From the NCBI GenBank assembly GCA_946481295.1, contig CAMLLW010000001.1:1-64000 (forward strand): a DNA stretch of 64,000 nt. The letters are read 5' to 3'. The notes under the pieces are model-generated. The model was not told the DNA's origin. It did not search any database and saw only the letters and a program-made list of their open reading frames with translations. The stretch comes from an uncultured Clostridia bacterium (GTDB lineage: Bacteria; Bacillota; Clostridia; Lachnospirales; UBA5962). Of the stretch, positions 1-64,000 are shown piece by piece; the first letter of the stretch is position 1, and every line of letters begins with the position of its first letter. A program made the position numbers and the translations under genes.

Positions 1-52
1 CGGCCGATGGTACTTGGTGGGTAACTGCCTGGGAGAGTAGGTGGTTGCCAAT
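1..52 (+). rRNA. 5S rRNA, 3' end (partial)
   Basis: The first ~52 bases match the conserved 3' end of bacterial 5S rRNA: a GATGGTACTTGG stretch, then CTGGGAGAGTAGGTGGTTGCC. The 5' two thirds lie outside the window. Two tRNA genes follow at once, as is usual for the distal end of an rRNA operon. The exact 3' end is uncertain by a few bases. Confidence 0.85.
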
Positions 53-57
53 TTTTT

Positions 58-128
58 GGTACCATAGCCAAGCGGTAAGGCAGAGGACTGCAACTCCTTT
101 ACCCCCGGTTCGAATCCGGGTGGTACCT
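58..128 (+). tRNA. tRNA-Cys (GCA)
   Basis: A full cloverleaf can be drawn. The acceptor stem GGTACCA pairs with TGGTACC, the anticodon loop is CTGCAAC (anticodon GCA), and the T arm contains GGTTCGAATCC. The discriminator base is T, as expected for tRNA-Cys. CCA is not encoded. It lies 5 bases after the 5S end and is probably co-transcribed with the rRNA operon. Confidence 0.95.
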
Positions 129-139
129 TTATATAATAT

Positions 140-213
<74 letters not shown>

Positions 214-232
214 TTTTATTATTACAAAAGTA

Positions 233-263
233 AAAAGTCTTTATTTTATAAAGGCTTTTTTTA
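233..263 (+). terminator. Rho-independent terminator of the rRNA/tRNA operon
   Basis: The inverted repeat AAAAGTCTTTA / TAAAGGCTTTT (one G-U pair) has a 5-base loop and runs into a T tract. It follows tRNA-fMet directly. Confidence 0.8.
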
Positions 264-286
264 TTATTTTTAGGGGGAATTAATAT

Positions 287-1921
287 ATGTTTAATAAAAT
301 TAGATATTACATAATTACTACTTGTTGTATACCTATTTTAATTCTAATATTTATTGTAACATTATTTTTAAAAAATATTTATATAAATTCTCAAAAAGAA
401 AATTTAGAACAAATATTAAATTTAGTTATATTAGATAATAGTATTAAATTAGATTTAAATAACTTAAATAATTATAAATTTAATAATATAGATTTTAAAT
501 TTATTAGTGCTAATAATTTAGAAAAATTAAATATTGATGAGTATAAAAATAATAATAAAGATATATATTTTTTAAATAAGTATAATGATAATTATAAATT
601 ATCTGTAGGTATATATTATAAAAATGGCATTTTACTAGCAACAGAGACTATAAATAATAAATATATGTTATTTATTAGTAATTTAAAATATATAGGACCT
701 CTAATTTTTATTTTAATAATTATTATTATCTTGTTATCAAAAAAATGTACACAATTAATTATGTCAAATTTATATGATACAACTAAAGATTTATCTAAAG
801 AAATAGATAGTTTATCAACAAAAGATATTTCAAAATTATATTTATATGATAATATAGATGAATTTAAACCTATAATTGATAAATTTGAATTTATATTAAT
901 TAAACAAAAGAAGTATATGAATAAACTAAAAATTAAGCAAGAAGAGCTAGAACGTATAATAGATAACATGCAGGAAGGATTATTAGTATTAGATGATAAT
1001 TATAATATATTACTATCTAATAGAGAGGGGTTAAAAACATTTAATATTAAAAAATTAAAGAAAAATAAAAGTTTTTTGCATCTATATAGAGATGAAGAAT
1101 TTACAAAAATGCTTAAAAAATCGAAAGAAAATAATATAATTATGAATATAGATAAATCATCTGGAGATGTATTTAGAATACATATAAACTATTCATCCAA
1201 TATTGGATATACTATTTTAACACAAGATGTAACTCAAATTGTAAATTTAGAAAAGCAAAGAGATAATTTTAATGCTAATTTATCACATGAATTGAAAACA
1301 CCTATAACATCTATTTTTGGATTTTCAGAACTTTTAGTTAATGATATGGTAAAAGAACCTGAAAAAGTTAAGGAATATCATAAAAATATTTATTTTTCTT
1401 CTAAAAGAATGATCGAACTTATATCTGATATTTTAAAATTATATGAAATTGAAAATAATAGTATAAACGATGTAATAGATATAGATATTAAAAATACTAT
1501 TTTAAGTATAATAACTATGTTAAAATATAAAATAGATTCTAAAAATATAAAAGTATTTTTAGATGGAAATGCAACTTATAGTATGAATTATGATCATGCA
1601 ATTGAACTATTTACAAATTTAATTGATAATGCAATAAAATACAATATTGAAAATGGTAATATTAATATTAATATTTATGAAACTAAAGAAAATGTAATAG
1701 TATCAATTTCTGATACTGGTATTGGAATACCAAATCAAGAGTTAGATAAAATTTTTGATAGATTTTATAGAGTTGATAAATCAAGAAATAATAAAATTCC
1801 AGGTACAGGATTAGGACTTTCTATTGTAAAACAAATATTAGAAATATATAGTAGTAGAGTAGAAGTTGAAAATTATAATAAAGGATCTAAATTTATAATT
1901 TACTTAAATAAATTATTATAA
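287..1921 (+). CDS. orphan membrane sensor histidine kinase
   Basis: A 544-residue PhoR/WalK-like two-component sensor kinase. Two membrane segments (about residues 8-29 and 133-151) bracket a ~100-residue extracytoplasmic sensor region. A linker and PAS-like segment follow (about 215-320). The HisKA H-box is NLSHELKTPITS with phospho-acceptor His334. The ATPase domain shows the N box (NLIDNAIKYN), G1 (DTGIGIP), F box (FDRFYRVDKS) and G2 (GTGLGLSIVK). The ATG is preceded by AGGGGGAA. No response regulator gene is adjacent, so its partner is unknown. The long Asn/Ile/Lys-rich sensor region reflects the extreme AT content. The gene starts right after the rRNA operon terminator. It ends in a hairpin shared with the convergent methyltransferase gene. 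The ligand cannot be read from sequence. Confidence 0.9.
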   Translation: MFNKIRYYIITTCCIPILILIFIVTLFLKNIYINSQKENLEQILNLVILDNSIKLDLNNLNNYKFNNIDFKFISANNLEKLNIDEYKNNNKDIYFLNKYNDNYKLSVGIYYKNGILLATETINNKYMLFISNLKYIGPLIFILIIIIILLSKKCTQLIMSNLYDTTKDLSKEIDSLSTKDISKLYLYDNIDEFKPIIDKFEFILIKQKKYMNKLKIKQEELERIIDNMQEGLLVLDDNYNILLSNREGLKTFNIKKLKKNKSFLHLYRDEEFTKMLKKSKENNIIMNIDKSSGDVFRIHINYSSNIGYTILTQDVTQIVNLEKQRDNFNANLSHELKTPITSIFGFSELLVNDMVKEPEKVKEYHKNIYFSSKRMIELISDILKLYEIENNSINDVIDIDIKNTILSIITMLKYKIDSKNIKVFLDGNATYSMNYDHAIELFTNLIDNAIKYNIENGNININIYETKENVIVSISDTGIGIPNQELDKIFDRFYRVDKSRNNKIPGTGLGLSIVKQILEIYSSRVEVENYNKGSKFIIYLNKLL

Positions 1922-1950
1922 ATTAAATATATTTTAAAATAAAATTTATT

Positions 1951-1999
1951 ATAAATATATAGATATCTTATTTATTAATTGAGATATCTATATATTTAT
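1951..1999. terminator. bidirectional terminator between convergent genes
   Basis: A perfect 16-bp inverted repeat (AAATATATAGATATCT / AGATATCTATATATTT) lies in the gap between the kinase gene and the minus-strand methyltransferase gene. A/T-rich tails on both sides allow it to serve both. Confidence 0.7.
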
Positions 2000-2027
2000 T
2001 TATGTATTATTTAATAGAAAAATATAT

Positions 2028-3038
2028 TTATAACTTTTGTAAAACAACAGTAATTTCTGTTCTATTATGAAAAAGTTGTCTTGCATGTAGTATATTAAAG
2101 TTATTTTTTAAAATATTTAAACATTTATTAGTTTGTGTTTGAGTATTTGTATTTCTAAGTTTTAAAGTCATAATAATTAATCCATTTTTTGATATATATT
2201 TAGAATATATTTTCATAAGATTTATTGATTCATAAGTATCCATTCTCATATCATTAACAATTATATCAAATTTATCATCATATTTTATAAAATCTTGGGC
2301 TAATCCTTTAAAGTGATAAACATTAGGATTATTAATAATTTTTGGACTTAATAGTGCAGGATCAATAGCTGTTACTTTTAGATTATTATTTAAAAGAACT
2401 TTTGTCCAGCCACCAGGTGCAGCACCTAAATCTAAAGCAGTTTTATACTTTGATAAGTCTAAATTAAATACATCTATTGCTTCTAAAAGTTTAAATTCTG
2501 CTCTTGAAATTAAATTTTCATCTTTTTTAAATCTACATTCTCCACCTGGCCAAGATGATAAATTATACTTAGATTCTGATATTCCTATAAATATTTTGTT
2601 ATTATTTATTACAATAGAAATTATTTGTTCAGGATTTTTTATATTTGAATTTTTATTTAGTAGATTATTAATTTGATCATTAATGATTTTATTGTTTATT
2701 AAATCATTTTTTTCATTTAGAAATAATCTTGTTTGAGTAGAAAAACTTTTATTTTGAATTATTAAACTTTTAATTTTTTCTAAATTATTAGTTAAAATAT
2801 TTAAAATTTCATTATTATCTTTGTACTCTAATATAAAATTTACTGGGCAAATATGTCTAACAAATACACAGTTATTGTTTATAATATTAGATATTTCTAA
2901 AAAGTTATTTTTTGTTTCTACAGTACAAATATTTTGGCTTATATGATTTACTAATCTTGAATCAGGAATAAATTTTTTTATTTCATTAAAAGCCATTTGC
3001 GTATAATTTTTATCTGATGTAAATATAAATTTATTCAT
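2028..3038 (-). CDS. RlmM/FtsJ-type rRNA 2'-O-methyltransferase
   Basis: A 336-residue SAM-dependent methyltransferase of the FtsJ (RrmJ) fold, most like RlmM, which makes 2'-O-methylcytidine in 23S rRNA. The N-terminal ~170 residues form a THUMP-like substrate domain containing the family motif FVRHICPV. The SAM-binding motif is LDLGAAPGGWTK (about residue 203). The later elements VNDMRMD, MTLKL and RTEITVV supply the D-K-E part of the K-D-K-E catalytic tetrad. The ATG is preceded on the minus strand by AAAGGAGA. It is a single-gene unit, divergent from serS. RlmM itself is described from gammaproteobacteria; related proteins occur in Firmicutes, and the exact target base here is inferred, not shown. 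Confidence 0.8.
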   Translation of the reverse strand: MNKFIFTSDKNYTQMAFNEIKKFIPDSRLVNHISQNICTVETKNNFLEISNIINNNCVFVRHICPVNFILEYKDNNEILNILTNNLEKIKSLIIQNKSFSTQTRLFLNEKNDLINNKIINDQINNLLNKNSNIKNPEQIISIVINNNKIFIGISESKYNLSSWPGGECRFKKDENLISRAEFKLLEAIDVFNLDLSKYKTALDLGAAPGGWTKVLLNNNLKVTAIDPALLSPKIINNPNVYHFKGLAQDFIKYDDKFDIIVNDMRMDTYESINLMKIYSKYISKNGLIIMTLKLRNTNTQTQTNKCLNILKNNFNILHARQLFHNRTEITVVLQKL

Positions 3039-3119
3039 TTAAAATCTCCTTTAAACATATATTGTATACTCATTTTATATTTTACTATAAATATTTAAAA
3101 TTTAAAAAATAAAAAAATA

Positions 3120-3148
3120 TTGACAATTAAACTTTATTATGCTAGCAT
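3120..3148 (+). promoter_or_regulatory. SigA-type promoter of serS
   Basis: TTGACA at 3120-3125, a 17-base spacer and TAGCAT at 3143-3148 with an extended TG at 3140. It lies about 70 bases before the first T-box element. Confidence 0.6.
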
Positions 3149-3212
3149 ATACACATTATAGAAATAAATAAATATTAATACATGTTAATAGATGTTGATA
3201 AAAGCTAATTTG

Positions 3213-3420
3213 TTATTAGTTCTTTAGAGAGTAAGCGGTTGGTGTAAGCTTATGTTCTGATGCAAAGTTCCACTTTTGGAGTCTTCGATTAAAAGTCGAA
3301 AGGGTAAGCCCTATATAGCTGACAAAAGAGATCACAATTTATTTGTGATAATTTGGGTGGCAACGCGGGAATAATGACTCTCGTCCCTATAATTAATTAT
3401 AGGGATGGGAGTTTTTTTAT
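3213..3420 (+). promoter_or_regulatory. T-box riboswitch leader of serS
   Basis: A tRNA-sensing leader that senses uncharged tRNA-Ser and controls read-through into serS. Visible elements are the stem I start AGAGAGTAAGC with GGTTGGTG, a TTCGA/TCGAA hairpin near 3284-3300, the hallmark T-box sequence GGGTGGCAACGCGGG (3354-3368) and a terminator hairpin (3376-3413: CTCTCGTCCCTATA / TATAGGGATGGGAG) followed by seven T. The T-box sequence overlaps the 5' side of the terminator, as needed for an antiterminator switch. A likely specifier codon is TCT (Ser) at 3256-3258, followed by GA. Its assignment is by comparison with the compact stem I class and is not certain. Confidence 0.9.
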
Positions 3421-3453
3421 TATAAATTTAATATAAATAGAGGAGGAAATAAA

Positions 3454-4725
3454 ATGTTAGATGTAAAAGATCTTAGAGAAGATTTAGAGGGAGTAAAAAA
3501 AGCACTATCAAAAAGAAATAAGGACTTTGGATTAGATAAATTCACAGAATTAGATGAAAATAGAAGAAAGCTAATTCAAGAAGTTGAAGAATTAAAAAAT
3601 AAGCAAAATACAGAATCTAAAGAAATTGCAAATTTAAAACAAAAAGGTGAAGATGCAACTAAACTTTTAGCAGATATGAAAGAACTTTCTGATAAAATTA
3701 AAGAATTAGATGGAAAATTAAAAGAAGTAGAAAAAGAAACAGAAGAATTATTATTATCAATTCCAAATATTCCAAATGAAAAAGTAAAACAAGGTCTTAC
3801 AGACGAAGATAATGAAGAAATGAGAAAATGGGGAACACCAAGAAAATTTTCTTTTGAATATAAAGCTCACTGGGATATAGGTAAAGATTTAGATATATTA
3901 GATCCAGAAACAGCAGCAAAAACAACAGGTACAAGATTTACTTTTTATAAAGGTATGGGTGCAAGATTAGAAAGAGCTGTAATGAATTTCATGATGGATA
4001 CTCATGCAACAAAAGATGGTTACACAGAAACTATAGCTCCTTCAATTGTAAATGCAGATGCATTACAAGGGACAGGCCAATTACCTAAATTTAAAGAAGA
4101 TATGTTTAAAATAGAAAATACAAATTATTACTTATCTCCAACATCTGAAGTACCAGTTACTAATATGTATAGAGAAGATATTATAGACGGTAAAAAATTA
4201 CCATTAAAATATTGCTGTTTTACACCATGTTATAGAGCAGAAGCTGGATCAGCTGGTAGAGATACAAGAGGATTAGTAAGACAACATCAATTTTATAAAG
4301 TAGAAATGGTTAAATTTACAAGACCAGAGCAATCTTATGATGAATTAGAATCTCTTACAAATGATGCAGAAAATATATTAAAATTATTAGATCTACCTTA
4401 TAGAGTAGTTAGATTATGTTCAGGTGATTTAGGATTTAGTGCTGCTATGACATATGATGTAGAAGTTTGGATGCCAAGTTACAATAGATATGTAGAAATT
4501 TCAAGCTGTTCTAACTGTGAAGCTTTCCAAGCAAGAAGAGCAGGAATACGTTTTAAAGATAATATCCAAGACAAAGCACAATATGCTCATACATTAAACG
4601 GAAGTGGTTTAGCAGTAGGACGTACAGTTGCTGCTATCTTAGAAAATTATCAAAATGAAGATGGAAGCGTAACAGTTCCTGAAGTTTTAGTACCATATAT
4701 GTTAGGTGTAGAAGTTATTAAATAA
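3454..4725 (+). CDS. serS: seryl-tRNA synthetase
   Basis: Charges tRNA-Ser (and tRNA-Sec where present) with serine; cytoplasmic class II synthetase. The 423 residues match the usual ~425. The N-terminal ~110 residues form the long antiparallel coiled coil that grips the tRNA long arm. The catalytic core shows motif 2 ([15 protein letters not shown]), the [11 protein letters not shown] segment and motif 3 ([16 protein letters not shown]). The ATG follows GAGGAGG. The upstream T-box links expression to uncharged tRNA-Ser. A strong terminator follows, so it is monocistronic. Confidence 0.98.
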
Positions 4726-4746
4726 GTATAATTTTTATACATTTAA

Positions 4747-4790
4747 AATAAAACCTTTTTATTTAAAAATAAGAAGGTTTTATTTTTTTT
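4747..4790 (+). terminator. terminator of serS
   Basis: Hairpin AATAAAACCTT / AAGGTTTTATT followed by a run of T. Confidence 0.8.
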
Positions 4791-4857
4791 ATTACTTGTA
4801 ATTATTATATATTATAATTATAATATTTTTAAGGTATTAGTTAGGAGTTGACATTGA

Positions 4858-5766
4858 ATGAATCCTTATCTTAATTGTATAGGTTTTAAAAATATATCAA
4901 ATAAAAATATGCAAAAAATTATAGAAGATGTAAAAAATAATCCTGATGATCGCAATATTTTTGGTATAAATGATAAATTATTTATAGAATATACAAAAAT
5001 GTACACAAATGGTATAGGACTTATAATACGTGGTATTTTAGATAAACAACAAGAATTTATAGTACAAGAATGTGAGCCTTATGTAACTGGAGATATTAAT
5101 ATCAAAATATATGATTATTATCTAGATAATATAGATGACGGTTATGCTATGGTTTTTGACCATGAGGATTCTGGAAATGAAATTGTTATAAAATTACAAG
5201 ATACTGTAGACTATTTAAAAGATAGCAAATTTTTTAGTAACTATATGCATAATGATGAAAATAGTAAAGATAAGAATATAAAGCATAATAAGTTAATTAA
5301 TATGGTTGGATTATCTTTAAAGGGAACTATAGTATTACCTGTTTTAAAAGAGAAAGAAGAAGAAGAATTTCAAAGATTAGAGGAAAAATATTATAAAGAA
5401 TTAGTTTATAAATTTAAAACAGGTGATATTAAAGCAGCAGAAATGTTAAATTTATACATTGAACAAACATCAGAATCTATAAGAGAAAGATTAATGACAG
5501 AAGATTTTTTATCAGTAGTAGAAGGATATTTTTTACCTCTAGAAAATAATAGTATAGTTTATTCTATATTAGGAACTATAAAACATGTAGAATATATAGA
5601 AAACAAAATTTCAAATGAAGAAGTTTGTAAATTAATATTAGATGTAACTGGAACAGAACTTCAAATTTATATTAATAAACAAGATTTATTAGGAATTCCT
5701 GAAGAAGGAAGAAGATTTATGGGGTTATGTAAATTATATGGTAAAATAATAAAAAATCTAGACTAA
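4858..5766 (+). CDS. DUF3881 family protein, function unknown
   Basis: A 302-residue soluble protein with no signal peptide or membrane segment. I recognise it as DUF3881 from its N-terminal pattern (short hydrophobic start, IGFKNI, KNPDD), the internal LSLKGTIVLPV segment and the C-terminal GIPEEGRRFMG motif. This family is, as far as I recall, confined to Lachnospirales and relatives and has no known function. A charged Lys/Glu helix (about residues 160-190) interrupts the middle. The ATG at 4858 follows TTAGGAGTT. It stands alone between two terminators. The family assignment rests on memory of the pattern, not on a search. Confidence 0.75.
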   Translation: MNPYLNCIGFKNISNKNMQKIIEDVKNNPDDRNIFGINDKLFIEYTKMYTNGIGLIIRGILDKQQEFIVQECEPYVTGDINIKIYDYYLDNIDDGYAMVFDHEDSGNEIVIKLQDTVDYLKDSKFFSNYMHNDENSKDKNIKHNKLINMVGLSLKGTIVLPVLKEKEEEEFQRLEEKYYKELVYKFKTGDIKAAEMLNLYIEQTSESIRERLMTEDFLSVVEGYFLPLENNSIVYSILGTIKHVEYIENKISNEEVCKLILDVTGTELQIYINKQDLLGIPEEGRRFMGLCKLYGKIIKNLD

Positions 5767-5785
5767 TTTTTAGTCTAGATTTTTT
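5751..5785. terminator. bidirectional terminator (DUF3881 gene / pflA)
   Basis: The arms AAAAAATCTAGACTA / TAGTCTAGATTTTTT form a perfect 15-bp stem with a 5-base loop. It overlaps both stop codons of the convergent genes and has A and T tails, so it can stop transcription from both sides. Confidence 0.85.
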
Positions 5786-6530
5786 ATTCTACTTGAAGAT
5801 TTTCTTCTAAGAATAAATTTTTAACTCTAAGGATTTGTTCTTCAGATGGGGGTTCTGTATTAGATAAAGTAAATGGTATATTTAAGTTTTTCCATTTATA
5901 TTCACCCATTTTATGAAAAGGAAGTAATTGAACTTTCTCTATATTTTTTAAATTAGATATATATTTAGCTAATTGTTTAATTTCATATTCATTATCTGAA
6001 AGACCCGGAACAAGTACAAATCTTATCCATGTTTTAATATTATTTTCTGATAAATAATTTGCAAAGTTTATAGTAGGAGCAAGTTCTTTGCTTGTTATTA
6101 TTTTATATGTTTTTGGATTAAAACTTTTAATATCTAACATGACTAAGTCAGTATATTTTAGCGTTTCAACTGCATTTTCTAATTTTACAAAACCAGATGT
6201 ATCTAATGCTGTATGTATAAATTCTTCTTTACATCTTTTAAAAAGTGAAGTTAAAAATTTATACTGCATTAGAGGTTCTCCACCAGAAACAGTTACACCT
6301 CCATTAGAAGCTAGCATAAAATTTTTATATTTTACTATATCGGTAATAAGTTCTTCTACGGATAAGTGTTTACAATTTTCATCATCATAAATCCATGTAT
6401 CTGGATTATGACAATATTTACAACGTAATGGACAACCTTGAAAAAAAATTACATATCTAATTCCAGGACCATCTACGGTTCCACAAGTTTCTATAGAATG
6501 TATATGTCCTAAATCTATTTCATTTATCAT
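5784..6530 (-). CDS. pflA: pyruvate formate-lyase activating enzyme
   Basis: A radical-SAM enzyme that generates the glycyl radical on PflB. It binds a [4Fe-4S] cluster through the CxxxCxxC motif (CPLRCKYC), preceded by GTVDGPGIRYVIFFQGC. A GG-E type SAM contact is seen in VSGGEPLMQ. The length of 248 residues is normal. An upstream in-frame TTG at 6545 is possible, but GAAAGG ends 7 bases before ATG 6530, so the ATG is preferred. It follows pflB by 31 bases and is probably co-transcribed. Confidence 0.96.
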   Translation of the reverse strand: MINEIDLGHIHSIETCGTVDGPGIRYVIFFQGCPLRCKYCHNPDTWIYDDENCKHLSVEELITDIVKYKNFMLASNGGVTVSGGEPLMQYKFLTSLFKRCKEEFIHTALDTSGFVKLENAVETLKYTDLVMLDIKSFNPKTYKIITSKELAPTINFANYLSENNIKTWIRFVLVPGLSDNEYEIKQLAKYISNLKNIEKVQLLPFHKMGEYKWKNLNIPFTLSNTEPPSEEQILRVKNLFLEENLQVE

Positions 6531-6561
6531 AATAAAGCCTTTCAAATATTAAGATATTAAA

Positions 6562-8790
6562 TTATATTTTTTCATGGAATGTTCTATTAATAACATCTAG
6601 TTGTTGTTCTCTAGTTAATTTAACAAAGTTAACTGCATAACCAGAAACACGAATAGTAAGTTGAGGATAAAGTTCTGGGTGTTCCATTGCATCTAATAAA
6701 GTTTCTCTATTAAATACATTTACATTTAGATGATGACCATTTGACATAAAGTAACCATCCATTAATCCTATAAGATTATTGATTTTTTCACTATCTGTTT
6801 TTCCTAATGCTTTTGGTACTATAGAAAAGGTATATGAAATTCCATCTTTAGAGTACTCATATGGAATTTTTGATACAGAAGATAAAGCTGCAACTGCTCC
6901 TTTAGTATCTCTTCCATGCATTGGATTTGCACCTGGAGCAAAAGGTTCTCCTGCTTTTCTTCCATCTGGTGTACTTCCTGTTTTTTTACCATAAACAACA
7001 TTTGATGTTATTGTAAGTACAGACATTGTAGGAACAGCATTTCTATAAGTTTGATGTTTTGATAATTTCATCATAAATGATTTTACAAGTTCTTTTGCCA
7101 TTTTATCAACTTCATCATCATTATTACCATATGCAGTATAATTACCTTCTATTTCATAATCTACAGCTAAACCATCTTCATTACGAATAACTTTTACTTT
7201 TGCATTTTTTATAGCTGATAATGAATCTACTGCAACAGATAATCCAGCTATACCAGTAGCTTGTGTACGAAGTATTTCAGTATCATGTAAAGCCATTTCT
7301 AAACTTTCATAATTATATTTATCATGCATATAATGAATAATATTTAATGTATTCATATATAGACCTGCTAGCCAATCCATTACTTGATCAAATTTACTTA
7401 AAACTTCATCAAAGTCTAAATATTCAGTTGTTATAGGTTCAAATTTTGGCGCAACTTGAACACCTGATTTTTCATCTTTACCACCATTTATTGCATATAA
7501 TAATGCTTTTGCAAGATTTGCTCTAGCACCAAAAAATTGCATTTGTTTGCCAATTCTCATTGCAGATACACAACAAGCAATACCATAGTCATCTCCCCAA
7601 TAACTTCTCATAAGATCATCATTTTCGTATTGCACAGAACTTGTATCTATAGAAGTTTTTGCGCAGAAATTTTTAAAACCTTGTGGTAGTCTTGTGCTCC
7701 ATAGTACTGTCATATTAGGTTCTGGCGCAGGGCCTAAGTTGTATAGTGTATGAAGGATACGAAAACTATTCTTAGTTACAAGAGTACGTCCATCTATACC
7801 CATACCACCTATAGATTCTGTTACCCAAGTTGGATCACCAGAAAATAATTCATTGTAATCAGGAGTTCTTAAAAATTTTACTAATCTTAATTTCATAACA
7901 AAATGATCAATGTATTCTTGAGCTTCTGATTCTGTAATAATATTATTTTCTAAATCTCTTTGAATATATATATCTAAAAATGTACTTACACGCCCAAGAC
8001 TCATTGCTGCACCATCTTGTTGTTTAATTGCAGCTAAGAATCCAAAATAAGTCCATTGTATAGCTTCTTTAGCATTTTTTGCTGGTAAAGAAATATCGTA
8101 ACTATAGGATGATGCCATTTCTTTTAATTCATTTAAAGATTGAATTTGCATACTTAATTCTTCTCTTTGTTGAATTAATTTATCACTCATCTCAGCACCT
8201 TCTGTATATGACTTATCTTTTTGTTTTTCTTCAATAAGTCTATCTATACCATAAAGAGCAACTCTTCTATAATCACCTATAATTCTACCTCTACCATAAG
8301 CATCAGGTAATCCTGTTATAATACCACTTCTTCTTGCTCTTCTCATTTCTTCAGTATATGCATCAAAAACACCGTCATTATGAGTTTTTCTGTATTTTTT
8401 AAAAATTTCTTTTGTTGAAGGGTCTAATTCATATCCATAACTTTTTAATGCTGAATCAACTACTCTTAAACCACCAAAAGGCATAATACTTCTTTTTAGT
8501 GGAGCATCTGTTTGAAAACCAACTATTTGTTCAATTTCTTTATCTAGGTATCCAGGACCATAAGATGTTATAGAGGAAGGTATTTTAGTTTCTACATCAT
8601 AAATACCTTTTTGAGTTTCTACTTTAGTAAGTTTACAAACTTCTTCCCAAAGTTTTTTTGTATTTTCTGTTGCATTTTCTAAGAAACTATCATCGCCTTC
8701 ATAAGGAGTATAATTTTTTTGAATAAAATCTCTAACATCAATTTCTTCTGTCCAGTTACCTGTTTTAAATCCTTGCCAGCTTTTATACAT
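6562..8790 (-). CDS. pflB: pyruvate formate-lyase (formate C-acetyltransferase)
   Basis: Converts pyruvate and CoA to acetyl-CoA and formate in anaerobic metabolism. The 742-residue glycyl-radical enzyme has the active-site Cys-Cys pair ([12 protein letters not shown]) and the C-terminal glycyl radical loop RVSGYAVNF. The radical glycine (717) lies 25 residues from the C-terminus, as in E. coli PflB. WSTRLP and [23 protein letters not shown] also fit true PFL rather than diol dehydratases. An ATG six codons further upstream (8808) sits at the ribosome-binding site itself; AAAGAGGTG precedes ATG 8790, so 8790 is chosen. It is followed by pflA. Confidence 0.97.
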
Positions 8791-9102
8791 ATTTAACACC
8801 TCTTTCATAAAAAATATTGAATAAAATTTATTATATATCTAATTTATAAATAAAATATTAGATTAATTAGACTATTTAATAATAATTGGATTATACTATT
8901 ATTTTAATATATTGTATACAGTATTCAAAATAATTGTTAAATTTAAATGAAACTATTATATGATTTTTATAATTATTATACTATACTAATTTTAAAATGA
9001 TTAAATATTTAATAAAGTAATAAATAATTTTTATTATAATTAACAAATATAAATAAAATGAAATAATAGTAAAATAAATTTATTAGGAGTTAGAATAAAA
9101 AT
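8791..9102. other. divergent intergenic region, pflB / DNA glycosylase
   Basis: 312 bases, extremely AT-rich, with no plausible gene on either strand. It holds a near-palindrome (listed separately) and a minus-strand TATAAT at 8890-8895 that could be the pflB -10. A TTAGGAGTT ribosome-binding site for the rightward gene is at 9084-9092. I see no riboswitch motif. Confidence 0.6.
8909..8924. promoter_or_regulatory. candidate operator upstream of pflB
   Basis: ATATTGTATACAGTAT is a 16-base near-palindrome with one mismatched pair, centred on GTATAC. It resembles the TTGTATACAA-type sites bound by FadR-subfamily GntR regulators. It would cover the -35 position of the candidate pflB promoter (TATAAT on the minus strand at 8890-8895). 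Functional status is inference. Confidence 0.35.
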
Positions 9103-9705
9103 ATGAAAAAATTAGATAAAAGTTTTTATAATATTGATGCATTAGATTTAGCAAAAAAATTAATAGGAAAATATATTGTAAGAAATATAAATAGTAATTA
9201 TATAATTGCAAAAATAATAGAAACAGAATGTTATAAAGGAGATAATTTTGATAAAGCATGTCATGCTTATAAGTCAAAAAGAACTAAAAGGACAGAATCA
9301 TTATTTTTATCTGGGGGACATTTATACATACATTTAATATATGGAATGTATTATTGTATGAATATAGTAGCAGATAAAGAAGAAGTACCATCTGGAGTTC
9401 TTATAAGAAACATTGAAATAGTAAAAGGTTTAGATATAGCTTGCAATTTAAGATATAATAAAGATTATATTTATCTTACTAAATACCAAAAAGATAATTT
9501 AAGTAATGGTCCTGGAAAGGTGTGTAAATGTTTAAATATTGATATGAATTTAAATCAAAAAGATTTATATTCTAAAAATGATATTTTTTTGATAGATAAT
9601 TTATATAATAATGAAACTAAAATTTATAATATAAAAGAAGGTAAAAGAATCAATATAGACTACGCAGAAGAAGCAAAAGATTTTTTATGGAGATTTTATA
9701 TATAA
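9103..9705 (+). CDS. 3-methyladenine DNA glycosylase (AAG/MPG family)
   Basis: Removes alkylated purines from DNA in base excision repair. The 200-residue protein matches the Pfam AAG fold: an early AKKLIGKYIVR strand, ETECYKGD (catalytic Glu region), HAYKSKRTKRTESLF, HLYIHLIYGMYYCMNIVAD and the C-terminal NGPGKVCKCLNI. Length is typical. The ATG follows TTAGGAGTT. The next gene, ispD, follows after 18 bases, so the glycosylase is the likely first gene of an operon with ispD and rnhA. Confidence 0.9.
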   Translation: MKKLDKSFYNIDALDLAKKLIGKYIVRNINSNYIIAKIIETECYKGDNFDKACHAYKSKRTKRTESLFLSGGHLYIHLIYGMYYCMNIVADKEEVPSGVLIRNIEIVKGLDIACNLRYNKDYIYLTKYQKDNLSNGPGKVCKCLNIDMNLNQKDLYSKNDIFLIDNLYNNETKIYNIKEGKRINIDYAEEAKDFLWRFYI

Positions 9706-9723
9706 TAAGGAGGTAAATTTATT

Positions 9724-10410
9724 GTGTCTCAAAGAGTAGCTGTAATTATTGTAGCAGGTGGAAAAGGTTTAAGAATGGGTTTAAATATACCAAAACAATA
9801 TATAAAAATAAATAATAAGCCAATATTATTGTACACAATAGATAAATTCTATAAAAATAAATATATTGATGAAATAGTATTAGTAGTTTCAAAAGATTAT
9901 ATAAATTTTTGTAAACATGAGATTTTAGAAAATTATAAGTATAATAATATAAATATAATTGAAGGTGGCAAAGAAAGACAAGATTCTGTATACAATGGTT
10001 TAAGATCATTAAAAAATGTTGATATTGTATTAGTACATGACGCTGTAAGACCTTTTGTATCTGACAATGAAATATCAAATTTAATTTGTGAAACAAATAA
10101 AAATAAAAGTTGTGTTTTAGGAGTTAAAGTAAAAGATACTATAAAGATTAGTAAAAATAATATAATAGAAGAAACTTTAGATAGGAATAAATTGTGGGCT
10201 ATACAAACACCACAAAGTTTTAAATATGAAACTCTTATGAAAGCTTATGAAAATGCAATAAAAAATAATATTAAAGCTACTGATGATGCAACATTATTAG
10301 AAATTTTACAAGAAGAAATATATATAATAGAAGGAAATTATAATAATATAAAAATTACAACAATTGAAGATTTAGAATATGCTAAGTATTTATTATTTAA
10401 GGAGGATTAA
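9724..10410 (+). CDS. ispD: 2-C-methyl-D-erythritol 4-phosphate cytidylyltransferase
   Basis: Third step of the MEP isoprenoid pathway: transfers CMP from CTP to MEP. The N-terminal nucleotide-binding signature is IIVAGGKGLRMG. VHDAVRPFV and TDDATLLE are the other family motifs. The 228 residues are normal. The start is GTG at 9724, preceded by AAGGAGG. IspE, the next enzyme but one, is encoded at 37621 in this window, so the organism uses the MEP route. Confidence 0.96.
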   Translation: MSQRVAVIIVAGGKGLRMGLNIPKQYIKINNKPILLYTIDKFYKNKYIDEIVLVVSKDYINFCKHEILENYKYNNINIIEGGKERQDSVYNGLRSLKNVDIVLVHDAVRPFVSDNEISNLICETNKNKSCVLGVKVKDTIKISKNNIIEETLDRNKLWAIQTPQSFKYETLMKAYENAIKNNIKATDDATLLEILQEEIYIIEGNYNNIKITTIEDLEYAKYLLFKED

Positions 10411-10413
10411 TAT

Positions 10414-10884
10414 TTGAAAACAGTTGAAATATATACTGATGGTGCTTGTTCTGGAAATCCTGGCCCAGGTGGATACGGTATAGTAATGATTTATAAAAAC
10501 AATAGAAAAGAATTATCAGAAGGATTTAAAAAAACTACAAATAATAGAATGGAAATGTTAAGTGTAATAGTTGCACTAGAAAATTTAAAAGAATCTTGTA
10601 ATGTAAATTTATTTTCTGATTCAAAATATGTAGTAGATTCAATTAATAAGGGCTGGGCTCAAAAGTGGAAAAAAAATAATTGGATGAAAAATAAAAAAGA
10701 AAAAGCAATTAATGTAGATTTATGGGATAAAATACTTGATTTATTAAAATTGCATAATATAACGTTTAATTGGGTTAAGGGACATGATAATAATGTCGAA
10801 AATAATCGTTGCGATTTACTCGCAAGAGAGGCAATTAAAAAAAATGTTTTAAAAGATGATTTAGGTTTCATTAAATATTTGTAA
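10414..10884 (+). CDS. rnhA: ribonuclease HI
   Basis: Cleaves the RNA strand of RNA-DNA hybrids during replication. The catalytic acidic residues are all present: Asp in YTDGACSGNPGPGG, Glu in NNRMEM, Asp in FSDSKYV and Asp in NNRCDLLA. WVKGHDNN is the usual His-loop. At 156 residues it is a single-domain RNase HI without an N-terminal hybrid-binding domain. The start is TTG at 10414 behind AAGGAGG, 3 bases after ispD ends, which implies translational coupling. Confidence 0.96.
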   Translation: MKTVEIYTDGACSGNPGPGGYGIVMIYKNNRKELSEGFKKTTNNRMEMLSVIVALENLKESCNVNLFSDSKYVVDSINKGWAQKWKKNNWMKNKKEKAINVDLWDKILDLLKLHNITFNWVKGHDNNVENNRCDLLAREAIKKNVLKDDLGFIKYL

Positions 10885-10890
10885 AAAATG

Positions 10891-10919
10891 TTGACATATG
10901 TGTTTAACTGTGGTATTGT
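10891..10919 (+). promoter_or_regulatory. promoter of the cold-shock gene
   Basis: TTGACA at 10891-10896, a 17-base spacer and TATTGT at 10914-10919 with an extended TG at 10911. It begins 6 bases after the rnhA stop, so the cold-shock gene has its own transcript with a leader of about 40 bases. Confidence 0.7.
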
Positions 10920-10968
10920 TAGAGATATAATATTTATAATTTTTTTTAATAGTAGGAGGATTTTTTTA

Positions 10969-11169
10969 ATGAAAAAAGGCACTGTAAAATGGTTTAATGC
11001 AGAAAAAGGATTTGGATTTATTTCAGTTCAAGGTGAAGATGATGTATTTGTACATTTTTCAGCTATTAACTCAGACGGATTCAAAACTTTAGAAGAAAGT
11101 CAAGAAGTTGAATTTGAAGTAGTTCAAGGAGCAAAAGGTCCTCAAGCTGCAAATGTAGTTAAGTTATAA
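10969..11169 (+). CDS. cold-shock protein (CspA family)
   Basis: A 66-residue single cold-shock domain that binds single-stranded RNA/DNA and melts RNA structure. RNP1 is KGFGFISV and RNP2 is VFVHFSAI; the start [11 protein letters not shown] is canonical. An open frame continues upstream to 10888, but that part is the promoter and leader. ATG 10969 follows AGGAGG (10954-10959) and gives the normal length. The gene is monocistronic with its own promoter and a two-hairpin 3' end. Confidence 0.95.
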
Positions 11170-11183
11170 TCTGTACAATTATA

Positions 11184-11258
11184 TCAATGCCTTGCATTGA
11201 TGATTATAGATGGTTATAGCACTAAGCCTTCCAGTAATTTGGAGGGTTTTTTTTATAT
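11184..11258 (+). terminator. 3' hairpin plus terminator of the cold-shock gene
   Basis: Two separate structures are present. The first, 11184-11200 (TCAATGC CTT GCATTGA), is a perfect 7-bp hairpin without a T tract. The second, 11224-11258 (AAGCCTTCCA / TGGAGGGTTT), ends in eight T and is the terminator. Confidence 0.8.
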
Positions 11259-11334
11259 TATTATTGTTAATGATAATGTAAAATGTTAAAATATTAAGAT
11301 CAAATTTTATTTTATTATAGAAAGTAGGATTATC

Positions 11335-13158
11335 GTGATAAAACCGAGGACAGATATAAGAAACGTAGCAATTATAGCTCACGTTGATCATGGGAAAACA
11401 ACTTTAGTAGACGAACTTTTAAAACAAAGTGGTACTTTTAGACAAAATCAAGTTGTCCAAGAACGTGTTATGGATTCAGGCGATATTGAAAGAGAAAGAG
11501 GAATAACAATTCTTTCTAAAAATACAGCTATTTATTATGAAGATATTAAAATTAATATTATAGATACACCGGGTCATGCTGATTTTGGTGGAGAAGTAGA
11601 ACGTGTTTTAAAAATGGTTAATGGTGTTATACTTGTAGTAGATGCATTTGAAGGACCTATGCCACAAACAAAATTTGTTTTACAAAATGCATTAAGTTTA
11701 GAATTACCTGTTGTTGTTTGTATAAACAAAGTTGATAGGCCAGAAGCTAGACCAGAAGAAGTTGTTGATGAAGTTTTAGAATTATTTATGGAACTTGATG
11801 CAACTGATGAACAACTAGATTCTCCTTTTATATTTGCTTCTGCAAAGCAAGGGATAGCTTATGCGAATTTAGGTGATGAAGGTAAAGATATGAAACCTTT
11901 ATTTGATGCTATAATTAATAATATACCTTGTCCAGAGGGTGATCCAGAAGCAGATACACAAGTATTAATAACAACTATTGATTACAATGAATATTTGGGA
12001 AGAATAGGTATAGGTAAGGTAGAGAATGGGACTATAAAAGTTAATGATGAAGTTTGTATTGTGAATATTCACGATAATACTAAAAATAAAAAAGTAAGAG
12101 TTACAAAGTTATATGAATTTGAAGGTTTAAATAAACAAGAAGTTCCAGAATCTAAATATGGATCTATAGTAGCTATTTCTGGTGTAGAAGATATTAATAT
12201 AGGAGATACAATATGTTCACCTAGTAATCCTATGCCATTACCATTTGTTAAAATTTCTGAACCAACATTATCTATGACATTTTTAGTAAATGATAGTCCT
12301 TTTGCTGGTACAGAAGGTAAATTTGTTACAAGTAGACATTTAAGAGCTAGACTTCTTAAAGAATTAAATACAGATGTTAGTTTAAGAGTAGAAGATACAG
12401 ATACACCGGAAGCCTTTAAAGTTTCTGGTAGAGGCGAACTACACCTTTCTATTTTAATTGAAACTATGAGACGTGAAGGATTTGAATTTCAAGTTTCTAA
12501 GCCAGAAGTACTATATAAAGAAATAGATGGTAAAAAATGCGAACCTATAGAATCTGTTACAATAGATGTTCCAGAAGAATTTGTAGGTATTGTTATTGAA
12601 AAATTAGGTTCTAGAAAAGGTGAAATGACTTATATGGCTCCATCTAAAGGTGGATATACAAGATTAAAATTTAGTATGCCAGCTCGTGGTCTTATCGGAT
12701 ATAGAACAGAATTTTTAACAGATACTAAAGGAAATGGTATTATGAATACTATTTTTGAATCTTATGAACCATATAAAGGTGAAATAATAAGTCGTCAACA
12801 AGGTTCTTTAATAGCATCTGAAGCAGGTGATGCTTTTGCATATGGATTATCAAATGCTCAAGAAAGAGGAGAATTATTTATAGAACCAGGTACAAAAGTA
12901 TATGCAGGTATGGTAGTAGGAAGAAATGCTAGAAGTGGAGATATGGAAGTTAATGTATGCAAAAGAAAGCAATTAACAAATATGAGAGCTTCTGGTTCAG
13001 ATGATGCTACAAAATTAGTTCCTGTAACAGCTATGAGTTTAGAGCAAGCTTTAGAATTTATAAATAATGATGAATTAGTAGAAGTTACGCCAGAAAATTT
13101 AAGAATACGTAAAAAGATTTTAGATCCAACAGCACGTTCTAGAGCTAGAAGAAAATAA
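11335..13158 (+). CDS. typA: translational GTPase TypA/BipA
   Basis: A ribosome-associated GTPase of the EF-G type involved in 50S assembly and stress/cold adaptation. The 607 residues are full length. G motifs: AHVDHGKTT (P loop), RGITI (switch I), DTPGHADFGGEV and NKVD. The BipA-specific C-terminal domain is present, ending in a basic tail (ARSRARRK). The start is GTG at 11335, with AAAGTAGGA upstream. The flippase gene follows after 25 bases and is probably co-transcribed. Confidence 0.97.
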   Translation: MIKPRTDIRNVAIIAHVDHGKTTLVDELLKQSGTFRQNQVVQERVMDSGDIERERGITILSKNTAIYYEDIKINIIDTPGHADFGGEVERVLKMVNGVILVVDAFEGPMPQTKFVLQNALSLELPVVVCINKVDRPEARPEEVVDEVLELFMELDATDEQLDSPFIFASAKQGIAYANLGDEGKDMKPLFDAIINNIPCPEGDPEADTQVLITTIDYNEYLGRIGIGKVENGTIKVNDEVCIVNIHDNTKNKKVRVTKLYEFEGLNKQEVPESKYGSIVAISGVEDINIGDTICSPSNPMPLPFVKISEPTLSMTFLVNDSPFAGTEGKFVTSRHLRARLLKELNTDVSLRVEDTDTPEAFKVSGRGELHLSILIETMRREGFEFQVSKPEVLYKEIDGKKCEPIESVTIDVPEEFVGIVIEKLGSRKGEMTYMAPSKGGYTRLKFSMPARGLIGYRTEFLTDTKGNGIMNTIFESYEPYKGEIISRQQGSLIASEAGDAFAYGLSNAQERGELFIEPGTKVYAGMVVGRNARSGDMEVNVCKRKQLTNMRASGSDDATKLVPVTAMSLEQALEFINNDELVEVTPENLRIRKKILDPTARSRARRK

Positions 13159-13183
13159 TTTAACAATTATAAAGAGGTGCTTT

Positions 13184-14794
13184 ATGACTTTAAAAAAATC
13201 TAAAGACTCTCATTTTTTGATACAAGCTATGATACTTGTTCTAGCTGGATTTATAGCAAGATTTATAGGATTTTTATATAGAATCCCTATGCAGGGTATT
13301 TTAGGAGATGAAGGTACAGGTATATATGCACATGGATATAATATATATTCTTTCTTTTTTGTACTTTCATCTGCTGGTTTACCAGCTGCTGTATCTAGAA
13401 TGGTTTCTTCAAGAGTTGCTATAGGTAGATATAAAGGAGCTTATAAAGTATTTAAAGTTTCTTTATGTGTATCAACAACAGTAGGTTTTATATGTAGTTC
13501 TATAATGTTTTTTGGAGCAGCAACAATAGCTAGTTATTTAAAAAATCAAGATGCTACTTTATGTATAAAAGTATTAAGTCCTGCAGTATTTATAGTTGCA
13601 ATTATGTCTGTGTATAGAGGATATTTTCAGGGAATGGGAAGCACATTACCTACAGCTATTTCTCAAATAATAGAACAGATTGTAAATGCTATATTTAGTG
13701 TTTATCTATCCTATATTTTTATAAATAAAGGATTTGCTGAGGCAGCAGGAGGAGGCACAGCTGGATCTACATTAGGATCACTAGCTGGACTTATAACTAT
13801 TTTTATAATATATTTAATTTATAGAGCTAAAATACACAAAAAAGTTATAAATGATACTAAGCATAAGACAAGAGAATCTAGCTTGGAAATATGTAAGGAA
13901 CTTTTTAGTACTGCTATACCTATAATTGCTGGCACAGCAATTTTTAGTATGACTAATCTAATAGACAGTAGAATGGTATATGGTATTTTACAAAATAATG
14001 GATTTAGCTATACAGAAACAAAAACATTATTTGGACAATTAAATGGTAAATATGTAGTTTTGACAACATTGCCTGTTGCAATTTCAACAGCTATATCAAC
14101 CGCAATAGTCCCTAGCATTGCTAGTTCTATTGTAAAAAATGATAAAAGAAGTGTTAATAAAAAAATTAATATGGCCTTAAGACTTACTATGATAATATCT
14201 ATTCCTGCATCAATAGGTCTTGGAGTATTAGCTAATCAAATTTTGCAATTTATATTTCCTAATAATCCTGATGGAGGTATATTGTTAAAAGTAGGAGCTA
14301 TAAGTGTTATATTTTTATCTTTATCTCAAATAGCTACTGGAATATTGCAAGGTATTGGTAAAGTGCAAATACCTGCATTTGCTGCTTTTTGTGGAGTAAT
14401 AGTTAAGATACCTTTAAATTATTTTTTGATTTCTTCACCTAAACTTAATATTATAGGTGCTGTTATAGGAACAACTATTTGTTATGTTATATCTTCCAAT
14501 ATAAATTTACAAATGGTTAGAAGAATTACAAAAATAAAAATAGATTTTATTAGTATATTTTTAAAACCTATTTTTTCATCAGTTATTATGGGGTTAATAT
14601 GTTATATTACTTATAATTTAACATATTATATTTTTTCTAATAATGCATTTTCCTTAATTATATCTATAATATTTGGCATGATATTTTATTTTATATTTAT
14701 GTTAATTATTAAAGGTATAAAAAAACAAGATTTGGAGAACATACCTATGGGGAGAACAATATATAAAAAATTATCACGTTTTGGAATAATATAG
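13184..14794 (+). CDS. SpoVB/MurJ-like lipid flippase (MVF superfamily)
   Basis: A 536-residue polytopic membrane protein with 13-14 hydrophobic segments. The N-terminus (ILVLAGFIARFIGFLYRIPM and GDEGTGIYAHGYNIYSFFF) matches the stage V sporulation protein B / YabM family of polysaccharide and lipid II exporters in the MOP flippase superfamily. The likely role is flipping an undecaprenyl-linked envelope precursor, in spore cortex or cell wall synthesis. The true substrate cannot be decided from sequence; MurJ-like or Ykv-type functions are alternatives. The ATG follows AAAGAGGTG. A large hairpin ends the transcript. Confidence 0.85.
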   Translation: MTLKKSKDSHFLIQAMILVLAGFIARFIGFLYRIPMQGILGDEGTGIYAHGYNIYSFFFVLSSAGLPAAVSRMVSSRVAIGRYKGAYKVFKVSLCVSTTVGFICSSIMFFGAATIASYLKNQDATLCIKVLSPAVFIVAIMSVYRGYFQGMGSTLPTAISQIIEQIVNAIFSVYLSYIFINKGFAEAAGGGTAGSTLGSLAGLITIFIIYLIYRAKIHKKVINDTKHKTRESSLEICKELFSTAIPIIAGTAIFSMTNLIDSRMVYGILQNNGFSYTETKTLFGQLNGKYVVLTTLPVAISTAISTAIVPSIASSIVKNDKRSVNKKINMALRLTMIISIPASIGLGVLANQILQFIFPNNPDGGILLKVGAISVIFLSLSQIATGILQGIGKVQIPAFAAFCGVIVKIPLNYFLISSPKLNIIGAVIGTTICYVISSNINLQMVRRITKIKIDFISIFLKPIFSSVIMGLICYITYNLTYYIFSNNAFSLIISIIFGMIFYFIFMLIIKGIKKQDLENIPMGRTIYKKLSRFGII

Positions 14795-14809
14795 ATTTAT
14801 TATAATTTT

Positions 14810-14864
14810 AAAATACTATAAATGCCATTAAATTTATTATTTGATAGCATTTTAATAGTATTTT
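14810..14864 (+). terminator. probable terminator after the flippase gene
   Basis: AAAATACTAT-AAATGC on the left pairs with GCATTTT-AATAGTATTTT on the right, with small bulges and an AT-rich loop. A weak T-rich tail follows. Confidence 0.55.
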
Positions 14865-14918
14865 AATTTTATTATTGAAAAAATATTAACGTTAATGTAT
14901 AATTATTCTATTATATAT

Positions 14919-14992
14919 GTATTTGTAGCTCAGTAGGATAGAGCAACCGCCTCCTAAGCGGTAGGTCGTGGGTTCGAATCCCGCCAAGTACG
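14919..14992 (+). tRNA. tRNA-Arg (CCT)
   Basis: Acceptor arms GTATTTG / CAAGTAC, D arm TAGCTCAGTAGGATAGAGCA, anticodon stem ACCGC/GCGGT with loop CTCCTAA (anticodon CCT, codon AGG), T arm GTGGGTTCGAATCCCGC, discriminator G. CCA is not encoded. It stands alone and is followed by a strong terminator. Confidence 0.95.
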
Positions 14993-15003
14993 TTTATAAT
15001 AAA

Positions 15004-15042
15004 AAAACACTCTATACAAAATTTTTTGTATAGAGTGTTTTT
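15004..15042. terminator. bidirectional terminator (tRNA-Arg / ABC exporter operon)
   Basis: A perfect 17-bp stem (AAACACTCTATACAAAA / TTTTGTATAGAGTGTTT) with a minimal loop and A/T tails. It lies between the tRNA and the stop codon of the convergent exporter gene. Confidence 0.85.
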
Positions 15043-16792
15043 AATTTTGAAATTGGCTATTATATAAGCCAGCATAAAATGAATCTTTACTTAATAATTG
15101 TTCATGAGAACCTTGTTCTATAATATTACCATTATTTATTACTAATATTAAATTAGCAGAAGTAATTGTTGAAAGCCTATGAGCAATAACAAAACTTGTT
15201 CTTCCTTTTAAAACATTATTTATAGCTTCTTGAATTTTAATTTCTGTACGTGTATCTATACTAGATGTTGCTTCATCTAATATTATTATTGGTGGATCGA
15301 TTAAAAATATCCTTGCTATTGTAAGTAATTGTTTTTGTCCTTGAGATATTATTGTTTCATCATTAGAAATTATAGTATCATAGCCATTTGGCAATGTTTC
15401 TATAAAATGATGTGATTGGGCTTTTTTTGCAGCTTCAATAATTTCTTCTCTTGTAGCATCTTTTTTTCCATATGCAATATTTTCTGCAATAGTACCTTTA
15501 AATAACCATGTATCTTGAAGAACCATACCAAAATTTCTTCTCATATCTCCTTTTTTTAATTCAGATATACTTACACCATCTATAAATATATTACCTGAAT
15601 TTATTTCATAGAAACGAAGTAATAAGTTTATTAAAGTAGTTTTACCAGCACCAGTAGGTCCAACAATAGCTACCATTTCACCAGAATTTACTTTAAATGA
15701 TATATTATTCATAAGTATATTATCTTTACTATAGCCAAATGATACATTTTTAAATTCTACATTTCCTTTAGAGTTTTTAATCAATTTTGCATCTTGTTTA
15801 TCATGAATTTCTTCTTCTTCATTAAATAATTCTAATGCTCTATTAAATGCTCCCATTGCACTTTGAAATCCATTTACTACATATGCAATATTAGTTATTG
15901 GTGCAGATATATAATTAACATATTGTAAATAAGCTTGTAAAATTCCAACTGAAATTACACCCATTAAAGCTAATTTAGCACCAAAAAGCGCACTTATAAT
16001 AAATGCAATTTGAGTTAAAAATCTCATTATTGGGAAAATCGCAAAATTTAAAAATTGAGCTTTTAGATATAATTTAGAATGTTCATCATGTAAATTTTCC
16101 ATTTTTGTAATTATTTCATTTTCTTGATTAAATGCTTTTATTTCAGTATTTCCTGTGAAATATTCTTCAGCTGCAGTATTTATATCACCTAATTTTTCTT
16201 GAGTTTTTTCAGATAAAACTTTATTTCTTTCTGCTACAAAGTAGGTAAATATTGCACTAAGTATTATTAAACCTATTATTATTAGAGAAAGTGCAAAATT
16301 GTAATATAAAAGCATACCACCTGAAAGTATTATTGTAATAATACTTCCAAACAACTGAGAAAAATAAGATAATAATGCTGTTGAAATTTTATTTAAATCT
16401 GTTGTAGTACGACTTAATATATCACCTACTTGGTGACTATCAAAAAATTGTACAGGCAATTTTATAAATTTTTGCATTAGCATAGTTCTTGTTTCTAATA
16501 CTACTTCTTCACTTAATCTAGCCATTAATTTTTCTTGTAATGCTGTTATAAATGGTGCAACAGTTGAAAAAATAAGCATAAAAATAATTGGCATTACAAT
16601 TGATTTATCTAAAACATATTCTCCTACTACTTTTTTTGTAGCGAGAAGATTATCTATAGCTATTGCACTAATTAATGGAACTAATATATAAAGTATATTA
16701 CTTATAAAACTGCATGCTATAACTGAACAAAAAGAAAGTTTTTTTAATTTTAATAGACGAATAAACTGTTTTACACTACTATTTTTACTCAT
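15041..16792 (-). CDS. ABC exporter half-transporter, catalytically competent subunit
   Basis: A 583-residue membrane-plus-ATPase half-transporter of the multidrug exporter type, with about six N-terminal membrane helices. The ATPase domain has Walker A GPTGAGKTT, Walker B IIILDEATSS (catalytic Glu kept) and H-loop IAHRLST. Its signature motif, however, is ISQGQKQ instead of LSGGQ. This complements the defects of the partner gene directly upstream (8-base overlap), as in heterodimeric exporters such as BmrCD or TmrAB. The ATG at 16792 lies inside the end of the partner gene, with AAAGGAGAG upstream. The substrate is unknown; control by a divergent MerR regulator suggests a drug or toxic metabolite. 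Confidence 0.93.
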   Translation of the reverse strand: MSKNSSVKQFIRLLKLKKLSFCSVIACSFISNILYILVPLISAIAIDNLLATKKVVGEYVLDKSIVMPIIFMLIFSTVAPFITALQEKLMARLSEEVVLETRTMLMQKFIKLPVQFFDSHQVGDILSRTTTDLNKISTALLSYFSQLFGSIITIILSGGMLLYYNFALSLIIIGLIILSAIFTYFVAERNKVLSEKTQEKLGDINTAAEEYFTGNTEIKAFNQENEIITKMENLHDEHSKLYLKAQFLNFAIFPIMRFLTQIAFIISALFGAKLALMGVISVGILQAYLQYVNYISAPITNIAYVVNGFQSAMGAFNRALELFNEEEEIHDKQDAKLIKNSKGNVEFKNVSFGYSKDNILMNNISFKVNSGEMVAIVGPTGAGKTTLINLLLRFYEINSGNIFIDGVSISELKKGDMRRNFGMVLQDTWLFKGTIAENIAYGKKDATREEIIEAAKKAQSHHFIETLPNGYDTIISNDETIISQGQKQLLTIARIFLIDPPIIILDEATSSIDTRTEIKIQEAINNVLKGRTSFVIAHRLSTITSANLILVINNGNIIEQGSHEQLLSKDSFYAGLYNSQFQN

Positions 16793-18527
16793 TTTCTAAA
16801 CTCTCCTTTACGTTAATTTGTTGTGATATTGCAAATTCTTTATAAATAGTATTATTTCTTAATAATTCTTTATGAGTTCCTTTTCCTACAATTTTTCCTT
16901 CATTCATTACTATAATTGTATCTGCATCTTTTATTGTAGATATTCTTTGAGTAATAATTATTTTTATTTTATCAGCATATTCTTGTTTTATTGCATTTTT
17001 AAGTAATTTTGTTGTTTTATAATCTAATGCAGAAAAACTATCATCAAATATATATACATCTGCTTTTTTAGATAATGCACGTGATATTGAAAGTCTTTGT
17101 TTTTGACCACCTGAAAAATTTGTGCCACCTTGTTCAACATGTGCATTAAATTTATCATCTAAATTATTAATAAAATCTAAAGATTGTGCATTAGCACATG
17201 CTTTTTCAAAATCAGTAATAGTAGCATCTTTGCCTCCACCCATTCTTAAATTAGATTCTATAGTGCCATTAAATAGAAAAGATTTTTGTGGGACAAAACT
17301 AATTTTAGATTTAATAGATTTAAATGATAAGTTATTAATATTTTCATCATTAATATTTATTGTACCTTCACTTGGTAATATAAATTGCAATAAAAGTTTC
17401 ACTATAGTACTTTTACCAGAACCAGTACTTCCTACTATAGCTAAAGTTTCTCCTTTTTCTACTTTAAAGTTAATATTATTTAAAACAGGTTCTGATGATT
17501 TATCATAATAAAATGTAACATTTTTAAATTCTATAGAAGAAATTTTATCATCTAATACTTTTGGATTTTCTATTTCTTTTATAGAAGGTTCTTTATTTAC
17601 AACTTCTTGAACACGATTTGCAGATGTAACAGCTTTAGGTATCATTACAACTGTAAAAGCTGCAAAAATTAAGTACTGTATTGTTATTAGAGTATACTCT
17701 GTTACTGATGTTATTTGTCCGATTTTAAATAAGTTTAATCTAAATAAATAAGATCCAATAAATAAAATAATAGTTTGTGTTATACCCATTAATAAATATG
17801 CAACAGGTGTTAATAGTGCAAATAAATTATTTACTTTTATAACATTTCTAGCATAGTTATCAAAGTTTTGAATATTTCTATCTTTTTCATATTCTAAATT
17901 GTCAAAAGCTTTAATAACTCTAATTCCTGTAAAAAATTCTCTTAAAGAAATTAACATATTATCAAACTTTTCTTGTATTATTATAGAAATAGGAATAGCT
18001 TTTTTTAATACTATATAAGTAAATACACCAAATATTACTATAATGGATATAGGAACTATTACCATACTTGGTGAAACATATGCTGTTAGTATAAGACATG
18101 CTATTATAATTAATGGAGCAGGAACTATCATTTGAAGTGATGATAATATTGTAAATTGTATATTATCAACGTCAGCTGTTAGTCTTGCTAATAATGACTC
18201 TATACCAAATTCTTCTGTATCTTTAATAGAAAGTTCTTGTGTTTTAGAAAAATAATTATTTCTTAAGTAAAGGCCTAAGTTAGCACAAAATTTAGTACAT
18301 AAGTAACAACCTAAAACTGCAAATATTGTACCGAAAAATGATACTAAAATCATTCTTATACTAGAGTTATAAACTTCATTTAAATTGTTTTGAAGTATAC
18401 CTCCATCAATAATTTGTGCTATAAAATATGGAATAAGTAGTATAGAAATTGCTTCTAAAGTTAAGCAAATAATTATTTCTATAATTAATACACGTTTTAA
18501 TCTCGCATATTTTAGTAATAATGACAT
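16785..18527 (-). CDS. ABC exporter half-transporter, degenerate-site subunit
   Basis: A 580-residue half-transporter, first gene of the exporter operon. Walker A GSTGSGKST is intact and the signature NFSGGQKQR is canonical. The catalytic Glu after Walker B is replaced by Asp (VYIFDDSFSALD), and the H-loop His is Gln (ITQRIST). It therefore contributes the non-hydrolysing site, while its good signature motif completes the partner's active site. The ATG follows TGGAGGT. The operon is driven by the MerR-type promoter at 18562-18592. Confidence 0.93.
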   Translation of the reverse strand: MSLLLKYARLKRVLIIEIIICLTLEAISILLIPYFIAQIIDGGILQNNLNEVYNSSIRMILVSFFGTIFAVLGCYLCTKFCANLGLYLRNNYFSKTQELSIKDTEEFGIESLLARLTADVDNIQFTILSSLQMIVPAPLIIIACLILTAYVSPSMVIVPISIIVIFGVFTYIVLKKAIPISIIIQEKFDNMLISLREFFTGIRVIKAFDNLEYEKDRNIQNFDNYARNVIKVNNLFALLTPVAYLLMGITQTIILFIGSYLFRLNLFKIGQITSVTEYTLITIQYLIFAAFTVVMIPKAVTSANRVQEVVNKEPSIKEIENPKVLDDKISSIEFKNVTFYYDKSSEPVLNNINFKVEKGETLAIVGSTGSGKSTIVKLLLQFILPSEGTININDENINNLSFKSIKSKISFVPQKSFLFNGTIESNLRMGGGKDATITDFEKACANAQSLDFINNLDDKFNAHVEQGGTNFSGGQKQRLSISRALSKKADVYIFDDSFSALDYKTTKLLKNAIKQEYADKIKIIITQRISTIKDADTIIVMNEGKIVGKGTHKELLRNNTIYKEFAISQQINVKESLENE

Positions 18528-18561
18528 ACTATTATAACCTCCAATTTTTAGTCTGAGAAAT

Positions 18562-18592
18562 ATTTTAAACCTTAAACTTGCTTTAAGGTCAA
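18562..18592 (-). promoter_or_regulatory. MerR-type promoter and operator of the ABC exporter
   Basis: On the minus strand: -35 TTGACC (18587-18592), a 19-base spacer, then -10 TAAAAT (18562-18567). A perfect 8-bp inverted repeat, ACCTTAAA-N5-TTTAAGGT (18569-18589), fills the spacer. An over-long 19-bp spacer with a dyad between -35 and -10 is the hallmark of promoters that MerR-family activators untwist. The divergent gene at 18707 encodes such a regulator. Confidence 0.85.
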
Positions 18593-18706
18593 TAAGATTA
18601 TTATAAATATATTAAAATAAAATAAATTTTACATTTAATATTATATACAAAAACATTTTTATTATTTAAAATGACATATTATAATCAGAAGGTACGGTGA
18701 TTTATT

Positions 18707-19465
18707 ATGAGTAAATTTTATACTTTAGATGAGATATCAAAAATATATGGAATTTCAAAATCAAAGTTAAGATATTGGGAATCTCAAGGTTTAATTATAT
18801 CTAAAAGAAATAAAAAAAATGGATATAGAGAATACGGATTTAATGAATTAATGGAAATAGGAAATGTATTATTTTATAGAGATTTAGATATATCAATACA
18901 AGATTTAAAAAAAATTAATTTATTAAGTCCAGATGGTATAGAAAAAATTATAAAAGATAAGAAAAAAGATTTAAAAGATAGTATAAGTGATTTAGAAAAT
19001 AAAATATCAAAGATAAATTTAAATATTTTTAGAATACAAGAATATAATCGATTAAAGAAAAAACCATACATAAGAGAAGAATCAGATATTAATTTTATAA
19101 TTTATCATCATTTAGAAAGTGTAGAAGAAAATAATTTATTTATACAAAACCCCTATAATTTTTGTATATTATTTTCAAAAGATAATAATTATATATATGG
19201 AATGGATGTATTAGAATATAATGAAAACTTAGATAAAGAATTAATATTATCAAAGGAAAATATTAAGGATAAAAATTTTATTACTTGTTTATTAGAAGTA
19301 GATGTAAGAAAAACAGAAGAAACAAATTTAAATTATCATATAAAAAATTTAAAAGAATTAAATTATAAAGTAGGAGAATTTATATTTGGAAAGTACTTAT
19401 TATGCGGAGTAAATGATAATGGTATTAGTAAAGATTTTTTTAAATTATGGATAGAAATACAATAA
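18707..19465 (+). CDS. MerR-family transcriptional regulator
   Basis: A 252-residue regulator. The N-terminal winged helix (YTLDEISKIYGISKSKLRYWESQGLI, about residues 5-70, given here only by its core IYGISKSKLRYWE) is typical MerR. A Lys-rich coiled-coil dimerisation helix follows (about 76-115), and a ~130-residue C-terminal domain may bind an effector in the style of BmrR/GyrI-like sensors, though I see no diagnostic motif and no Cys cluster for metals. It is divergent from the ABC exporter operon, whose promoter has a 19-bp spacer, so it most likely activates export on binding a substrate. GAAGGTACGGTGA precedes the ATG. Confidence 0.9.
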   Translation: MSKFYTLDEISKIYGISKSKLRYWESQGLIISKRNKKNGYREYGFNELMEIGNVLFYRDLDISIQDLKKINLLSPDGIEKIIKDKKKDLKDSISDLENKISKINLNIFRIQEYNRLKKKPYIREESDINFIIYHHLESVEENNLFIQNPYNFCILFSKDNNYIYGMDVLEYNENLDKELILSKENIKDKNFITCLLEVDVRKTEETNLNYHIKNLKELNYKVGEFIFGKYLLCGVNDNGISKDFFKLWIEIQ

Positions 19466-19545
19466 TAATAACTACTTATTTTAATAATATTTTTATTTAG
19501 TTTATTTATCTATAGCAATAATAAATGCATAAATAAATAAAAGAT

Positions 19546-19577
19546 TTAATAAATAATATAATATATTATTTTATTAA
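19546..19577 (+). promoter_or_regulatory. AT-only inverted repeat before the PTS gene
   Basis: TTAATAAATAATAT pairs with ATATTATTTTATTAA (one extra base), ending 3 bases before the GGGGG ribosome-binding site. It may be a weak leader hairpin. In sequence this rich in A and T it could also be chance. Confidence 0.25.
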
Positions 19578-19592
19578 ATAGGGGGTTATAGT

Positions 19593-21227
19593 ATGAGTGG
19601 TAAAAATAAAACAAGTAAACTATTTTTATTATTACAAAAGATAGGAAAATCATTTTTTTTACCAGTTTCTATTTTACCAGTTGCAGGTTTACTTTTAGGT
19701 ATAGGAGCTTCATTTAGTAATCCTACTACCATAAGTGCATATAACTTAGAATGGCTTTTAGGTGAAGGAAGTATTTTAAATGCTATTTTGCGTATTATGA
19801 ATTCAGTTGGATCATCAATTTTTGATAATTTACCTCTAATATTTGCTCTTGCAATATCATTAGGCATGGCAAAAAGTGAGAAGGCAGTTGCTGTTTTATC
19901 ATCGGCAATATTTTTTATAGTAATGCATGTTACTATAAATAGTATTTTAATATTAAATAAAAGTATTTTACCTGATGGAACATTATCAAGTAAAGTTTTA
20001 GATGGTTCTATTTCAAATATCTTAGGAATTACAACACTACAAATGGGAGTATTTGGTGGTATAATAGCAGGATTAATAACAGCATACTTACATAATAGAT
20101 TTTATATGATAAAATTTTCACCAATCTTTGGTTTCTTTAGTGGAGTAAGATTTGTTCCTATAATATGTTCTTTAGGTGCAATGATAGTAGGAGCTATAAG
20201 TAGTTTTATTTGGCCTATAATTCAAATTGGTATTTCATTTATTGGAAATTTAGTAATGAATTCTGGATATTTTGGAACATTTATTTATGGATTAATGGAA
20301 CGTGCTTTAATACCTTTTGGATTACATCATGTATTTTATACACCATTTTGGTATACAGGTATAGGTGGAACAGCTATAGTAAATGGAACAACTTATTATG
20401 GTGCACAAAATATTTTCTTTGCACAACTTGCTTCACAAGATACTACAAGTTTTCATATAAATGTTGCTAGATTTTTATCTGGAAAATATTCTTTTATGAT
20501 GGGTGGGTTATTAGGAGCTGCATTTGCTATGTATAGGTGTTCTAAACCTGAAAAAAGAAAACAAGTAGGTGGTTTATTACTATCTGCTGCTTTAACTTCA
20601 TTTATTACAGGTATTACAGAACCTATAGAATTTACATTTTTATTTATTGCTCCTTTTTTATTTGGTATTCACTGTGTATTTGCAGGTTTATCATTTGTAC
20701 TTATGCATATATTTAAAATAACAATAGGAACAACATTTTCTTGTGGATTAATAGATTTTATATTATATGGAGTATTACCGGGAAATGATAAGACTAATTG
20801 GATAAGATTATTACCTATATTAGTTATATATTTTATTGTTTATTTCTTTTTATTTAAAATAATTATAGAAAAGTTTAATTTAAAAACTCCTGGAAGAGAA
20901 GACGATAATGAAGATGTAAAATTATATTCAAAAGAAGATTATAAAAATAAAAATTCTAATGAATCTGAAGATGATAGATCTAAAATTATTATTGAAGGTT
21001 TAGGTGGTATATCTAATATTACAACTATTGATAGCTGTATAACAAGATTAAGATTAGAAGTTATAGATACAAATCTAATAAATGAAGACAAATTGAAAAA
21101 AAGTGGTTCTTTAGGAATAATTGTAAAAGATAATAGTACTTATGTTCAAATAATTTATGGTACAGAAGCGCCTATAATAAAGACAAATCTTGAAAATTAT
21201 ATTAATAAATTAGAAGTAAATATTTAG
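19593..21227 (+). CDS. PTS sugar permease IICB, glucose/maltose family
   Basis: Takes up and phosphorylates a hexose or alpha-glucoside via the phosphoenolpyruvate phosphotransferase system. Residues ~10-425 are the IIC membrane domain (FFLPVSILPVAGLLLGIG, then RALIPFGLHHVFYTPFW and TGITEPIEFTFLF, the family's substrate-binding signature). An Asp/Glu-rich linker leads to a IIB domain (about 455-544) with the phosphocysteine Cys482 in TTIDSCITRLRLEV. No IIA domain is fused or nearby, so IIA must be supplied from elsewhere. No hydrolase gene lies alongside to reveal the sugar. It resembles MalX/alpha-glucoside IICBs more than NagE. ATG follows AGGGGGTTAT. Confidence 0.9.
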   Translation: MSGKNKTSKLFLLLQKIGKSFFLPVSILPVAGLLLGIGASFSNPTTISAYNLEWLLGEGSILNAILRIMNSVGSSIFDNLPLIFALAISLGMAKSEKAVAVLSSAIFFIVMHVTINSILILNKSILPDGTLSSKVLDGSISNILGITTLQMGVFGGIIAGLITAYLHNRFYMIKFSPIFGFFSGVRFVPIICSLGAMIVGAISSFIWPIIQIGISFIGNLVMNSGYFGTFIYGLMERALIPFGLHHVFYTPFWYTGIGGTAIVNGTTYYGAQNIFFAQLASQDTTSFHINVARFLSGKYSFMMGGLLGAAFAMYRCSKPEKRKQVGGLLLSAALTSFITGITEPIEFTFLFIAPFLFGIHCVFAGLSFVLMHIFKITIGTTFSCGLIDFILYGVLPGNDKTNWIRLLPILVIYFIVYFFLFKIIIEKFNLKTPGREDDNEDVKLYSKEDYKNKNSNESEDDRSKIIIEGLGGISNITTIDSCITRLRLEVIDTNLINEDKLKKSGSLGIIVKDNSTYVQIIYGTEAPIIKTNLENYINKLEVNI

Positions 21228-21268
21228 TTGTAATATTAAGATATATAATTAAATTTAAAAATTTATAT

Positions 21269-21314
21269 AAAATATGTTATAAAGTATTTTAAAATATTTT
21301 TATAACATATTTTT
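21269..21314 (+). terminator. terminator of the PTS gene
   Basis: AAAATATGTTATAAA pairs with TTTATAACATATTTT over 15 bp, with a T-rich tail. Confidence 0.75.
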
Positions 21315-21380
21315 AATTTTATAGAATTTATTTATATATTATAATTTTGTTTTCATAATACTAGAAATTTATATTTTTTA

Positions 21381-21410
21381 TTGAATAATTGGTAATCTTA
21401 TTGTTATAAT
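21381..21410 (+). promoter_or_regulatory. candidate promoter of the YtvI-like gene
   Basis: TTGAAT (21381-21386), an 18-base spacer and TATAAT (21405-21410). Confidence 0.5.
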
Positions 21411-21491
21411 CTAATAAATAATTTAAAATACACATCTAAGAATAAATTGTAATTATATAATTACATAAAAAAAACATTTAAGGGTGATATA

Positions 21492-22535
21492 GTGAATTTT
21501 TACAAAGAAAATAAAAAATCTATAGATAAAATTTTATTTATTATAACTTTTCTTTTAACGGTGTATGTACTAGTTAAATATTTATTAGGTCTTTTTGCAC
21601 CATTTATTTTAGCCTATATAATATCTTTTGTTATAACACCGATATTAAACTTTTTTAATAAAAAGTTAAAAATTCCAAGAGGACTAGCTACTGCATTATC
21701 TATTGTTGTATTTGTAGGTTCAATAGGATTAATAGGACTCTGGATAATGAGTATTGTAATAAAAGAAGGTATGGACTTTTTTAATAATATTCCTAATCTT
21801 ATAGAGTATTTTAATAATACAATTTATAATTTAGAACTTAAATTAAATAACTTAGAAGGAATAATACCTGAAAGCCTTAGCAATACTATTAATAATTTAA
21901 AAGTTCAAATGGTAAAATTTATTGTAGATATTGCTGCTAGTTTTTTAAAAAGTTTTTCTACAAAATTTGTATATTCATTTCCTAAGTTTATAATAATTTG
22001 TGTTGTTGGTTTAATTAGTTCATTTTTTTATACAAAAGATAAGTATTTAATTAATAATACATTAAAAAAATTAGTACCAAGCTACGGTGAAAAAAAATTA
22101 AAATTACTATATAAAAGTGGAGTTTCAGCAATACTAAATTATTTTAAAGCAGAATTTTTAATGATGTGTATTATAGGTAGTGTATGTATTACAGGTTTAA
22201 CCATTTTAGGAGTACAATATTCATTTTTTATAGGATTTTTGATAGGAATCATAGATGCTATTCCTGCATTAGGAAGTGGATTTTTTTATTGGCCATGGGT
22301 AACATTTTCACTCATAACTGGAAATTACAATAGATCTATAGGTCTACTTTGTATATATTTTATAATATTTTTTATTAGACAAGGTTTGGAACCTAGAATA
22401 GTAGGAGACCAATTAGGAGTTCATCCTGTAGTTATGTTAATGTCTGTTTATTTTGGACTTTATATATTTGGAATACCTGGTGTTATTATAGGGCCTTGTG
22501 TATCAGTAATAATAAAATCAATTATAGATGTGTAA
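21492..22535 (+). CDS. AI-2E family membrane protein, YtvI-like
   Basis: A 347-residue polytopic membrane protein of the AI-2E/PerM family (PF01594). There are paired N-terminal helices, a long amphipathic middle region (about 90-160) and C-terminal helices with the family motif GIIDAIPALGSGFFYWPW and PGVIIGPC. In Clostridia and Bacillus this subfamily is annotated as sporulation integral membrane protein YtvI; its molecular role is unknown. The start is GTG at 21492 behind AAGGGTGAT. It is monocistronic, flanked by its own promoter and a bidirectional terminator. Confidence 0.83.
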   Translation: MNFYKENKKSIDKILFIITFLLTVYVLVKYLLGLFAPFILAYIISFVITPILNFFNKKLKIPRGLATALSIVVFVGSIGLIGLWIMSIVIKEGMDFFNNIPNLIEYFNNTIYNLELKLNNLEGIIPESLSNTINNLKVQMVKFIVDIAASFLKSFSTKFVYSFPKFIIICVVGLISSFFYTKDKYLINNTLKKLVPSYGEKKLKLLYKSGVSAILNYFKAEFLMMCIIGSVCITGLTILGVQYSFFIGFLIGIIDAIPALGSGFFYWPWVTFSLITGNYNRSIGLLCIYFIIFFIRQGLEPRIVGDQLGVHPVVMLMSVYFGLYIFGIPGVIIGPCVSVIIKSIIDV

Positions 22536-22545
22536 AATTTATTTA

Positions 22546-22580
22546 AAAAAGTCTTTATAGTTTTTATATAAAGACTTTTT
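22546..22580. terminator. bidirectional terminator (YtvI-like / flotillin)
   Basis: AAAAAGTCTTTATA pairs with TATAAAGACTTTTT (14 bp, 7-base loop); it lies between two convergent stops. Confidence 0.85.
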
Positions 22581-22590
22581 TATTTTGTAT

Positions 22591-24090
22591 TTATTTTAAA
22601 TTGTTTTTATTTTCATCACTAATTATTTCTTCTTTAGAATTATCATTTTTGTTATCATTATTAACTATATTATTGTTATCTTTATTTTTATTAGGATCTA
22701 TTATTTCTTTATTAGTATTTTTATTTATTGTATTATGTAATATCTCTTGTAAATTTACACCTGTTAAAGCATCTACTGTTTCAGGAAGAGTTGAAAGTAT
22801 ATCTGTTACATAAGAAGAAATTTTTGTTGCCCCACCTTTATTTTCTCCTGATCCATTGTCTATAACAACAATTTTTTCTGTTTTAGATAGTGGTTCAGAT
22901 ATAGATGATGCTATTTGTGGCAATTGTTTAATTATCATTTCTACAATTGCTGCTTCATTATATTTATTAAATGCTTCTGATTTTTTCATCATAGCGTATG
23001 CTTCTGCAATACCTTTTTCTTTTATTATTTCTACTTCAGCCATACCTTGTAATCTTTTTGCTTCTGCATTTGCACTACCTTCTAACCTTATACTTTCAGC
23101 TTTTGCCTGTGCACTTTGTATTTCTTTATATTTTATAGCTTCTGCAATTTTTTCTTGATTATATTTATCTGCATTAGCTTGTTTTACAACAGTTGCTTCT
23201 AATTCTTTTTCTTTCCTTATAGTTTCTTGGTCTGCAAGTTCTATTTCTTTTTGTTTTTGAATTATTTCTACTTGCATTTTTGTTTCTGTAACTTCTTTAC
23301 TCATTTTATTTGTTTCTATTTCATATGCTAAATCTGCTACTGCTTTAGATGTTTCTTGTTCACGTCTATATTCTTGAATTTTTAATTCTTTTGTTTTATT
23401 AGCTTCTGCAATTTGAGTTTCTGCTATTAGTCTAGCTTCTTCACCTAATCTATTAGCTTCTGCAGTTTTAATTTTTGTTTCCATGTGAGCTTTAGCTTCT
23501 GCAATTTCTGCATCTCTTTTTACTTCAGCAATTCTTTTTTTACCTAAAGATTCTAGATAGCCATTTTCATCTCCAATATCTCTAATAGTGAATGTTTTAA
23601 TTTCAAGACCCATTTCAGCTAAATCTAATGCAGCAACTTCTTGAACATTAGATGCAAATTTTTCTCTATCTTTATAAATTTCTTCTACAGTAAGTTTAGA
23701 AATAATTTCTCTTAATTTACCTTCTAATACATCTTTAGCAATATCTTCTATAGCAGATATTGTTCTAGATTCATTTCCAGTATTAAATTGTTCTATAGCA
23801 GCTAGAATAGATTCTTTATCGCTTTTAATTTTTATAACTGCGATACCATCTGCAGAAATATCTACACCTTGTTCTGTAAGAGCACCTTGTGTACTAATTT
23901 CTATTTTCATATTTTCTAATGAGATTCTATCTGCACGTTCAAAAATAGGTATAACAAATCCACCACCACCTGATATAACTCTTTTTTTAAGACCTGTTAT
24001 AACTAAAGCTTTGTCTTGAGGGACACGCTTCCAAAGCATTAATACTATTAATATTAAAACAAATATTAAAATTAAAAACATAATTAGCAT
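22591..24090 (-). CDS. flotillin (FloT/YuaG-like)
   Basis: A scaffold of functional membrane microdomains. The 499 residues comprise an N-terminal hydrophobic hairpin anchor (about 4-22), a Band-7/PHB domain (about 25-190, with GLKKRVISGGGGFVIPIFER), a long Ala/Glu/Lys-rich coiled coil (about 190-400) that drives oligomerisation, and a low-complexity Asn/Asp/Lys tail (about 450-499). It starts 7 bases inside the upstream NfeD gene; the YuaF-YuaG pair of Bacillus has the same order. The low-complexity tail is probably an AT-bias addition. Confidence 0.92.
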   Translation of the reverse strand: MLIMFLILIFVLILIVLMLWKRVPQDKALVITGLKKRVISGGGGFVIPIFERADRISLENMKIEISTQGALTEQGVDISADGIAVIKIKSDKESILAAIEQFNTGNESRTISAIEDIAKDVLEGKLREIISKLTVEEIYKDREKFASNVQEVAALDLAEMGLEIKTFTIRDIGDENGYLESLGKKRIAEVKRDAEIAEAKAHMETKIKTAEANRLGEEARLIAETQIAEANKTKELKIQEYRREQETSKAVADLAYEIETNKMSKEVTETKMQVEIIQKQKEIELADQETIRKEKELEATVVKQANADKYNQEKIAEAIKYKEIQSAQAKAESIRLEGSANAEAKRLQGMAEVEIIKEKGIAEAYAMMKKSEAFNKYNEAAIVEMIIKQLPQIASSISEPLSKTEKIVVIDNGSGENKGGATKISSYVTDILSTLPETVDALTGVNLQEILHNTINKNTNKEIIDPNKNKDNNNIVNNDNKNDNSKEEIISDENKNNLK

Positions 24091-24554
24091 TTCTCCTTTA
24101 TATTATTATTTTTAGGTTTAACATAAAATGTATTTTTTTCTATTCTTACAATTTTAACTTGTGTATATGTATCTATTTGTTCTCCATTTTCACTTTTAGC
24201 TGGCGCACTAAATATATTACCATTTATCACATATTTTATTTTACCATATTGTTCTTTAAAAATTTTTTGTGTAACAATTGCTTCTTGATTAATTAGATTT
24301 TTAGATTCTATAACCATAGTTTTTTGTGCAGTGTAAAGGGGTTTTATAATAAATTTATTAATAATATATGAAATTAAAATACCTAAAATCATACATATTA
24401 GTATTGATAATATTTTAAATTCTAAAAGCTTAGTAAATATATCTATTTTTAAATTTAAAATATCTAATTTAATATTTGGGATTGCGCCAAAAAAAGTTAA
24501 AAATATTATATATCCTATAACAATTCCAGATAATATAGTAAAAATAAAATGCAT
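24084..24554 (-). CDS. NfeD-family membrane protein (YuaF-like)
   Basis: A 156-residue protein with two to three N-terminal membrane segments (about 5-25 and 47-70) and a C-terminal OB-fold domain (about 85-145). The segments GKIKYVINGNIFSAPAKS and TQVKIVRIEKNTFYV match the NfeD/YuaF OB fold. It is the short form without a ClpP-like protease domain. It overlaps the flotillin gene by 7 bases and likely works with flotillin at membrane microdomains. The ATG follows AGGAGG on the minus strand. Confidence 0.85.
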   Translation of the reverse strand: MHFIFTILSGIVIGYIIFLTFFGAIPNIKLDILNLKIDIFTKLLEFKILSILICMILGILISYIINKFIIKPLYTAQKTMVIESKNLINQEAIVTQKIFKEQYGKIKYVINGNIFSAPAKSENGEQIDTYTQVKIVRIEKNTFYVKPKNNNIKEKC

Positions 24555-24637
24555 ATAATAAAATCTACCTCCTTATATAAAATTATTATATAATATATTT
24601 TTAGTAATATAAAGTTTTAATATGGGAGGAATTTGTA

Positions 24638-25003
24638 GTGGATGAAAATAATGTTTTAGTATCTGCTTCAATATATAATGAACAATACTTTGTAAATCCT
24701 TATTATAATAGTATTCCAAAAGAAGTTTTAGAAGAACTAAGAATAATTTGCGTAACTTTATCTGCAAAATTACATTGTATTTTTACTATCGGATTTAATG
24801 AAGAGGGAAATATATTTATAAATACAAAATCTTTAGAAAATGATTTAGATTATGATGAAATAGGTGCAAAACTAGAAATAAATAAACTTTTAAAAGAAAA
24901 AAAAGGACTTATTAGAGCACTGGAATTATGGTATCGAGTATTTATAATTAATAAAGGAAAAGATTTAGAAAAACTAAAGGAGAATTTTAATGAAGATAGG
25001 TAA
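24638..25003 (+). CDS. DUF6145 family protein, function unknown
   Basis: A 121-residue acidic soluble protein. The pattern VLVSASIYNEQYFVNP, then LKEKKGLIRALELWYRVF, recalls DUF6145, a small clostridial family commonly found just before a tRNA-dihydrouridine synthase gene. It starts with GTG at 24638 behind ATGGGAGGA and overlaps the dus gene by 14 bases, which implies translational coupling. Function unknown; a role tied to Dus or tRNA is conceivable but only inferred from position. Confidence 0.7.
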   Translation: MDENNVLVSASIYNEQYFVNPYYNSIPKEVLEELRIICVTLSAKLHCIFTIGFNEEGNIFINTKSLENDLDYDEIGAKLEINKLLKEKKGLIRALELWYRVFIINKGKDLEKLKENFNEDR

Positions 25004-25946
25004 TGTTAGTATAAATGGTAAAGCTGTTTTAGGACCTATGGCAGGTGTTACAGATTTACCATTTAGACTTATTTGCAAAGATTTTGGATGTAGTTTAGGA
25101 TTTACCGAGATGATAAGTGCAAAGGGAATGTTTTATGAAAATAAAAATACTCAAGAATTATTAAAATCTAATGAGAGAGAAAGGCCTGTTGCTGTACAAC
25201 TTTTTGGATCTGATCCTATAATTTTAAAGAATATGGCTTTAAAAGTAGAAAAGTTAGATATTGATATAATAGACATTAATATGGGATGTCCTGTACCTAA
25301 GATTGTTAAAAATGGTGAAGGATCTGCATTAATGAAAAATCCTAAGTTAATAGGAGAAATTGTAAAAACAGTTAGTAGTGCTATAAGCAAACCTCTTACA
25401 ATAAAAATTAGAAAAGGTTTTGATTCTACATGTATAAACGCTGTAGAAATTGCTAAAATAGCAGAGGATAATGGTGCTAAAGCTATAACAGTACATGGTA
25501 GAACTAGAGAAGAATATTATACTGGAAAAGCTGATTGGGATATTATAGGTAAAGTAAAAGAGTCTATTAATATACCTGTTATAGGTAGTGGAGATATTAT
25601 AGATCCTATAAGTGCAAAATATGCTTTAGAAAATTATAAATGTGATGCTTTAATGATTGCAAGAGGTTCTAGAGGAAACCCTTGGATATTTAGAGATATT
25701 AATCACTATTTAGAAACAGGTGAAATTTTAGAGTCACCAACTATTAAAGAAAAAATAACATTAGCTTTAAGACATGGGAAAATGCTTATTGAATATAAAG
25801 GGGAATATATAGGAATAAGAGAAATGAGAAAACATATTGGTTGGTATTTAAAAGGTATTCATGGGGCTAGTAATATTAAAGTAGAAGTTAATAAAGCTCA
25901 AAATTATGAAGAATTAGAAAATATTTTATTAAGTTTAATAAATTAA
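24990..25946 (+). CDS. dus: tRNA-dihydrouridine synthase (DusB-like)
   Basis: FMN-dependent reduction of uridine to dihydrouridine in tRNA. The 318-residue TIM barrel has GPMAGVTDLPFR at the N-terminus, the active-site region DINMGCPVPKIVKNGEGSAL (catalytic Cys in MGCPVPK), TVHGRTREEYYTGKADW and the FMN phosphate loop IGSGDI and IARGSRGNPWIF. A C-terminal helical tRNA-binding domain completes it. The ATG lies inside the end of the DUF6145 gene, with AAGGAG just upstream. Confidence 0.95.
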   Translation: MKIGNVSINGKAVLGPMAGVTDLPFRLICKDFGCSLGFTEMISAKGMFYENKNTQELLKSNERERPVAVQLFGSDPIILKNMALKVEKLDIDIIDINMGCPVPKIVKNGEGSALMKNPKLIGEIVKTVSSAISKPLTIKIRKGFDSTCINAVEIAKIAEDNGAKAITVHGRTREEYYTGKADWDIIGKVKESINIPVIGSGDIIDPISAKYALENYKCDALMIARGSRGNPWIFRDINHYLETGEILESPTIKEKITLALRHGKMLIEYKGEYIGIREMRKHIGWYLKGIHGASNIKVEVNKAQNYEELENILLSLIN

Positions 25947-26014
25947 TATCTGTAATAAACTTGTATATAAAATCATATTTATATTGCAAATAAATTTTTG
26001 AAAGAAGTGTTTTT

Positions 26015-27007
26015 GTGGCTCAATTTGCATATATAGATTTTATCGAAAGTATGGATGAAATAAATTTTAAATATAATATTATTAAAAAGACAACTAATTT
26101 TTTATTAAAACAATATTTAAAATTGTCTAATGAATTTTTTTCAGAAGAAATTTTAATTAATAATTTAAAAGGTTTATCTGTTAAGATTCCAATTATTAAA
26201 AGTGAATTAGATAATGATAGAAATTATACTGAATATATGATAATAAAAACTTTAGAACAACTAAAAAATTTTGATATAGATATTATAAAAGTTTATGATA
26301 AATATAATTTTAATTATGAAGATTATTTTCGAGTATCTTTAGGTAATAATACTTTTAAATTTTTTATATTTAAAATAATAGAAGAAGGATTAAAAATTAT
26401 TAAAAAAGATTTAAAATTTGCAGAAGTTTTAATTATTTCTGATAATCCAAAAGAAGAAAAATTGATTTTTGATTTAATATATCCTAATATTAATAACTTA
26501 TATATTTTAGGTAATAAAGATTTTTTAGATGAGTATGAAATACTAAGTCAAAATATTTTTGAAGATTGTGGATTAAATGTTGAAATAATTAATGATGAAA
26601 ATAATTTAATAAAATCAGCTGATATAATTATAAATATTAAAAATTATAATGAAAAATTAATTTATCGATTTAAAAAAGGAAGTATATTTATAGATTGTAG
26701 TTTTAATATAGTTAATGCTGAAGAATTAGCATTAAAAAGACAAGATATGCTAGTAGTAAATAATTTAAAGCTTATATATAATAAAAATATTTTATCTATA
26801 CAAGATTTTGAAATATTTTTATATTGTACAAATAAAGAATATAAAAATTTTATTGATGAAAGTATTACAAATAATAATACTAGTAATATTTTAAAGTTAA
26901 GTAAAAATATAGATGCAGAAATAGATGAACTAGGTATAAAAAATAATTGGTATAATAATGAAAAAATATATTTTTTTTTAAAACAATCTAGGCTAATAAA
27001 ATCTTAA
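26015..27007 (+). CDS. unrecognised 330-residue protein, possible Rossmann-like domain
   Basis: I do not recognise this family. It has no signal peptide and no membrane segment and is very rich in Asn, Ile and Lys. Residues ~130-235 alternate beta-like and helical stretches (AEVLIISDNPKEE, NNLYILGNKDFLDEY, LNVEIINDENN, ADIIINIKNY, SIFIDCSF), which suggests an alpha/beta, perhaps nucleotide- or dinucleotide-binding, fold. No Gly-rich loop is preserved, so cofactor binding may be lost. The start is GTG at 26015 behind GAAAGAAG. It sits 68 bases after dus, before greA and lysS. Confidence 0.75.
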   Translation: MAQFAYIDFIESMDEINFKYNIIKKTTNFLLKQYLKLSNEFFSEEILINNLKGLSVKIPIIKSELDNDRNYTEYMIIKTLEQLKNFDIDIIKVYDKYNFNYEDYFRVSLGNNTFKFFIFKIIEEGLKIIKKDLKFAEVLIISDNPKEEKLIFDLIYPNINNLYILGNKDFLDEYEILSQNIFEDCGLNVEIINDENNLIKSADIIINIKNYNEKLIYRFKKGSIFIDCSFNIVNAEELALKRQDMLVVNNLKLIYNKNILSIQDFEIFLYCTNKEYKNFIDESITNNNTSNILKLSKNIDAEIDELGIKNNWYNNEKIYFFLKQSRLIKS

Positions 27008-27095
27008 TTTTTGGTTAAACTATTTCATATTTTAAATTTATTATTTTAATATAAATAATTAGATAAATTTTAAAAAATGCTATTAATTAGCTTTA

Positions 27096-27124
27096 TTGAC
27101 AATGTTTTTTATGTGATATATAAT
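27096..27124 (+). promoter_or_regulatory. consensus SigA promoter of greA-lysS
   Basis: TTGACA (27096-27101), a 17-base spacer and TATAAT (27119-27124): a perfect consensus on both hexamers. Transcription would begin near 27131, leaving a ~95-base leader. Confidence 0.85.
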
Positions 27125-27152
27125 AAAAAAACATATATTTTAGAAGCGTATA

Positions 27153-27189
27153 GGGCATACTTTTGTACATTTGTACTCATAGTATGTCT
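27153..27189 (+). promoter_or_regulatory. leader hairpin in the greA mRNA
   Basis: GGGCATACT pairs with AGTATGTCT, and a nested GTACA/TGTAC occupies the loop. It lies between promoter and ribosome-binding site. No T tract follows directly, so it is not a simple terminator; its role is unknown. Confidence 0.5.
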
Positions 27190-27224
27190 AATTTAAATTT
27201 TTTAAAAGAGGGGTTAATTGTGCC

Positions 27225-27704
27225 ATGTCTGAAAAAAAAGTTGTATTAACTTATGAAGGTCTTAAAAAATTAGAAGATGAGCTTTTTAATCTAAAAACTG
27301 TTAGAAGAAAAGATGTTGCAGAAAAGATAAAAGAAGCTAGAGGTCAAGGTGACTTATCTGAAAATGCAGAGTATGATGCAGCTAAAGAAGAACAAGCTGA
27401 AATAGAAGCAAGAATTGTAGCTGTAGAAAAGATGCTTCGAAATGCAGAAGTTATAGATGAAGAAGAAATAAGTACAGATATTATAAATTTAGGTTGTAAA
27501 GTTCGTATTTTTGACTTAGAATTTGATGAGGAAATAGAATATACAATTGTAGGTTCTACTGAAGCAAATCCTGCTAAAGGTTTTATTTCTAATGAATCAC
27601 CTTTAGGTTTAGCGCTTATAGGCCATTCTGTAGGAGATAAGATAGAGGTTGAAGCTCCAGATGGTATAATACAATATAATGTACTTGAAATAAAAAGAAA
27701 TTAG
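27225..27704 (+). CDS. greA: transcription elongation factor GreA
   Basis: Rescues backtracked RNA polymerase by stimulating transcript cleavage. 159 residues. The N-terminal coiled coil carries the acidic tip ([17 protein letters not shown]) and the C-terminal FKBP-like domain carries [18 protein letters not shown]. The ATG at 27225 follows AGAGGGG at a spacing of about 11. A consensus promoter and a structured leader precede it. lysS follows after 39 bases. Confidence 0.97.
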
Positions 27705-27743
27705 AATTATTATATAATAATTTTAATTTGCGGGAGGAAAATA

Positions 27744-29240
27744 ATGTCTGATAAAAATCAAAGTGTTAATTCAGAACAAGATATTAATGAACTTTTAAAG
27801 ATAAGAAGAGAAAAGTTAAAAAACTTACAAGATTGCAATAATGATCCTTTTCAAAAAGTAAAATATGACGTTACAAATTATAGTCTTAATATACAAGAAA
27901 ATTTTGAAGATCTAGAAGGACAAGAGGTTTCAATTGCCGGTCGTGTTATGACAAAAAGAGTTATGGGAAAAGCTTCTTTTTGCGATATTGCAGATAAAAT
28001 GGGAAAAATTCAATCTTACGTTCGTAAAGATGAAATAGGTGAAGAAGAATATTCAGAATTTAAAAAGATTGATATTGGAGATATAGTTGGAATTAAGGGA
28101 GTAGTATTTAAAACTCAAAAAGGCGAAATTTCTATAAAAGCTCATGAAGTTATTTTATTATCTAAAAGTTTAAGAATTTTACCAGAAAAATTTCATGGTT
28201 TAAAAGATCAAGATTTAAGATATCGTCAAAGATATTTAGATTTAATTGTAAATCCGGAAGTTAAAGATACTTTTATAAAACGTTCTGCAATAATTAAAAG
28301 TGTTAGGGATTTTTTAGATAATAGAGATTTTATAGAAGTAGAAACACCTGTTTTACAAACAATTGCCGGTGGAGCAGCTGCAAAACCTTTTATAACTCAT
28401 CATAATGCATTAAATTTAGATATGTATATGAGAATTTCTTTAGAATTACCATTAAAGAGATTAATCGTAGGTGGATTAGATAGAGTATATGAAATTGGTA
28501 GAGTTTTTAGAAACGAAGGAATTAGTATAAAACATAACCCTGAATTCACATTATTAGAACTTTATCAAGCATATACTGATTACAATGGAATGATGGAAAT
28601 AACAGAAAATTTAATAAAACATGTAGCAAAAACTGTTTTAGGAGATTATAAAGTTGTAAATGGTGATATAGTTACAGATTTAGAAAAACCATTTGCTAAA
28701 ATGACAATGTTAGATGCAGTTAAAAAGTATACTAATATAGATTTTAATAATATAAATAGTTTAGACGAAGCTAGAAAAGTAGCAAAAGAAAATAATATAG
28801 AATTTGAACAACGTCATGGAAAAGGCGATATTTTAAATTTATTTTTTGAAGAATTTGTAGAATCTAATTTAATTGAACCAACATTTATTTTAGATCATCC
28901 TGTAGAAATTTCTCCTTTAACTAAGAGAAAACCAGAAAATCCTGATTATACAGAAAGATTTGAATTATTTATTTTAGGTAGAGAATTTGCTAATGCTTAT
29001 TCTGAATTAAATGATCCTATAGATCAAAGAAAAAGATTTGAGCATCAAGAAGCTTTAAGAAAAGCTGGAGATGATGAAGCAAATATGATAGATGAAGATT
29101 TCTTATCAGCATTAGAATACGGTATGCCACCTACAGGCGGATTAGGAATAGGTATGGATAGACTTATTATGTTTATTACAGGACAAAGTTCTATAAGAGA
29201 TGTACTATTATTTCCTACAATGAAACCAATTGATAAGTAA
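27744..29240 (+). CDS. lysS: lysyl-tRNA synthetase, class II
   Basis: Charges tRNA-Lys. The 498 residues comprise an N-terminal OB-fold anticodon domain (about 60-165, VSIAGRVMTKRVMGKASF) and a class II core with motif 1 (RSAIIKSVRDFLDNRDFIEVETP region), motif 2 (RVFRNEGISIKHNPEFT) and motif 3 (GGLGIGMDRLIMF). ATG behind CGGGAGG. No T-box leader is seen, in contrast to serS. It ends in a terminator. Confidence 0.97.
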   Translation: MSDKNQSVNSEQDINELLKIRREKLKNLQDCNNDPFQKVKYDVTNYSLNIQENFEDLEGQEVSIAGRVMTKRVMGKASFCDIADKMGKIQSYVRKDEIGEEEYSEFKKIDIGDIVGIKGVVFKTQKGEISIKAHEVILLSKSLRILPEKFHGLKDQDLRYRQRYLDLIVNPEVKDTFIKRSAIIKSVRDFLDNRDFIEVETPVLQTIAGGAAAKPFITHHNALNLDMYMRISLELPLKRLIVGGLDRVYEIGRVFRNEGISIKHNPEFTLLELYQAYTDYNGMMEITENLIKHVAKTVLGDYKVVNGDIVTDLEKPFAKMTMLDAVKKYTNIDFNNINSLDEARKVAKENNIEFEQRHGKGDILNLFFEEFVESNLIEPTFILDHPVEISPLTKRKPENPDYTERFELFILGREFANAYSELNDPIDQRKRFEHQEALRKAGDDEANMIDEDFLSALEYGMPPTGGLGIGMDRLIMFITGQSSIRDVLLFPTMKPIDK

Positions 29241-29255
29241 AATATTGTATTTTAT

Positions 29256-29296
29256 AAAAATAGATATAGCTATTTATTAACTATATCTATTTTTAT
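29256..29296 (+). terminator. terminator of lysS
   Basis: AAAAATAGATATAG pairs with CTATATCTATTTTT, followed by T-rich sequence. Confidence 0.75.
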
Positions 29297-29402
29297 ATGC
29301 ATAAATTTTTATCTGTATTAATAATTAAGACGATTTTAAAATTATACATATAAAATAAAGGTAAATATTTTTAATTTTTAAAGTAATATATTCCATACAA
29401 AA

Positions 29403-29432
29403 TTACACAAAAAGTAACATTTATGTTATAAT
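29403..29432 (+). promoter_or_regulatory. candidate promoter of the cdaA cluster
   Basis: TTACAC (29403-29408), an 18-base spacer and TATAAT (29427-29432), about 35 bases before the first gene of the cluster. Confidence 0.5.
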
Positions 29433-29465
29433 TAAAAATTGTATATATAAAGGGAAGTGTTTAAT

Positions 29466-29930
29466 TTGAATATCCAAGATAAAATTATTATGATGTCAAA
29501 ACTTTCTATTTACAATAAAAACTTAGATCGCAAGAAAAGTAAAGTTACAAATTTTTATTTGACAGATTATGTTTATTTAAGAAATTTAAAAGCTAGAATT
29601 TTTGCACTTTTAGGATGTGCAATAATTATTTCTATTTACATTGTAAATAAAATATCTTCAGAAGAATTTGATATACAAAAATTTAATTATTTTTTAGAAT
29701 TAAAAAAATTAGGTATACTTGTTTTTTTTATTGTGATGTTTTGTACTACTATTAATACAGTAATATCATTTAAAAAATATAAAAAAATTGATGAAAAAAA
29801 TAAGAAATACTTTAATCTTATATCTAAATTAGAGTCATTAAAAAAAATGGATGAAAATTTAGAAGAAGAAAGTACATATTATAAATCAAAGGGAGACATA
29901 AAAGAAAATGAATCAAATGCTTTATTTTAG
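29466..29930 (+). CDS. small two-helix membrane protein upstream of cdaA
   Basis: A 154-residue protein with an N-terminal cytosolic part (SKLSIYNKNLDRKKSKVTNF), two membrane segments (about 45-62 and 82-102) and a charged C-terminal coiled tail (about 105-154). I recall similar small proteins at this position ahead of cdaA in Lachnospiraceae, but know no function. An in-frame GTG at 29457 lies directly on the AAAGGGA ribosome-binding site; TTG 29466 is spaced correctly and is preferred. It overlaps the next gene by 23 bases. Confidence 0.7.
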   Translation: MNIQDKIIMMSKLSIYNKNLDRKKSKVTNFYLTDYVYLRNLKARIFALLGCAIIISIYIVNKISSEEFDIQKFNYFLELKKLGILVFFIVMFCTTINTVISFKKYKKIDEKNKKYFNLISKLESLKKMDENLEEESTYYKSKGDIKENESNALF

Positions 29931-30843
29931 AGAGAGTTTGATTAATTTAATTAAAAAACATGAAAAAATATCTTTTATTTTATTAAAATTCTTTTCAGCT
30001 TTGTTTATATACTCGTTTATACTTAGTATAGGCAACTACTCAGATGAATTATCTTTTATATTTGCAGATTCAAATAAATTTATATATATGTTTCTTATGA
30101 TAATTCTATTTGTAATATTACCTTTAAATTTAAACTATTTATTTTTAATATTAAATATAGGTATTCAATTTTCTTTTAACACAAATATTGCATTAGTTAC
30201 AATAGCTGTTTTTTTGTTAGGATATTTATTTTATGCTCATATAGATACAAATGAAACTATTTTTATAATTATTACTATGTTAAGTATTTATTTTAAAATT
30301 CCTTATTTTGTACCTATTGTAGCTGGTATATATTTTAGTATTACATCAGTAATACCTATTATATTAGGTTGTTTTTTTTATTCTTACATGAATTTTTTAA
30401 TTAATTATATTAATAATATAGATGTATATAAAATTACAATAGATAATTTTTCAAACGCTTATTCAGTATTAGTGAAAAATCCTGAAGTTATAAATAATAC
30501 TATACAGCTTAGTGCAATATTAGTTATAGTTTTAATTTTTACAAATATAGTTTCTAAAATTTCTATAAATTACAATAAAATCATATCAGTATTTTTTTCT
30601 ACTGTTTTAAACATTATATTATTTATAATGTTTAATGTGATATTTAATACAGGAGTAAACATTTTTACAATAATCATTATGAATATAATTTCTTTTTTAA
30701 TTTGTCTCATAATTTTATTTTTTGATAATATTTTAGATTACGATAAATTATATAATTTATCATTTGAAGATGAAGATAATATATATTATGTTAAAGTAAT
30801 TCCTAAAGTTAAATATAAAAAAGTAGATAAAAATAAAAAATAA
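29908..30843 (+). CDS. polytopic membrane protein upstream of cdaA
   Basis: A 311-residue integral membrane protein with about eight hydrophobic segments and no recognised motif. The C-terminal ~35 residues are cytosolic and end in a basic Lys-rich tail (VIPKVKYKKVDKNKK). The gene overlaps the preceding small membrane gene by 23 bases and precedes cdaA by 28 bases. The conserved position suggests an accessory role for the diadenylate cyclase or for envelope synthesis. That is inference; a permease-like transporter is the alternative. The ATG follows AAGGGAGAC. Confidence 0.75.
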   Translation: MNQMLYFRESLINLIKKHEKISFILLKFFSALFIYSFILSIGNYSDELSFIFADSNKFIYMFLMIILFVILPLNLNYLFLILNIGIQFSFNTNIALVTIAVFLLGYLFYAHIDTNETIFIIITMLSIYFKIPYFVPIVAGIYFSITSVIPIILGCFFYSYMNFLINYINNIDVYKITIDNFSNAYSVLVKNPEVINNTIQLSAILVIVLIFTNIVSKISINYNKIISVFFSTVLNIILFIMFNVIFNTGVNIFTIIIMNIISFLICLIILFFDNILDYDKLYNLSFEDEDNIYYVKVIPKVKYKKVDKNKK

Positions 30844-30871
30844 TATCTTATAAAGTGCAGGTGAAAATAAA

Positions 30872-31717
30872 TTGCTCAATAGGTCATTATTAAATATTAA
30901 TTTCTTAGATTACAACATAAGTAAATTTTCTTTTATGGATGTTTTAGATATTTTAATAGTTGCATGTTGTATTTATAAAATATTAATATGGATTAAAGAA
31001 ACAAGAGCTTGGGCTTTATTTAAGGGTGTAGTTATAATAATTATTATAAGTTCCTTAGCCTTTTTTCTTGGACTTACTACTATTTGGTGGATAGTAAAAA
31101 CAACAGTAAATGTAGGAATATTAGCTCTTATAATTATATTTCAGCCAGAGCTTAGAAAAGCATTAGAACAATTAGGTACAGGTAATTTTGCTAGTTTTTT
31201 AAATCCTCAAGCCGAAACAGAATTAGAAATATATAGTAAAACAATAGATGAGATTTTAAAAGCTTTAAATAATTTATCAAATACTGGAACAGGTGCGCTT
31301 ATAGTTATACAAAGAGATGTTGCATTAGGAGATATTGAGCAAACAGGTATTAAAATAGATGCTATTGTATCTGCTTCACTTTTAATTAATATATTTGTAG
31401 ATAAAACTCCTCTTCATGATGGAGCTGTTATTATAAAAAATAATAGAATTTCTTCTGCAACTTGTATATTACCTTTAACAAAAAGTGAGATAGGAAAAGA
31501 ACTTGGTACAAGGCATAGAGCTGCTGTTGGTATTACTGAAACATCAGATGCATATGTTTTAGTTGTATCTGAAGAAACTAAATCTGTAAGTATAGCTGTT
31601 GATGGAAAAATATATTTAAATTTAACTCAAGAGCAAATAAAACAATTTATTGGAGGAAATAGAAAAAATTTAAAAAGAAAATTTGGATTAAGGAGAGGTT
31701 ACAATGAAGGCGTCTAA
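30872..31717 (+). CDS. cdaA: diadenylate cyclase CdaA
   Basis: Makes the second messenger c-di-AMP from two ATP; membrane enzyme controlling potassium and osmolyte balance and wall integrity. The 281 residues comprise three N-terminal membrane helices (about 20-90) and a DAC domain with the two catalytic motifs DGAVII (in TPLHDGAVII) and RHRAAVG. FQPELRKALEQLG is the usual start of the cyclase domain. The start is TTG at 30872 behind GTGCAGGTG. It overlaps cdaR by 14 bases, and glmM follows: the classic cdaA-cdaR-glmM order. Confidence 0.97.
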   Translation: MLNRSLLNINFLDYNISKFSFMDVLDILIVACCIYKILIWIKETRAWALFKGVVIIIIISSLAFFLGLTTIWWIVKTTVNVGILALIIIFQPELRKALEQLGTGNFASFLNPQAETELEIYSKTIDEILKALNNLSNTGTGALIVIQRDVALGDIEQTGIKIDAIVSASLLINIFVDKTPLHDGAVIIKNNRISSATCILPLTKSEIGKELGTRHRAAVGITETSDAYVLVVSEETKSVSIAVDGKIYLNLTQEQIKQFIGGNRKNLKRKFGLRRGYNEGV

Positions 31718-33173
31718 ATATTCTATTACAAAAAACCTTGGTTGGAAAGCATTATCATTATTTGTGGCTATTGTATTATGGTTTTTAGCAGTAGGTATTG
31801 AAGACCCTACAACTTCTATTACTTTTAAAGTACCTTTAGAAATTAAGAATTTAAATTATATAAAAACTAATAATAAAGTTATATTAAACTATGATGATAT
31901 AAATAATGAAAATATAAGTGTTGTTGCTTCTGGAAAAACTAGTGATTTTAAAGGTGTAACAGAAAGTAATATAAAAGCATATATAGATTTAAAAGATCTA
32001 AATTTTAATGATATTGATTCAAATAACAATTTATCAATGAAAATAAATATAGATATAAACTCATTAATTGAAAATAGATTAAAAATTTTATCATTATCTC
32101 CAAATTATGTTAATTTAACATTAGATGATGTAATAACTAAAGAATTTCCAATAAAACCTAACATATATAAATCAACTCAAAAATCATTTTTAGCTGGAAA
32201 TCCTACTTTAGATCAAGAAAAAGTTAAGATAACAGGAGCAAAAAGTATTATAGATAGTATAGATAAAGTTTTAGTAGATATTAATTTACAAAATTCATCT
32301 AAAAAATTTAATTCAAATCTAAATATTATTGTTTATGATAAGAATAAGAAAAATATCACTAATCTAGTTAAATTAGATAAAAAATCTGTAAATGTAGAAG
32401 TACCAATAAGTAAATATATTAAAATACCAGTACTTGAACCTAAAGTTACCGTAACAGATTCTAATAATGAATCTATTAAAAAGAAAATTACCTATAAACC
32501 TAATTATATAGAAGTAATTGGAAGTTATGATGATATAAATAAGATAAAAAATATACAGTTACCACCTATCGACATAACAAGTGATTTATCAGAGATAAAT
32601 AAAATATATAATGTTAGAAATTTATTAGAAGGAACAAATGTTTATCCTACTAATAGTACTCCAGCAGAAATAATTGTAAATATATTAATTTCTAAAGATT
32701 CTTCTAAAATTATAGAAATTCCTATAGGCAATTTTAATATAAATAATAGTAATAATACAAATATAGATATTCAATATCCTGATTTTGTTAAAGCAAGAAT
32801 ACTAGGTAATCAACAAGTATTAGATAGTATAAAGGCTTCAGATATAAAAGGATCTATAAATATAGGTAAACTTAAAGAGGGAGAAAATAATATTGATTTT
32901 ACTTTAAATTTACCTGAAAATGTTATATTAGATAAAAATTCTAAAGTTAAAATTATGTTAAATAGTAATAATAATAAAATTAATAATGAAATAAATGATA
33001 ATCCAAATAATGATATAAATATTGATCAAAATATTAATGATAATTTAAATATTAATTCAAATGAAAATAGTAATGATCCTCAGCAAAATTCAGATAAACT
33101 TATGAAAAGTATAATAGTAGATCCAATAGAAAAACCAAAAAATAATTTAAATACTACAGAAGACTATGATTAA
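31704..33173 (+). CDS. cdaR: CdaA regulator CdaR (YbbR repeats)
   Basis: A membrane-anchored regulator of CdaA. The 489 residues have one N-terminal membrane helix (about 14-33, ALSLFVAIVLWFLAVG), then an extracellular region of about four YbbR repeats (about 40-420, with the recurring FPIKP / IPVLEP / IEIPIG strands). An Asn/Asp-rich low-complexity tail (about 425-489) is longer than in Bacillus and is probably an AT-driven extension. ATG 31704 lies inside the cdaA end, with AGGAGAGG upstream. A terminator separates it from glmM. Confidence 0.93.
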   Translation: MKASKYSITKNLGWKALSLFVAIVLWFLAVGIEDPTTSITFKVPLEIKNLNYIKTNNKVILNYDDINNENISVVASGKTSDFKGVTESNIKAYIDLKDLNFNDIDSNNNLSMKINIDINSLIENRLKILSLSPNYVNLTLDDVITKEFPIKPNIYKSTQKSFLAGNPTLDQEKVKITGAKSIIDSIDKVLVDINLQNSSKKFNSNLNIIVYDKNKKNITNLVKLDKKSVNVEVPISKYIKIPVLEPKVTVTDSNNESIKKKITYKPNYIEVIGSYDDINKIKNIQLPPIDITSDLSEINKIYNVRNLLEGTNVYPTNSTPAEIIVNILISKDSSKIIEIPIGNFNINNSNNTNIDIQYPDFVKARILGNQQVLDSIKASDIKGSINIGKLKEGENNIDFTLNLPENVILDKNSKVKIMLNSNNNKINNEINDNPNNDINIDQNINDNLNINSNENSNDPQQNSDKLMKSIIVDPIEKPKNNLNTTEDYD

Positions 33174-33174
33174 A

Positions 33175-33208
33175 AAAAACGAACATTAAATATTATGTTC
33201 GTTTTTTT
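33175..33208 (+). terminator. terminator between cdaR and glmM
   Basis: AAAAACGAACAT pairs with ATGTTCGTTTTT; 8-base loop, T tail. Followed by a new promoter, so glmM is at least partly uncoupled from cdaAR. Confidence 0.8.
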
Positions 33209-33217
33209 AACTATATT

Positions 33218-33246
33218 TTGCTGAAATTAATAAACAATGATATAAT
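33218..33246 (+). promoter_or_regulatory. promoter of glmM-glmS
   Basis: TTGCTG (33218-33223), a 17-base spacer and TATAAT (33241-33246). Confidence 0.65.
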
Positions 33247-33284
33247 GTAATATATTAGTACAATTTTATTGGAGGGAATTACAA

Positions 33285-34631
33285 GTGGGAAGATTATTTG
33301 GAACTGATGGCGTACGTGGAGAAGCAAATAAAGATCTAACGCCAGAATTAGCATTTAAAATTGGTAAAGCAGCTGCTTTCGTTTTAAAAAAGAATAAAGA
33401 ATCTTTAAATGTTTTAATTGGTATAGACACAAGAGTTTCTAGTAATATGTTAGAATCTGCACTTACTGCAGGAATGTGTTCTGTAGGTGCAAATGTTTTA
33501 ACTGTAGGAGTTTTGCCAACACCAGCAATAGCTTACTTAGTTAGAAGATATCAAATGGACGCTGGAGTTGTAATATCTGCATCACATAATTCTTTTGAGG
33601 ATAATGGAATAAAATTTTTTGGTGAAAATGGATACAAATTATCTGATGAAATAGAAGATGAAATAGAGAATTATATTTTTAATAAGTTAGATGATATACC
33701 TAGAGCAAATGCAGAAGAAATAGGTTTTAAAGAATCTAGTCAAAGTGCTGTTAAGTATTATACAGAATTTTTAGAATCTTGTATGGAAGGTATGAGATTA
33801 GATGGATTAAATATTGCATTAGATTGTGCAAATGGTGCTACATATAAATCAGCTCCTATTATAATGAAACGATTAGGTGCAAATATTAAAGTCATAAACG
33901 ATAAACCTAATGGTTTAAATATAAATAAAAATTGTGGGTCTACTCATATGGAGGGATTACAAAAATTTGTTATAGAAAATAAATGTGATATAGGAATAGC
34001 TTATGATGGCGATGGCGATAGATGTCTCGTTGTAGATGAGTTAGGTAATATTTTAGATGGCGATCAAATAATGTCTATCTGTGGTAATTACTTAAAAAAA
34101 CAAGGAAAGCTAAAAAAAGATACTATAGTTGTTACTGTAATGAGCAATTTAGGATTTTTTATTATGGGTGAAGAAAACAACATAAAAATAGAAAAATCTA
34201 AAGTTGGAGATAGATATGTTTTAGAAAAAATGTTGGAAAATAATTGCAATTTAGGTGGAGAACAGTCTGGACATATTATTTTTTTAGATTATAATACTAC
34301 AGGAGATGGAATTTTAACAAGTTTACAATTACTAAGAATTTTAAAGTTAAAAGGTAAAAAACTTTCAGAAATAAATAAATATATGAAAGTAATGCCCCAA
34401 GTACTTTTAAATGCTAAAGTTAGTAATGATAAAAAGTATAGCTATATGGATAATATTACAATAAGAAATGAAATTAAAGCTTTAGAAGATAAGTTTGCAA
34501 ATGAAGGCAGAATACTTATAAGACCATCTGGAACAGAACCTTTAATAAGAGTAATGTTAGAAGGATCAGATAAAGATCTTATGATGGAAGAAGCCAAACG
34601 TATTGTTAATTTATTAGAAACTTTATTATAA
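33285..34631 (+). CDS. glmM: phosphoglucosamine mutase
   Basis: Interconverts glucosamine-6-P and glucosamine-1-P on the way to UDP-GlcNAc. 448 residues. The phosphoserine loop is SASHNSFEDNGIKFFG, the metal-binding loop is DGDGDRCLVVD and the phosphate-binding loop is RPSGTEPLIRVM. The start is GTG at 33285 behind GGAGGG. GlmM is known in other Firmicutes to bind and inhibit CdaA, which fits the neighbourhood. glmS follows after 19 bases. Confidence 0.97.
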   Translation: MGRLFGTDGVRGEANKDLTPELAFKIGKAAAFVLKKNKESLNVLIGIDTRVSSNMLESALTAGMCSVGANVLTVGVLPTPAIAYLVRRYQMDAGVVISASHNSFEDNGIKFFGENGYKLSDEIEDEIENYIFNKLDDIPRANAEEIGFKESSQSAVKYYTEFLESCMEGMRLDGLNIALDCANGATYKSAPIIMKRLGANIKVINDKPNGLNINKNCGSTHMEGLQKFVIENKCDIGIAYDGDGDRCLVVDELGNILDGDQIMSICGNYLKKQGKLKKDTIVVTVMSNLGFFIMGEENNIKIEKSKVGDRYVLEKMLENNCNLGGEQSGHIIFLDYNTTGDGILTSLQLLRILKLKGKKLSEINKYMKVMPQVLLNAKVSNDKKYSYMDNITIRNEIKALEDKFANEGRILIRPSGTEPLIRVMLEGSDKDLMMEEAKRIVNLLETLL

Positions 34632-34650
34632 TTTTAAGGAGGAATTAAAA

Positions 34651-36480
34651 ATGTGTGGGATAGCAGGTTATGTAGGAAATAAGGAAGCATTATCTATTTT
34701 AATAAATGGATTAAGTAAATTAGAGTATAGGGGATATGACTCAGCTGGTATATCTATTATTTGCGACGGTAACATTAAAACAGTAAAAAAGAAAGGTAGA
34801 ATATCTGTACTAGAAGAATTTGTGAAAAATGACAAAATAAATGGACATATTGGTATAGGTCATACTAGATGGGCTACTCATGGTGAGCCTTCTGATAAAA
34901 ATTCTCATCCTCATACTAATACAGATGGAAGTATTTCAATTGTTCATAATGGTATAATAGAAAATTATATAAAATTAAGAGATGATCTTATAAGTAAAGG
35001 ATATAAATTTTTATCTGATACAGATACAGAAGTAGTTGTACATTTATTAGATTATTATTATAAAAAAGATAAAAATATTAAAGATGCTGTTTTTAGTACT
35101 TTAAATCAAATAGAAGGAACATATGCTTTAGGAATAATTTGTAAAGATTATCCTGATACTTTAATTGCTGCTAGAAAAGGAAGTCCACTTATAATTGGTG
35201 TTGGGGAAAATGAAAATTTCATTGCTTCCGATGTACCAGCAATTTTAAATTACACAAAGAAAATTTATTTATTAGATGATGGTGAAGTAGCATTAATAAA
35301 TAAAGATTTAATACTTATTTATGATAAAAATAAAAATGAAGTAAAAAAAGATATATTTGAAGTAACATGGGATATGGAATCAGCAGAAAAAGGCGGATTT
35401 GAACATTTTATGTTAAAAGAAATTTTTGATCAACCAAAAGCTATAAAAGATACATTATTAGGAAGATTAAAAAATGATTATATAAATTTAGATGAAATTA
35501 AAATAGATAAACAAATACTTGAAAATATTAATAGAGTATATATTGTTGCATGTGGTACAGCATATCATGCTGGACTTATGGGTAAAAAATTTATAGAAAG
35601 TTTATGTGGTATACCAGTTATTACAGATGTAGCTAGTGAATTTAGATATAATAATCCTATTATAGATAATAAGACTTTATTAATAGTACTTTCTCAATCA
35701 GGAGAAACAGCAGATACTTTAGCTGCCGTAAGATTAGCAAAAGAAAAAGGCGCTAGAATATTAGGAGTTGTAAATACTGTTGGAAGTAGCATAGCGAGAG
35801 AAGCAGATGATTTATTATATACATTAGCAGGTTTAGAAATAGCAGTAGCAAGTACTAAAGCATATACTTCACAAGTAGTTTCTATGTATCTATTAGCTAA
35901 TTTATTTGCATTAGAACTAGGAAAAATATCTAAAAATGATTTTGAAAATGTAAAATTAACTTTAGAAAAATTACCAGGTTACATAGAAGATATATTAAAA
36001 GAAAGTGATAAAATAGAAAAATTATCAAAAGAATATATAAATATAAAGAATGTATTTTATATAGGTAGAGGATTAGATTATTTTATCTGTAAAGAAGGAT
36101 CATTAAAATTAAAAGAAGTATCTTATTTATATTCTGAAGCATATCCTGCTGGAGAATTAAAACATGGTCCTATAGCATTATTACAAGAAGATTCATTAGT
36201 TATAGGTATTGCTACATGTGAAAATACAATGGAGAAATTAGTTAGTAATTTACAAGAATGTAAAGCAAGAGGAAGCAAAATATTATCTATAACTACAGAA
36301 AATAATAATATTATAAAGAAAGTAGCAGATAATATAATTTATATACCATACGCAGGTGAATTTATAACTCCTATATTAGCTAATATCCCACTTCAATTAT
36401 TTGCTTATTATATGGCAATAAATTTAGGAAGAGATGTTGATAAACCTAGAAATTTAGCTAAAAGTGTTACTGTAGAGTAA
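34651..36480 (+). CDS. glmS: glutamine-fructose-6-phosphate aminotransferase
   Basis: Makes glucosamine-6-P from fructose-6-P and glutamine, the entry to amino-sugar and wall synthesis. 609 residues. The catalytic N-terminal Cys is in MCGIAGYVG; the glutaminase domain has GHTRWATHG; two SIS isomerase domains follow (about 285-420 and 455-600) with SQSGETADT and the C-terminal PRNLAKSVTVE. AAGGAGG precedes ATG. With a 19-base gap after glmM there is no room for a glmS ribozyme, which usually precedes glmS in Firmicutes. Confidence 0.97.
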   Translation: MCGIAGYVGNKEALSILINGLSKLEYRGYDSAGISIICDGNIKTVKKKGRISVLEEFVKNDKINGHIGIGHTRWATHGEPSDKNSHPHTNTDGSISIVHNGIIENYIKLRDDLISKGYKFLSDTDTEVVVHLLDYYYKKDKNIKDAVFSTLNQIEGTYALGIICKDYPDTLIAARKGSPLIIGVGENENFIASDVPAILNYTKKIYLLDDGEVALINKDLILIYDKNKNEVKKDIFEVTWDMESAEKGGFEHFMLKEIFDQPKAIKDTLLGRLKNDYINLDEIKIDKQILENINRVYIVACGTAYHAGLMGKKFIESLCGIPVITDVASEFRYNNPIIDNKTLLIVLSQSGETADTLAAVRLAKEKGARILGVVNTVGSSIAREADDLLYTLAGLEIAVASTKAYTSQVVSMYLLANLFALELGKISKNDFENVKLTLEKLPGYIEDILKESDKIEKLSKEYINIKNVFYIGRGLDYFICKEGSLKLKEVSYLYSEAYPAGELKHGPIALLQEDSLVIGIATCENTMEKLVSNLQECKARGSKILSITTENNNIIKKVADNIIYIPYAGEFITPILANIPLQLFAYYMAINLGRDVDKPRNLAKSVTVE

Positions 36481-36520
36481 ATTTAATAATTTATATTGGA
36501 AATAGCATATATTATATTTA

Positions 36521-36549
36521 TTGTTTCTTTAATTATTATATGATACAAT
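36521..36549 (+). promoter_or_regulatory. promoter of mtnN
   Basis: TTGTTT (36521-36526), a 17-base spacer and TACAAT (36544-36549), with TG at 36541. Confidence 0.55.
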
Positions 36550-36597
36550 TGAAAATACAATTTAGTAAGTAAAGGCCTTTGTTTAAAGGAGGATAAA

Positions 36598-37296
36598 ATG
36601 AAAACTATTGGCATAATAGGAGCAATGGAAGAAGAAATTATATTTTTAAAATCTATGATGGAAATTGTTAGTGCTAAAAATATTGTTGGTACAGACTTCT
36701 TTATGGGGAAAATGCATGGTAAAAATATAGTTTTAGCTAGATCTGGGATAGGAAAAGTTAATGCAGCTATATGTACTCAAATATTAATAGATATGTATGC
36801 TGTAGATTATATTATAAATATTGGTGTAGCTGGTGCAATTTTTAAAGAATTATCTATAGGTGATATTGTAATTTCTAATGACTTAGTACAACATGATTTT
36901 GACACTTCCGCAACCGGAGATCCTATTGGGACAATTCCTAGGTTAAAAGAAAGCTTTTTTAAAGCAGATGAAGAATTAGTACGTATTGCTGAAAATGTTG
37001 GAAAAGAATTTATTCCAAATCAAAATATACTAGTTGGGCGTATTGCAACAGGCGATCAATTTATTGCTGATAATGAATCTAAATCTAGAATTTGGCGTGA
37101 TTTTAAAGCGTATTGCGCTGAAATGGAAGGTGGAGCAATAGCTCATACATGTTATTTAAATAAAATACCTTTTGTTATAATAAGAACTATGTCTGACAAA
37201 GCTAATAATGAAGCTTCTGTTAATTTTAGTGATTATTTAGAGTTAGTAATTAAAAATGCAGGTATAATGATAGAAGAAATTATAAAACAAATATAA
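36598..37296 (+). CDS. mtnN: 5'-methylthioadenosine/S-adenosylhomocysteine nucleosidase
   Basis: Splits adenine from methylthioadenosine and S-adenosylhomocysteine, recycling by-products of SAM use. 232 residues. The N-terminal IGIIGAMEEEI carries the catalytic Glu; SGIGKVNAA is the phosphate-site-like loop; AEMEGGAIAH and RTMSDKAN contain the substrate-binding Glu and catalytic Asp. AAAGGAGG precedes ATG. It has its own promoter and a strong terminator. Confidence 0.96.
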   Translation: MKTIGIIGAMEEEIIFLKSMMEIVSAKNIVGTDFFMGKMHGKNIVLARSGIGKVNAAICTQILIDMYAVDYIINIGVAGAIFKELSIGDIVISNDLVQHDFDTSATGDPIGTIPRLKESFFKADEELVRIAENVGKEFIPNQNILVGRIATGDQFIADNESKSRIWRDFKAYCAEMEGGAIAHTCYLNKIPFVIIRTMSDKANNEASVNFSDYLELVIKNAGIMIEEIIKQI

Positions 37297-37326
37297 GCAA
37301 AATGAATTTATTCATTTTGCTTTTTT
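37297..37326 (+). terminator. terminator of mtnN
   Basis: GCAAAATGAA / TTCATTTTGC, 10-bp perfect stem with a 4-base loop and six T. Confidence 0.9.
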
Positions 37327-37620
37327 AATAGAAAATTAGAAGTTATAGTCGTTAATTGATTATAAATAATAATTATGGTATAATTTTATTATAAATAATT
37401 AAAAGTAAAATTAGTGTTATTATGATTAATATACTATTTATTAGTAAATATATAATTTTTAAAAATAGTAGTGATAAATTACTCGATTGTAACGTATTGT
37501 ATATTATTATATTTTATTATTTTAAGATTATAATTAAAGAATATTATTTATAAATTTTATAAAATTGATTTTATCATTGTTAAAGTTTATAATAAAATAA
37601 AATTTAATAGAGGTTGAGTT
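37327..37620 (+). other. non-coding region before ispE
   Basis: About 290 bases of extremely AT-rich sequence after the mtnN terminator. No gene of either strand is convincing. Its only clear signals are the ispE promoter and the ribosome-binding site AATAGAGGTTG. Confidence 0.5.
37565..37593 (+). promoter_or_regulatory. promoter of ispE
   Basis: TTGATT (37565-37570), a 17-base spacer and a perfect TATAAT (37588-37593). Confidence 0.65.
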
Positions 37621-38514
37621 ATGAAATATATTGATTTAAAATCTTATGCAAAAATTAATTTAGCATTAGACGTTCTAAACAAAAGAAATGATGGATATCA
37701 TAATGTAAGAATGATAATGCAAACTATAAGTTTACATGATAATATTTTCATAAAAAAAATACCTAAAAATAAAATAGAAATACGTTCTAATGTAAGTTGG
37801 TTGCCTACAGATTCAAAAAATTTAGCTTATAAGGCAGCTCAATTAATGATTAAAAATTATAATATTAACGAGGGAATCTCTATAGATATTAATAAAAATA
37901 TACCTATTAGTGCTGGTCTAGCAGGAGGAAGCAGTAATTGTGCTACAGTTTTATTAGGTGTTAAAAAGTTATTTAAATTAAATATTTCAGCAAAAGAATT
38001 ATTAAAAATGGGTAAAACTTTAGGGGCAGATGTACCTTATTGTATCATAGGTGGTACAGCATTAGCTGAAGGAATAGGAGATAAAATAACAAGATTAACA
38101 CCTCATCCTAAAGTATATGTACTTATTGCTAAACCCAATATAAATGTATCAACTAAATTTGTTTATGATAACTTAGACTTAAAAAAAATAACTAAAAGAC
38201 CAGACATTGATTCCATGATAAACTACATAAATAATAGTAATTTAGATTATATATCAAGTAATTTTTGTAATGTTTTAGAAAATGTGACAGAAACAGAGTA
38301 TCCTATTATAAAAAAAATAAAGATGATTATGCTAATGAATAATGCTTTAGGAGCTTTAATGAGTGGGAGTGGACCTACTGTTTTTGGATATTTTCGTACA
38401 AAAAAAGAATGCTATAAAGCTAGTTTGGAAATAAAATATAAATTATCAGAAGTAAGAGAAATATATCTTACTGGGATTTTTAATCCCAGAAGGAGTGGAA
38501 AATTTGGAAAGTAA
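37621..38514 (+). CDS. ispE: 4-diphosphocytidyl-2-C-methyl-D-erythritol kinase
   Basis: ATP-dependent GHMP-family kinase of the MEP isoprenoid pathway. 297 residues. The N-terminus has SYAKINLALDVLNKRNDGYH; the ATP loop is PISAGLAGGSSNCAT; ADVPYCIIGGTALAEGIG and SGSGPTVFG are further family motifs. ATG at 37621. It ends inside the start of a GntR regulator gene, an arrangement implying co-expression, although a biochemical link is not evident. Confidence 0.96.
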   Translation: MKYIDLKSYAKINLALDVLNKRNDGYHNVRMIMQTISLHDNIFIKKIPKNKIEIRSNVSWLPTDSKNLAYKAAQLMIKNYNINEGISIDINKNIPISAGLAGGSSNCATVLLGVKKLFKLNISAKELLKMGKTLGADVPYCIIGGTALAEGIGDKITRLTPHPKVYVLIAKPNINVSTKFVYDNLDLKKITKRPDIDSMINYINNSNLDYISSNFCNVLENVTETEYPIIKKIKMIMLMNNALGALMSGSGPTVFGYFRTKKECYKASLEIKYKLSEVREIYLTGIFNPRRSGKFGK

Positions 38515-39193
38515 TGATTTGAAAGTTAGCATTAATTTAGACAGTTACGTACCGTTACGTGATCTTGTTTATGATAGTATAAGAAATGCTATTTTAAATG
38601 ATAATATAAAGCAAGGAAGGCGTTTAACAGAAACACAACTTGCTAAAGTATTAGGAGTAAGTAGAACACCTATTAGAGAAGCTTTAAGAAGACTAGAATC
38701 AGAAGGATTTATAGAAATTATACCTCGCAAAGGCGCAGTTGTTAAAATTATGGGTAGTAAAGAATTACAAAATGTTTTAGAAGTTCGTTCTGTATTAGAA
38801 GGACTTGCTGCTAAATTAGCTTCTTATAATATAAATACTAAAAATGAACAAGAACTAATAGATGCAAAAAATAAATTTTATAGAGCATTTAAAGAAGATA
38901 ATAAAGATGCTATGATAGAACATGATATAGAGTTACATGATTTAATATTTTCTATATCAGATAATGACAAGTTAGTTCAAATTGTTAATAATTTACATGA
39001 ACAAACTTATAGATATAGAGTTATATATATAAATGATAAAAACTACTTAAAAAGTATAGTTGATGAACACGAAGAACTAGTTGATGCTATTATTAATAAA
39101 GATTCTTCTAAAGCAGAATCTATTGCAAGTTTACACATTAAAAACCAAAAGTATGCGGTACTTGATATTTTAGAAAAAGAAAACTTCTATTAA
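38504..39193 (+). CDS. GntR-family regulator, FadR subfamily (FCD domain)
   Basis: A 229-residue transcription factor. The N-terminal winged helix (about 15-80) has PLRDLVYDSIRNAIL, LTETQLAKVLGVSRTPIREAL and RRLESEGFIEI. The C-terminal all-helical FCD effector domain (about 85-215) has EVRSVLEGLAAKLA, metal-ligand-like Asp/His residues and HEELVDAI. FCD regulators usually sense carboxylic acids. In-frame GTG 38495 sits on the AAGGAG ribosome-binding site itself, so TTG 38504 is the better start. It overlaps the ispE end. Its targets are unknown; FadR-type regulators prefer TNGTNNACNA-like sites, one of which lies before pflB. Confidence 0.9.
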   Translation: MESNDLKVSINLDSYVPLRDLVYDSIRNAILNDNIKQGRRLTETQLAKVLGVSRTPIREALRRLESEGFIEIIPRKGAVVKIMGSKELQNVLEVRSVLEGLAAKLASYNINTKNEQELIDAKNKFYRAFKEDNKDAMIEHDIELHDLIFSISDNDKLVQIVNNLHEQTYRYRVIYINDKNYLKSIVDEHEELVDAIINKDSSKAESIASLHIKNQKYAVLDILEKENFY

Positions 39194-39195
39194 GC

Positions 39196-39223
39196 AAAAC
39201 CTTATTAGGAGTTTTCATTTTTT
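39196..39223 (+). terminator. weak terminator after the GntR gene
   Basis: AAAACC pairs with GG(A)GTTTT with a bulged A, followed by CATTTTTTAT. Confidence 0.45.
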
Positions 39224-39228
39224 ATATC

Positions 39229-39257
39229 TTGAAATAAATACAAGTTTAAATTACAAT
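39229..39257 (+). promoter_or_regulatory. promoter of the SLH-protein gene
   Basis: TTGAAA (39229-39234), a 17-base spacer and TACAAT (39252-39257). Confidence 0.6.
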
Positions 39258-39312
39258 CATATATATATTTACTGACTTGAATTTAAATTTATAAACTTAT
39301 GGAGGTTTATGT

Positions 39313-41352
39313 ATGAATTTAAAAAAATATTCTAAAAGAGCTTTACTGACTATGGCTATTACACTAAATATAAATACTTTTGCAATTGCTAGTTCTGGTT
39401 ATGTTGATGTACCAAAAGATCATTGGGCATATAATTCTATATCTAATATATCTAAAAAGGGTTATATAGTTGGTAATGGTGCTGGTGAATATAAACCTAA
39501 TAATCCTATAGATAAATTTGAGACTGCAAAAATATTAGCTGTTGTTTCAGGATATAAGTATGCAGATATAACTTTAGATGAAAAGACATTTTATGATAAT
39601 GCATATAATAAGCATAAAAAGTTAATAGCTGAGTACAGTAAAAAGTTTACTAAGTGGAATAGTACAGCAGATAGAGAAATATCATTTTTACTAGAAAAAG
39701 GAATATTAATACCATCAGACTTAGACCAATTTGTAATACTAGGTGCTAATAAAAAAGAACAATTAAGAGCATTATCTAGACAAGAAATTTCTGTTTTTTT
39801 AACTAAAATAATGCAAGATGAGTATTTTGCTTTAAATGGAGAATATACTAATCCTTTTAAAGATGATAAAAATATAAATGCTAATGCAAAACCTTATGTT
39901 TATTTTTTAAGAAATAAAGGAGTATTATCTGGTGATAACAATAATAACTTTAATCCAAATGGAGCTGTAACACGAGCAGAATTTGCAGTCATGTTAGATA
40001 AAGTATTAAATATAATTAATAAAGAAGGAAATAAACAAGATAATATAGAAGATAGTAAACAAGATAATACTACAACAAATGAAGAAGTAAATATAGTTAA
40101 TGGTATAATAGATAAAACATATCCTAGTATTAATGCTATACAAGTTACTACTACTAATAATGATAATAAGATTTATAAATTAAACTCTAGTGTAGAAATA
40201 TATGTAAATGATAAATTATCTTCCTATACAAATATTACAGCAGGAAGTAATTTTACAGCAACATTAAAAGATAATCAAATAGTTGAATTGAGAGTAATTT
40301 CTAATAATACAACTAATATAGAAAATAATAGAAGAGAAGATGAAAGTAAAGAAGAAAATAAAATAGATTCAAGTAGAAATAATTTAAATGAAAATAATTC
40401 AAATAATAATATTTCAGATGAAGATTATATTATAACTCAAGGTGTTGTACAATCTATAAATATAGATAATAATGGTAAAAAAAATATTAGTATTTTAGTT
40501 AAAATATTAAGTCCTACAGGGGGTGTTTTAAACCAAACATTAAAATATACTTTAGATGATTTTACTAACATACATAAAGGTGATAATAAAATAGATTTTG
40601 GAGAAATTGTAAAAGATGATGTTGTAAAGTTAAAAACATATAATTCTACAGTGTATGATATAAATATTTTAGAGAAAAATAGAAGAATAGAAGGTGAACT
40701 TGTAGAAAAAAGAAAAGATGAATCATCAGCTAATAAATCAATTGTTGTAAAAGATAGTAGTAATAATGAAGAACAAGAATTTTACATAACAAGCGATAGT
40801 ACATTGGAAAGACAAGGTTCTGGAAAAGTAACTTTTGATGACATAAAAATAGGCGATTCTGTAGAAATTAATACTAATTATTATAATGTAGATGAATTGT
40901 ATGCATATGGTAATAAAAGAGTTATAGAAGGTGTTATAGATGAAATTTATATGACAAAAGATAATTCTATTTTTACAATAGAAGAAGCAGGCAAACCACA
41001 GTCTAAGTATTTTGCTAGTAGTAATATTGATATATCAAATATAGCAGTTGGTACTAAAGTAAGATTAAGTGTAGATAGTAAAGAAATTTTAAATATACTA
41101 AATATACGTAATCCAGATAATTTATATTTATCAGGAAATATAATTTCTATTTATAGTAATCGTATAGAAGTAAAGGAATTAGGTTCTAATAATATAAGAA
41201 CTATATATTATGATAGTAATACTAATTTTATAGATTCAAGAGCTGGAAAAAGCACAGATGTAGATAAACTACAAAAAGATATGTTAGTATATATAACTTT
41301 AAAAGTTAATAATGACTTACAAGCAAAAACTATAACTATTTTAAATAATTAA
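39313..41352 (+). CDS. secreted S-layer-homology (SLH) domain protein
   Basis: A 679-residue exported cell-surface protein. A signal peptide (about 1-27, cut after a typical AIA-S type site) is followed by an SLH repeat (about 29-83, with FETAKILAVVSGYKY), a divergent second (about 100-170) and a clear third SLH repeat (about 183-238, TRAEFAVMLDKVLN). SLH domains bind pyruvylated secondary wall polymers. The rest, an Asn/Asp/Glu-rich linker plus repeated beta modules (about 255-679, such as VNGIIDKTYPSINAI, TQGVVQSINIDN and EGVIDEIYMTK), is of unknown function. ATG behind ATGGAGGT. The M23 peptidase gene follows after 34 bases. Confidence 0.85.
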   Translation: MNLKKYSKRALLTMAITLNINTFAIASSGYVDVPKDHWAYNSISNISKKGYIVGNGAGEYKPNNPIDKFETAKILAVVSGYKYADITLDEKTFYDNAYNKHKKLIAEYSKKFTKWNSTADREISFLLEKGILIPSDLDQFVILGANKKEQLRALSRQEISVFLTKIMQDEYFALNGEYTNPFKDDKNINANAKPYVYFLRNKGVLSGDNNNNFNPNGAVTRAEFAVMLDKVLNIINKEGNKQDNIEDSKQDNTTTNEEVNIVNGIIDKTYPSINAIQVTTTNNDNKIYKLNSSVEIYVNDKLSSYTNITAGSNFTATLKDNQIVELRVISNNTTNIENNRREDESKEENKIDSSRNNLNENNSNNNISDEDYIITQGVVQSINIDNNGKKNISILVKILSPTGGVLNQTLKYTLDDFTNIHKGDNKIDFGEIVKDDVVKLKTYNSTVYDINILEKNRRIEGELVEKRKDESSANKSIVVKDSSNNEEQEFYITSDSTLERQGSGKVTFDDIKIGDSVEINTNYYNVDELYAYGNKRVIEGVIDEIYMTKDNSIFTIEEAGKPQSKYFASSNIDISNIAVGTKVRLSVDSKEILNILNIRNPDNLYLSGNIISIYSNRIEVKELGSNNIRTIYYDSNTNFIDSRAGKSTDVDKLQKDMLVYITLKVNNDLQAKTITILNN

Positions 41353-41386
41353 TAAATATACTAATAAATTTTCATGGAGAAGTATT

Positions 41387-42895
41387 ATGTCTAATAAAGG
41401 TAAGAATAAAAATAATGGAAAATCTAATAAGAATAAAAAAGGTTTTGAAGTAATTAAAAATAATGAAGAGAATATAAGTAATAATTATGATAAGCCTAAA
41501 TTAACTGTAATAAATACAGAAGAAAATAAACAAAATAAAAAAAATAATTATAAAGATATATTGAAAGATAAAAAAAATCATAAATATTTTGTAATATTAG
41601 CATGTATCATATTTTTTGGATTTATATTATTTACGTTTAGTAAAAATGCTAATCAAGTTTTTGTAGGCGATAATCCTGTAGCAATAATAAGAAAAGATAG
41701 TAATTTAACAAAAGATACAGTAGAACAAGCTGCTAAAGCAAAATTAGCAACAGAATTAGGAGTTAAAGATATTAAAATAGATCAACCTATAACTTTTAAG
41801 CCTATACATGTTAGAAAAAGAAATATTAATACAGAAGATCAAGCTTTAACTAATATTACAAGATCAATTACTTATAAAGTTGAAGGTATGATGTTTGTAA
41901 TAAATAATAAAGATATTTTAGCAGTAGCTTCATCTGATGAAGCAAATGAAATAGAAGACGAATTAAAAAAGCCTTATGATAAAGAAGATCAAAATCTTGT
42001 TGAAATTGGATTTGTAGAAGATTTAAAAGTTGTACCTAAATATGTAAATGAAGATGACATTCTTTCTAAAGAAGAAGCATTAGATACTTTTAAAGGTAAA
42101 ACTAAAGAATCTCAAGTTTATAAATTAAAACAAGGTGATACATTATTTGGTGTAGCAATGAAATACGGTATGAGTTTAAAGAAATTACTAGAGATTAATC
42201 CAGGTATGACTGAAAATTCATTATTACAAATTGGAGACAAAATTAATGTGTCAGTTTCAAAACCTATGTTATCTGTAGTAACATATGAAGAAGTAACATA
42301 TGATCAAATTTTAAAGAAACCTGTAGAAAAGAAAACTAATGATAAAGAATATATTTCTTATTCTAAAGTGTTACAAGAAGGAAAAGATGGAAAAGCAAGT
42401 ATAACTGAAAAAATAAAAAGAGTAAATGGTATAGAAACAGGGAGAGAACAATTACACAAACAAATTATATCAGAACCTGTTAAAGAAATTGTAGAAGTAG
42501 GAACAAGCAAAACACCACCTAAATATGCATTAGGTAGTTTTATTTATCCAGTTAGAGGTAGAATTACTGATTATTTTGGTGCAAGAAGAGGAGAACATAA
42601 AGGTATAGATATAAGTGCTTCTTATGGCTCATCTGTTTGGGCTGCAGATGGTGGTGTAGTATCTTTTAGTGGAAAGAGTTCAGGATACGGTAATTTAGTT
42701 ATAATAAATCATGAAAATGGTTATTCCACATATTATGGCCATAATTCTTCAATTTTAGTTAAAGTTGGAGAAAGAGTTTCACAAGGTGAAGTTATTGCTA
42801 AAGTTGGAAGTACTGGAAGAAGTACAGGAAATCATGTTCATTTTGAAGTAGTTAAAAATGGAACAAAAGAAAATCCATTAAAATATTTAAGTTAA
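41387..42895 (+). CDS. LysM-G5-M23 cell-wall peptidase
   Basis: A 502-residue membrane-anchored peptidoglycan hydrolase. A basic, Asn/Lys-rich cytosolic N-terminus is followed by one membrane helix (about 65-85). Then come a LysM domain (about 243-290, LKQGDTLFGVAMKYGMSLKK), a G5 domain (about 292-372) and a C-terminal M23 zinc endopeptidase (about 385-500) with the metal ligands in GEHKGIDIS and GNHVHFEV. It probably cuts peptide cross-links during growth, division or sporulation. It follows the SLH gene closely and precedes the walRK cluster; M23 wall hydrolases are typical WalR targets elsewhere, but no WalR box is seen directly upstream here. Confidence 0.93.
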   Translation: MSNKGKNKNNGKSNKNKKGFEVIKNNEENISNNYDKPKLTVINTEENKQNKKNNYKDILKDKKNHKYFVILACIIFFGFILFTFSKNANQVFVGDNPVAIIRKDSNLTKDTVEQAAKAKLATELGVKDIKIDQPITFKPIHVRKRNINTEDQALTNITRSITYKVEGMMFVINNKDILAVASSDEANEIEDELKKPYDKEDQNLVEIGFVEDLKVVPKYVNEDDILSKEEALDTFKGKTKESQVYKLKQGDTLFGVAMKYGMSLKKLLEINPGMTENSLLQIGDKINVSVSKPMLSVVTYEEVTYDQILKKPVEKKTNDKEYISYSKVLQEGKDGKASITEKIKRVNGIETGREQLHKQIISEPVKEIVEVGTSKTPPKYALGSFIYPVRGRITDYFGARRGEHKGIDISASYGSSVWAADGGVVSFSGKSSGYGNLVIINHENGYSTYYGHNSSILVKVGERVSQGEVIAKVGSTGRSTGNHVHFEVVKNGTKENPLKYLS

Positions 42896-42926
42896 AAAAG
42901 ATAGAATTTAATAAATTCTATCTTTT
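42894..42926 (+). terminator. terminator of the M23 peptidase gene
   Basis: AAAAAGATAGAATTT / AAATTCTATCTTTTT, a 15-bp perfect stem with a 3-base loop. Confidence 0.85.
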
Positions 42927-42979
42927 TGCATTTTTATTTTCTAAATTTAATATATTTTATAAATTAATTTAGAAAGTAG

Positions 42980-43747
42980 ATGATTGTAATAAAATTATTT
43001 TTAACTTGCCTTAAAAATTTTTTAAAAGAAAATATATACAGTTATAAATTAAATAAATTTATAATAAAAGTTAATATATTAAAAAAGATTAAAAAATATA
43101 ATGTATTAAAATCTAAGTATTGCAAAATATATTATTTAGATATAGAAGATAAAATTTTAGAATTAATATTGAGTATAGTTAATGAATATTTTTTACTTTT
43201 AAAAAATGATTTTGATATAAAATATTGTAGAAAAATAAAATTTATAATATATCCAAATTATGATGAAATGAATTTTGTAATGAATACTTTTGATGAAAAT
43301 AATTATCCTATAGGCAGTTATTATGCAGAAATTATACATATAATTAATCCAAAAATTTATTATAATAACTATAGTTTTGATGAATTTAAAAAGTTTTTTT
43401 TAAGAGAAGGACCAATAATCCATGAGATGTCGCATTTATTTTTAGATTTAAAAGCAAAAGGAAATTATGAAATTTGGTTTTCAGAAGGTGTAGCACTTTA
43501 TTTTGAATATAAATATACAAATTTTATATATGATGATGAAATATTTGATACTTCAAATATTTTATGGAGTGAAATGGATAATATATTTAAAAATTTGCAT
43601 GAATATAAGGCATATATTTTGTCTTTTAATGTAATTTTAAATTTTGTAAATAAATATTCAGAAAATGAATTAAAAAAAATTTTTATTAGTTTAAACAAGC
43701 ATTATACTTTCGATTTTATTAAAAATTATATAGATAATTTGAAATAA
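42980..43747 (+). CDS. putative MA-clan zinc metallopeptidase
   Basis: A 255-residue protein with a gluzincin HExxH motif (IIHEMSHLFLD) and a downstream Glu in WFSEGVALYFEY, which completes the metal site as in peptidase-MA-like domain proteins. The N-terminus is weakly hydrophobic and basic (residues 1-12) but not a clear signal peptide, so location is unsure. A strand-rich region before the motif (IKFIIYPNYDEMN, SYYAEIIHI) fits the family. It starts with ATG 42980 behind AGAAAGTAG, between a terminator and the walR promoter. Substrate unknown. Confidence 0.75.
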   Translation: MIVIKLFLTCLKNFLKENIYSYKLNKFIIKVNILKKIKKYNVLKSKYCKIYYLDIEDKILELILSIVNEYFLLLKNDFDIKYCRKIKFIIYPNYDEMNFVMNTFDENNYPIGSYYAEIIHIINPKIYYNNYSFDEFKKFFLREGPIIHEMSHLFLDLKAKGNYEIWFSEGVALYFEYKYTNFIYDDEIFDTSNILWSEMDNIFKNLHEYKAYILSFNVILNFVNKYSENELKKIFISLNKHYTFDFIKNYIDNLK

Positions 43748-43767
43748 TAGCTAATATGATATATTAT
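43739..43767 (+). promoter_or_regulatory. candidate promoter of walRK
   Basis: TTGAAA (43739-43744) overlaps the end of the peptidase gene, with a 17-base spacer and TATTAT (43762-43767). Confidence 0.5.
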
Positions 43768-43799
43768 TATTACATGTGATTTAAGGGGTGATATTACAT

Positions 43800-44489
43800 A
43801 TGAAAAAAAAAATATTAATTATAGAAGATGAAAAAAATATTTTAGATATTATAAAATTTAATTTACAAAAAGAGGGGTACGATGTTATTTGTGCTCTAGA
43901 TGGGGAAGAAGGTTTAGATTTAGCTTTAAATGAAAATCCAGATCTTATTTTGTTAGATATAATGATGCCAAAATTAGATGGATTTGAAGTTTGTAAAAGA
44001 ATAAGAGAAAAGAAATATACTCCTATAATAATGTTAACTGCTAGAGCTGAAGAAGTAGATAAGGTTTTAGGATTAGAAGTAGGAGCTGATGATTATGTTA
44101 CTAAACCTTTTAGTACAAGAGAGTTAGTTGCTAGAGTAAAAGCTAATTTAAGAAGGATTGAATCAGATACAGTATCTGATAAAGATAATCACATTTTAAA
44201 AATAAGAGATATAGAAATAGATTTTGAAAAATATGAAATAAGAAATAATGGAAAATTAATAGATTTAACAAAGAGAGAATTTGAACTAGTAAGTTTTTTA
44301 GCTACAAATAAAGGTAAAGTGTTTTCTAGAGAAGTTTTACTTGAAAAAGTTTGGGGATATGAATATTTTGGAGATGTTCGTACTGTAGATGTTACAATAA
44401 GAAGATTACGTGTTAAATTAGAAGAAAATTCTGATGAACCTAAATATATAGTAACAAAAAGAGGAGTCGGATACTATTTCCCAGAATAA
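43800..44489 (+). CDS. walR: response regulator WalR (YycF)
   Basis: The OmpR-type master regulator of cell-wall metabolism. The 229 residues comprise a receiver domain with the acidic pair in IIEDEKN, phospho-acceptor Asp53 in LILLDIMMPKLDG, the Thr in MLTARA and Lys in TKPF. A winged-helix DNA-binding domain follows (about 130-229, TVDVTIRRLRVKLE). An in-frame GTG at 43788 overlaps the ribosome-binding site AAGGGGTGAT; ATG 43800 has the right spacing and is chosen. The partner kinase follows after 16 bases. Confidence 0.95.
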   Translation: MKKKILIIEDEKNILDIIKFNLQKEGYDVICALDGEEGLDLALNENPDLILLDIMMPKLDGFEVCKRIREKKYTPIIMLTARAEEVDKVLGLEVGADDYVTKPFSTRELVARVKANLRRIESDTVSDKDNHILKIRDIEIDFEKYEIRNNGKLIDLTKREFELVSFLATNKGKVFSREVLLEKVWGYEYFGDVRTVDVTIRRLRVKLEENSDEPKYIVTKRGVGYYFPE

Positions 44490-44505
44490 TAAATAAGAGG
44501 ATTTT

Positions 44506-46266
44506 ATGAAAAGTATAAAAACAAAATTAGTATTACTTTATGTTACTTTAGTATTTATAGTAATGTTAGTAATAGGCGTATTTATATGTACAAGTATAAA
44601 AAGACAAGAATCTAATAGAGTAAGAACAGATTTAGAAACATATGCAAATTTAGTTAATGATCAAATACAACAGTATATTAATAAAGATCAATTTAAAGAA
44701 GATTTAAATGAACAAAATTTTTTATTTGGCGCTCGCACAGATATGCAGTTAGCCATATTAACAATGGATGGGAAAACTTTAGCACCAGATAAAAGTGTTT
44801 TATATAAGGATAACGTTATTTTAGATGCTATGGTTGGCAAAGAAAGCTTTCAAGCATGGAAAAGAGAAATTGATGTAACTGGAGATCAAGAAGGTAGAAG
44901 AAAAGTATGGATGAGTTATGCCAAACCTATTTTTGCTAAAGGCTCTAATTCTAATTATATAATTTATCTAAAAATGGATGTAAGTATGCTACAAGAAAGT
45001 ATAAGTTATACGACTAGAACTATATTTATATCAGGAATAATAGCAATAATTATAGCTGTCATATTAGGAAGTGTATTTGCAAATACATTAACTGATCCTA
45101 TCATTAAACTTACAAATACAGCTAAAGAAATAGCAAGTGGACATTTAAATCAACAGATACCGGTTTTTAGTGATGATGAGGTGGGTCAGCTTACAAAAAG
45201 TTTTAATTATATGGGTAAAAATTTATATCAAATGATGTCTCATATGATAATTGATAAAAAGAAAATAGAAATTATACTTAATAATATGACGGATGGAGTT
45301 ATAGCATTTGATAGTTCGGGCAGAATAATACATGTAAACATTAAGTGCAAAGAAATGTTATCATTAGATAATATAGATAATTTTAATTTAAGTGAATTTA
45401 TAGATGTAATTGGTTTAAATGCAGAAGATTATGATGATTTACAAGATATTAAGGATTATATATTTAGTGTAAAAAATAAATTTTTAAGTGCAACATTTAG
45501 TATTTATAAAGATCATTTAGGAAATAATGAAGGATTAGTTGCAGTTTTTCAGGATATAACAAAGCATGCAAAATTAGATAATATGAGAAAAGAATTTGTA
45601 GCAAATGTATCACATGAAATACGTACACCGCTAACTATTATAAAAACATATTCAGAAACATTATTAGATGGAGCAATGGATGAAAAAGAAACATTAAAAA
45701 GTTTTTTAGAAACAATAAATTCAGAAGCAGATAGAATAACATTATTAGCTTCAGATTTATTAGAATTATCTAGATTTGATAATAATCAGTTGAGTATGAA
45801 TAAAGAAATTTCTAATTTAGTTGAAATTTTAGAAAATAGTATTAGACAAAATAATGTAATGGCAAATTCTAAAAATCAACATATAATTAAGAATTTTAAT
45901 ACAGAAGAAATATATACAGAATGTGATCCATATAGAATAGATCAAGTTTTTACTAATATAATATCTAATTCTATAAAGTATAGTCCAGAAAACACTAATA
46001 TATATATAAATATAGAAGAATCTGATATAGACTGTAATATATATATACGAGATGAAGGTATTGGTATACCTAAAGATGATATAGATAGAATTTTTGAAAG
46101 ATTTTATAGGATAGATAAAGCTAGAAGTAGAGCAATGGGAGGAACAGGTTTAGGACTTTCTATTGTAAAAGAAATAATGGATGCACATGATGCTAAAATA
46201 TTTGTTGAAAGTGAATTAAATGTTGGCACTACAGTTATATTAAAATTTAATAAAATTATTGTATAA
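44506..46266 (+). CDS. walK: sensor histidine kinase WalK (YycG)
   Basis: A 586-residue membrane sensor of wall status that phosphorylates WalR. Two membrane helices (about 8-28 and 170-192) flank an extracellular Cache/PAS-like sensor. HAMP (about 193-245), a cytosolic PAS (about 255-345), HisKA with His370 in NVSHEIRTPLTI, and the ATPase domain (NIISNSIKYS, DEGIGIP, FERFYRIDKA, GTGLGLSIVK) follow in the order typical of WalK. Its sister at 287 shares the catalytic core but lacks a clear HAMP. A WalR box lies 17 bases after the stop codon. Confidence 0.94.
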   Translation: MKSIKTKLVLLYVTLVFIVMLVIGVFICTSIKRQESNRVRTDLETYANLVNDQIQQYINKDQFKEDLNEQNFLFGARTDMQLAILTMDGKTLAPDKSVLYKDNVILDAMVGKESFQAWKREIDVTGDQEGRRKVWMSYAKPIFAKGSNSNYIIYLKMDVSMLQESISYTTRTIFISGIIAIIIAVILGSVFANTLTDPIIKLTNTAKEIASGHLNQQIPVFSDDEVGQLTKSFNYMGKNLYQMMSHMIIDKKKIEIILNNMTDGVIAFDSSGRIIHVNIKCKEMLSLDNIDNFNLSEFIDVIGLNAEDYDDLQDIKDYIFSVKNKFLSATFSIYKDHLGNNEGLVAVFQDITKHAKLDNMRKEFVANVSHEIRTPLTIIKTYSETLLDGAMDEKETLKSFLETINSEADRITLLASDLLELSRFDNNQLSMNKEISNLVEILENSIRQNNVMANSKNQHIIKNFNTEEIYTECDPYRIDQVFTNIISNSIKYSPENTNIYINIEESDIDCNIYIRDEGIGIPKDDIDRIFERFYRIDKARSRAMGGTGLGLSIVKEIMDAHDAKIFVESELNVGTTVILKFNKIIV

Positions 46267-46283
46267 TATAAAAGTAAGAATAG

Positions 46284-46300
46284 TGTAACAATATTGTAAT
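46284..46300 (+). promoter_or_regulatory. candidate WalR box
   Basis: TGTAAC-N5-TGTAAT is an exact match to the published WalR direct-repeat consensus (TGTWAH-N5-TGTWAH). It lies upstream of a TATAAT at 46328-46333 and of the secreted-protein gene at 46365, at a position suited to activation. Confidence 0.65.
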
Positions 46301-46364
46301 ATAAATATTATCATAAATGTTGTATACTATAATAGTAGTTATTTAAAGTTAGGAGGCATAATTT

Positions 46365-46811
46365 ATGATTAAGTTTATCATGAAATTTATGTTATGTTTT
46401 AGCTTTACTATATTATTGGGTATACCAGTTTTAGCAAATGATAAAAATGCCTCTAAGGTTACTGAAGATAATATTTTTAATATAACATCTGGAATTGAAG
46501 ATAGCGATGAAATTACCTTTGATAATTATAGGACCATTACTGGTATTGCAAAAGAAGGTACTATTATTGAAATTACAAATATTCTAAATTCAGAAGAAGA
46601 AAAAAATTATAAAATTGAAGTTGGTTCTTCTGGAGTATTTAGCATAGATATAGAATTATTTACAGGTTACAACAATATAGAAATTAAAGCTACAGAAGAT
46701 AAAACTACTCAAAATATAAAACAATCTATTAGAAAGCTAGATCAAAATGTAAAAGAAAAAATATCTTCAAAAGAACTAGTTTTACCAGGTGATAGTATTT
46801 TGATGCAATAA
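46365..46811 (+). CDS. small secreted Ig-like protein in the wal operon
   Basis: A 148-residue exported protein. The signal peptide (about 1-25) ends in PVLANDK with an A-x-A-like cleavage site. One Ig-like beta domain follows (about 45-115, with TITGIAKEGTIIEITNI and GVFSIDIELFTGYNNIEIKA, the typical bacterial adhesion/glucodextranase-N-like pattern). No anchor or catalytic motif is seen. It sits between walK and yycH, where other Firmicutes have nothing, and is preceded by a WalR box and TTAGGAGG. A role as an extracellular partner of WalK/YycHI is possible but unproven. Confidence 0.75.
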   Translation: MIKFIMKFMLCFSFTILLGIPVLANDKNASKVTEDNIFNITSGIEDSDEITFDNYRTITGIAKEGTIIEITNILNSEEEKNYKIEVGSSGVFSIDIELFTGYNNIEIKATEDKTTQNIKQSIRKLDQNVKEKISSKELVLPGDSILMQ

Positions 46812-46827
46812 TATAATTGGTGATGTT

Positions 46828-48165
46828 ATGATTTTTAATTTAAAAAGATCAAAAGATATTCTTTTAATAACTTTAATAATAGTATCAATATGTCAAGTAA
46901 TAAAGTTATGGTTTAATGATTCTCTAAATCGTAACTTTTTTTACTCTTCCTCATCTATTAACGATATAAAGACTTATCAAGCAGAATTTTTAACTCCCTA
47001 TAGATTAATAACAAATTTAGGAGGTAATAAATTCAATATAAATTATTCTGAACTATATAATAATAAAATTAAAAATATTATAGATACAAGTATAAGAGAA
47101 GTTGTAAAAAATGGTGAATATATAGGTACAACTAATATTAATTGGAATGAAATTTTAAAAGAGAAAAGTTTTATTTATGATTATAGTTTTTATATTAATT
47201 CTAATATTTTTGTAGATATATTTGAACAAAAAAATAATTTAATAACTTCAAAAGTTGATAAATTTAATAAAATTATACTTATACCAGAAAACTCAGAGTA
47301 CGATAAATTAACATTATTATTTATTAATGAAAATGAAAATTTGTGTTATAAATATCAAATTAAAAAAAGTGATCTTAACTATGAAATAAGTAACCAAATT
47401 AAAAATATATATGTAGATTTTAATGATTCTAATTTATATTACATATCATCTAAAATCATTGGATTACCATTTGAAAAAAATGTATTTTTACCTAAATGGA
47501 AAGGTGATAAATTTAAGTATAATCAAATACAAGCTAATATTGATTATTACTTAAATCAAGAATTTTTAACGTATGTTGGTAGTGGTATAAGCATGTTTTT
47601 TAGTGATCCAAATTTTATTTGGCAAGATAAGAAGGATGACTTTTATATTTATAGTGATGAAAATGTTGTAGTAAAATATTATAATAATAATGTTTTAGAA
47701 TATAGAAATTATAAAAGAGTTACAAATAAAAAAACAAATATTTTAGAAGATTTTTCATCTGCTATGAGTTTTATAAAGAGAGATAATTTTATAAAAAATG
47801 AATTTTATCTTTCAGGTTATAGTCAAGAAAATGGCAGAACAACATTTTATTTTGATTATATAATTAATAATTTTGTACTTGATTTAAATAGTAACAATAA
47901 AAATTCTAATAATTTAAAACATGCTATTGAAATAACTGTAGAAAATGGTGTTCCTATTAAATATGTAAAAATATTTTATGTATTTCAATCTTTACCTGAT
48001 AAAGTTAATGTCATAAATAAAACATGGTTAGATATTATTAATGATTTGAATATATCTAATGTAAATAATATAAATTTAATATATGGTCCAATAAATTTAG
48101 AGCAAGATTTATATAATGACTATACAAATTTAAATTGGAATATAGAAAAGAAAAGTGAAAAGTAG
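46828..48165 (+). CDS. YycH-like regulator of WalK
   Basis: A 445-residue protein with one N-terminal membrane helix (about 10-28) and a large extracytoplasmic beta-rich domain, the architecture and length of YycH. Sequence similarity cannot be judged by eye beyond the shared layout; the call rests on position after walRK, size and topology. In Bacillus YycH and YycI restrain WalK through their membrane helices. It starts 16 bases after the Ig-like gene with ATG 46828 behind TTGGTGATG, and overlaps the next gene by 11 bases. Confidence 0.75.
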   Translation: MIFNLKRSKDILLITLIIVSICQVIKLWFNDSLNRNFFYSSSSINDIKTYQAEFLTPYRLITNLGGNKFNINYSELYNNKIKNIIDTSIREVVKNGEYIGTTNINWNEILKEKSFIYDYSFYINSNIFVDIFEQKNNLITSKVDKFNKIILIPENSEYDKLTLLFINENENLCYKYQIKKSDLNYEISNQIKNIYVDFNDSNLYYISSKIIGLPFEKNVFLPKWKGDKFKYNQIQANIDYYLNQEFLTYVGSGISMFFSDPNFIWQDKKDDFYIYSDENVVVKYYNNNVLEYRNYKRVTNKKTNILEDFSSAMSFIKRDNFIKNEFYLSGYSQENGRTTFYFDYIINNFVLDLNSNNKNSNNLKHAIEITVENGVPIKYVKIFYVFQSLPDKVNVINKTWLDIINDLNISNVNNINLIYGPINLEQDLYNDYTNLNWNIEKKSEK

Positions 48166-49051
48166 GATTCTTATGAATGGAGATAAAGCTAAAAATATAA
48201 TAATAGTAATTTTTTTAGTGATAAATATGTTTTTGGCATTTCTTACTTTTAAAGATGATAGAAAATATTATTTATCAAATAATAGTTTAGAAAATATAGA
48301 TAGTATTTTAAATGCTTATAATATAAAGTTAGATAATAATAATTTAATAAAGGTATTTAAACCTTTACGCAAATTAAAAGGTCAAACAGGAAATATTTTA
48401 GATAAAAATTTTATTATTGATTCTATCGCACAAGATAAGAATAATCTAGATTTTATAATAACTAATTCTGAAAGTGAATCATATAAAAATTCTCTAGAAG
48501 AATTTTATTTTAATCAAGGAAGTTTTACTTATGATAATTATCAAGGTATAAACATAAATGAAGATAATTTAGATTTTTGCAATAACATTTTAAAAAAATT
48601 AAATGATTATACTAAAAATTTTGTTTTAGATACAATAATAGAAGTTAATGGAAAAACTATTATACAATATAGAGAAAAACTAAAAAATTATTATATATAT
48701 GATAACTATTTAAATTTTTATATTGAAAATGAAAAATTAAAAAAAATAGAATTTAATTATGACAATATTGGAAGTTTTGAAGGTTCTAAGAGAGATATTT
48801 CTTATGTTCAAGAAGTAATATTAACTTTTTTGCATAATATAGAAAATAAGAATTCAACAATAAACATAGAAAGAATAGATATAGTATATGCCCCTATGAT
48901 AAATAAAGATAGTTCAGAGTCAAAAAGAATAATTTTATTACCTTTTTATAGATTTAATTATTATGAAACTTATTTAGGAAATAAAGTATATAACTCACTT
49001 TTAATAAATGCATATACTAATAATATAAAAAGTATTGGTACAATAAAATAG
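48155..49051 (+). CDS. YycI-like regulator of WalK
   Basis: A 298-residue protein with one N-terminal membrane helix (about 14-31, NIIIVIFLVINMFLAFLTF) and an extracytoplasmic domain, typical of YycI, including the family pattern IIQYREKLKNYYIYDNYLNF region and the GSFEGSKRDISYVQEVI helix. It overlaps the YycH-like gene. The terminator overlaps its last codons. No yycJ or htrA follows, unlike in Bacillus; murA comes next. Confidence 0.8.
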   Translation: MKSRILMNGDKAKNIIIVIFLVINMFLAFLTFKDDRKYYLSNNSLENIDSILNAYNIKLDNNNLIKVFKPLRKLKGQTGNILDKNFIIDSIAQDKNNLDFIITNSESESYKNSLEEFYFNQGSFTYDNYQGININEDNLDFCNNILKKLNDYTKNFVLDTIIEVNGKTIIQYREKLKNYYIYDNYLNFYIENEKLKKIEFNYDNIGSFEGSKRDISYVQEVILTFLHNIENKNSTINIERIDIVYAPMINKDSSESKRIILLPFYRFNYYETYLGNKVYNSLLINAYTNNIKSIGTIK

Positions 49052-49068
49052 GTGTATCAATACTTTTT
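49027..49068 (+). terminator. terminator overlapping the end of the yycI-like gene
   Basis: AAAAAGTATTG (inside the gene) pairs with CAATACTTTTT after the stop codon; a T/A-rich tail follows. Confidence 0.75.
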
Positions 49069-49081
49069 ATATTATAGGGGT

Positions 49082-49109
49082 TTCACAAATAAAAAATTAA
49101 TGTTATAAT
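49082..49109 (+). promoter_or_regulatory. promoter of murA
   Basis: TTCACA (49082-49087), a 16-base spacer and TATAAT (49104-49109). Confidence 0.6.
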
Positions 49110-49163
49110 TTTAAATTATGACTATTAATTTAAACAAACAGATATCTTTGAAGAGGTGTGTTT

Positions 49164-50420
49164 ATGGAACAGCTAATTATAGAAGGAGAACATCCTCTAT
49201 ATGGGGAAGTAAATATAAATGGGGCCAAAAACGCTGCTGTTGCTATAATTCCTGCAGCTGTTATGGCGAATGGAAAATGTATTATAGATAATCTTCCTGG
49301 AATAGAAGATATATCTAAGTTAGTAGATATTTTAACAAAATTAGGTGCTAAATGTAGTTTTGATGGAATACATAGATTAATTATAGATAGTAGTAAGATA
49401 GATAAGTATAAAGCATATTATGACTCTGTAAGAGAAATAAGAGCATCATACTATTTATTAGGGTCGTTATTAGGACGTTTTGGTAGAGCAGAAGTAGCTT
49501 TACCAGGAGGTTGTAATTTTGGTGATAGACCAATTGACCAACATATTAAAGGTTTTGAAGCTATGGGAGCAGAAGTATATATAGAACATGGTATGGTTAA
49601 AGCTTATGCCCCAAATTTAAAAGGAGCTACAATATACTTAGATGTTGTGAGTGTAGGAGCTACAATTAATATAATGCTTGCAGCAGTTTTAGCAAAAGGT
49701 GTAACTACTATAGAGAATGCCGCTAAAGAGCCACATGTTGTAGATACAGCTAATTTCTTAAATATGATGGGTGCTAAAATAAAAGGAGCAGGAACCGATG
49801 TAATACGTATAGTTGGAGTAAGTAATTTAGAAGGTGTAAATTATACTATTATACCTGATCAAATTGAAGCTGGTACGTATATGATAGCTGGTGCTATTAC
49901 AGGTGGGGATATTAAAATAAATAATATTATACCTAAGCATATGGAGCCACTTACAGCTAAACTTTTAGAGATGAACTGTAAAATAACTGAGGGAGATGAC
50001 TATATTAGAGTTATAGCTCCGAAAGAATTACAGTCTACTAATGTTAAAACAATGGTATATCCTGGTTTTCCTACAGATTTACAGCCTCAAATGACAGCAT
50101 TAATGTGTGCATCTAATGGTACAAGTGTTATTACAGAAAATGTTTGGGAAAGCAGATTTCAGTATGTTAACGAACTTAAACGATTAGGTGGTAATATAAA
50201 TGTTGAAGGAAGAGTAGCTGTAATAGAAGGTAAAGCTAAATTAACAGGAGCAGAAGTTAAAGCTACAGATTTAAGGGCAGGTGCAGCTTTAGTTATTCTT
50301 GGTTTAGCTGCTCAAGGTAAAACTATTATAAACAATGCTAAGTTTATTGATAGAGGATATGAAAAAATAGAAGATAAGTTGAGCTCATTAGGTGCAAAAA
50401 TAATAAGAGTAAAAAAATAA
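49164..50420 (+). CDS. murA: UDP-N-acetylglucosamine 1-carboxyvinyltransferase
   Basis: Commits UDP-GlcNAc to peptidoglycan by adding enolpyruvate. 418 residues. The N-terminal INGAKNAAVAIIPA has the catalytic Lys-Asn pair. The flexible loop LPGGCNFGDRPIDQH carries the reactive Cys, so the enzyme should be of the fosfomycin-sensitive Cys type. PDQIEAGTYMIAGA and GFPTDLQPQMTALM are further motifs. GTG 49158 is two codons upstream but overlaps AAGAGGTG, so ATG 49164 is chosen. It uses the product of the glmM-glmS pathway encoded earlier in the window. Confidence 0.96.
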   Translation: MEQLIIEGEHPLYGEVNINGAKNAAVAIIPAAVMANGKCIIDNLPGIEDISKLVDILTKLGAKCSFDGIHRLIIDSSKIDKYKAYYDSVREIRASYYLLGSLLGRFGRAEVALPGGCNFGDRPIDQHIKGFEAMGAEVYIEHGMVKAYAPNLKGATIYLDVVSVGATINIMLAAVLAKGVTTIENAAKEPHVVDTANFLNMMGAKIKGAGTDVIRIVGVSNLEGVNYTIIPDQIEAGTYMIAGAITGGDIKINNIIPKHMEPLTAKLLEMNCKITEGDDYIRVIAPKELQSTNVKTMVYPGFPTDLQPQMTALMCASNGTSVITENVWESRFQYVNELKRLGGNINVEGRVAVIEGKAKLTGAEVKATDLRAGAALVILGLAAQGKTIINNAKFIDRGYEKIEDKLSSLGAKIIRVKK

Positions 50421-50427
50421 AATAATA

Positions 50428-50462
50428 AAAATAAGATCTTTATGAAAATAAGATCTTATTTT
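50428..50462 (+). terminator. terminator/attenuator between murA and rlmH
   Basis: AAAATAAGATCTT / AAGATCTTATTTT, a 13-bp perfect stem. It ends just before the rlmH ribosome-binding site. Confidence 0.7.
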
Positions 50463-50475
50463 TATGAGGAGATAT

Positions 50476-50961
50476 ATGAAAATAACAATTGTATGTGTAG
50501 GTAAAATAAAAGAAAAATATCTTAAAGATGCTATAGAGGAATATGAAAAAAGATTAAGCAGATATGTAAAATTAGAAATTTTAGAAGTTATGGATGAAAA
50601 ATCTTCAGAAAATATTAGTGATGCAGAGATTGAAATTATTAAAGCTAAAGAAGGAGAAAAAGTTTTAAAGAAGATAGTAAAAACTAAAGATAGTTTTGTA
50701 GTTGCATTAGAAATAAAAGGTATTACATTTACAAGCGAAGAATTTGGTGAATTTATTAATAATAATATGATTAATAGTATTAAAAATCTTTACTTTATTA
50801 TAGGAGGATCATTAGGTATTGGTAAAAATGTTTTAAGTATAGTCGATTATAAAATTAGTTTTTCAAAAATGACATTTACCCATCAATTTATGAGAATATT
50901 ATTATTAGAGCAAATATATAGAGGATATAAAATAATTAAAAATGAACCATATCATAAATAA
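50476..50961 (+). CDS. rlmH: 23S rRNA pseudouridine-1915 N3-methyltransferase
   Basis: A SPOUT-class methyltransferase that modifies pseudouridine in helix 69 of 23S rRNA. 161 residues, close to the usual 159. The SAM-binding knot is LYFIIGGSLGIGKNV, and the C-terminal FSKMTFTHQFMRILLLEQIYRGYKI carries the family signature (quoted here as its core THQFMRILLLEQIYRG). An upstream in-frame ATG at 50464 precedes the AGGAG site; ATG 50476 is correct. In Bacillus rlmH also ends the walRK region, so gene order is partly conserved. Confidence 0.96.
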   Translation: MKITIVCVGKIKEKYLKDAIEEYEKRLSRYVKLEILEVMDEKSSENISDAEIEIIKAKEGEKVLKKIVKTKDSFVVALEIKGITFTSEEFGEFINNNMINSIKNLYFIIGGSLGIGKNVLSIVDYKISFSKMTFTHQFMRILLLEQIYRGYKIIKNEPYHK

Positions 50962-51005
50962 ATATAAAAATATCCAATAAATATTTTTATATTTATGCTT
51001 TTTTT
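50957..51005 (+). terminator. terminator of rlmH
   Basis: TAAATATAAAAATAT pairs with ATATTTTTATATTTA, then GCTTTTTTTTC. Confidence 0.8.
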
Positions 51006-51337
51006 TCTTGATAAATAAAATATATTTATAAAATATATGTATTTAATATTATACAAATTATATATTTATATTACATTTTTGTAAATATAAAGTAAAGTTA
51101 ACATTTATATCTTTATTTTATACTACATTAGTTATATAATTACTGTGTTAAAACAGATATATAAATTTTTATAATTACTATAATTAATAATGTATTTATT
51201 GAATATATTATAATGGATATTATATATATTTAAAAATTTAAATTATTTTTAAAATTCTAATTATAATTTAAATATATAAAAATTAAGTAATTATAAATCT
51301 ATTAATATATTAACTAATTTTATCAGGGGGAATTTTT
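51006..51337 (+). other. non-coding region before the methylaspartate lyase gene
   Basis: About 330 bases, almost only A and T, with no convincing gene. ATTACA-N5-TGTAAAT-like sequence occurs near 51071-51087 and TATAAT-like hexamers recur, but no single promoter stands out. A ribosome-binding site CAGGGGGA ends the region. Confidence 0.5.
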
Positions 51338-52576
51338 TTGAAGATATTAGATTTAGTTTGTTCAGAAGGTAGAACAGGTTTCTTTTTCGATGATCAGTTA
51401 GCTATAAAAAACAATGCTATTTCAGATGGCAGTATGTATTTTGGAAAAGTTGAAACTGCCGGATTTTTAAAAGTAAGGCAAGCTGGAGAATCTATATCTG
51501 TAATGTTTATTTTAGAGGATGGTAGTATAGCATATGGGGATTGTGTTGCAGTACAATATTCGGGTGCGGCAGGAAGAGCTCCTTTATTTTTATTTAAAGA
51601 TTATATAGGTGTAATAGAAAATGAAATAAAGCCTTTATTTGTAGGAAGAGATATTACTACTTTTAGAGATCTTACTAAAATTATAGATGATTATAGAGAT
51701 AGTAATGGTAATATGCTTCATACTGCTATAAGATATGGTATAAGTCAAGCTATTTTAGATATGGTTGCAAAAGCTAATAACAAGTTAATGGTTGATGTTA
51801 TTGCAGAAGAATATAAAACGCAAATATCTAACACTAGAATACCTATTTTTACTCAATCAGGCGATAATAGATATGATAATGTAGATAAAATGTTATTAAA
51901 AGAGGTTCCTATATTACCACATGCTCTTATAAATAATGTAGAAAAAAAATTAGGCACTCATGGTGAAAAATTAGAAGAGTATTTAAAATGGTTAATGAAT
52001 AGAATAGATAAAGTAGATAAAAATGATTCTTATAATCCTATTATTCAGTTAGATGTATATGGAACAATAGGTGTTATATTTGATAATGACTTGCAAAAAG
52101 TTGCAGATTATATAAAAAAATTATCTCAAATAGTATATCCGTATAAATTAAAAATTGAAGGACCTATAGATTTAGATACTAGAGAAAATCAAATTGAAAG
52201 TTTATCTAAACTTACAAAAATAATAGATGAGCAAAATATTAATGTAGATATTGTTGCTGATGAATGGTGTAATACATATGAAGATGTTATAGATTTTGCA
52301 GATAATAAAGCAGGCCATATGATTCAAATTAAATCACCAGATGTAGGAAGTATAGATGATATTGTAAAAAGTATAATATACTGTAAAGAACATGGTGTAA
52401 AAGCATATTTAGGTGGAAGTTGTAATGAGACAGATTTATCTGCAACAATAAGTGTACATGTAGGTATGGCAACTTGTGCAGATCAATTTTTAGCTAGACC
52501 TGGTATGGGAGTAGATGAAGCATATATGATAGCCTTTAATGAAATGAATAGGATTATTGCATTAAAAAATAGATAA
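51338..52576 (+). CDS. mal: methylaspartate ammonia-lyase
   Basis: Eliminates ammonia from (2S,3S)-3-methylaspartate to give mesaconate in the methylaspartate branch of glutamate fermentation. 412 residues, enolase superfamily. The catalytic base is Lys332 in QIKSPDVG, matching Lys331 of the Clostridium tetanomorphum enzyme, and Cys362 in GGSCNETD matches its Cys361. The end (GMGVDEAYMIAFNEMNRIIAL) is also conserved. The start is TTG 51338 behind CAGGGGGA. The mesaconase-like genes follow. Glutamate mutase and citramalate lyase genes are not in the window. Confidence 0.95.
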   Translation: MKILDLVCSEGRTGFFFDDQLAIKNNAISDGSMYFGKVETAGFLKVRQAGESISVMFILEDGSIAYGDCVAVQYSGAAGRAPLFLFKDYIGVIENEIKPLFVGRDITTFRDLTKIIDDYRDSNGNMLHTAIRYGISQAILDMVAKANNKLMVDVIAEEYKTQISNTRIPIFTQSGDNRYDNVDKMLLKEVPILPHALINNVEKKLGTHGEKLEEYLKWLMNRIDKVDKNDSYNPIIQLDVYGTIGVIFDNDLQKVADYIKKLSQIVYPYKLKIEGPIDLDTRENQIESLSKLTKIIDEQNINVDIVADEWCNTYEDVIDFADNKAGHMIQIKSPDVGSIDDIVKSIIYCKEHGVKAYLGGSCNETDLSATISVHVGMATCADQFLARPGMGVDEAYMIAFNEMNRIIALKNR

Positions 52577-52584
52577 TTACATTT

Positions 52585-52628
52585 AAAAGATCAGATAAAA
52601 ATAATTTATTTTTATTTGATCTTTTTAT
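52585..52628 (+). terminator. terminator/attenuator after mal
   Basis: AAAAGATCAGATAAAAATA pairs with the ATTTTTATTTGATCTTTT side with one mismatch, followed by T-rich sequence. It may limit read-through into the next genes. Confidence 0.8.
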
Positions 52629-52644
52629 TACGGGAGGATTTTAT

Positions 52645-53487
52645 ATGAGAGAAATTAATGTATCTATTATAAAAGAAGTAGTAAAAGATTTATGTATGAG
52701 TTGTAACTATAATGTAGATAAAAATATAAGAAATTGTTTTTTAGAAAATATAAAGGTTGAAACAAATAATATGGCAAAAGAAATTATAGATATTTACTTA
52801 AAAAATCAAGATTTAGCAAGAGAAGAAAATATACCTATTTGTCAAGATACAGGAATGGTAATTTTATTTTTAGATATAGGTCAAGAAGTTCATCTTGTAG
52901 GAGGTAATATAAAAGAGGCTATAAATTTAGGGGTTGCTCAAGGTTATGAAGAAGGATATTTAAGAAAATCTATAGTTTTAGATCCAATAAATAGAATTAA
53001 TACAAAAAATAATACACCAGCAGTTATACATTTTAATATTGTTGAAGGGAATAATATTAGAATACGTTTATTAGCAAAAGGATTTGGCAGTGAAAATATG
53101 AGTAAATTAAAAATGTTAAAACCATCTGATGGATATGAAGGTATTAAAAATTTTATTTTAGAAACAGTTAAGGAAGCTGGTCCAAATGCATGTCCACCTA
53201 TAATAGTAGGAGTTGGAATAGGTGGTACAATGGAAAAATGTGCTTTAATTGCAAAAGAAGCAACTATAAGAAGTTTAACAGATAAAAATGAAGATCCATT
53301 TTGGGCTAAAAAGGAATTAGAATTATTAGAAGAAATAAATAAATTAAATATTGGACCTGCAGGCTTTGGTGGTAATTTAACTTCTATGGGAGTTAAAATA
53401 AATACTTATCCAACTCATATAGCTGGATTGCCAGTTGCCGTTAATATAAGTTGCCATGTTACTAGACATGAAGAAAAAATAATTTAA
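52645..53487 (+). CDS. class I fumarase/mesaconase, alpha subunit
   Basis: The iron-sulfur subunit of an oxygen-labile hydro-lyase. 280 residues. Three Cys that would hold the [4Fe-4S] cluster are in PICQDTGM, NACPPIIVG and NISCHVTRHEE. Class I fumarase-type heterodimers also hydrate mesaconate to (S)-citramalate (the mesaconase of methylaspartate fermenters). The gene follows the methylaspartate lyase, so mesaconase is the likelier main role; fumarate hydratase or tartrate dehydratase are alternatives and many such enzymes act on more than one substrate. ATG behind CGGGAGG. The beta gene follows after 18 bases. Confidence 0.92.
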   Translation: MREINVSIIKEVVKDLCMSCNYNVDKNIRNCFLENIKVETNNMAKEIIDIYLKNQDLAREENIPICQDTGMVILFLDIGQEVHLVGGNIKEAINLGVAQGYEEGYLRKSIVLDPINRINTKNNTPAVIHFNIVEGNNIRIRLLAKGFGSENMSKLKMLKPSDGYEGIKNFILETVKEAGPNACPPIIVGVGIGGTMEKCALIAKEATIRSLTDKNEDPFWAKKELELLEEINKLNIGPAGFGGNLTSMGVKINTYPTHIAGLPVAVNISCHVTRHEEKII

Positions 53488-53505
53488 TATTTGAGGGTGA
53501 TATGT

Positions 53506-54054
53506 ATGGAAAATAATAAGAAGATATTATATACTACTATACAGAATAGGGATATTAATAATTTAAGAGCAGGGGAAATGGTTTATTTAACAGGTGACAT
53601 ATATTTAGCAAGAGATGCTGCTCATAAAAAACTTGTAGAATTAATAGATAGTAATAAACCATTACCTTTTGATATTAAAAATCAAGTAGTATACTATGCT
53701 GGACCTTGCCCAAATAGACCTGAACAAGTTATTGGGTCTATAGGACCTACCACAAGTGCTAGAATGGATTTATATAGTCCTAAATTAATAGAAAATGGAT
53801 TAATATATATGATAGGCAAAGGTTATAGAAATGAAAAAGTAAAAGAAAGTATAAAAAAGTATAAGGGGATATATTTTATTGCAATATCTGGTGCTGCAGC
53901 TCTTATGTCTAAATGTGTAGAAAGCTCAAAAGTTATATGTTTTGAAGAGCTCGGTACAGAAGCAGTAAGAAAAATAAAAATAAAAGAATTACCTTTAATT
54001 GTAGGCATAGATACTTTAGGTAATGACGTATATAATAATAAATTTTTATTATAA
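53506..54054 (+). CDS. class I fumarase/mesaconase, beta subunit
   Basis: The partner of the preceding alpha subunit; 182 residues, the normal size of a split beta chain. Conserved blocks are YYAGPCPNRPEQVIGSIGP, TTSARMDLYSP, ISGAAALMSKCV and FEELGTEAVRKI. These build the substrate-binding C-terminal domain of the enzyme. The frame extends upstream to 53491, but ATG 53506 has GAGGGTGAT correctly spaced. The FUSC-HutD gene follows after 12 bases, so all are probably one operon. Confidence 0.93.
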   Translation: MENNKKILYTTIQNRDINNLRAGEMVYLTGDIYLARDAAHKKLVELIDSNKPLPFDIKNQVVYYAGPCPNRPEQVIGSIGPTTSARMDLYSPKLIENGLIYMIGKGYRNEKVKESIKKYKGIYFIAISGAAALMSKCVESSKVICFEELGTEAVRKIKIKELPLIVGIDTLGNDVYNNKFLL

Positions 54055-54066
54055 GGAGAGAAATTA

Positions 54067-55212
54067 TTGGATTTTAATAAGTTAAAAGAAATACCTCATC
54101 CTGGTTTTAGAGTTATAAAGACGGGAATTGCAATTTTTATTTGTTTAACAATATATTCTTATACTCATAGGAATGGTGCTGCACTTGCTACAGTTGCAAC
54201 TCTTATATGTCTACAAGACAGTGTACAAAAATCTATATCAGAAGGTAGAAATAGATTAATTGGAAGTGCTATAGGTGGATTATTTGGTATTATATTTGTT
54301 AGTTTTAGTTTTTTACATTTACATTATATAGTATATAATCTTGCTTGTATGATAGGGATTATAGGATTAATGTATATTTGTAACTTAATAAAAATATCTA
54401 GTAGTATATCTATAGCTTGTGTTGTTTACTTAACTATAATAATACAGAATTCTTCATCTACTTTAGAGACTTCTATTATGTATTCTATAAATAGAATGAT
54501 AGATACATTTATAGGAATTGTAGTAGCTGTTGTTGTTAATAAATCATTACACAAACCAAGTCCAGAAGAAATAAAAATAAAACGTAAAGAAAATTTTTCT
54601 GAAGTAGAGTACGAGGTTATTAATAGCGAAAATTGTAAAGAAACAAAATGGAGTGGTGGAATTAGTACAGAAATTTATATTTCTCCATTAAATAGTTTAC
54701 TTAGTCAGAAAGATTTTGATTTTAGAATTTCTATTTTAGATATACAAGAAGAAAAATCAAATTTTAATAATTATAAAGATTATATGAGACATATTATGCC
54801 TATAGAAGGTAAATTAAAATTAGATCATGAAGGATTTCATATTGCAAAATTAGGAGAATTTAGTCAAGATTTTTTTGATGCAGATTGGAATACAATAAGT
54901 TATGGAAAAGCAAAATGTTTAAATTTCATGTATAAAAGGGGATATTATGGATTGTTTTATAATATTAAGCCTAATACTTCTTTTGAGTTATATAAAGATA
55001 AAATTACAGCATTTTATTGTTTAAAAGATAATACAACAATAGTAGTTAACGATTATAGAAGAGTAATAGTAAATGAAATTTTAAATAAAGGTGATTTTTT
55101 AATTCTAAAAAAAGTTCATGATGTTTCTAAAAATGTTTATACTGTAAAATGTAATTGTTTAGGATCAGACAATAAAGAACTTATTTTAATAAAAATTGAA
55201 TTGTGGAAGTAG
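54067..55212 (+). CDS. FUSC-type membrane domain fused to a HutD-like cupin
   Basis: A 381-residue two-domain protein. Residues ~1-165 are a membrane domain of the aromatic-acid exporter/FUSC type (DUF939-like): FRVIKTGIAIFICLTIYSY, GAALATVATLICLQDSVQ, then GRNRLIGSAIGGLFGIIF and the RMIDTFIGIVVAVVVN end. Residues ~180-381 resemble HutD/Ves: ETKWSGGISTEIYISP, DFDFRISILDI, then IEGKLKLDHEG and the second cupin half. HutD domains bind small ligands and accompany histidine utilisation genes. Start TTG 54067 behind AAGGAGAG, 12 bases after the fumarase beta gene. The function of the fusion is unknown; export or sensing of an organic acid linked to glutamate/histidine fermentation is a hypothesis. 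Confidence 0.8.
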   Translation: MDFNKLKEIPHPGFRVIKTGIAIFICLTIYSYTHRNGAALATVATLICLQDSVQKSISEGRNRLIGSAIGGLFGIIFVSFSFLHLHYIVYNLACMIGIIGLMYICNLIKISSSISIACVVYLTIIIQNSSSTLETSIMYSINRMIDTFIGIVVAVVVNKSLHKPSPEEIKIKRKENFSEVEYEVINSENCKETKWSGGISTEIYISPLNSLLSQKDFDFRISILDIQEEKSNFNNYKDYMRHIMPIEGKLKLDHEGFHIAKLGEFSQDFFDADWNTISYGKAKCLNFMYKRGYYGLFYNIKPNTSFELYKDKITAFYCLKDNTTIVVNDYRRVIVNEILNKGDFLILKKVHDVSKNVYTVKCNCLGSDNKELILIKIELWK

Positions 55213-55228
55213 TTATAAGGAGATTTAT

Positions 55229-56497
55229 ATGAATTATGAAGAAGCAATGGAGTATTTAAATGAAAGTTATAAGTTTTCTAAAAAATCAGGATTAGATAGA
55301 ATGATTTTTTTAATGGATTTTTTAGGAAATCCACAGGATAAACTCAAATTTATACATGTAACAGGAACTAATGGAAAAGGCTCTACATGTTCATATATAA
55401 GTAATATTTTAAAAAATTGTGGTTTAAAAGTAGGTATTTTTACATCACCTTATATACACAGATTTTCTGAAAGAATAAAAATTAATAATTTAGAAATTTC
55501 AAATGAAGAAATATCAAATTATATTTCAGAAATAGAACAAAAAACAAAAGAGTTAAATGATATTCCAACTTATTTTGAAATTTTAACTGCTATGGCTTTT
55601 TTGCATTTTAGCAGGAATAATTGTGATATTGTAGTTTTAGAAGTTGGAATAGGCGGATTATTAGATAGTACAAATATTATAAAAGACTCGGAAGTTTCTG
55701 TAATAACTAATATAGGTTTAGATCATAAAGAAATTTTAGGTGATACTATAGAAGAAATTACTAAACAAAAAGCAGGAATAATAAAACAAAATGGAAATGT
55801 AGTATTATATCCATGTGATAACTATATATCTAGTATTATTAATGAAGTGTGTCTACAAAAAAATGCAAATTTATATAAAGTAAATTTAAAAAATTTAGAG
55901 AATGTAAGATCTAGTATTTATGGGCAGGAATTTAATTATAAGGATATTAATAATATTAAAATAGGATTATTAGGAGATTATCAAATATATAATGCATTAG
56001 TAGCTATTGAAACAATAAATGTATTAATAAAAAAAGGATATAAAATAACATTAGAAAATATAAAAAATGGTTTAATTAATACTAGGTGGCCAGCTAGGTT
56101 TGAAATTTTAAATAAATCTCCAGTATTTATTTTAGATGGGGCTCATAATGGACAAGGAGTTAAAAGTTTAGTTTATAACTTAAAAAGATATTTCAATAAT
56201 AAAACTGTTATTTTTATTGTTGGAGCATTAAAAAATAAAGATTATAAGAATTTTATTGATATAACAAAGGAGATTGCAAGTATTTATTTAACTATAACTC
56301 CTAAAAGTTATAAGGCTATAGATTCTAAAACTTTAGAACAAGTTATTAAAAATAAAGGTTTAAATTCTAAAAGTTTTTATAATATAAATGATGCCATTAT
56401 ATATGCTTTAAATATATGTAATTATGAAAATATAATTTGTGCATTTGGTTCTTTATATTTAGCAGGAGATATTAGAAGTTTTTTTAACTTAAAGTAA
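55229..56497 (+). CDS. folC: folylpolyglutamate / dihydrofolate synthase
   Basis: Adds glutamate to folates (and possibly to dihydropteroate). 422 residues of the Mur-ligase fold. The P loop is GTNGKGSTCSY; FTSPYIHRFSERIKIN is the FolC signature; VVLEVGIGGLLDSTNI, then ILDGAHNGQGV complete the motifs. An upstream TTG extends the frame into the preceding gene, but ATG 55229 has AAGGAGA spaced correctly. The folate transporter gene follows, which supports the folate assignment. Confidence 0.95.
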   Translation: MNYEEAMEYLNESYKFSKKSGLDRMIFLMDFLGNPQDKLKFIHVTGTNGKGSTCSYISNILKNCGLKVGIFTSPYIHRFSERIKINNLEISNEEISNYISEIEQKTKELNDIPTYFEILTAMAFLHFSRNNCDIVVLEVGIGGLLDSTNIIKDSEVSVITNIGLDHKEILGDTIEEITKQKAGIIKQNGNVVLYPCDNYISSIINEVCLQKNANLYKVNLKNLENVRSSIYGQEFNYKDINNIKIGLLGDYQIYNALVAIETINVLIKKGYKITLENIKNGLINTRWPARFEILNKSPVFILDGAHNGQGVKSLVYNLKRYFNNKTVIFIVGALKNKDYKNFIDITKEIASIYLTITPKSYKAIDSKTLEQVIKNKGLNSKSFYNINDAIIYALNICNYENIICAFGSLYLAGDIRSFFNLK

Positions 56498-56514
56498 ATT
56501 AGAGGAATGATAAA

Positions 56515-57057
56515 ATGAAAAATTTAAATACAAAAAATCTAATAGTTATTAGTCTCTTTATAGCATTACAAGTAATACTTGGAAGAATATTTTCTATACG
56601 TACAGAATTTATAACTATAGGGTTTAGCTTTATACCACTTGCTTTATGTGGAACTATTTATGGGGGATTGATAGGAGGTATTGCTGGAGCTATATCAGAT
56701 ATTATTGGAGCTATTTTATTTCCTATAGGATCTTATTTCCCAGGTTATACATTAACTGCATTTCTAACAGGATATACTTATGGTTTTTTTATTCATAAAA
56801 AACCTATATCTATTAAAAATATTTGTATTGCAGTTATTGTTTCGGAATTATTTTTTAGTTTAATATTAAATACATATTGGATGACACTATTTAGTGGTAA
56901 TGTAATATTAAAAGTGTTACCAATAAGATTTATAAAAACAGTAATAATGATTTTTGTGAAAATTATTTCTATATATACAATTAATAAAATATTTCTTTTT
57001 AAAATATTAAATATAGATTTAAATTTTAATAATAAATATTTTATTGGGAAAAAATAA
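56515..57057 (+). CDS. folT: folate ECF transporter S component
   Basis: The substrate-binding membrane subunit of an energy-coupling-factor folate importer. 180 residues, about six membrane helices, with the N-terminal helix VISLFIALQVILGRIFSI and GFSFIPLALCGTIYGGLIGG, then the FPGYTLTAFLTGYTYGFF pattern of FolT. The shared EcfA-A'-T module is not in this window. The gene lies 17 bases after folC, so uptake and polyglutamylation (retention) of folate are co-expressed. Confidence 0.9.
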   Translation: MKNLNTKNLIVISLFIALQVILGRIFSIRTEFITIGFSFIPLALCGTIYGGLIGGIAGAISDIIGAILFPIGSYFPGYTLTAFLTGYTYGFFIHKKPISIKNICIAVIVSELFFSLILNTYWMTLFSGNVILKVLPIRFIKTVIMIFVKIISIYTINKIFLFKILNIDLNFNNKYFIGKK

Positions 57058-57086
57058 GTAAGTTTAAATTTTTTAAAATCTAATTT

Positions 57087-57132
57087 AAGTGCCTTTATTA
57101 TTATTAAATTACTAATAATATTAAAGGCACTT
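57087..57132. repeat. long inverted repeat after folT
   Basis: AAGTGCCTTTA pairs with TAAAGGCACTT, and after one mismatch seven more pairs extend the stem toward an 8-base loop. It is the most stable hairpin of this region but lacks a T tract on either side, so a simple Rho-independent terminator is not certain. It could be a transcript 3' end stabiliser. Confidence 0.7.
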
Positions 57133-58075
57133 GACGTTTTCTCAAATAAGTAGTAAAGTAATAATAATTATTAGATAACAATAATTACTATATAAGTATT
57201 ATAAAAAGTATGATATAATATATTTACAAATTAAATAAAGATACTTATTAAAATGTTATCAATAAATCCAATAAATAATATATAAAATTTATATGGGTGA
57301 AATAAAAAGTCCTAGTAGTTTAGTAAATTAAATTTTAATTTTAAAAATTAAAGTTTAAAATTTTTGGAAATTTATTTACTGTTTAATAATTGTACTATAT
57401 AAAGTGAGTTTTAATATGTAAATTTAAAAATTATGTATTTATATTATTCACTTTATTTTTATGAAAATTAATATATTATGTATTATTTTATATAAGGATT
57501 TATGAATTTATATATATTATAAAAATTTAAAACTATTTATTTAAATTTTTATATGCTAGTTTAAGAGATAATAATTTAGCTTAATAATGAAATAAATTAT
57601 TAAGTATTAATTTAAAATTTTTTATGTTAAAATGACAATAAAGGACATTTAAAACAATTTTCTTTATATATATAAAATTTATAATTTAATATTTTTAATT
57701 TTTATTAATATTTAAAAATTATTTTAATATTATAAATTATTAAATTTTTATATAAATTTTAAATTAATAATTGCTGTATTATCTTTACCAAATGATTTAA
57801 ATAATTCATTTTAATAAAAAATTTATTATATTTAGGTTTTTAATAATATTATTAAACAAACTCTAATAGACTTTAATTATATTTATAAATTTACATAATA
57901 ATATTTGTTTTTAAATATTAAAGAATATATTTGTTATAAAAAATTATTATTAATATAGATATATTAAACATATAATTTGGTACAAGAATATTATAAAATT
58001 AGTCTTCTATAACATTTATCAAGTAATAAAAGTTTATTTATAAGTAGGTTAAATAAAGTTTGTTAGGGGGGTCGC
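57133..58075 (+). other. ~940-base gene desert
   Basis: No credible gene on either strand. Composition is even more A/T than neighbours, with frequent stops in all frames. A short dyad CTTAATAAT-N7-ATTATTAAG-like sequence lies near 57580-57604. No tRNA, riboswitch, CRISPR-like repeat or IS end is seen. It ends in GTTAGGGGGGTCGC before the O-methyltransferase start. It may be a decayed gene, a long 5' leader or an unrecognised RNA. Confidence 0.55.
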
Positions 58076-58915
58076 ATGGATTATAAAAATAAAGATTTAA
58101 TTTTTGAAGCAGTTTATATTTCAAATAAAATAAATACATTTGGCAAGGATAGTATAATTTTAAAAAGTAATATTAAAAAATCTCTTGATAGAATATTAAA
58201 AGTAATAAATATCAAAGATGAAGAAAAATTTTTGAATGAAAACAAAAATAGCATCTTGATAAAGCAAAGCCAAGATCTTTACAATAAAATACTTATGTAT
58301 GAGGAAGGGTCTTTTTTTAATAAATTAACTGAAGAAGAATACTATATTTATAGTTGTTTAAATTATGATGTTTCCTACGAATATGGAGTAAATTTAGCAC
58401 AAAATATAAATTTTAGTGGTAAATCTATACTTGATATAGGAGGAAATACAGGTGGATTATGTTCTGGTATAAAATGTATTTATGAAGATTTAAATGCTGA
58501 TATTTTAGATTATCCTAATGTTTGTTATATAGGAGAGGAAATTAATAAAGAAGTTAATTTTATTAAAGGTGATTTTTTTAAACCAATAAACCTTAATAAA
58601 AATTATGATTATATTATATTATCTAATGTTTTGCATGACTGGAATGATGAAAACTGTCTTAAGATTTTAAAAAATATTTCAAATGCTACTAGTAAAAAAA
58701 GTAAAATAATAATATATGAAGATATTTTGCTTGAAGATAAAAACATTTATAATAATACAGTTCTTTATGGTCTACGTTTGTCGGTAAATGTGCCACAAGG
58801 CTGTCAGAGAACAGTTAAAGAATTTAATTATATGATAAAAGAAATATTTGGTGATAGTATTAGTATACAAAAGGTAATAAATTTTGGAGTTCATTCAGCA
58901 ATTATTGTTGTATAA
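58076..58915 (+). CDS. SAM-dependent O-methyltransferase (class I, plant-type fold)
   Basis: A 279-residue methyltransferase similar to the hydroxyindole/acetylserotonin O-methyltransferase family. A helical N-terminal region (1-110) precedes the SAM domain: motif I SILDIGGNTGGLCSG, an acidic LDYPNV, GDFFKP, then VLHDWNDENCLKIL. The last motif is the family's catalytic His-Asp region (LHDWND). Start ATG 58076 behind AGGGGGG. It directly precedes the giant activase gene (25-base gap), an unusual partner. Its substrate is unknown. Confidence 0.85.
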   Translation: MDYKNKDLIFEAVYISNKINTFGKDSIILKSNIKKSLDRILKVINIKDEEKFLNENKNSILIKQSQDLYNKILMYEEGSFFNKLTEEEYYIYSCLNYDVSYEYGVNLAQNINFSGKSILDIGGNTGGLCSGIKCIYEDLNADILDYPNVCYIGEEINKEVNFIKGDFFKPINLNKNYDYIILSNVLHDWNDENCLKILKNISNATSKKSKIIIYEDILLEDKNIYNNTVLYGLRLSVNVPQGCQRTVKEFNYMIKEIFGDSISIQKVINFGVHSAIIVV

Positions 58916-58940
58916 CATTGAAATTTTAGAGGTGACATTT

Positions 58941-61900
58941 ATGTTTAATATGGGTATAGATATTGGATCTACAACAATAAAAATAATTATTTTAGATGAA
59001 AATAATAAAATAATTTTTAATAAATACGAAAGACATTTTTCTGATATAGACAAAACACTTGTAAAAATTTTACATGAAATAGAATCTGATCTTGGGAATA
59101 TAAACTTTACTGTTAGTATAACAGGATCAGGGGGTGTATCTTTAGCTAAAGCTATAAATGTAAATTTTGTACAAGAAGTTGTAGCAGTAGCAGACGCAAT
59201 AGAATTTTTTGCTCCTAAAACAGATGTTGCTATAGAAATTGGTGGAGAAGATGCAAAATTAATTTATTTTAAAGGCGGTTTAGATCAAAGGATGAATGGT
59301 ATTTGTGCAGGTGGCACAGGTTCTTTTATAGATCAAATGGCAAATTTATTACACACAGATGCATTAGGTTTAAATGAACTAGCAAAAGGATATAAGACTA
59401 TATATCCTATAGCAGCAAGATGTGGAGTTTTTGCTAAAAGTGATATCCAACCTTTAATAAATGATGGAGTACCAAAAGAAGATTTAGCAGCATCAATTTT
59501 TGAAGCTATAGTTAATCAAACTATAAGCGGACTAGCATGTGGTAAACCTATAGAAGGTAGAGTGGCATTTTTAGGAGGACCTTTACATTTTCTATCTGAA
59601 CTTAAAAATAGATTTATAGATGTTTTAAAACTTTCAGAAGATGAAGTTATAGAAACAGAAAATTCACAATTTTTTGCTGCATTAGGTGCAGGGTTTAATA
59701 CACTTGAAAATGATAAGTATAATTTAGAAGATTTTATACAAAAAATATCATCTGCTAAAAGAGAAACAAGTGTAATAGATAGTCTTCCACCACTATTTAA
59801 TAATGAAGATGAGTATATTGAATTTGGTAAAAGACATGAAAAAAATAAAATAAATAGTGTAGAAATAAAAGATTATACAGGAGATGCATTTTTAGGAATT
59901 GATGCAGGTTCTACAACAACAAAAGTTGTTCTCGTAAGTGAAAATTGTGAAATATTATATAGTTATTATGCTAATAATGAAGGAGAACCTTTAAAAGTAG
60001 TAGCACGAGCAATGATAGATATGTACAATCATTTACATAGTGGAATAATTATACGAAGTTCTTGTGTAACAGGATATGGAGAGGCATTATTAAAGGCTGC
60101 TTTTAAGATAGATTTTGGTGAAATAGAAACTATGGCACATTATAAAGCTGCAGAATATTTTAATCCAAATGTTGATTATATTGTAGATATAGGTGGCCAA
60201 GATATAAAATGTATAAAAGTTCATAATGGTATAATAGATAATATAATTCTTAATGAAGCTTGTTCAGCAGGCTGTGGATCATTTATAGAAACATTTGCAA
60301 AATCTCTTAATTTATCAGTACAAGATTTTGCTAGAGAAGCATTATATGCTAAAAATCCTGTTAATTTAGGATCTAGATGTACGGTTTTTATGAATTCTAG
60401 AGTAAAACAAGCTCAAAAAGAAGGTGCATCTGTTGCGGATATATCATCTGGACTTGCATATTCTGTAGTTAAAAATGCTTTACAAAAGGTAATAAAAATA
60501 CCTGATTTAGGAGAAGTAGGTAAAAATATAGTAGTTCAAGGTGGTACATTTTACAATAATGCTGTTTTACGTGCCTTTGAAAAAGTTATTAATTGTAATG
60601 TAACAAGGACTAATATATCAGGATTAATGGGAGCTTTTGGAGCAGGATTAATAGCTAAAAATAAATATAAAGAAGGTTTTAAAACTACTCTATATAATAA
60701 AAATGAAATTGAAAATTTAACTGTAGAAACATCATTTGTAAGATGCGGAAAATGTACAAATAATTGTTTATTAACAATAAATAAATTTTCTGATAACAGC
60801 AAATTTATAACAGGTAATAGATGTGAAAAAGGTTTAGGTATAACAGAGAAAAAAACAGAAGTACCTAATTTATATGAATTTAAATATAATAGATTATTTT
60901 CTTACTATAAACCTTTACCAAAAGATAAAGCTATTAATGGAGTAGTAGGTATACCAAGAGTTTTAAATATGTATGAAGATTATCCTCTTTGGTTTACATT
61001 TTTCACAGAGTTAGGATATAGTGTAAAACTATCACCAAAATCAAGTAAAAAAATATATGAAAAAGGAATAAGTTCCATACCTAGTGAAACAGCATGTTAT
61101 CCTGCAAAACTTGTTCATGGGCATATAGAATATTTAATTGAAGCAGGAGTTAAATTTATTTTTTATCCTTCTGTAGCTTATGAATATAATGAAATAGAAG
61201 GTACTAGCAATTGCTATAACTGTCCTATAGTAACTTCTTATTCTGAGAACATAAAAAATAATATAGATAGTATTGTTAATGGAGATATAGAATTTAAAAA
61301 TCCATTTTTAAGCTTAGCAGATAAAAAATCACTAAAAAAACGTTTAATTGAAGAATTTAGCTTTTTAAATTCTACAGATGTTTCCAATGCTGTAGATAAA
61401 GCATGGGAAGAACAAGAAAATTTTAGAAAGTGTATTCAAAGAAAAGGTGAAGAAACTTTAGAATATTTACAAAAAAATAATTTACAAGGAATAGTTTTAG
61501 CAGGTAGACCTTATCATGTAGATCCAGAAATAAATCATGGTATACCTGAACTTATAACAAGTTATAATATGGCTGTATTAACAGAAGACAGTATATCACA
61601 TTTAGATAATAAAGATAGTAAGAAGGTAGGCGTTGTAGATCAGTGGACATATCATTCAAGATTATATGCTGCAGCAAATTTTGTTAAAGATAGTCCAAAC
61701 TTAAACTTTATACAATTAAATTCTTTTGGATGTGGTTTAGATGCAATAACTGTTGATGAAGTTAATGAAATTTTATCTAAAGGACATAAGATAAATACAG
61801 TTTTAAAAATTGATGAAATAAGTAATTTAGGTTCAATAAAAATTAGAATAAGATCTTTACTTGTTGCTATAGAAGAAGGTAAAAATATAAATAAAGATAA

Positions 61901-63221
61901 AGTTGATTTGCAAGAAAGAGAACGTCCTATATTTGAAAAAGGAATGAAAGAGACACATACAATTTTATGCCCTCAAATGTCTCCAATACATTTTGATTTA
62001 TTAAAAGAGGCATTTACAAGTACAGGTTATAATTTAGTTTTAATAAATTCAGAAGCTAAAGATGTTGTAGAATTAGGATTAAAATATGTGAATAATGATA
62101 CTTGCTATCCTGCAATTGTAGTAATAGGACAAATAGTAGATGAGCTTTTAAATGGTGGACATGATTTAAGTAAAACTTCTATTTTAATGAGCCAAACAGG
62201 TGGTGGATGTAGATCAACTAATTATATGTCACTAATTAGAAAGACTCTTAAAAAATTAAATTTAGAGCATATTCCTGTTATAAGTATAAGTACAGCAGGG
62301 CTAGAAAAAAATCCTGGTTTTAATTACACTCCAGAACTTTTAAATAGAGCTTTACAAGCTGTTATTTATGGTGATCTTTTTATGAAAGTTCTATATAAAA
62401 CAAGACCCTATGAGATGGTAGAAAATTCTGCTAATGAACTTTATGAAAAATGGAATGAAATTTGTAAGAAATCTTTACAAAATGGTTCTTTAAAAGAATT
62501 TAAACAAAATGTAAGGAATATAGTTCAAGAATTTGATGAATTAGAACTAAAAGATATTAGTAAGCCAGTTGTAGCTGTAGTTGGTGAAATTTTAATAAAA
62601 TTCCATACTTCTGCAAATAATAATTTAGTAGGGATATTAGAAAATGAAGGTTTAGAAGTTGTATTACCTGGACTCTTAAATTTCTTATATTATTGTTTAT
62701 ATAATACTACATATCATGAAAAGTATTTTGGAGATAAAAAATATAAAACTGTAATCTCTAATGTGGGAATAAAGTTTTTAGAATCTTATCAATCTGTTGC
62801 TAATAAAGCATTAAAAAATAGTAAAAGATTTACACCAGATGAGGATATTAGAAAACTTGGAAGTATGACAGAGTCTTTAGTATCCTTAGGAAATCAAACT
62901 GGTGAAGGATGGCTTTTAGCTGCTGAAGTATTAGAATCTATGGAAAATGGTATTCAAAACTTTGTTTTTGCTCAACCTTTTGGATGTTTACCAAATCATA
63001 TAATTGCAAAAGGTATTGTAAAAGAAATTAAAAAGAAATCTCCTTTTGTAAATATTGTATCTATAGATTATGATGCTAGTGCTAGTGAAGTAAATCAATT
63101 AAACAGAATAAAACTTATGGCTTCTGTAGCACATAAAAATTTAAACAGAAGTTTTAAAGATATTAAAGTAAAGAAAAATGTAACAAAAATAAAAGGACAT
63201 GTTTTACAATATCAAAAATAA
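58941..63221 (+). CDS. giant fused 2-hydroxyacyl-CoA dehydratase activase-like protein
   Basis: A 1426-residue ATP-dependent iron-sulfur protein. Two BadF/BadG/BcrA/BcrD ASKHA ATPase domains lie in tandem (about 1-265, GIDIGSTTIKI; about 300-590, GIDAGSTTTKVV), each with cluster-type Cys (GICAGGTGSF with ARCGVF; ACSAGCGSF with SRCTVF). A four-Cys motif (RCGKCTNNC...NRCEKG, about 600-640) and DUF2229-type domain (GIPRVLNMYEDYPLWFTFF, about 680-900) follow. The C-terminal third resembles hydroxyacyl-CoA dehydratase subunits (GGGCRSTNYMSLIRKTLKK; FGCLPNHIIAKG). This activase-related family is widespread in Clostridia, but its physiological substrate is unknown. The frame opens at 58884, but ATG 58941 has GAGGTGA. 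Confidence 0.9.
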   Translation: MFNMGIDIGSTTIKIIILDENNKIIFNKYERHFSDIDKTLVKILHEIESDLGNINFTVSITGSGGVSLAKAINVNFVQEVVAVADAIEFFAPKTDVAIEIGGEDAKLIYFKGGLDQRMNGICAGGTGSFIDQMANLLHTDALGLNELAKGYKTIYPIAARCGVFAKSDIQPLINDGVPKEDLAASIFEAIVNQTISGLACGKPIEGRVAFLGGPLHFLSELKNRFIDVLKLSEDEVIETENSQFFAALGAGFNTLENDKYNLEDFIQKISSAKRETSVIDSLPPLFNNEDEYIEFGKRHEKNKINSVEIKDYTGDAFLGIDAGSTTTKVVLVSENCEILYSYYANNEGEPLKVVARAMIDMYNHLHSGIIIRSSCVTGYGEALLKAAFKIDFGEIETMAHYKAAEYFNPNVDYIVDIGGQDIKCIKVHNGIIDNIILNEACSAGCGSFIETFAKSLNLSVQDFAREALYAKNPVNLGSRCTVFMNSRVKQAQKEGASVADISSGLAYSVVKNALQKVIKIPDLGEVGKNIVVQGGTFYNNAVLRAFEKVINCNVTRTNISGLMGAFGAGLIAKNKYKEGFKTTLYNKNEIENLTVETSFVRCGKCTNNCLLTINKFSDNSKFITGNRCEKGLGITEKKTEVPNLYEFKYNRLFSYYKPLPKDKAINGVVGIPRVLNMYEDYPLWFTFFTELGYSVKLSPKSSKKIYEKGISSIPSETACYPAKLVHGHIEYLIEAGVKFIFYPSVAYEYNEIEGTSNCYNCPIVTSYSENIKNNIDSIVNGDIEFKNPFLSLADKKSLKKRLIEEFSFLNSTDVSNAVDKAWEEQENFRKCIQRKGEETLEYLQKNNLQGIVLAGRPYHVDPEINHGIPELITSYNMAVLTEDSISHLDNKDSKKVGVVDQWTYHSRLYAAANFVKDSPNLNFIQLNSFGCGLDAITVDEVNEILSKGHKINTVLKIDEISNLGSIKIRIRSLLVAIEEGKNINKDKVDLQERERPIFEKGMKETHTILCPQMSPIHFDLLKEAFTSTGYNLVLINSEAKDVVELGLKYVNNDTCYPAIVVIGQIVDELLNGGHDLSKTSILMSQTGGGCRSTNYMSLIRKTLKKLNLEHIPVISISTAGLEKNPGFNYTPELLNRALQAVIYGDLFMKVLYKTRPYEMVENSANELYEKWNEICKKSLQNGSLKEFKQNVRNIVQEFDELELKDISKPVVAVVGEILIKFHTSANNNLVGILENEGLEVVLPGLLNFLYYCLYNTTYHEKYFGDKKYKTVISNVGIKFLESYQSVANKALKNSKRFTPDEDIRKLGSMTESLVSLGNQTGEGWLLAAEVLESMENGIQNFVFAQPFGCLPNHIIAKGIVKEIKKKSPFVNIVSIDYDASASEVNQLNRIKLMASVAHKNLNRSFKDIKVKKNVTKIKGHVLQYQK

Positions 63222-63225
63222 ATTG

Positions 63226-63256
63226 CAGAATGCAAAATGCATTCTGTTTTTTATTA
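63226..63256 (+). terminator. terminator of the activase gene
   Basis: CAGAATGCA / TGCATTCTG, a 9-bp perfect stem with a 3-base loop and a T-rich tail. Confidence 0.9.
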
Positions 63257-63307
63257 GAAAAATAAGTTATAATGTAGCTTACATAAATTTTTTAGGAGTG
63301 TATTGTA

Positions 63308-64000
63308 TTGGAATCTTATACAAGTTTTGCAAAAGTATACGATCTTTTTATGAATGAAGTGCCATACGATTTATGGGTAGATTATATAGAAGAAATATGG
63401 AAAAAATATAACGTAAAACCAAATCTAGTTTTAGATCTTGGATGTGGTACAGGAAATATAACATGTAGATTAAGTCAAAAAGGTTATAATATGATAGGAT
63501 TAGATCTTTCTAATGAAATGTTAGTAGAAGCAAAACAAAAAGCTGATGAACTTTGCCAAAATATTTTATTTTTAGAACAGGATATGAAAGAACTTAATTT
63601 ATATGAAACTGTAGAAAGTTGTATTTGTACGTGTGACTGTCTTAATTATATTTTAGAAGAAGATGAATTATTAGAAGTATTTAACTGTGTAAATAAATAT
63701 TTAGATACTAATGGAATTTTTATTTTTGATATTAATACAGAGTATAAATTTAAAAATATTTTATCATCTAATTCTTTTTGTAGTGTAGAAGAAAATGCAA
63801 GTTATATTTGGGAAAATTATTATTATGATAATGAAAAAATAAATGAATATTATTTGAATTTTTTTATTAAAGATAAAGATTCAAATAAGTATAGTAGATA
63901 TGAAGAATGCCACTATCAAAAAGCGTATAGTATAAATAATATTTTATATTTACTAAAAAAGGCTAATTTAAAAATATTAGATGTTTACAATGCTTTTTCA
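63308..64000 (+). CDS. class I SAM-dependent methyltransferase (partial, runs off window)
   Basis: 231 residues are visible; the 3' end lies outside. The start is TTG at 63308 behind TTAGGAGTG. It opens with ESYTSFAKVYDLFMNEVPYDLW, typical of YqeM-like small methyltransferases (quoted here only by its core SFAKVYDLFM). Motif I is VLDLGCGTGNITCRL, motif II GLDLSNEM and the late strand GIFIFDINTEYKF. A TATAAT at 63268-63273 may be its -10. The substrate is unknown. Confidence 0.88.
   Translation, partial: MESYTSFAKVYDLFMNEVPYDLWVDYIEEIWKKYNVKPNLVLDLGCGTGNITCRLSQKGYNMIGLDLSNEMLVEAKQKADELCQNILFLEQDMKELNLYETVESCICTCDCLNYILEEDELLEVFNCVNKYLDTNGIFIFDINTEYKFKNILSSNSFCSVEENASYIWENYYYDNEKINEYYLNFFIKDKDSNKYSRYEECHYQKAYSINNILYLLKKANLKILDVYNAFS

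Follow-up and report, generated by a model that had tools for sequence, protein, structure and literature searches.

Why should a gene for a small, apparently secreted protein with an Ig-like fold lie between walK and yycH, behind what looks like a binding site for WalR? The question is raised by a wal locus in the window (the term is used here for the whole 64-kb stretch of DNA that was analysed), which comes from an uncultured bacterium of the order Lachnospirales. It is, to our knowledge, unclear what the accessory proteins of the Wal system sense. Published accounts describe these proteins as varying among organisms, and WalRK as essential in most species tested and a candidate target for antibiotics (PMC9210968, PMC4801191).

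We hypothesise that the Ig protein is a conserved secreted accessory protein, controlled by WalR, which works with YycH and YycI in a feedback loop. We would put this at slightly better than an even chance, on the basis of the following observations.

Gene order in the window

The window carries, head to tail, walR, walK, an ORF of 148 residues, two longer ORFs and then an ORF that we take to be murA-like. walR (43800..44489, + strand) scores 336.4 bits against the model NF040534, whose cut-off is 340, and its DNA-binding domain aligns with the solved WalR/VicR/YycF domains, including that of S. aureus WalR (2zxj). It is followed by walK (44506..46266, + strand), for which the best NCBIfam model is NF033092, at 460.9 bits against a cut-off of 725. 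The 148-residue ORF, here called the Ig gene, occupies 46365..46811 (+ strand), with a ribosome binding site, AGGAGG, at 46351..46356 (+ strand). Next come yycH (46828..48165, + strand) and a yycI-like gene (48173..49051, + strand; its ORF may start at 48155). A Pfam search gave the latter no name, and its identity was followed by sequence only, from where it lies and from how closely it resembles its counterpart in relatives. An earlier, sequence-only reading of this DNA had described the 148-residue ORF followed by yycH-like and yycI-like genes, and the coordinates agree.

Directly upstream of walR, at 42980-43747, is a gene for a Peptidase_MA_2-like metalloprotease (below the Pfam cut-off). 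Since a similar gene precedes walR in six other loci (L012, L173, L174, L175, L177 and L178), the metalloprotease may be another conserved Wal neighbour. Genes for an SLH-domain protein and a LysM-G5-M23 peptidase also lie upstream of the wal locus (39313-42895).

Identity of the Ig protein and of YycH

The AlphaFold model of the Ig protein (pLDDT 90.1) has a signal helix at residues 2–17, a β-sandwich at approximately 38–124 and a C-terminal helix at 127–135. Its nearest folds are a sialate esterase domain (Z 11.4), glucodextranase domain B (1ug9; Z 11.2, 1.7 Å over 80 residues), GbpA and D. radiodurans HPI. The fold search returned generic Ig-like domains only, and comparison of the family profile with PDB sequences gave no credible relative. 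The window protein scores 19.9 bits against Big_13 and 18.5 against Glucodextran_B, under the Pfam gathering cut-off of 27 for both, and PF09136 is matched by 33 of 55 family members at E up to 0.01. Other weak Pfam names for the proteins, such as Asp23 and HPD, were discarded as noise. The description of the protein as Ig-like in the sequence-only reading is right by predicted fold, even though the scores fall under the Pfam cut-offs. Like glucodextranase domain B (PF09136), Big_13 (PF19077) and Big_6 (PF17936), the protein is predicted to be an Ig-like sandwich, but it differs from them in these low scores, in having no enzyme attached, in its conserved C-terminal tail and in its wal synteny.

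The features most conserved across the family are TFD..R.I.G, VG.SG.F, G.N and the C-terminal tail, RK..IK..L..LPG. These motifs and the tail may be where a binding face should be sought. The N-terminus suggests that the protein is exported. The window protein has no cysteine in its likely cleavage region, VLA-ND, its sole cysteine being residue 10, and a lipobox expression fits 4 of 113 family members from the order. The protein is small and is probably soluble.

The protein encoded by yycH, downstream of walK, has an N-terminal membrane helix. It has no match to the Pfam YycH family (PF07435), which is matched by 2 of the 38 members of our YycH alignment (best E 5.5e-4). Despite this, its model (pLDDT 87.2, N-terminal helix 5–29) matches B. 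subtilis YycH (2fgt) with a Foldseek E of 3.1e-12 and a Z of 22.5 over 343 residues, so that the earlier name of YycH-like also holds by predicted fold. The two models thus predict an Ig fold and a YycH fold.

Distribution and synteny of the Ig gene

The sampled genomes were drawn evenly. They are related by descent, and the counts of loci are therefore not independent. Within the order, where the sequence-only reading had suggested a survey, the Ig gene is found in 123 of 392 genomes by match to a single sequence (E up to 1e-3) and in 183 of 392 by profile (E up to 1e-4), five of these genomes having two matches and the rest one. It is present in five of the seven genomes of the window's own family; in the other two, walK is followed directly by yycH. 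A class-level draw gave a match in 104 of 341 genomes, three of them from the window's order, and a phylum-level draw in 25 of 348, the window's own included. The gene is carried, for example, by Clostridium sp. MD294 (ASF356), by Lachnospiraceae bacterium NSJ-143 and by a Candidatus Epulonipiscium MAG. This spread across the three draws rules out a recent insertion or a single-strain oddity. It also makes the gene look like an old component of the locus, and not the extra one that it was first taken to be.

Across the order, yycH lies within 400 bp downstream of the Ig gene in 120 of 123 loci, and walK within 500 bp upstream in 75. Of the three loci that fail the yycH test, two (G298 and G243) have a YycH match 0.5–0.6 kb downstream. 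The third, L133, is spurious and has in-frame stops; it is included in order counts of 123 and left out of those of 122. Outside the order, the class draw provided 69 loci, which are the best 69 of 101, for the most part by order of E-value (9 given and 60 fetched, with 32 weaker ones left out). Among these, yycH is directly downstream in 67 and walK directly upstream in 48. The phylum draw provided 19 loci, from 19 of the 24 other genomes matched. All 19 have walK upstream, and yycH is found downstream in 12 at default search filters and in 19 with the filters off.

The unit also occurs away from walK. In seven such detached loci the nearest upstream genes are not walK but nitroreductase-like, CbiD-like, HprK-like, DnaA-like and others, as named by eye.

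The probable partner of the Ig protein

By profile, 179 of the 392 order genomes have both the Ig protein and YycH, 4 have the Ig protein only, 69 have YycH only, and 140 have neither. The four Ig-only genomes have weak matches (E 3e-6 to 5e-5) and all belong to one family. The Ig gene would thus appear to be dispensable to YycH, because 69 of the 248 YycH-bearing genomes were scored without it. The figure of 69 is an overestimate: re-reading of 30 genomes scored as having YycH without the Ig gene revealed a divergent Ig frame in three, and in one there was almost no DNA upstream. Among the 26 Ig-less genomes that remain, the yycH frame comes within 18 bp of the walK stop or extends into walK in 19, as judged from open frames and not from mapped starts. 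In two, 91 or 264 bp lie between walK and the yycH frame, and in five walK was not found upstream.

Distances between the proteins were compared across 72 loci. The correlation is highest for YycH and WalK (0.90), followed by the Ig protein and YycH (0.80) and then by the Ig protein and the last 400 residues of WalK (0.69). In the 49 loci where all the proteins are complete, the partial correlation of the Ig protein with YycH is 0.44 (0.34–0.55 in 60% subsamples), with the WalK ectodomain 0.24, and with the kinase part of WalK −0.23. A distance correlation is no test of contact, and the tracking of YycH by the Ig protein is suggestive only. Nevertheless YycH is, on these data, a likelier partner than WalK, because adjacency is kept more often with yycH than with walK in the order, and because the distances track YycH better.

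The most serious competing explanation, which we regard as unlikely, though well worth keeping in view, is that the Ig protein is a member of the WalR regulon and nothing else. WalR would then control its gene, as it does those of hydrolases, on account of a wall-binding or wall-stabilising function; the protein would play no part in WalK signalling, and the position of its gene before yycH would merely lend yycHI a promoter. Many genomes do have YycH without the Ig gene, as this explanation would allow, but the reverse is seen only in the four weak exceptions, and the gene is mostly present in one copy and almost always beside yycH, even away from walK. The distances that track YycH also speak against it. 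Its appeal comes from the fact that single Ig-like domains are common as accessories of secreted enzymes and of surface layers. In addition, WalR regulons are described as rich in envelope proteins (PMC9210968).

The promoter of the Ig gene

A candidate WalR box, TGTAAC-AATAT-TGTAAT, is found at 46284..46300 (+ strand). It begins 17 bases behind the walK stop (46266), exactly where the sequence-only reading had placed it, and is preceded, one 11-bp step upstream, by a degenerate third half-site, AGTAA (46273..46277, + strand), which that reading had not noticed. The box matches the published WalR consensus, TGTWAH-N5-TGTWAH (PMC9210968), exactly. No other such match occurs in the 64 kb, where shuffling predicts 1.76, and the whole window genome contains 40, as compared with 29 for a backwards control. 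By itself the box is therefore weak evidence and no proof; the case against chance lies in its conservation across relatives.

For the comparison of relatives, a strict box was defined as TGTAAY-N5-TGTAAY and a loose box as TGTWAH-N5-TGTWAH, with start codons set by script at the first start having a Shine-Dalgarno-like motif. A strict box lies within 300 bp of the Ig start in 106 of 122 order loci. Among the 116 loci with a full 300 bp upstream there are 105 that have it, whereas 200 Markov-shuffled sets averaged 0.05 and never exceeded 1. Over the 122 loci, the strict box occurs 110 times on the coding strand of 35,393 upstream bases, never on the opposite strand of these regions, and once in the remaining 660,179 bases. 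The loose box does occur on the opposite strand upstream (31 of 118 order, 6 of 69 class and 5 of 19 phylum regions), in the examples viewed because TGTAACA reads TGTTACA backwards. In loci that were not used to find the motif, the loose box is present in 62 of the 69 from other orders and in 18 of the 19 from outside the class. A box is found in 10 of 11 named loci, and is absent in NSJ-143.

The order loci without a strict box fall into three groups. Six have a near-match in place, one or two bases off (L012, L026, L030, L034, L062 and L116), and four have too little upstream sequence. In the other six, with enough upstream DNA (L044, L046, L053, L060, L064 and L073), there is no box or near-box near the Ig gene, although L073 has one 535 bp upstream. 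L046 is also the one boxless locus among the seven detached loci described above. As a separate observation, L046, L053 and L060, all of genus g36, keep the Ig–yycH pair and have in common a different conserved stretch, GTGTGNTATAATAA, about 120 bp upstream.

The spacing of the promoter is fixed. In 102 of the 106 order loci with a box, a hexamer with at most one mismatch from TATAAT follows it at a distance of exactly 10 nt. The same position is occupied in 48 of 62 boxed class loci, with 12 more at 11 nt, and in 11 of 18 boxed phylum loci. This places the second half-site in the −35 region, which is the geometry expected of direct activation. In Class II activated promoters of the PhoB/OmpR type, a direct repeat replaces the −35 element at a fixed distance from the −10. 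The Ig promoter resembles these in the place of its repeat and in its fixed spacing, and differs in having WalR-type half-sites and in serving accessory genes of the regulator's own system. At −11, most boxed order loci (75 of 106) have a third half-site, WGTAA, which is seldom seen in the boxed loci of the class draw (10 of 62) and of the phylum draw (1 of 18). In four loci outside the order (L234, L236, L238 and L300) the Ig promoter has at least three half-sites in tandem, following one another in steps of 11 bp.

The window itself is one of five exceptions to the −10 motif list that was applied to the order loci. The conserved −10 position, 10 nt behind the box (46311..46316, + strand), holds only TCATAA, with CATAAA at 46312. 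The TATAAT pointed out in the sequence-only reading is indeed present, at 46328..46333 (+ strand), but it is 27 nt behind the box and thus off the conserved position. It may be a displaced −10, and is probably not the conserved one. TATACT at 46323, 22 nt behind the box, is another candidate.

The unit largely carries its box with it. Among the 45 order loci with yycH downstream but no walK within 500 bp upstream, 33 keep the box; walK was scored only within this distance, and some of these loci are cut by contig ends. Counting all loci without walK in this range, 35 of 48 carry the box, and this, with the single occurrence of the strict form elsewhere in 660 kb, excludes a leftover from the walK side or a chance match. 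Conversely, no strict box was found within 700 bp of yycH in any of the 26 Ig-less genomes, and a loose box in only one. A box that belongs to yycH independently of the Ig gene is accordingly disfavoured, and, by and large, box and Ig gene come together or are both missing.

These observations bear on the direction of control. In S. aureus, box position is described as deciding between activation and repression (PMC10746227). WalR might therefore repress or merely fine-tune the promoter, with yycHI transcribed mostly by read-through from walRK, and the displaced −10 of the window would fit such an arrangement. We consider this very improbable: in relatives the second half-site, with 10 nt between its end and the −10, occupies an activator's place, and the box is kept in units that have no walK upstream from which to read through.

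Probable recognition of the box by WalR

The stretch YFGDVRTVDVTIRRLR, which we take to be the recognition helix of WalR, is identical in the WalR of the window genome, where the comparison was made, and in S. aureus WalR. To look at the box outside the wal locus, seven higher-GC genomes of the order were picked for their low background. They contain 42 strict boxes, 12 of which came without loci, against 8 for the backwards control. Among the 30 boxed loci that could be read, 5 are the Ig promoter and 19 have no obvious wall gene by eye. A strict box precedes an exported SH3b-NlpC/P60 protein in four genomes (G128, G302, G022 and G215), starting 28–37 bp before the first possible start of the hydrolase (L199, L201, L207 and L224), and these hydrolases are candidates for a classical WalR target in the order. 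A strict box also precedes a CAP-domain protein in G057. Another genome (G017, locus L203) has an MreB/Mbl gene whose earliest possible start codon lies 86 bp behind the beginning of a strict box, a possible link of WalR to cell shape. Domain tests covered the CAP protein, MreB and a single one of these hydrolases.

In the window genome, none of the seven strict boxes, all of which were read, is before a wall hydrolase. One is the Ig promoter, two are reversed upstream of a surface-protein gene, and four are inside genes. Of the 33 looser sites of this genome, the reading covered a minority. The surface-protein gene is large and its product is predicted to be exported; upstream of it, at 2170-2386 of L165 (G000:C29), is a cluster of TGTAA half-sites, in reverse orientation, with two strict boxes and one loose box. 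It is possible that the surface layer of this organism is WalR-controlled.

A search of 14 genomes with box and −10 combined gave 16 matches, 8 of them at the Ig promoter; the backwards control gave 6. Few other genes thus share the full motif, and it was dropped as a tool for finding the regulon.

Taken from the sequences, the conserved box, the fixed promoter geometry, the synteny and the joint absence of box and Ig gene strongly support control of the Ig promoter by WalR and the membership of the Ig gene in the Wal locus, both of which had been proposed from the window alone. Many members of the OmpR/PhoB family bind direct repeats spaced by 11 bp, and few other genes share the full motif, yet it is very improbable, a shade more so than repression, that another regulator of this family reads the box, given the exact match to the WalR consensus, the identity with S. 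aureus of what we take to be the recognition helix, and the presence of the box before the NlpC/P60 hydrolases, the CAP-domain protein and the MreB/Mbl gene.

A proposed feedback loop on the accessory genes

The hypothesis of a WalR-controlled partner of YycH and YycI would work as follows. Phosphorylated WalR would bind the direct repeat, which stands in for a −35 element, and would switch on the promoter of the unit Ig gene–yycH–yycI. The exported Ig protein would act in the wall space together with the ectodomains of YycH and YycI, possibly by contact, and these ectodomains would tune WalK. The protein may be a wall or ligand sensor, as the sequence-only reading had suggested. WalR output would then determine how much is made of the proteins by which its own kinase is tuned. 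The loop, which may be of either sign, would act on the accessory half of the locus and not on walRK itself.

In its widest form, the proposal is that the secreted Ig protein, acting via YycH, is a soluble third ectodomain partner of the WalK sensor complex, and that Ig–yycH–yycI is under WalR feedback in many Clostridia and in some relatives outside the class. We advance this more tentatively, at somewhat less than an even chance. If it is true, much of the phylum would have a Wal system that is in part autoregulated, contrary to the published statement that the wal operon of C. difficile is not autoregulated, nor those of other Firmicutes (PMC9210968). What points to a specific missing component of the system, as well as to a feedback loop, is a small secreted protein whose gene has stayed next to yycH in genomes that are very far apart, under a strongly conserved promoter of WalR type.

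Comparison with known systems

The locus resembles the WalRK–YycH–YycI system of Bacillus and Staphylococcus in the identical WalR helix (S. aureus), in WalK, in a YycH recognised by fold, in the yycI-like gene and in gene order. It differs in what lies between walK and yycH: in S. aureus, walK and walH are described as overlapping by 8 bp, and no WalR site is reported from the walRKHI promoter region (PMC4801191), while here the two genes are separated by a WalR-box promoter and the gene for a secreted Ig protein. The Ig gene is not part of the wal operons as described for C. difficile and S. aureus (PMC9210968, PMC4801191), and for this reason the work on those species could not show the feedback loop. 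The phylogenomic study of the wal locus is described as including 24 Clostridia, as an outgroup (PMC4801191). In the open-access literature, which was searched mostly at the level of listings, no description of the Ig gene was found, nor a paper combining WalK, Ig-like and YycH, and the papers returned for WalR with an immunoglobulin-like domain were unrelated by title.

One close parallel is WalA of C. difficile, which is described as exported, encoded in the wal operon and suspected to modulate WalK (PMC9210968). The Ig protein is likewise predicted to be exported and encoded in a clostridial wal locus. In the same account, however, WalA is a lipoprotein with a predicted β-propeller, encoded by the first gene of walA-walR-walK-truA2, an operon which is not autoregulated. 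The Ig protein is a single Ig domain encoded after walK behind its own WalR box; neither a lipobox nor a β-propeller is seen in it, the model being an Ig sandwich. Separately, the WalK of one genome of our set (G004, locus L013) has a gap in similarity at residues 243–344, corresponding to the PAS part, which recalls the PAS-less WalK of C. difficile.
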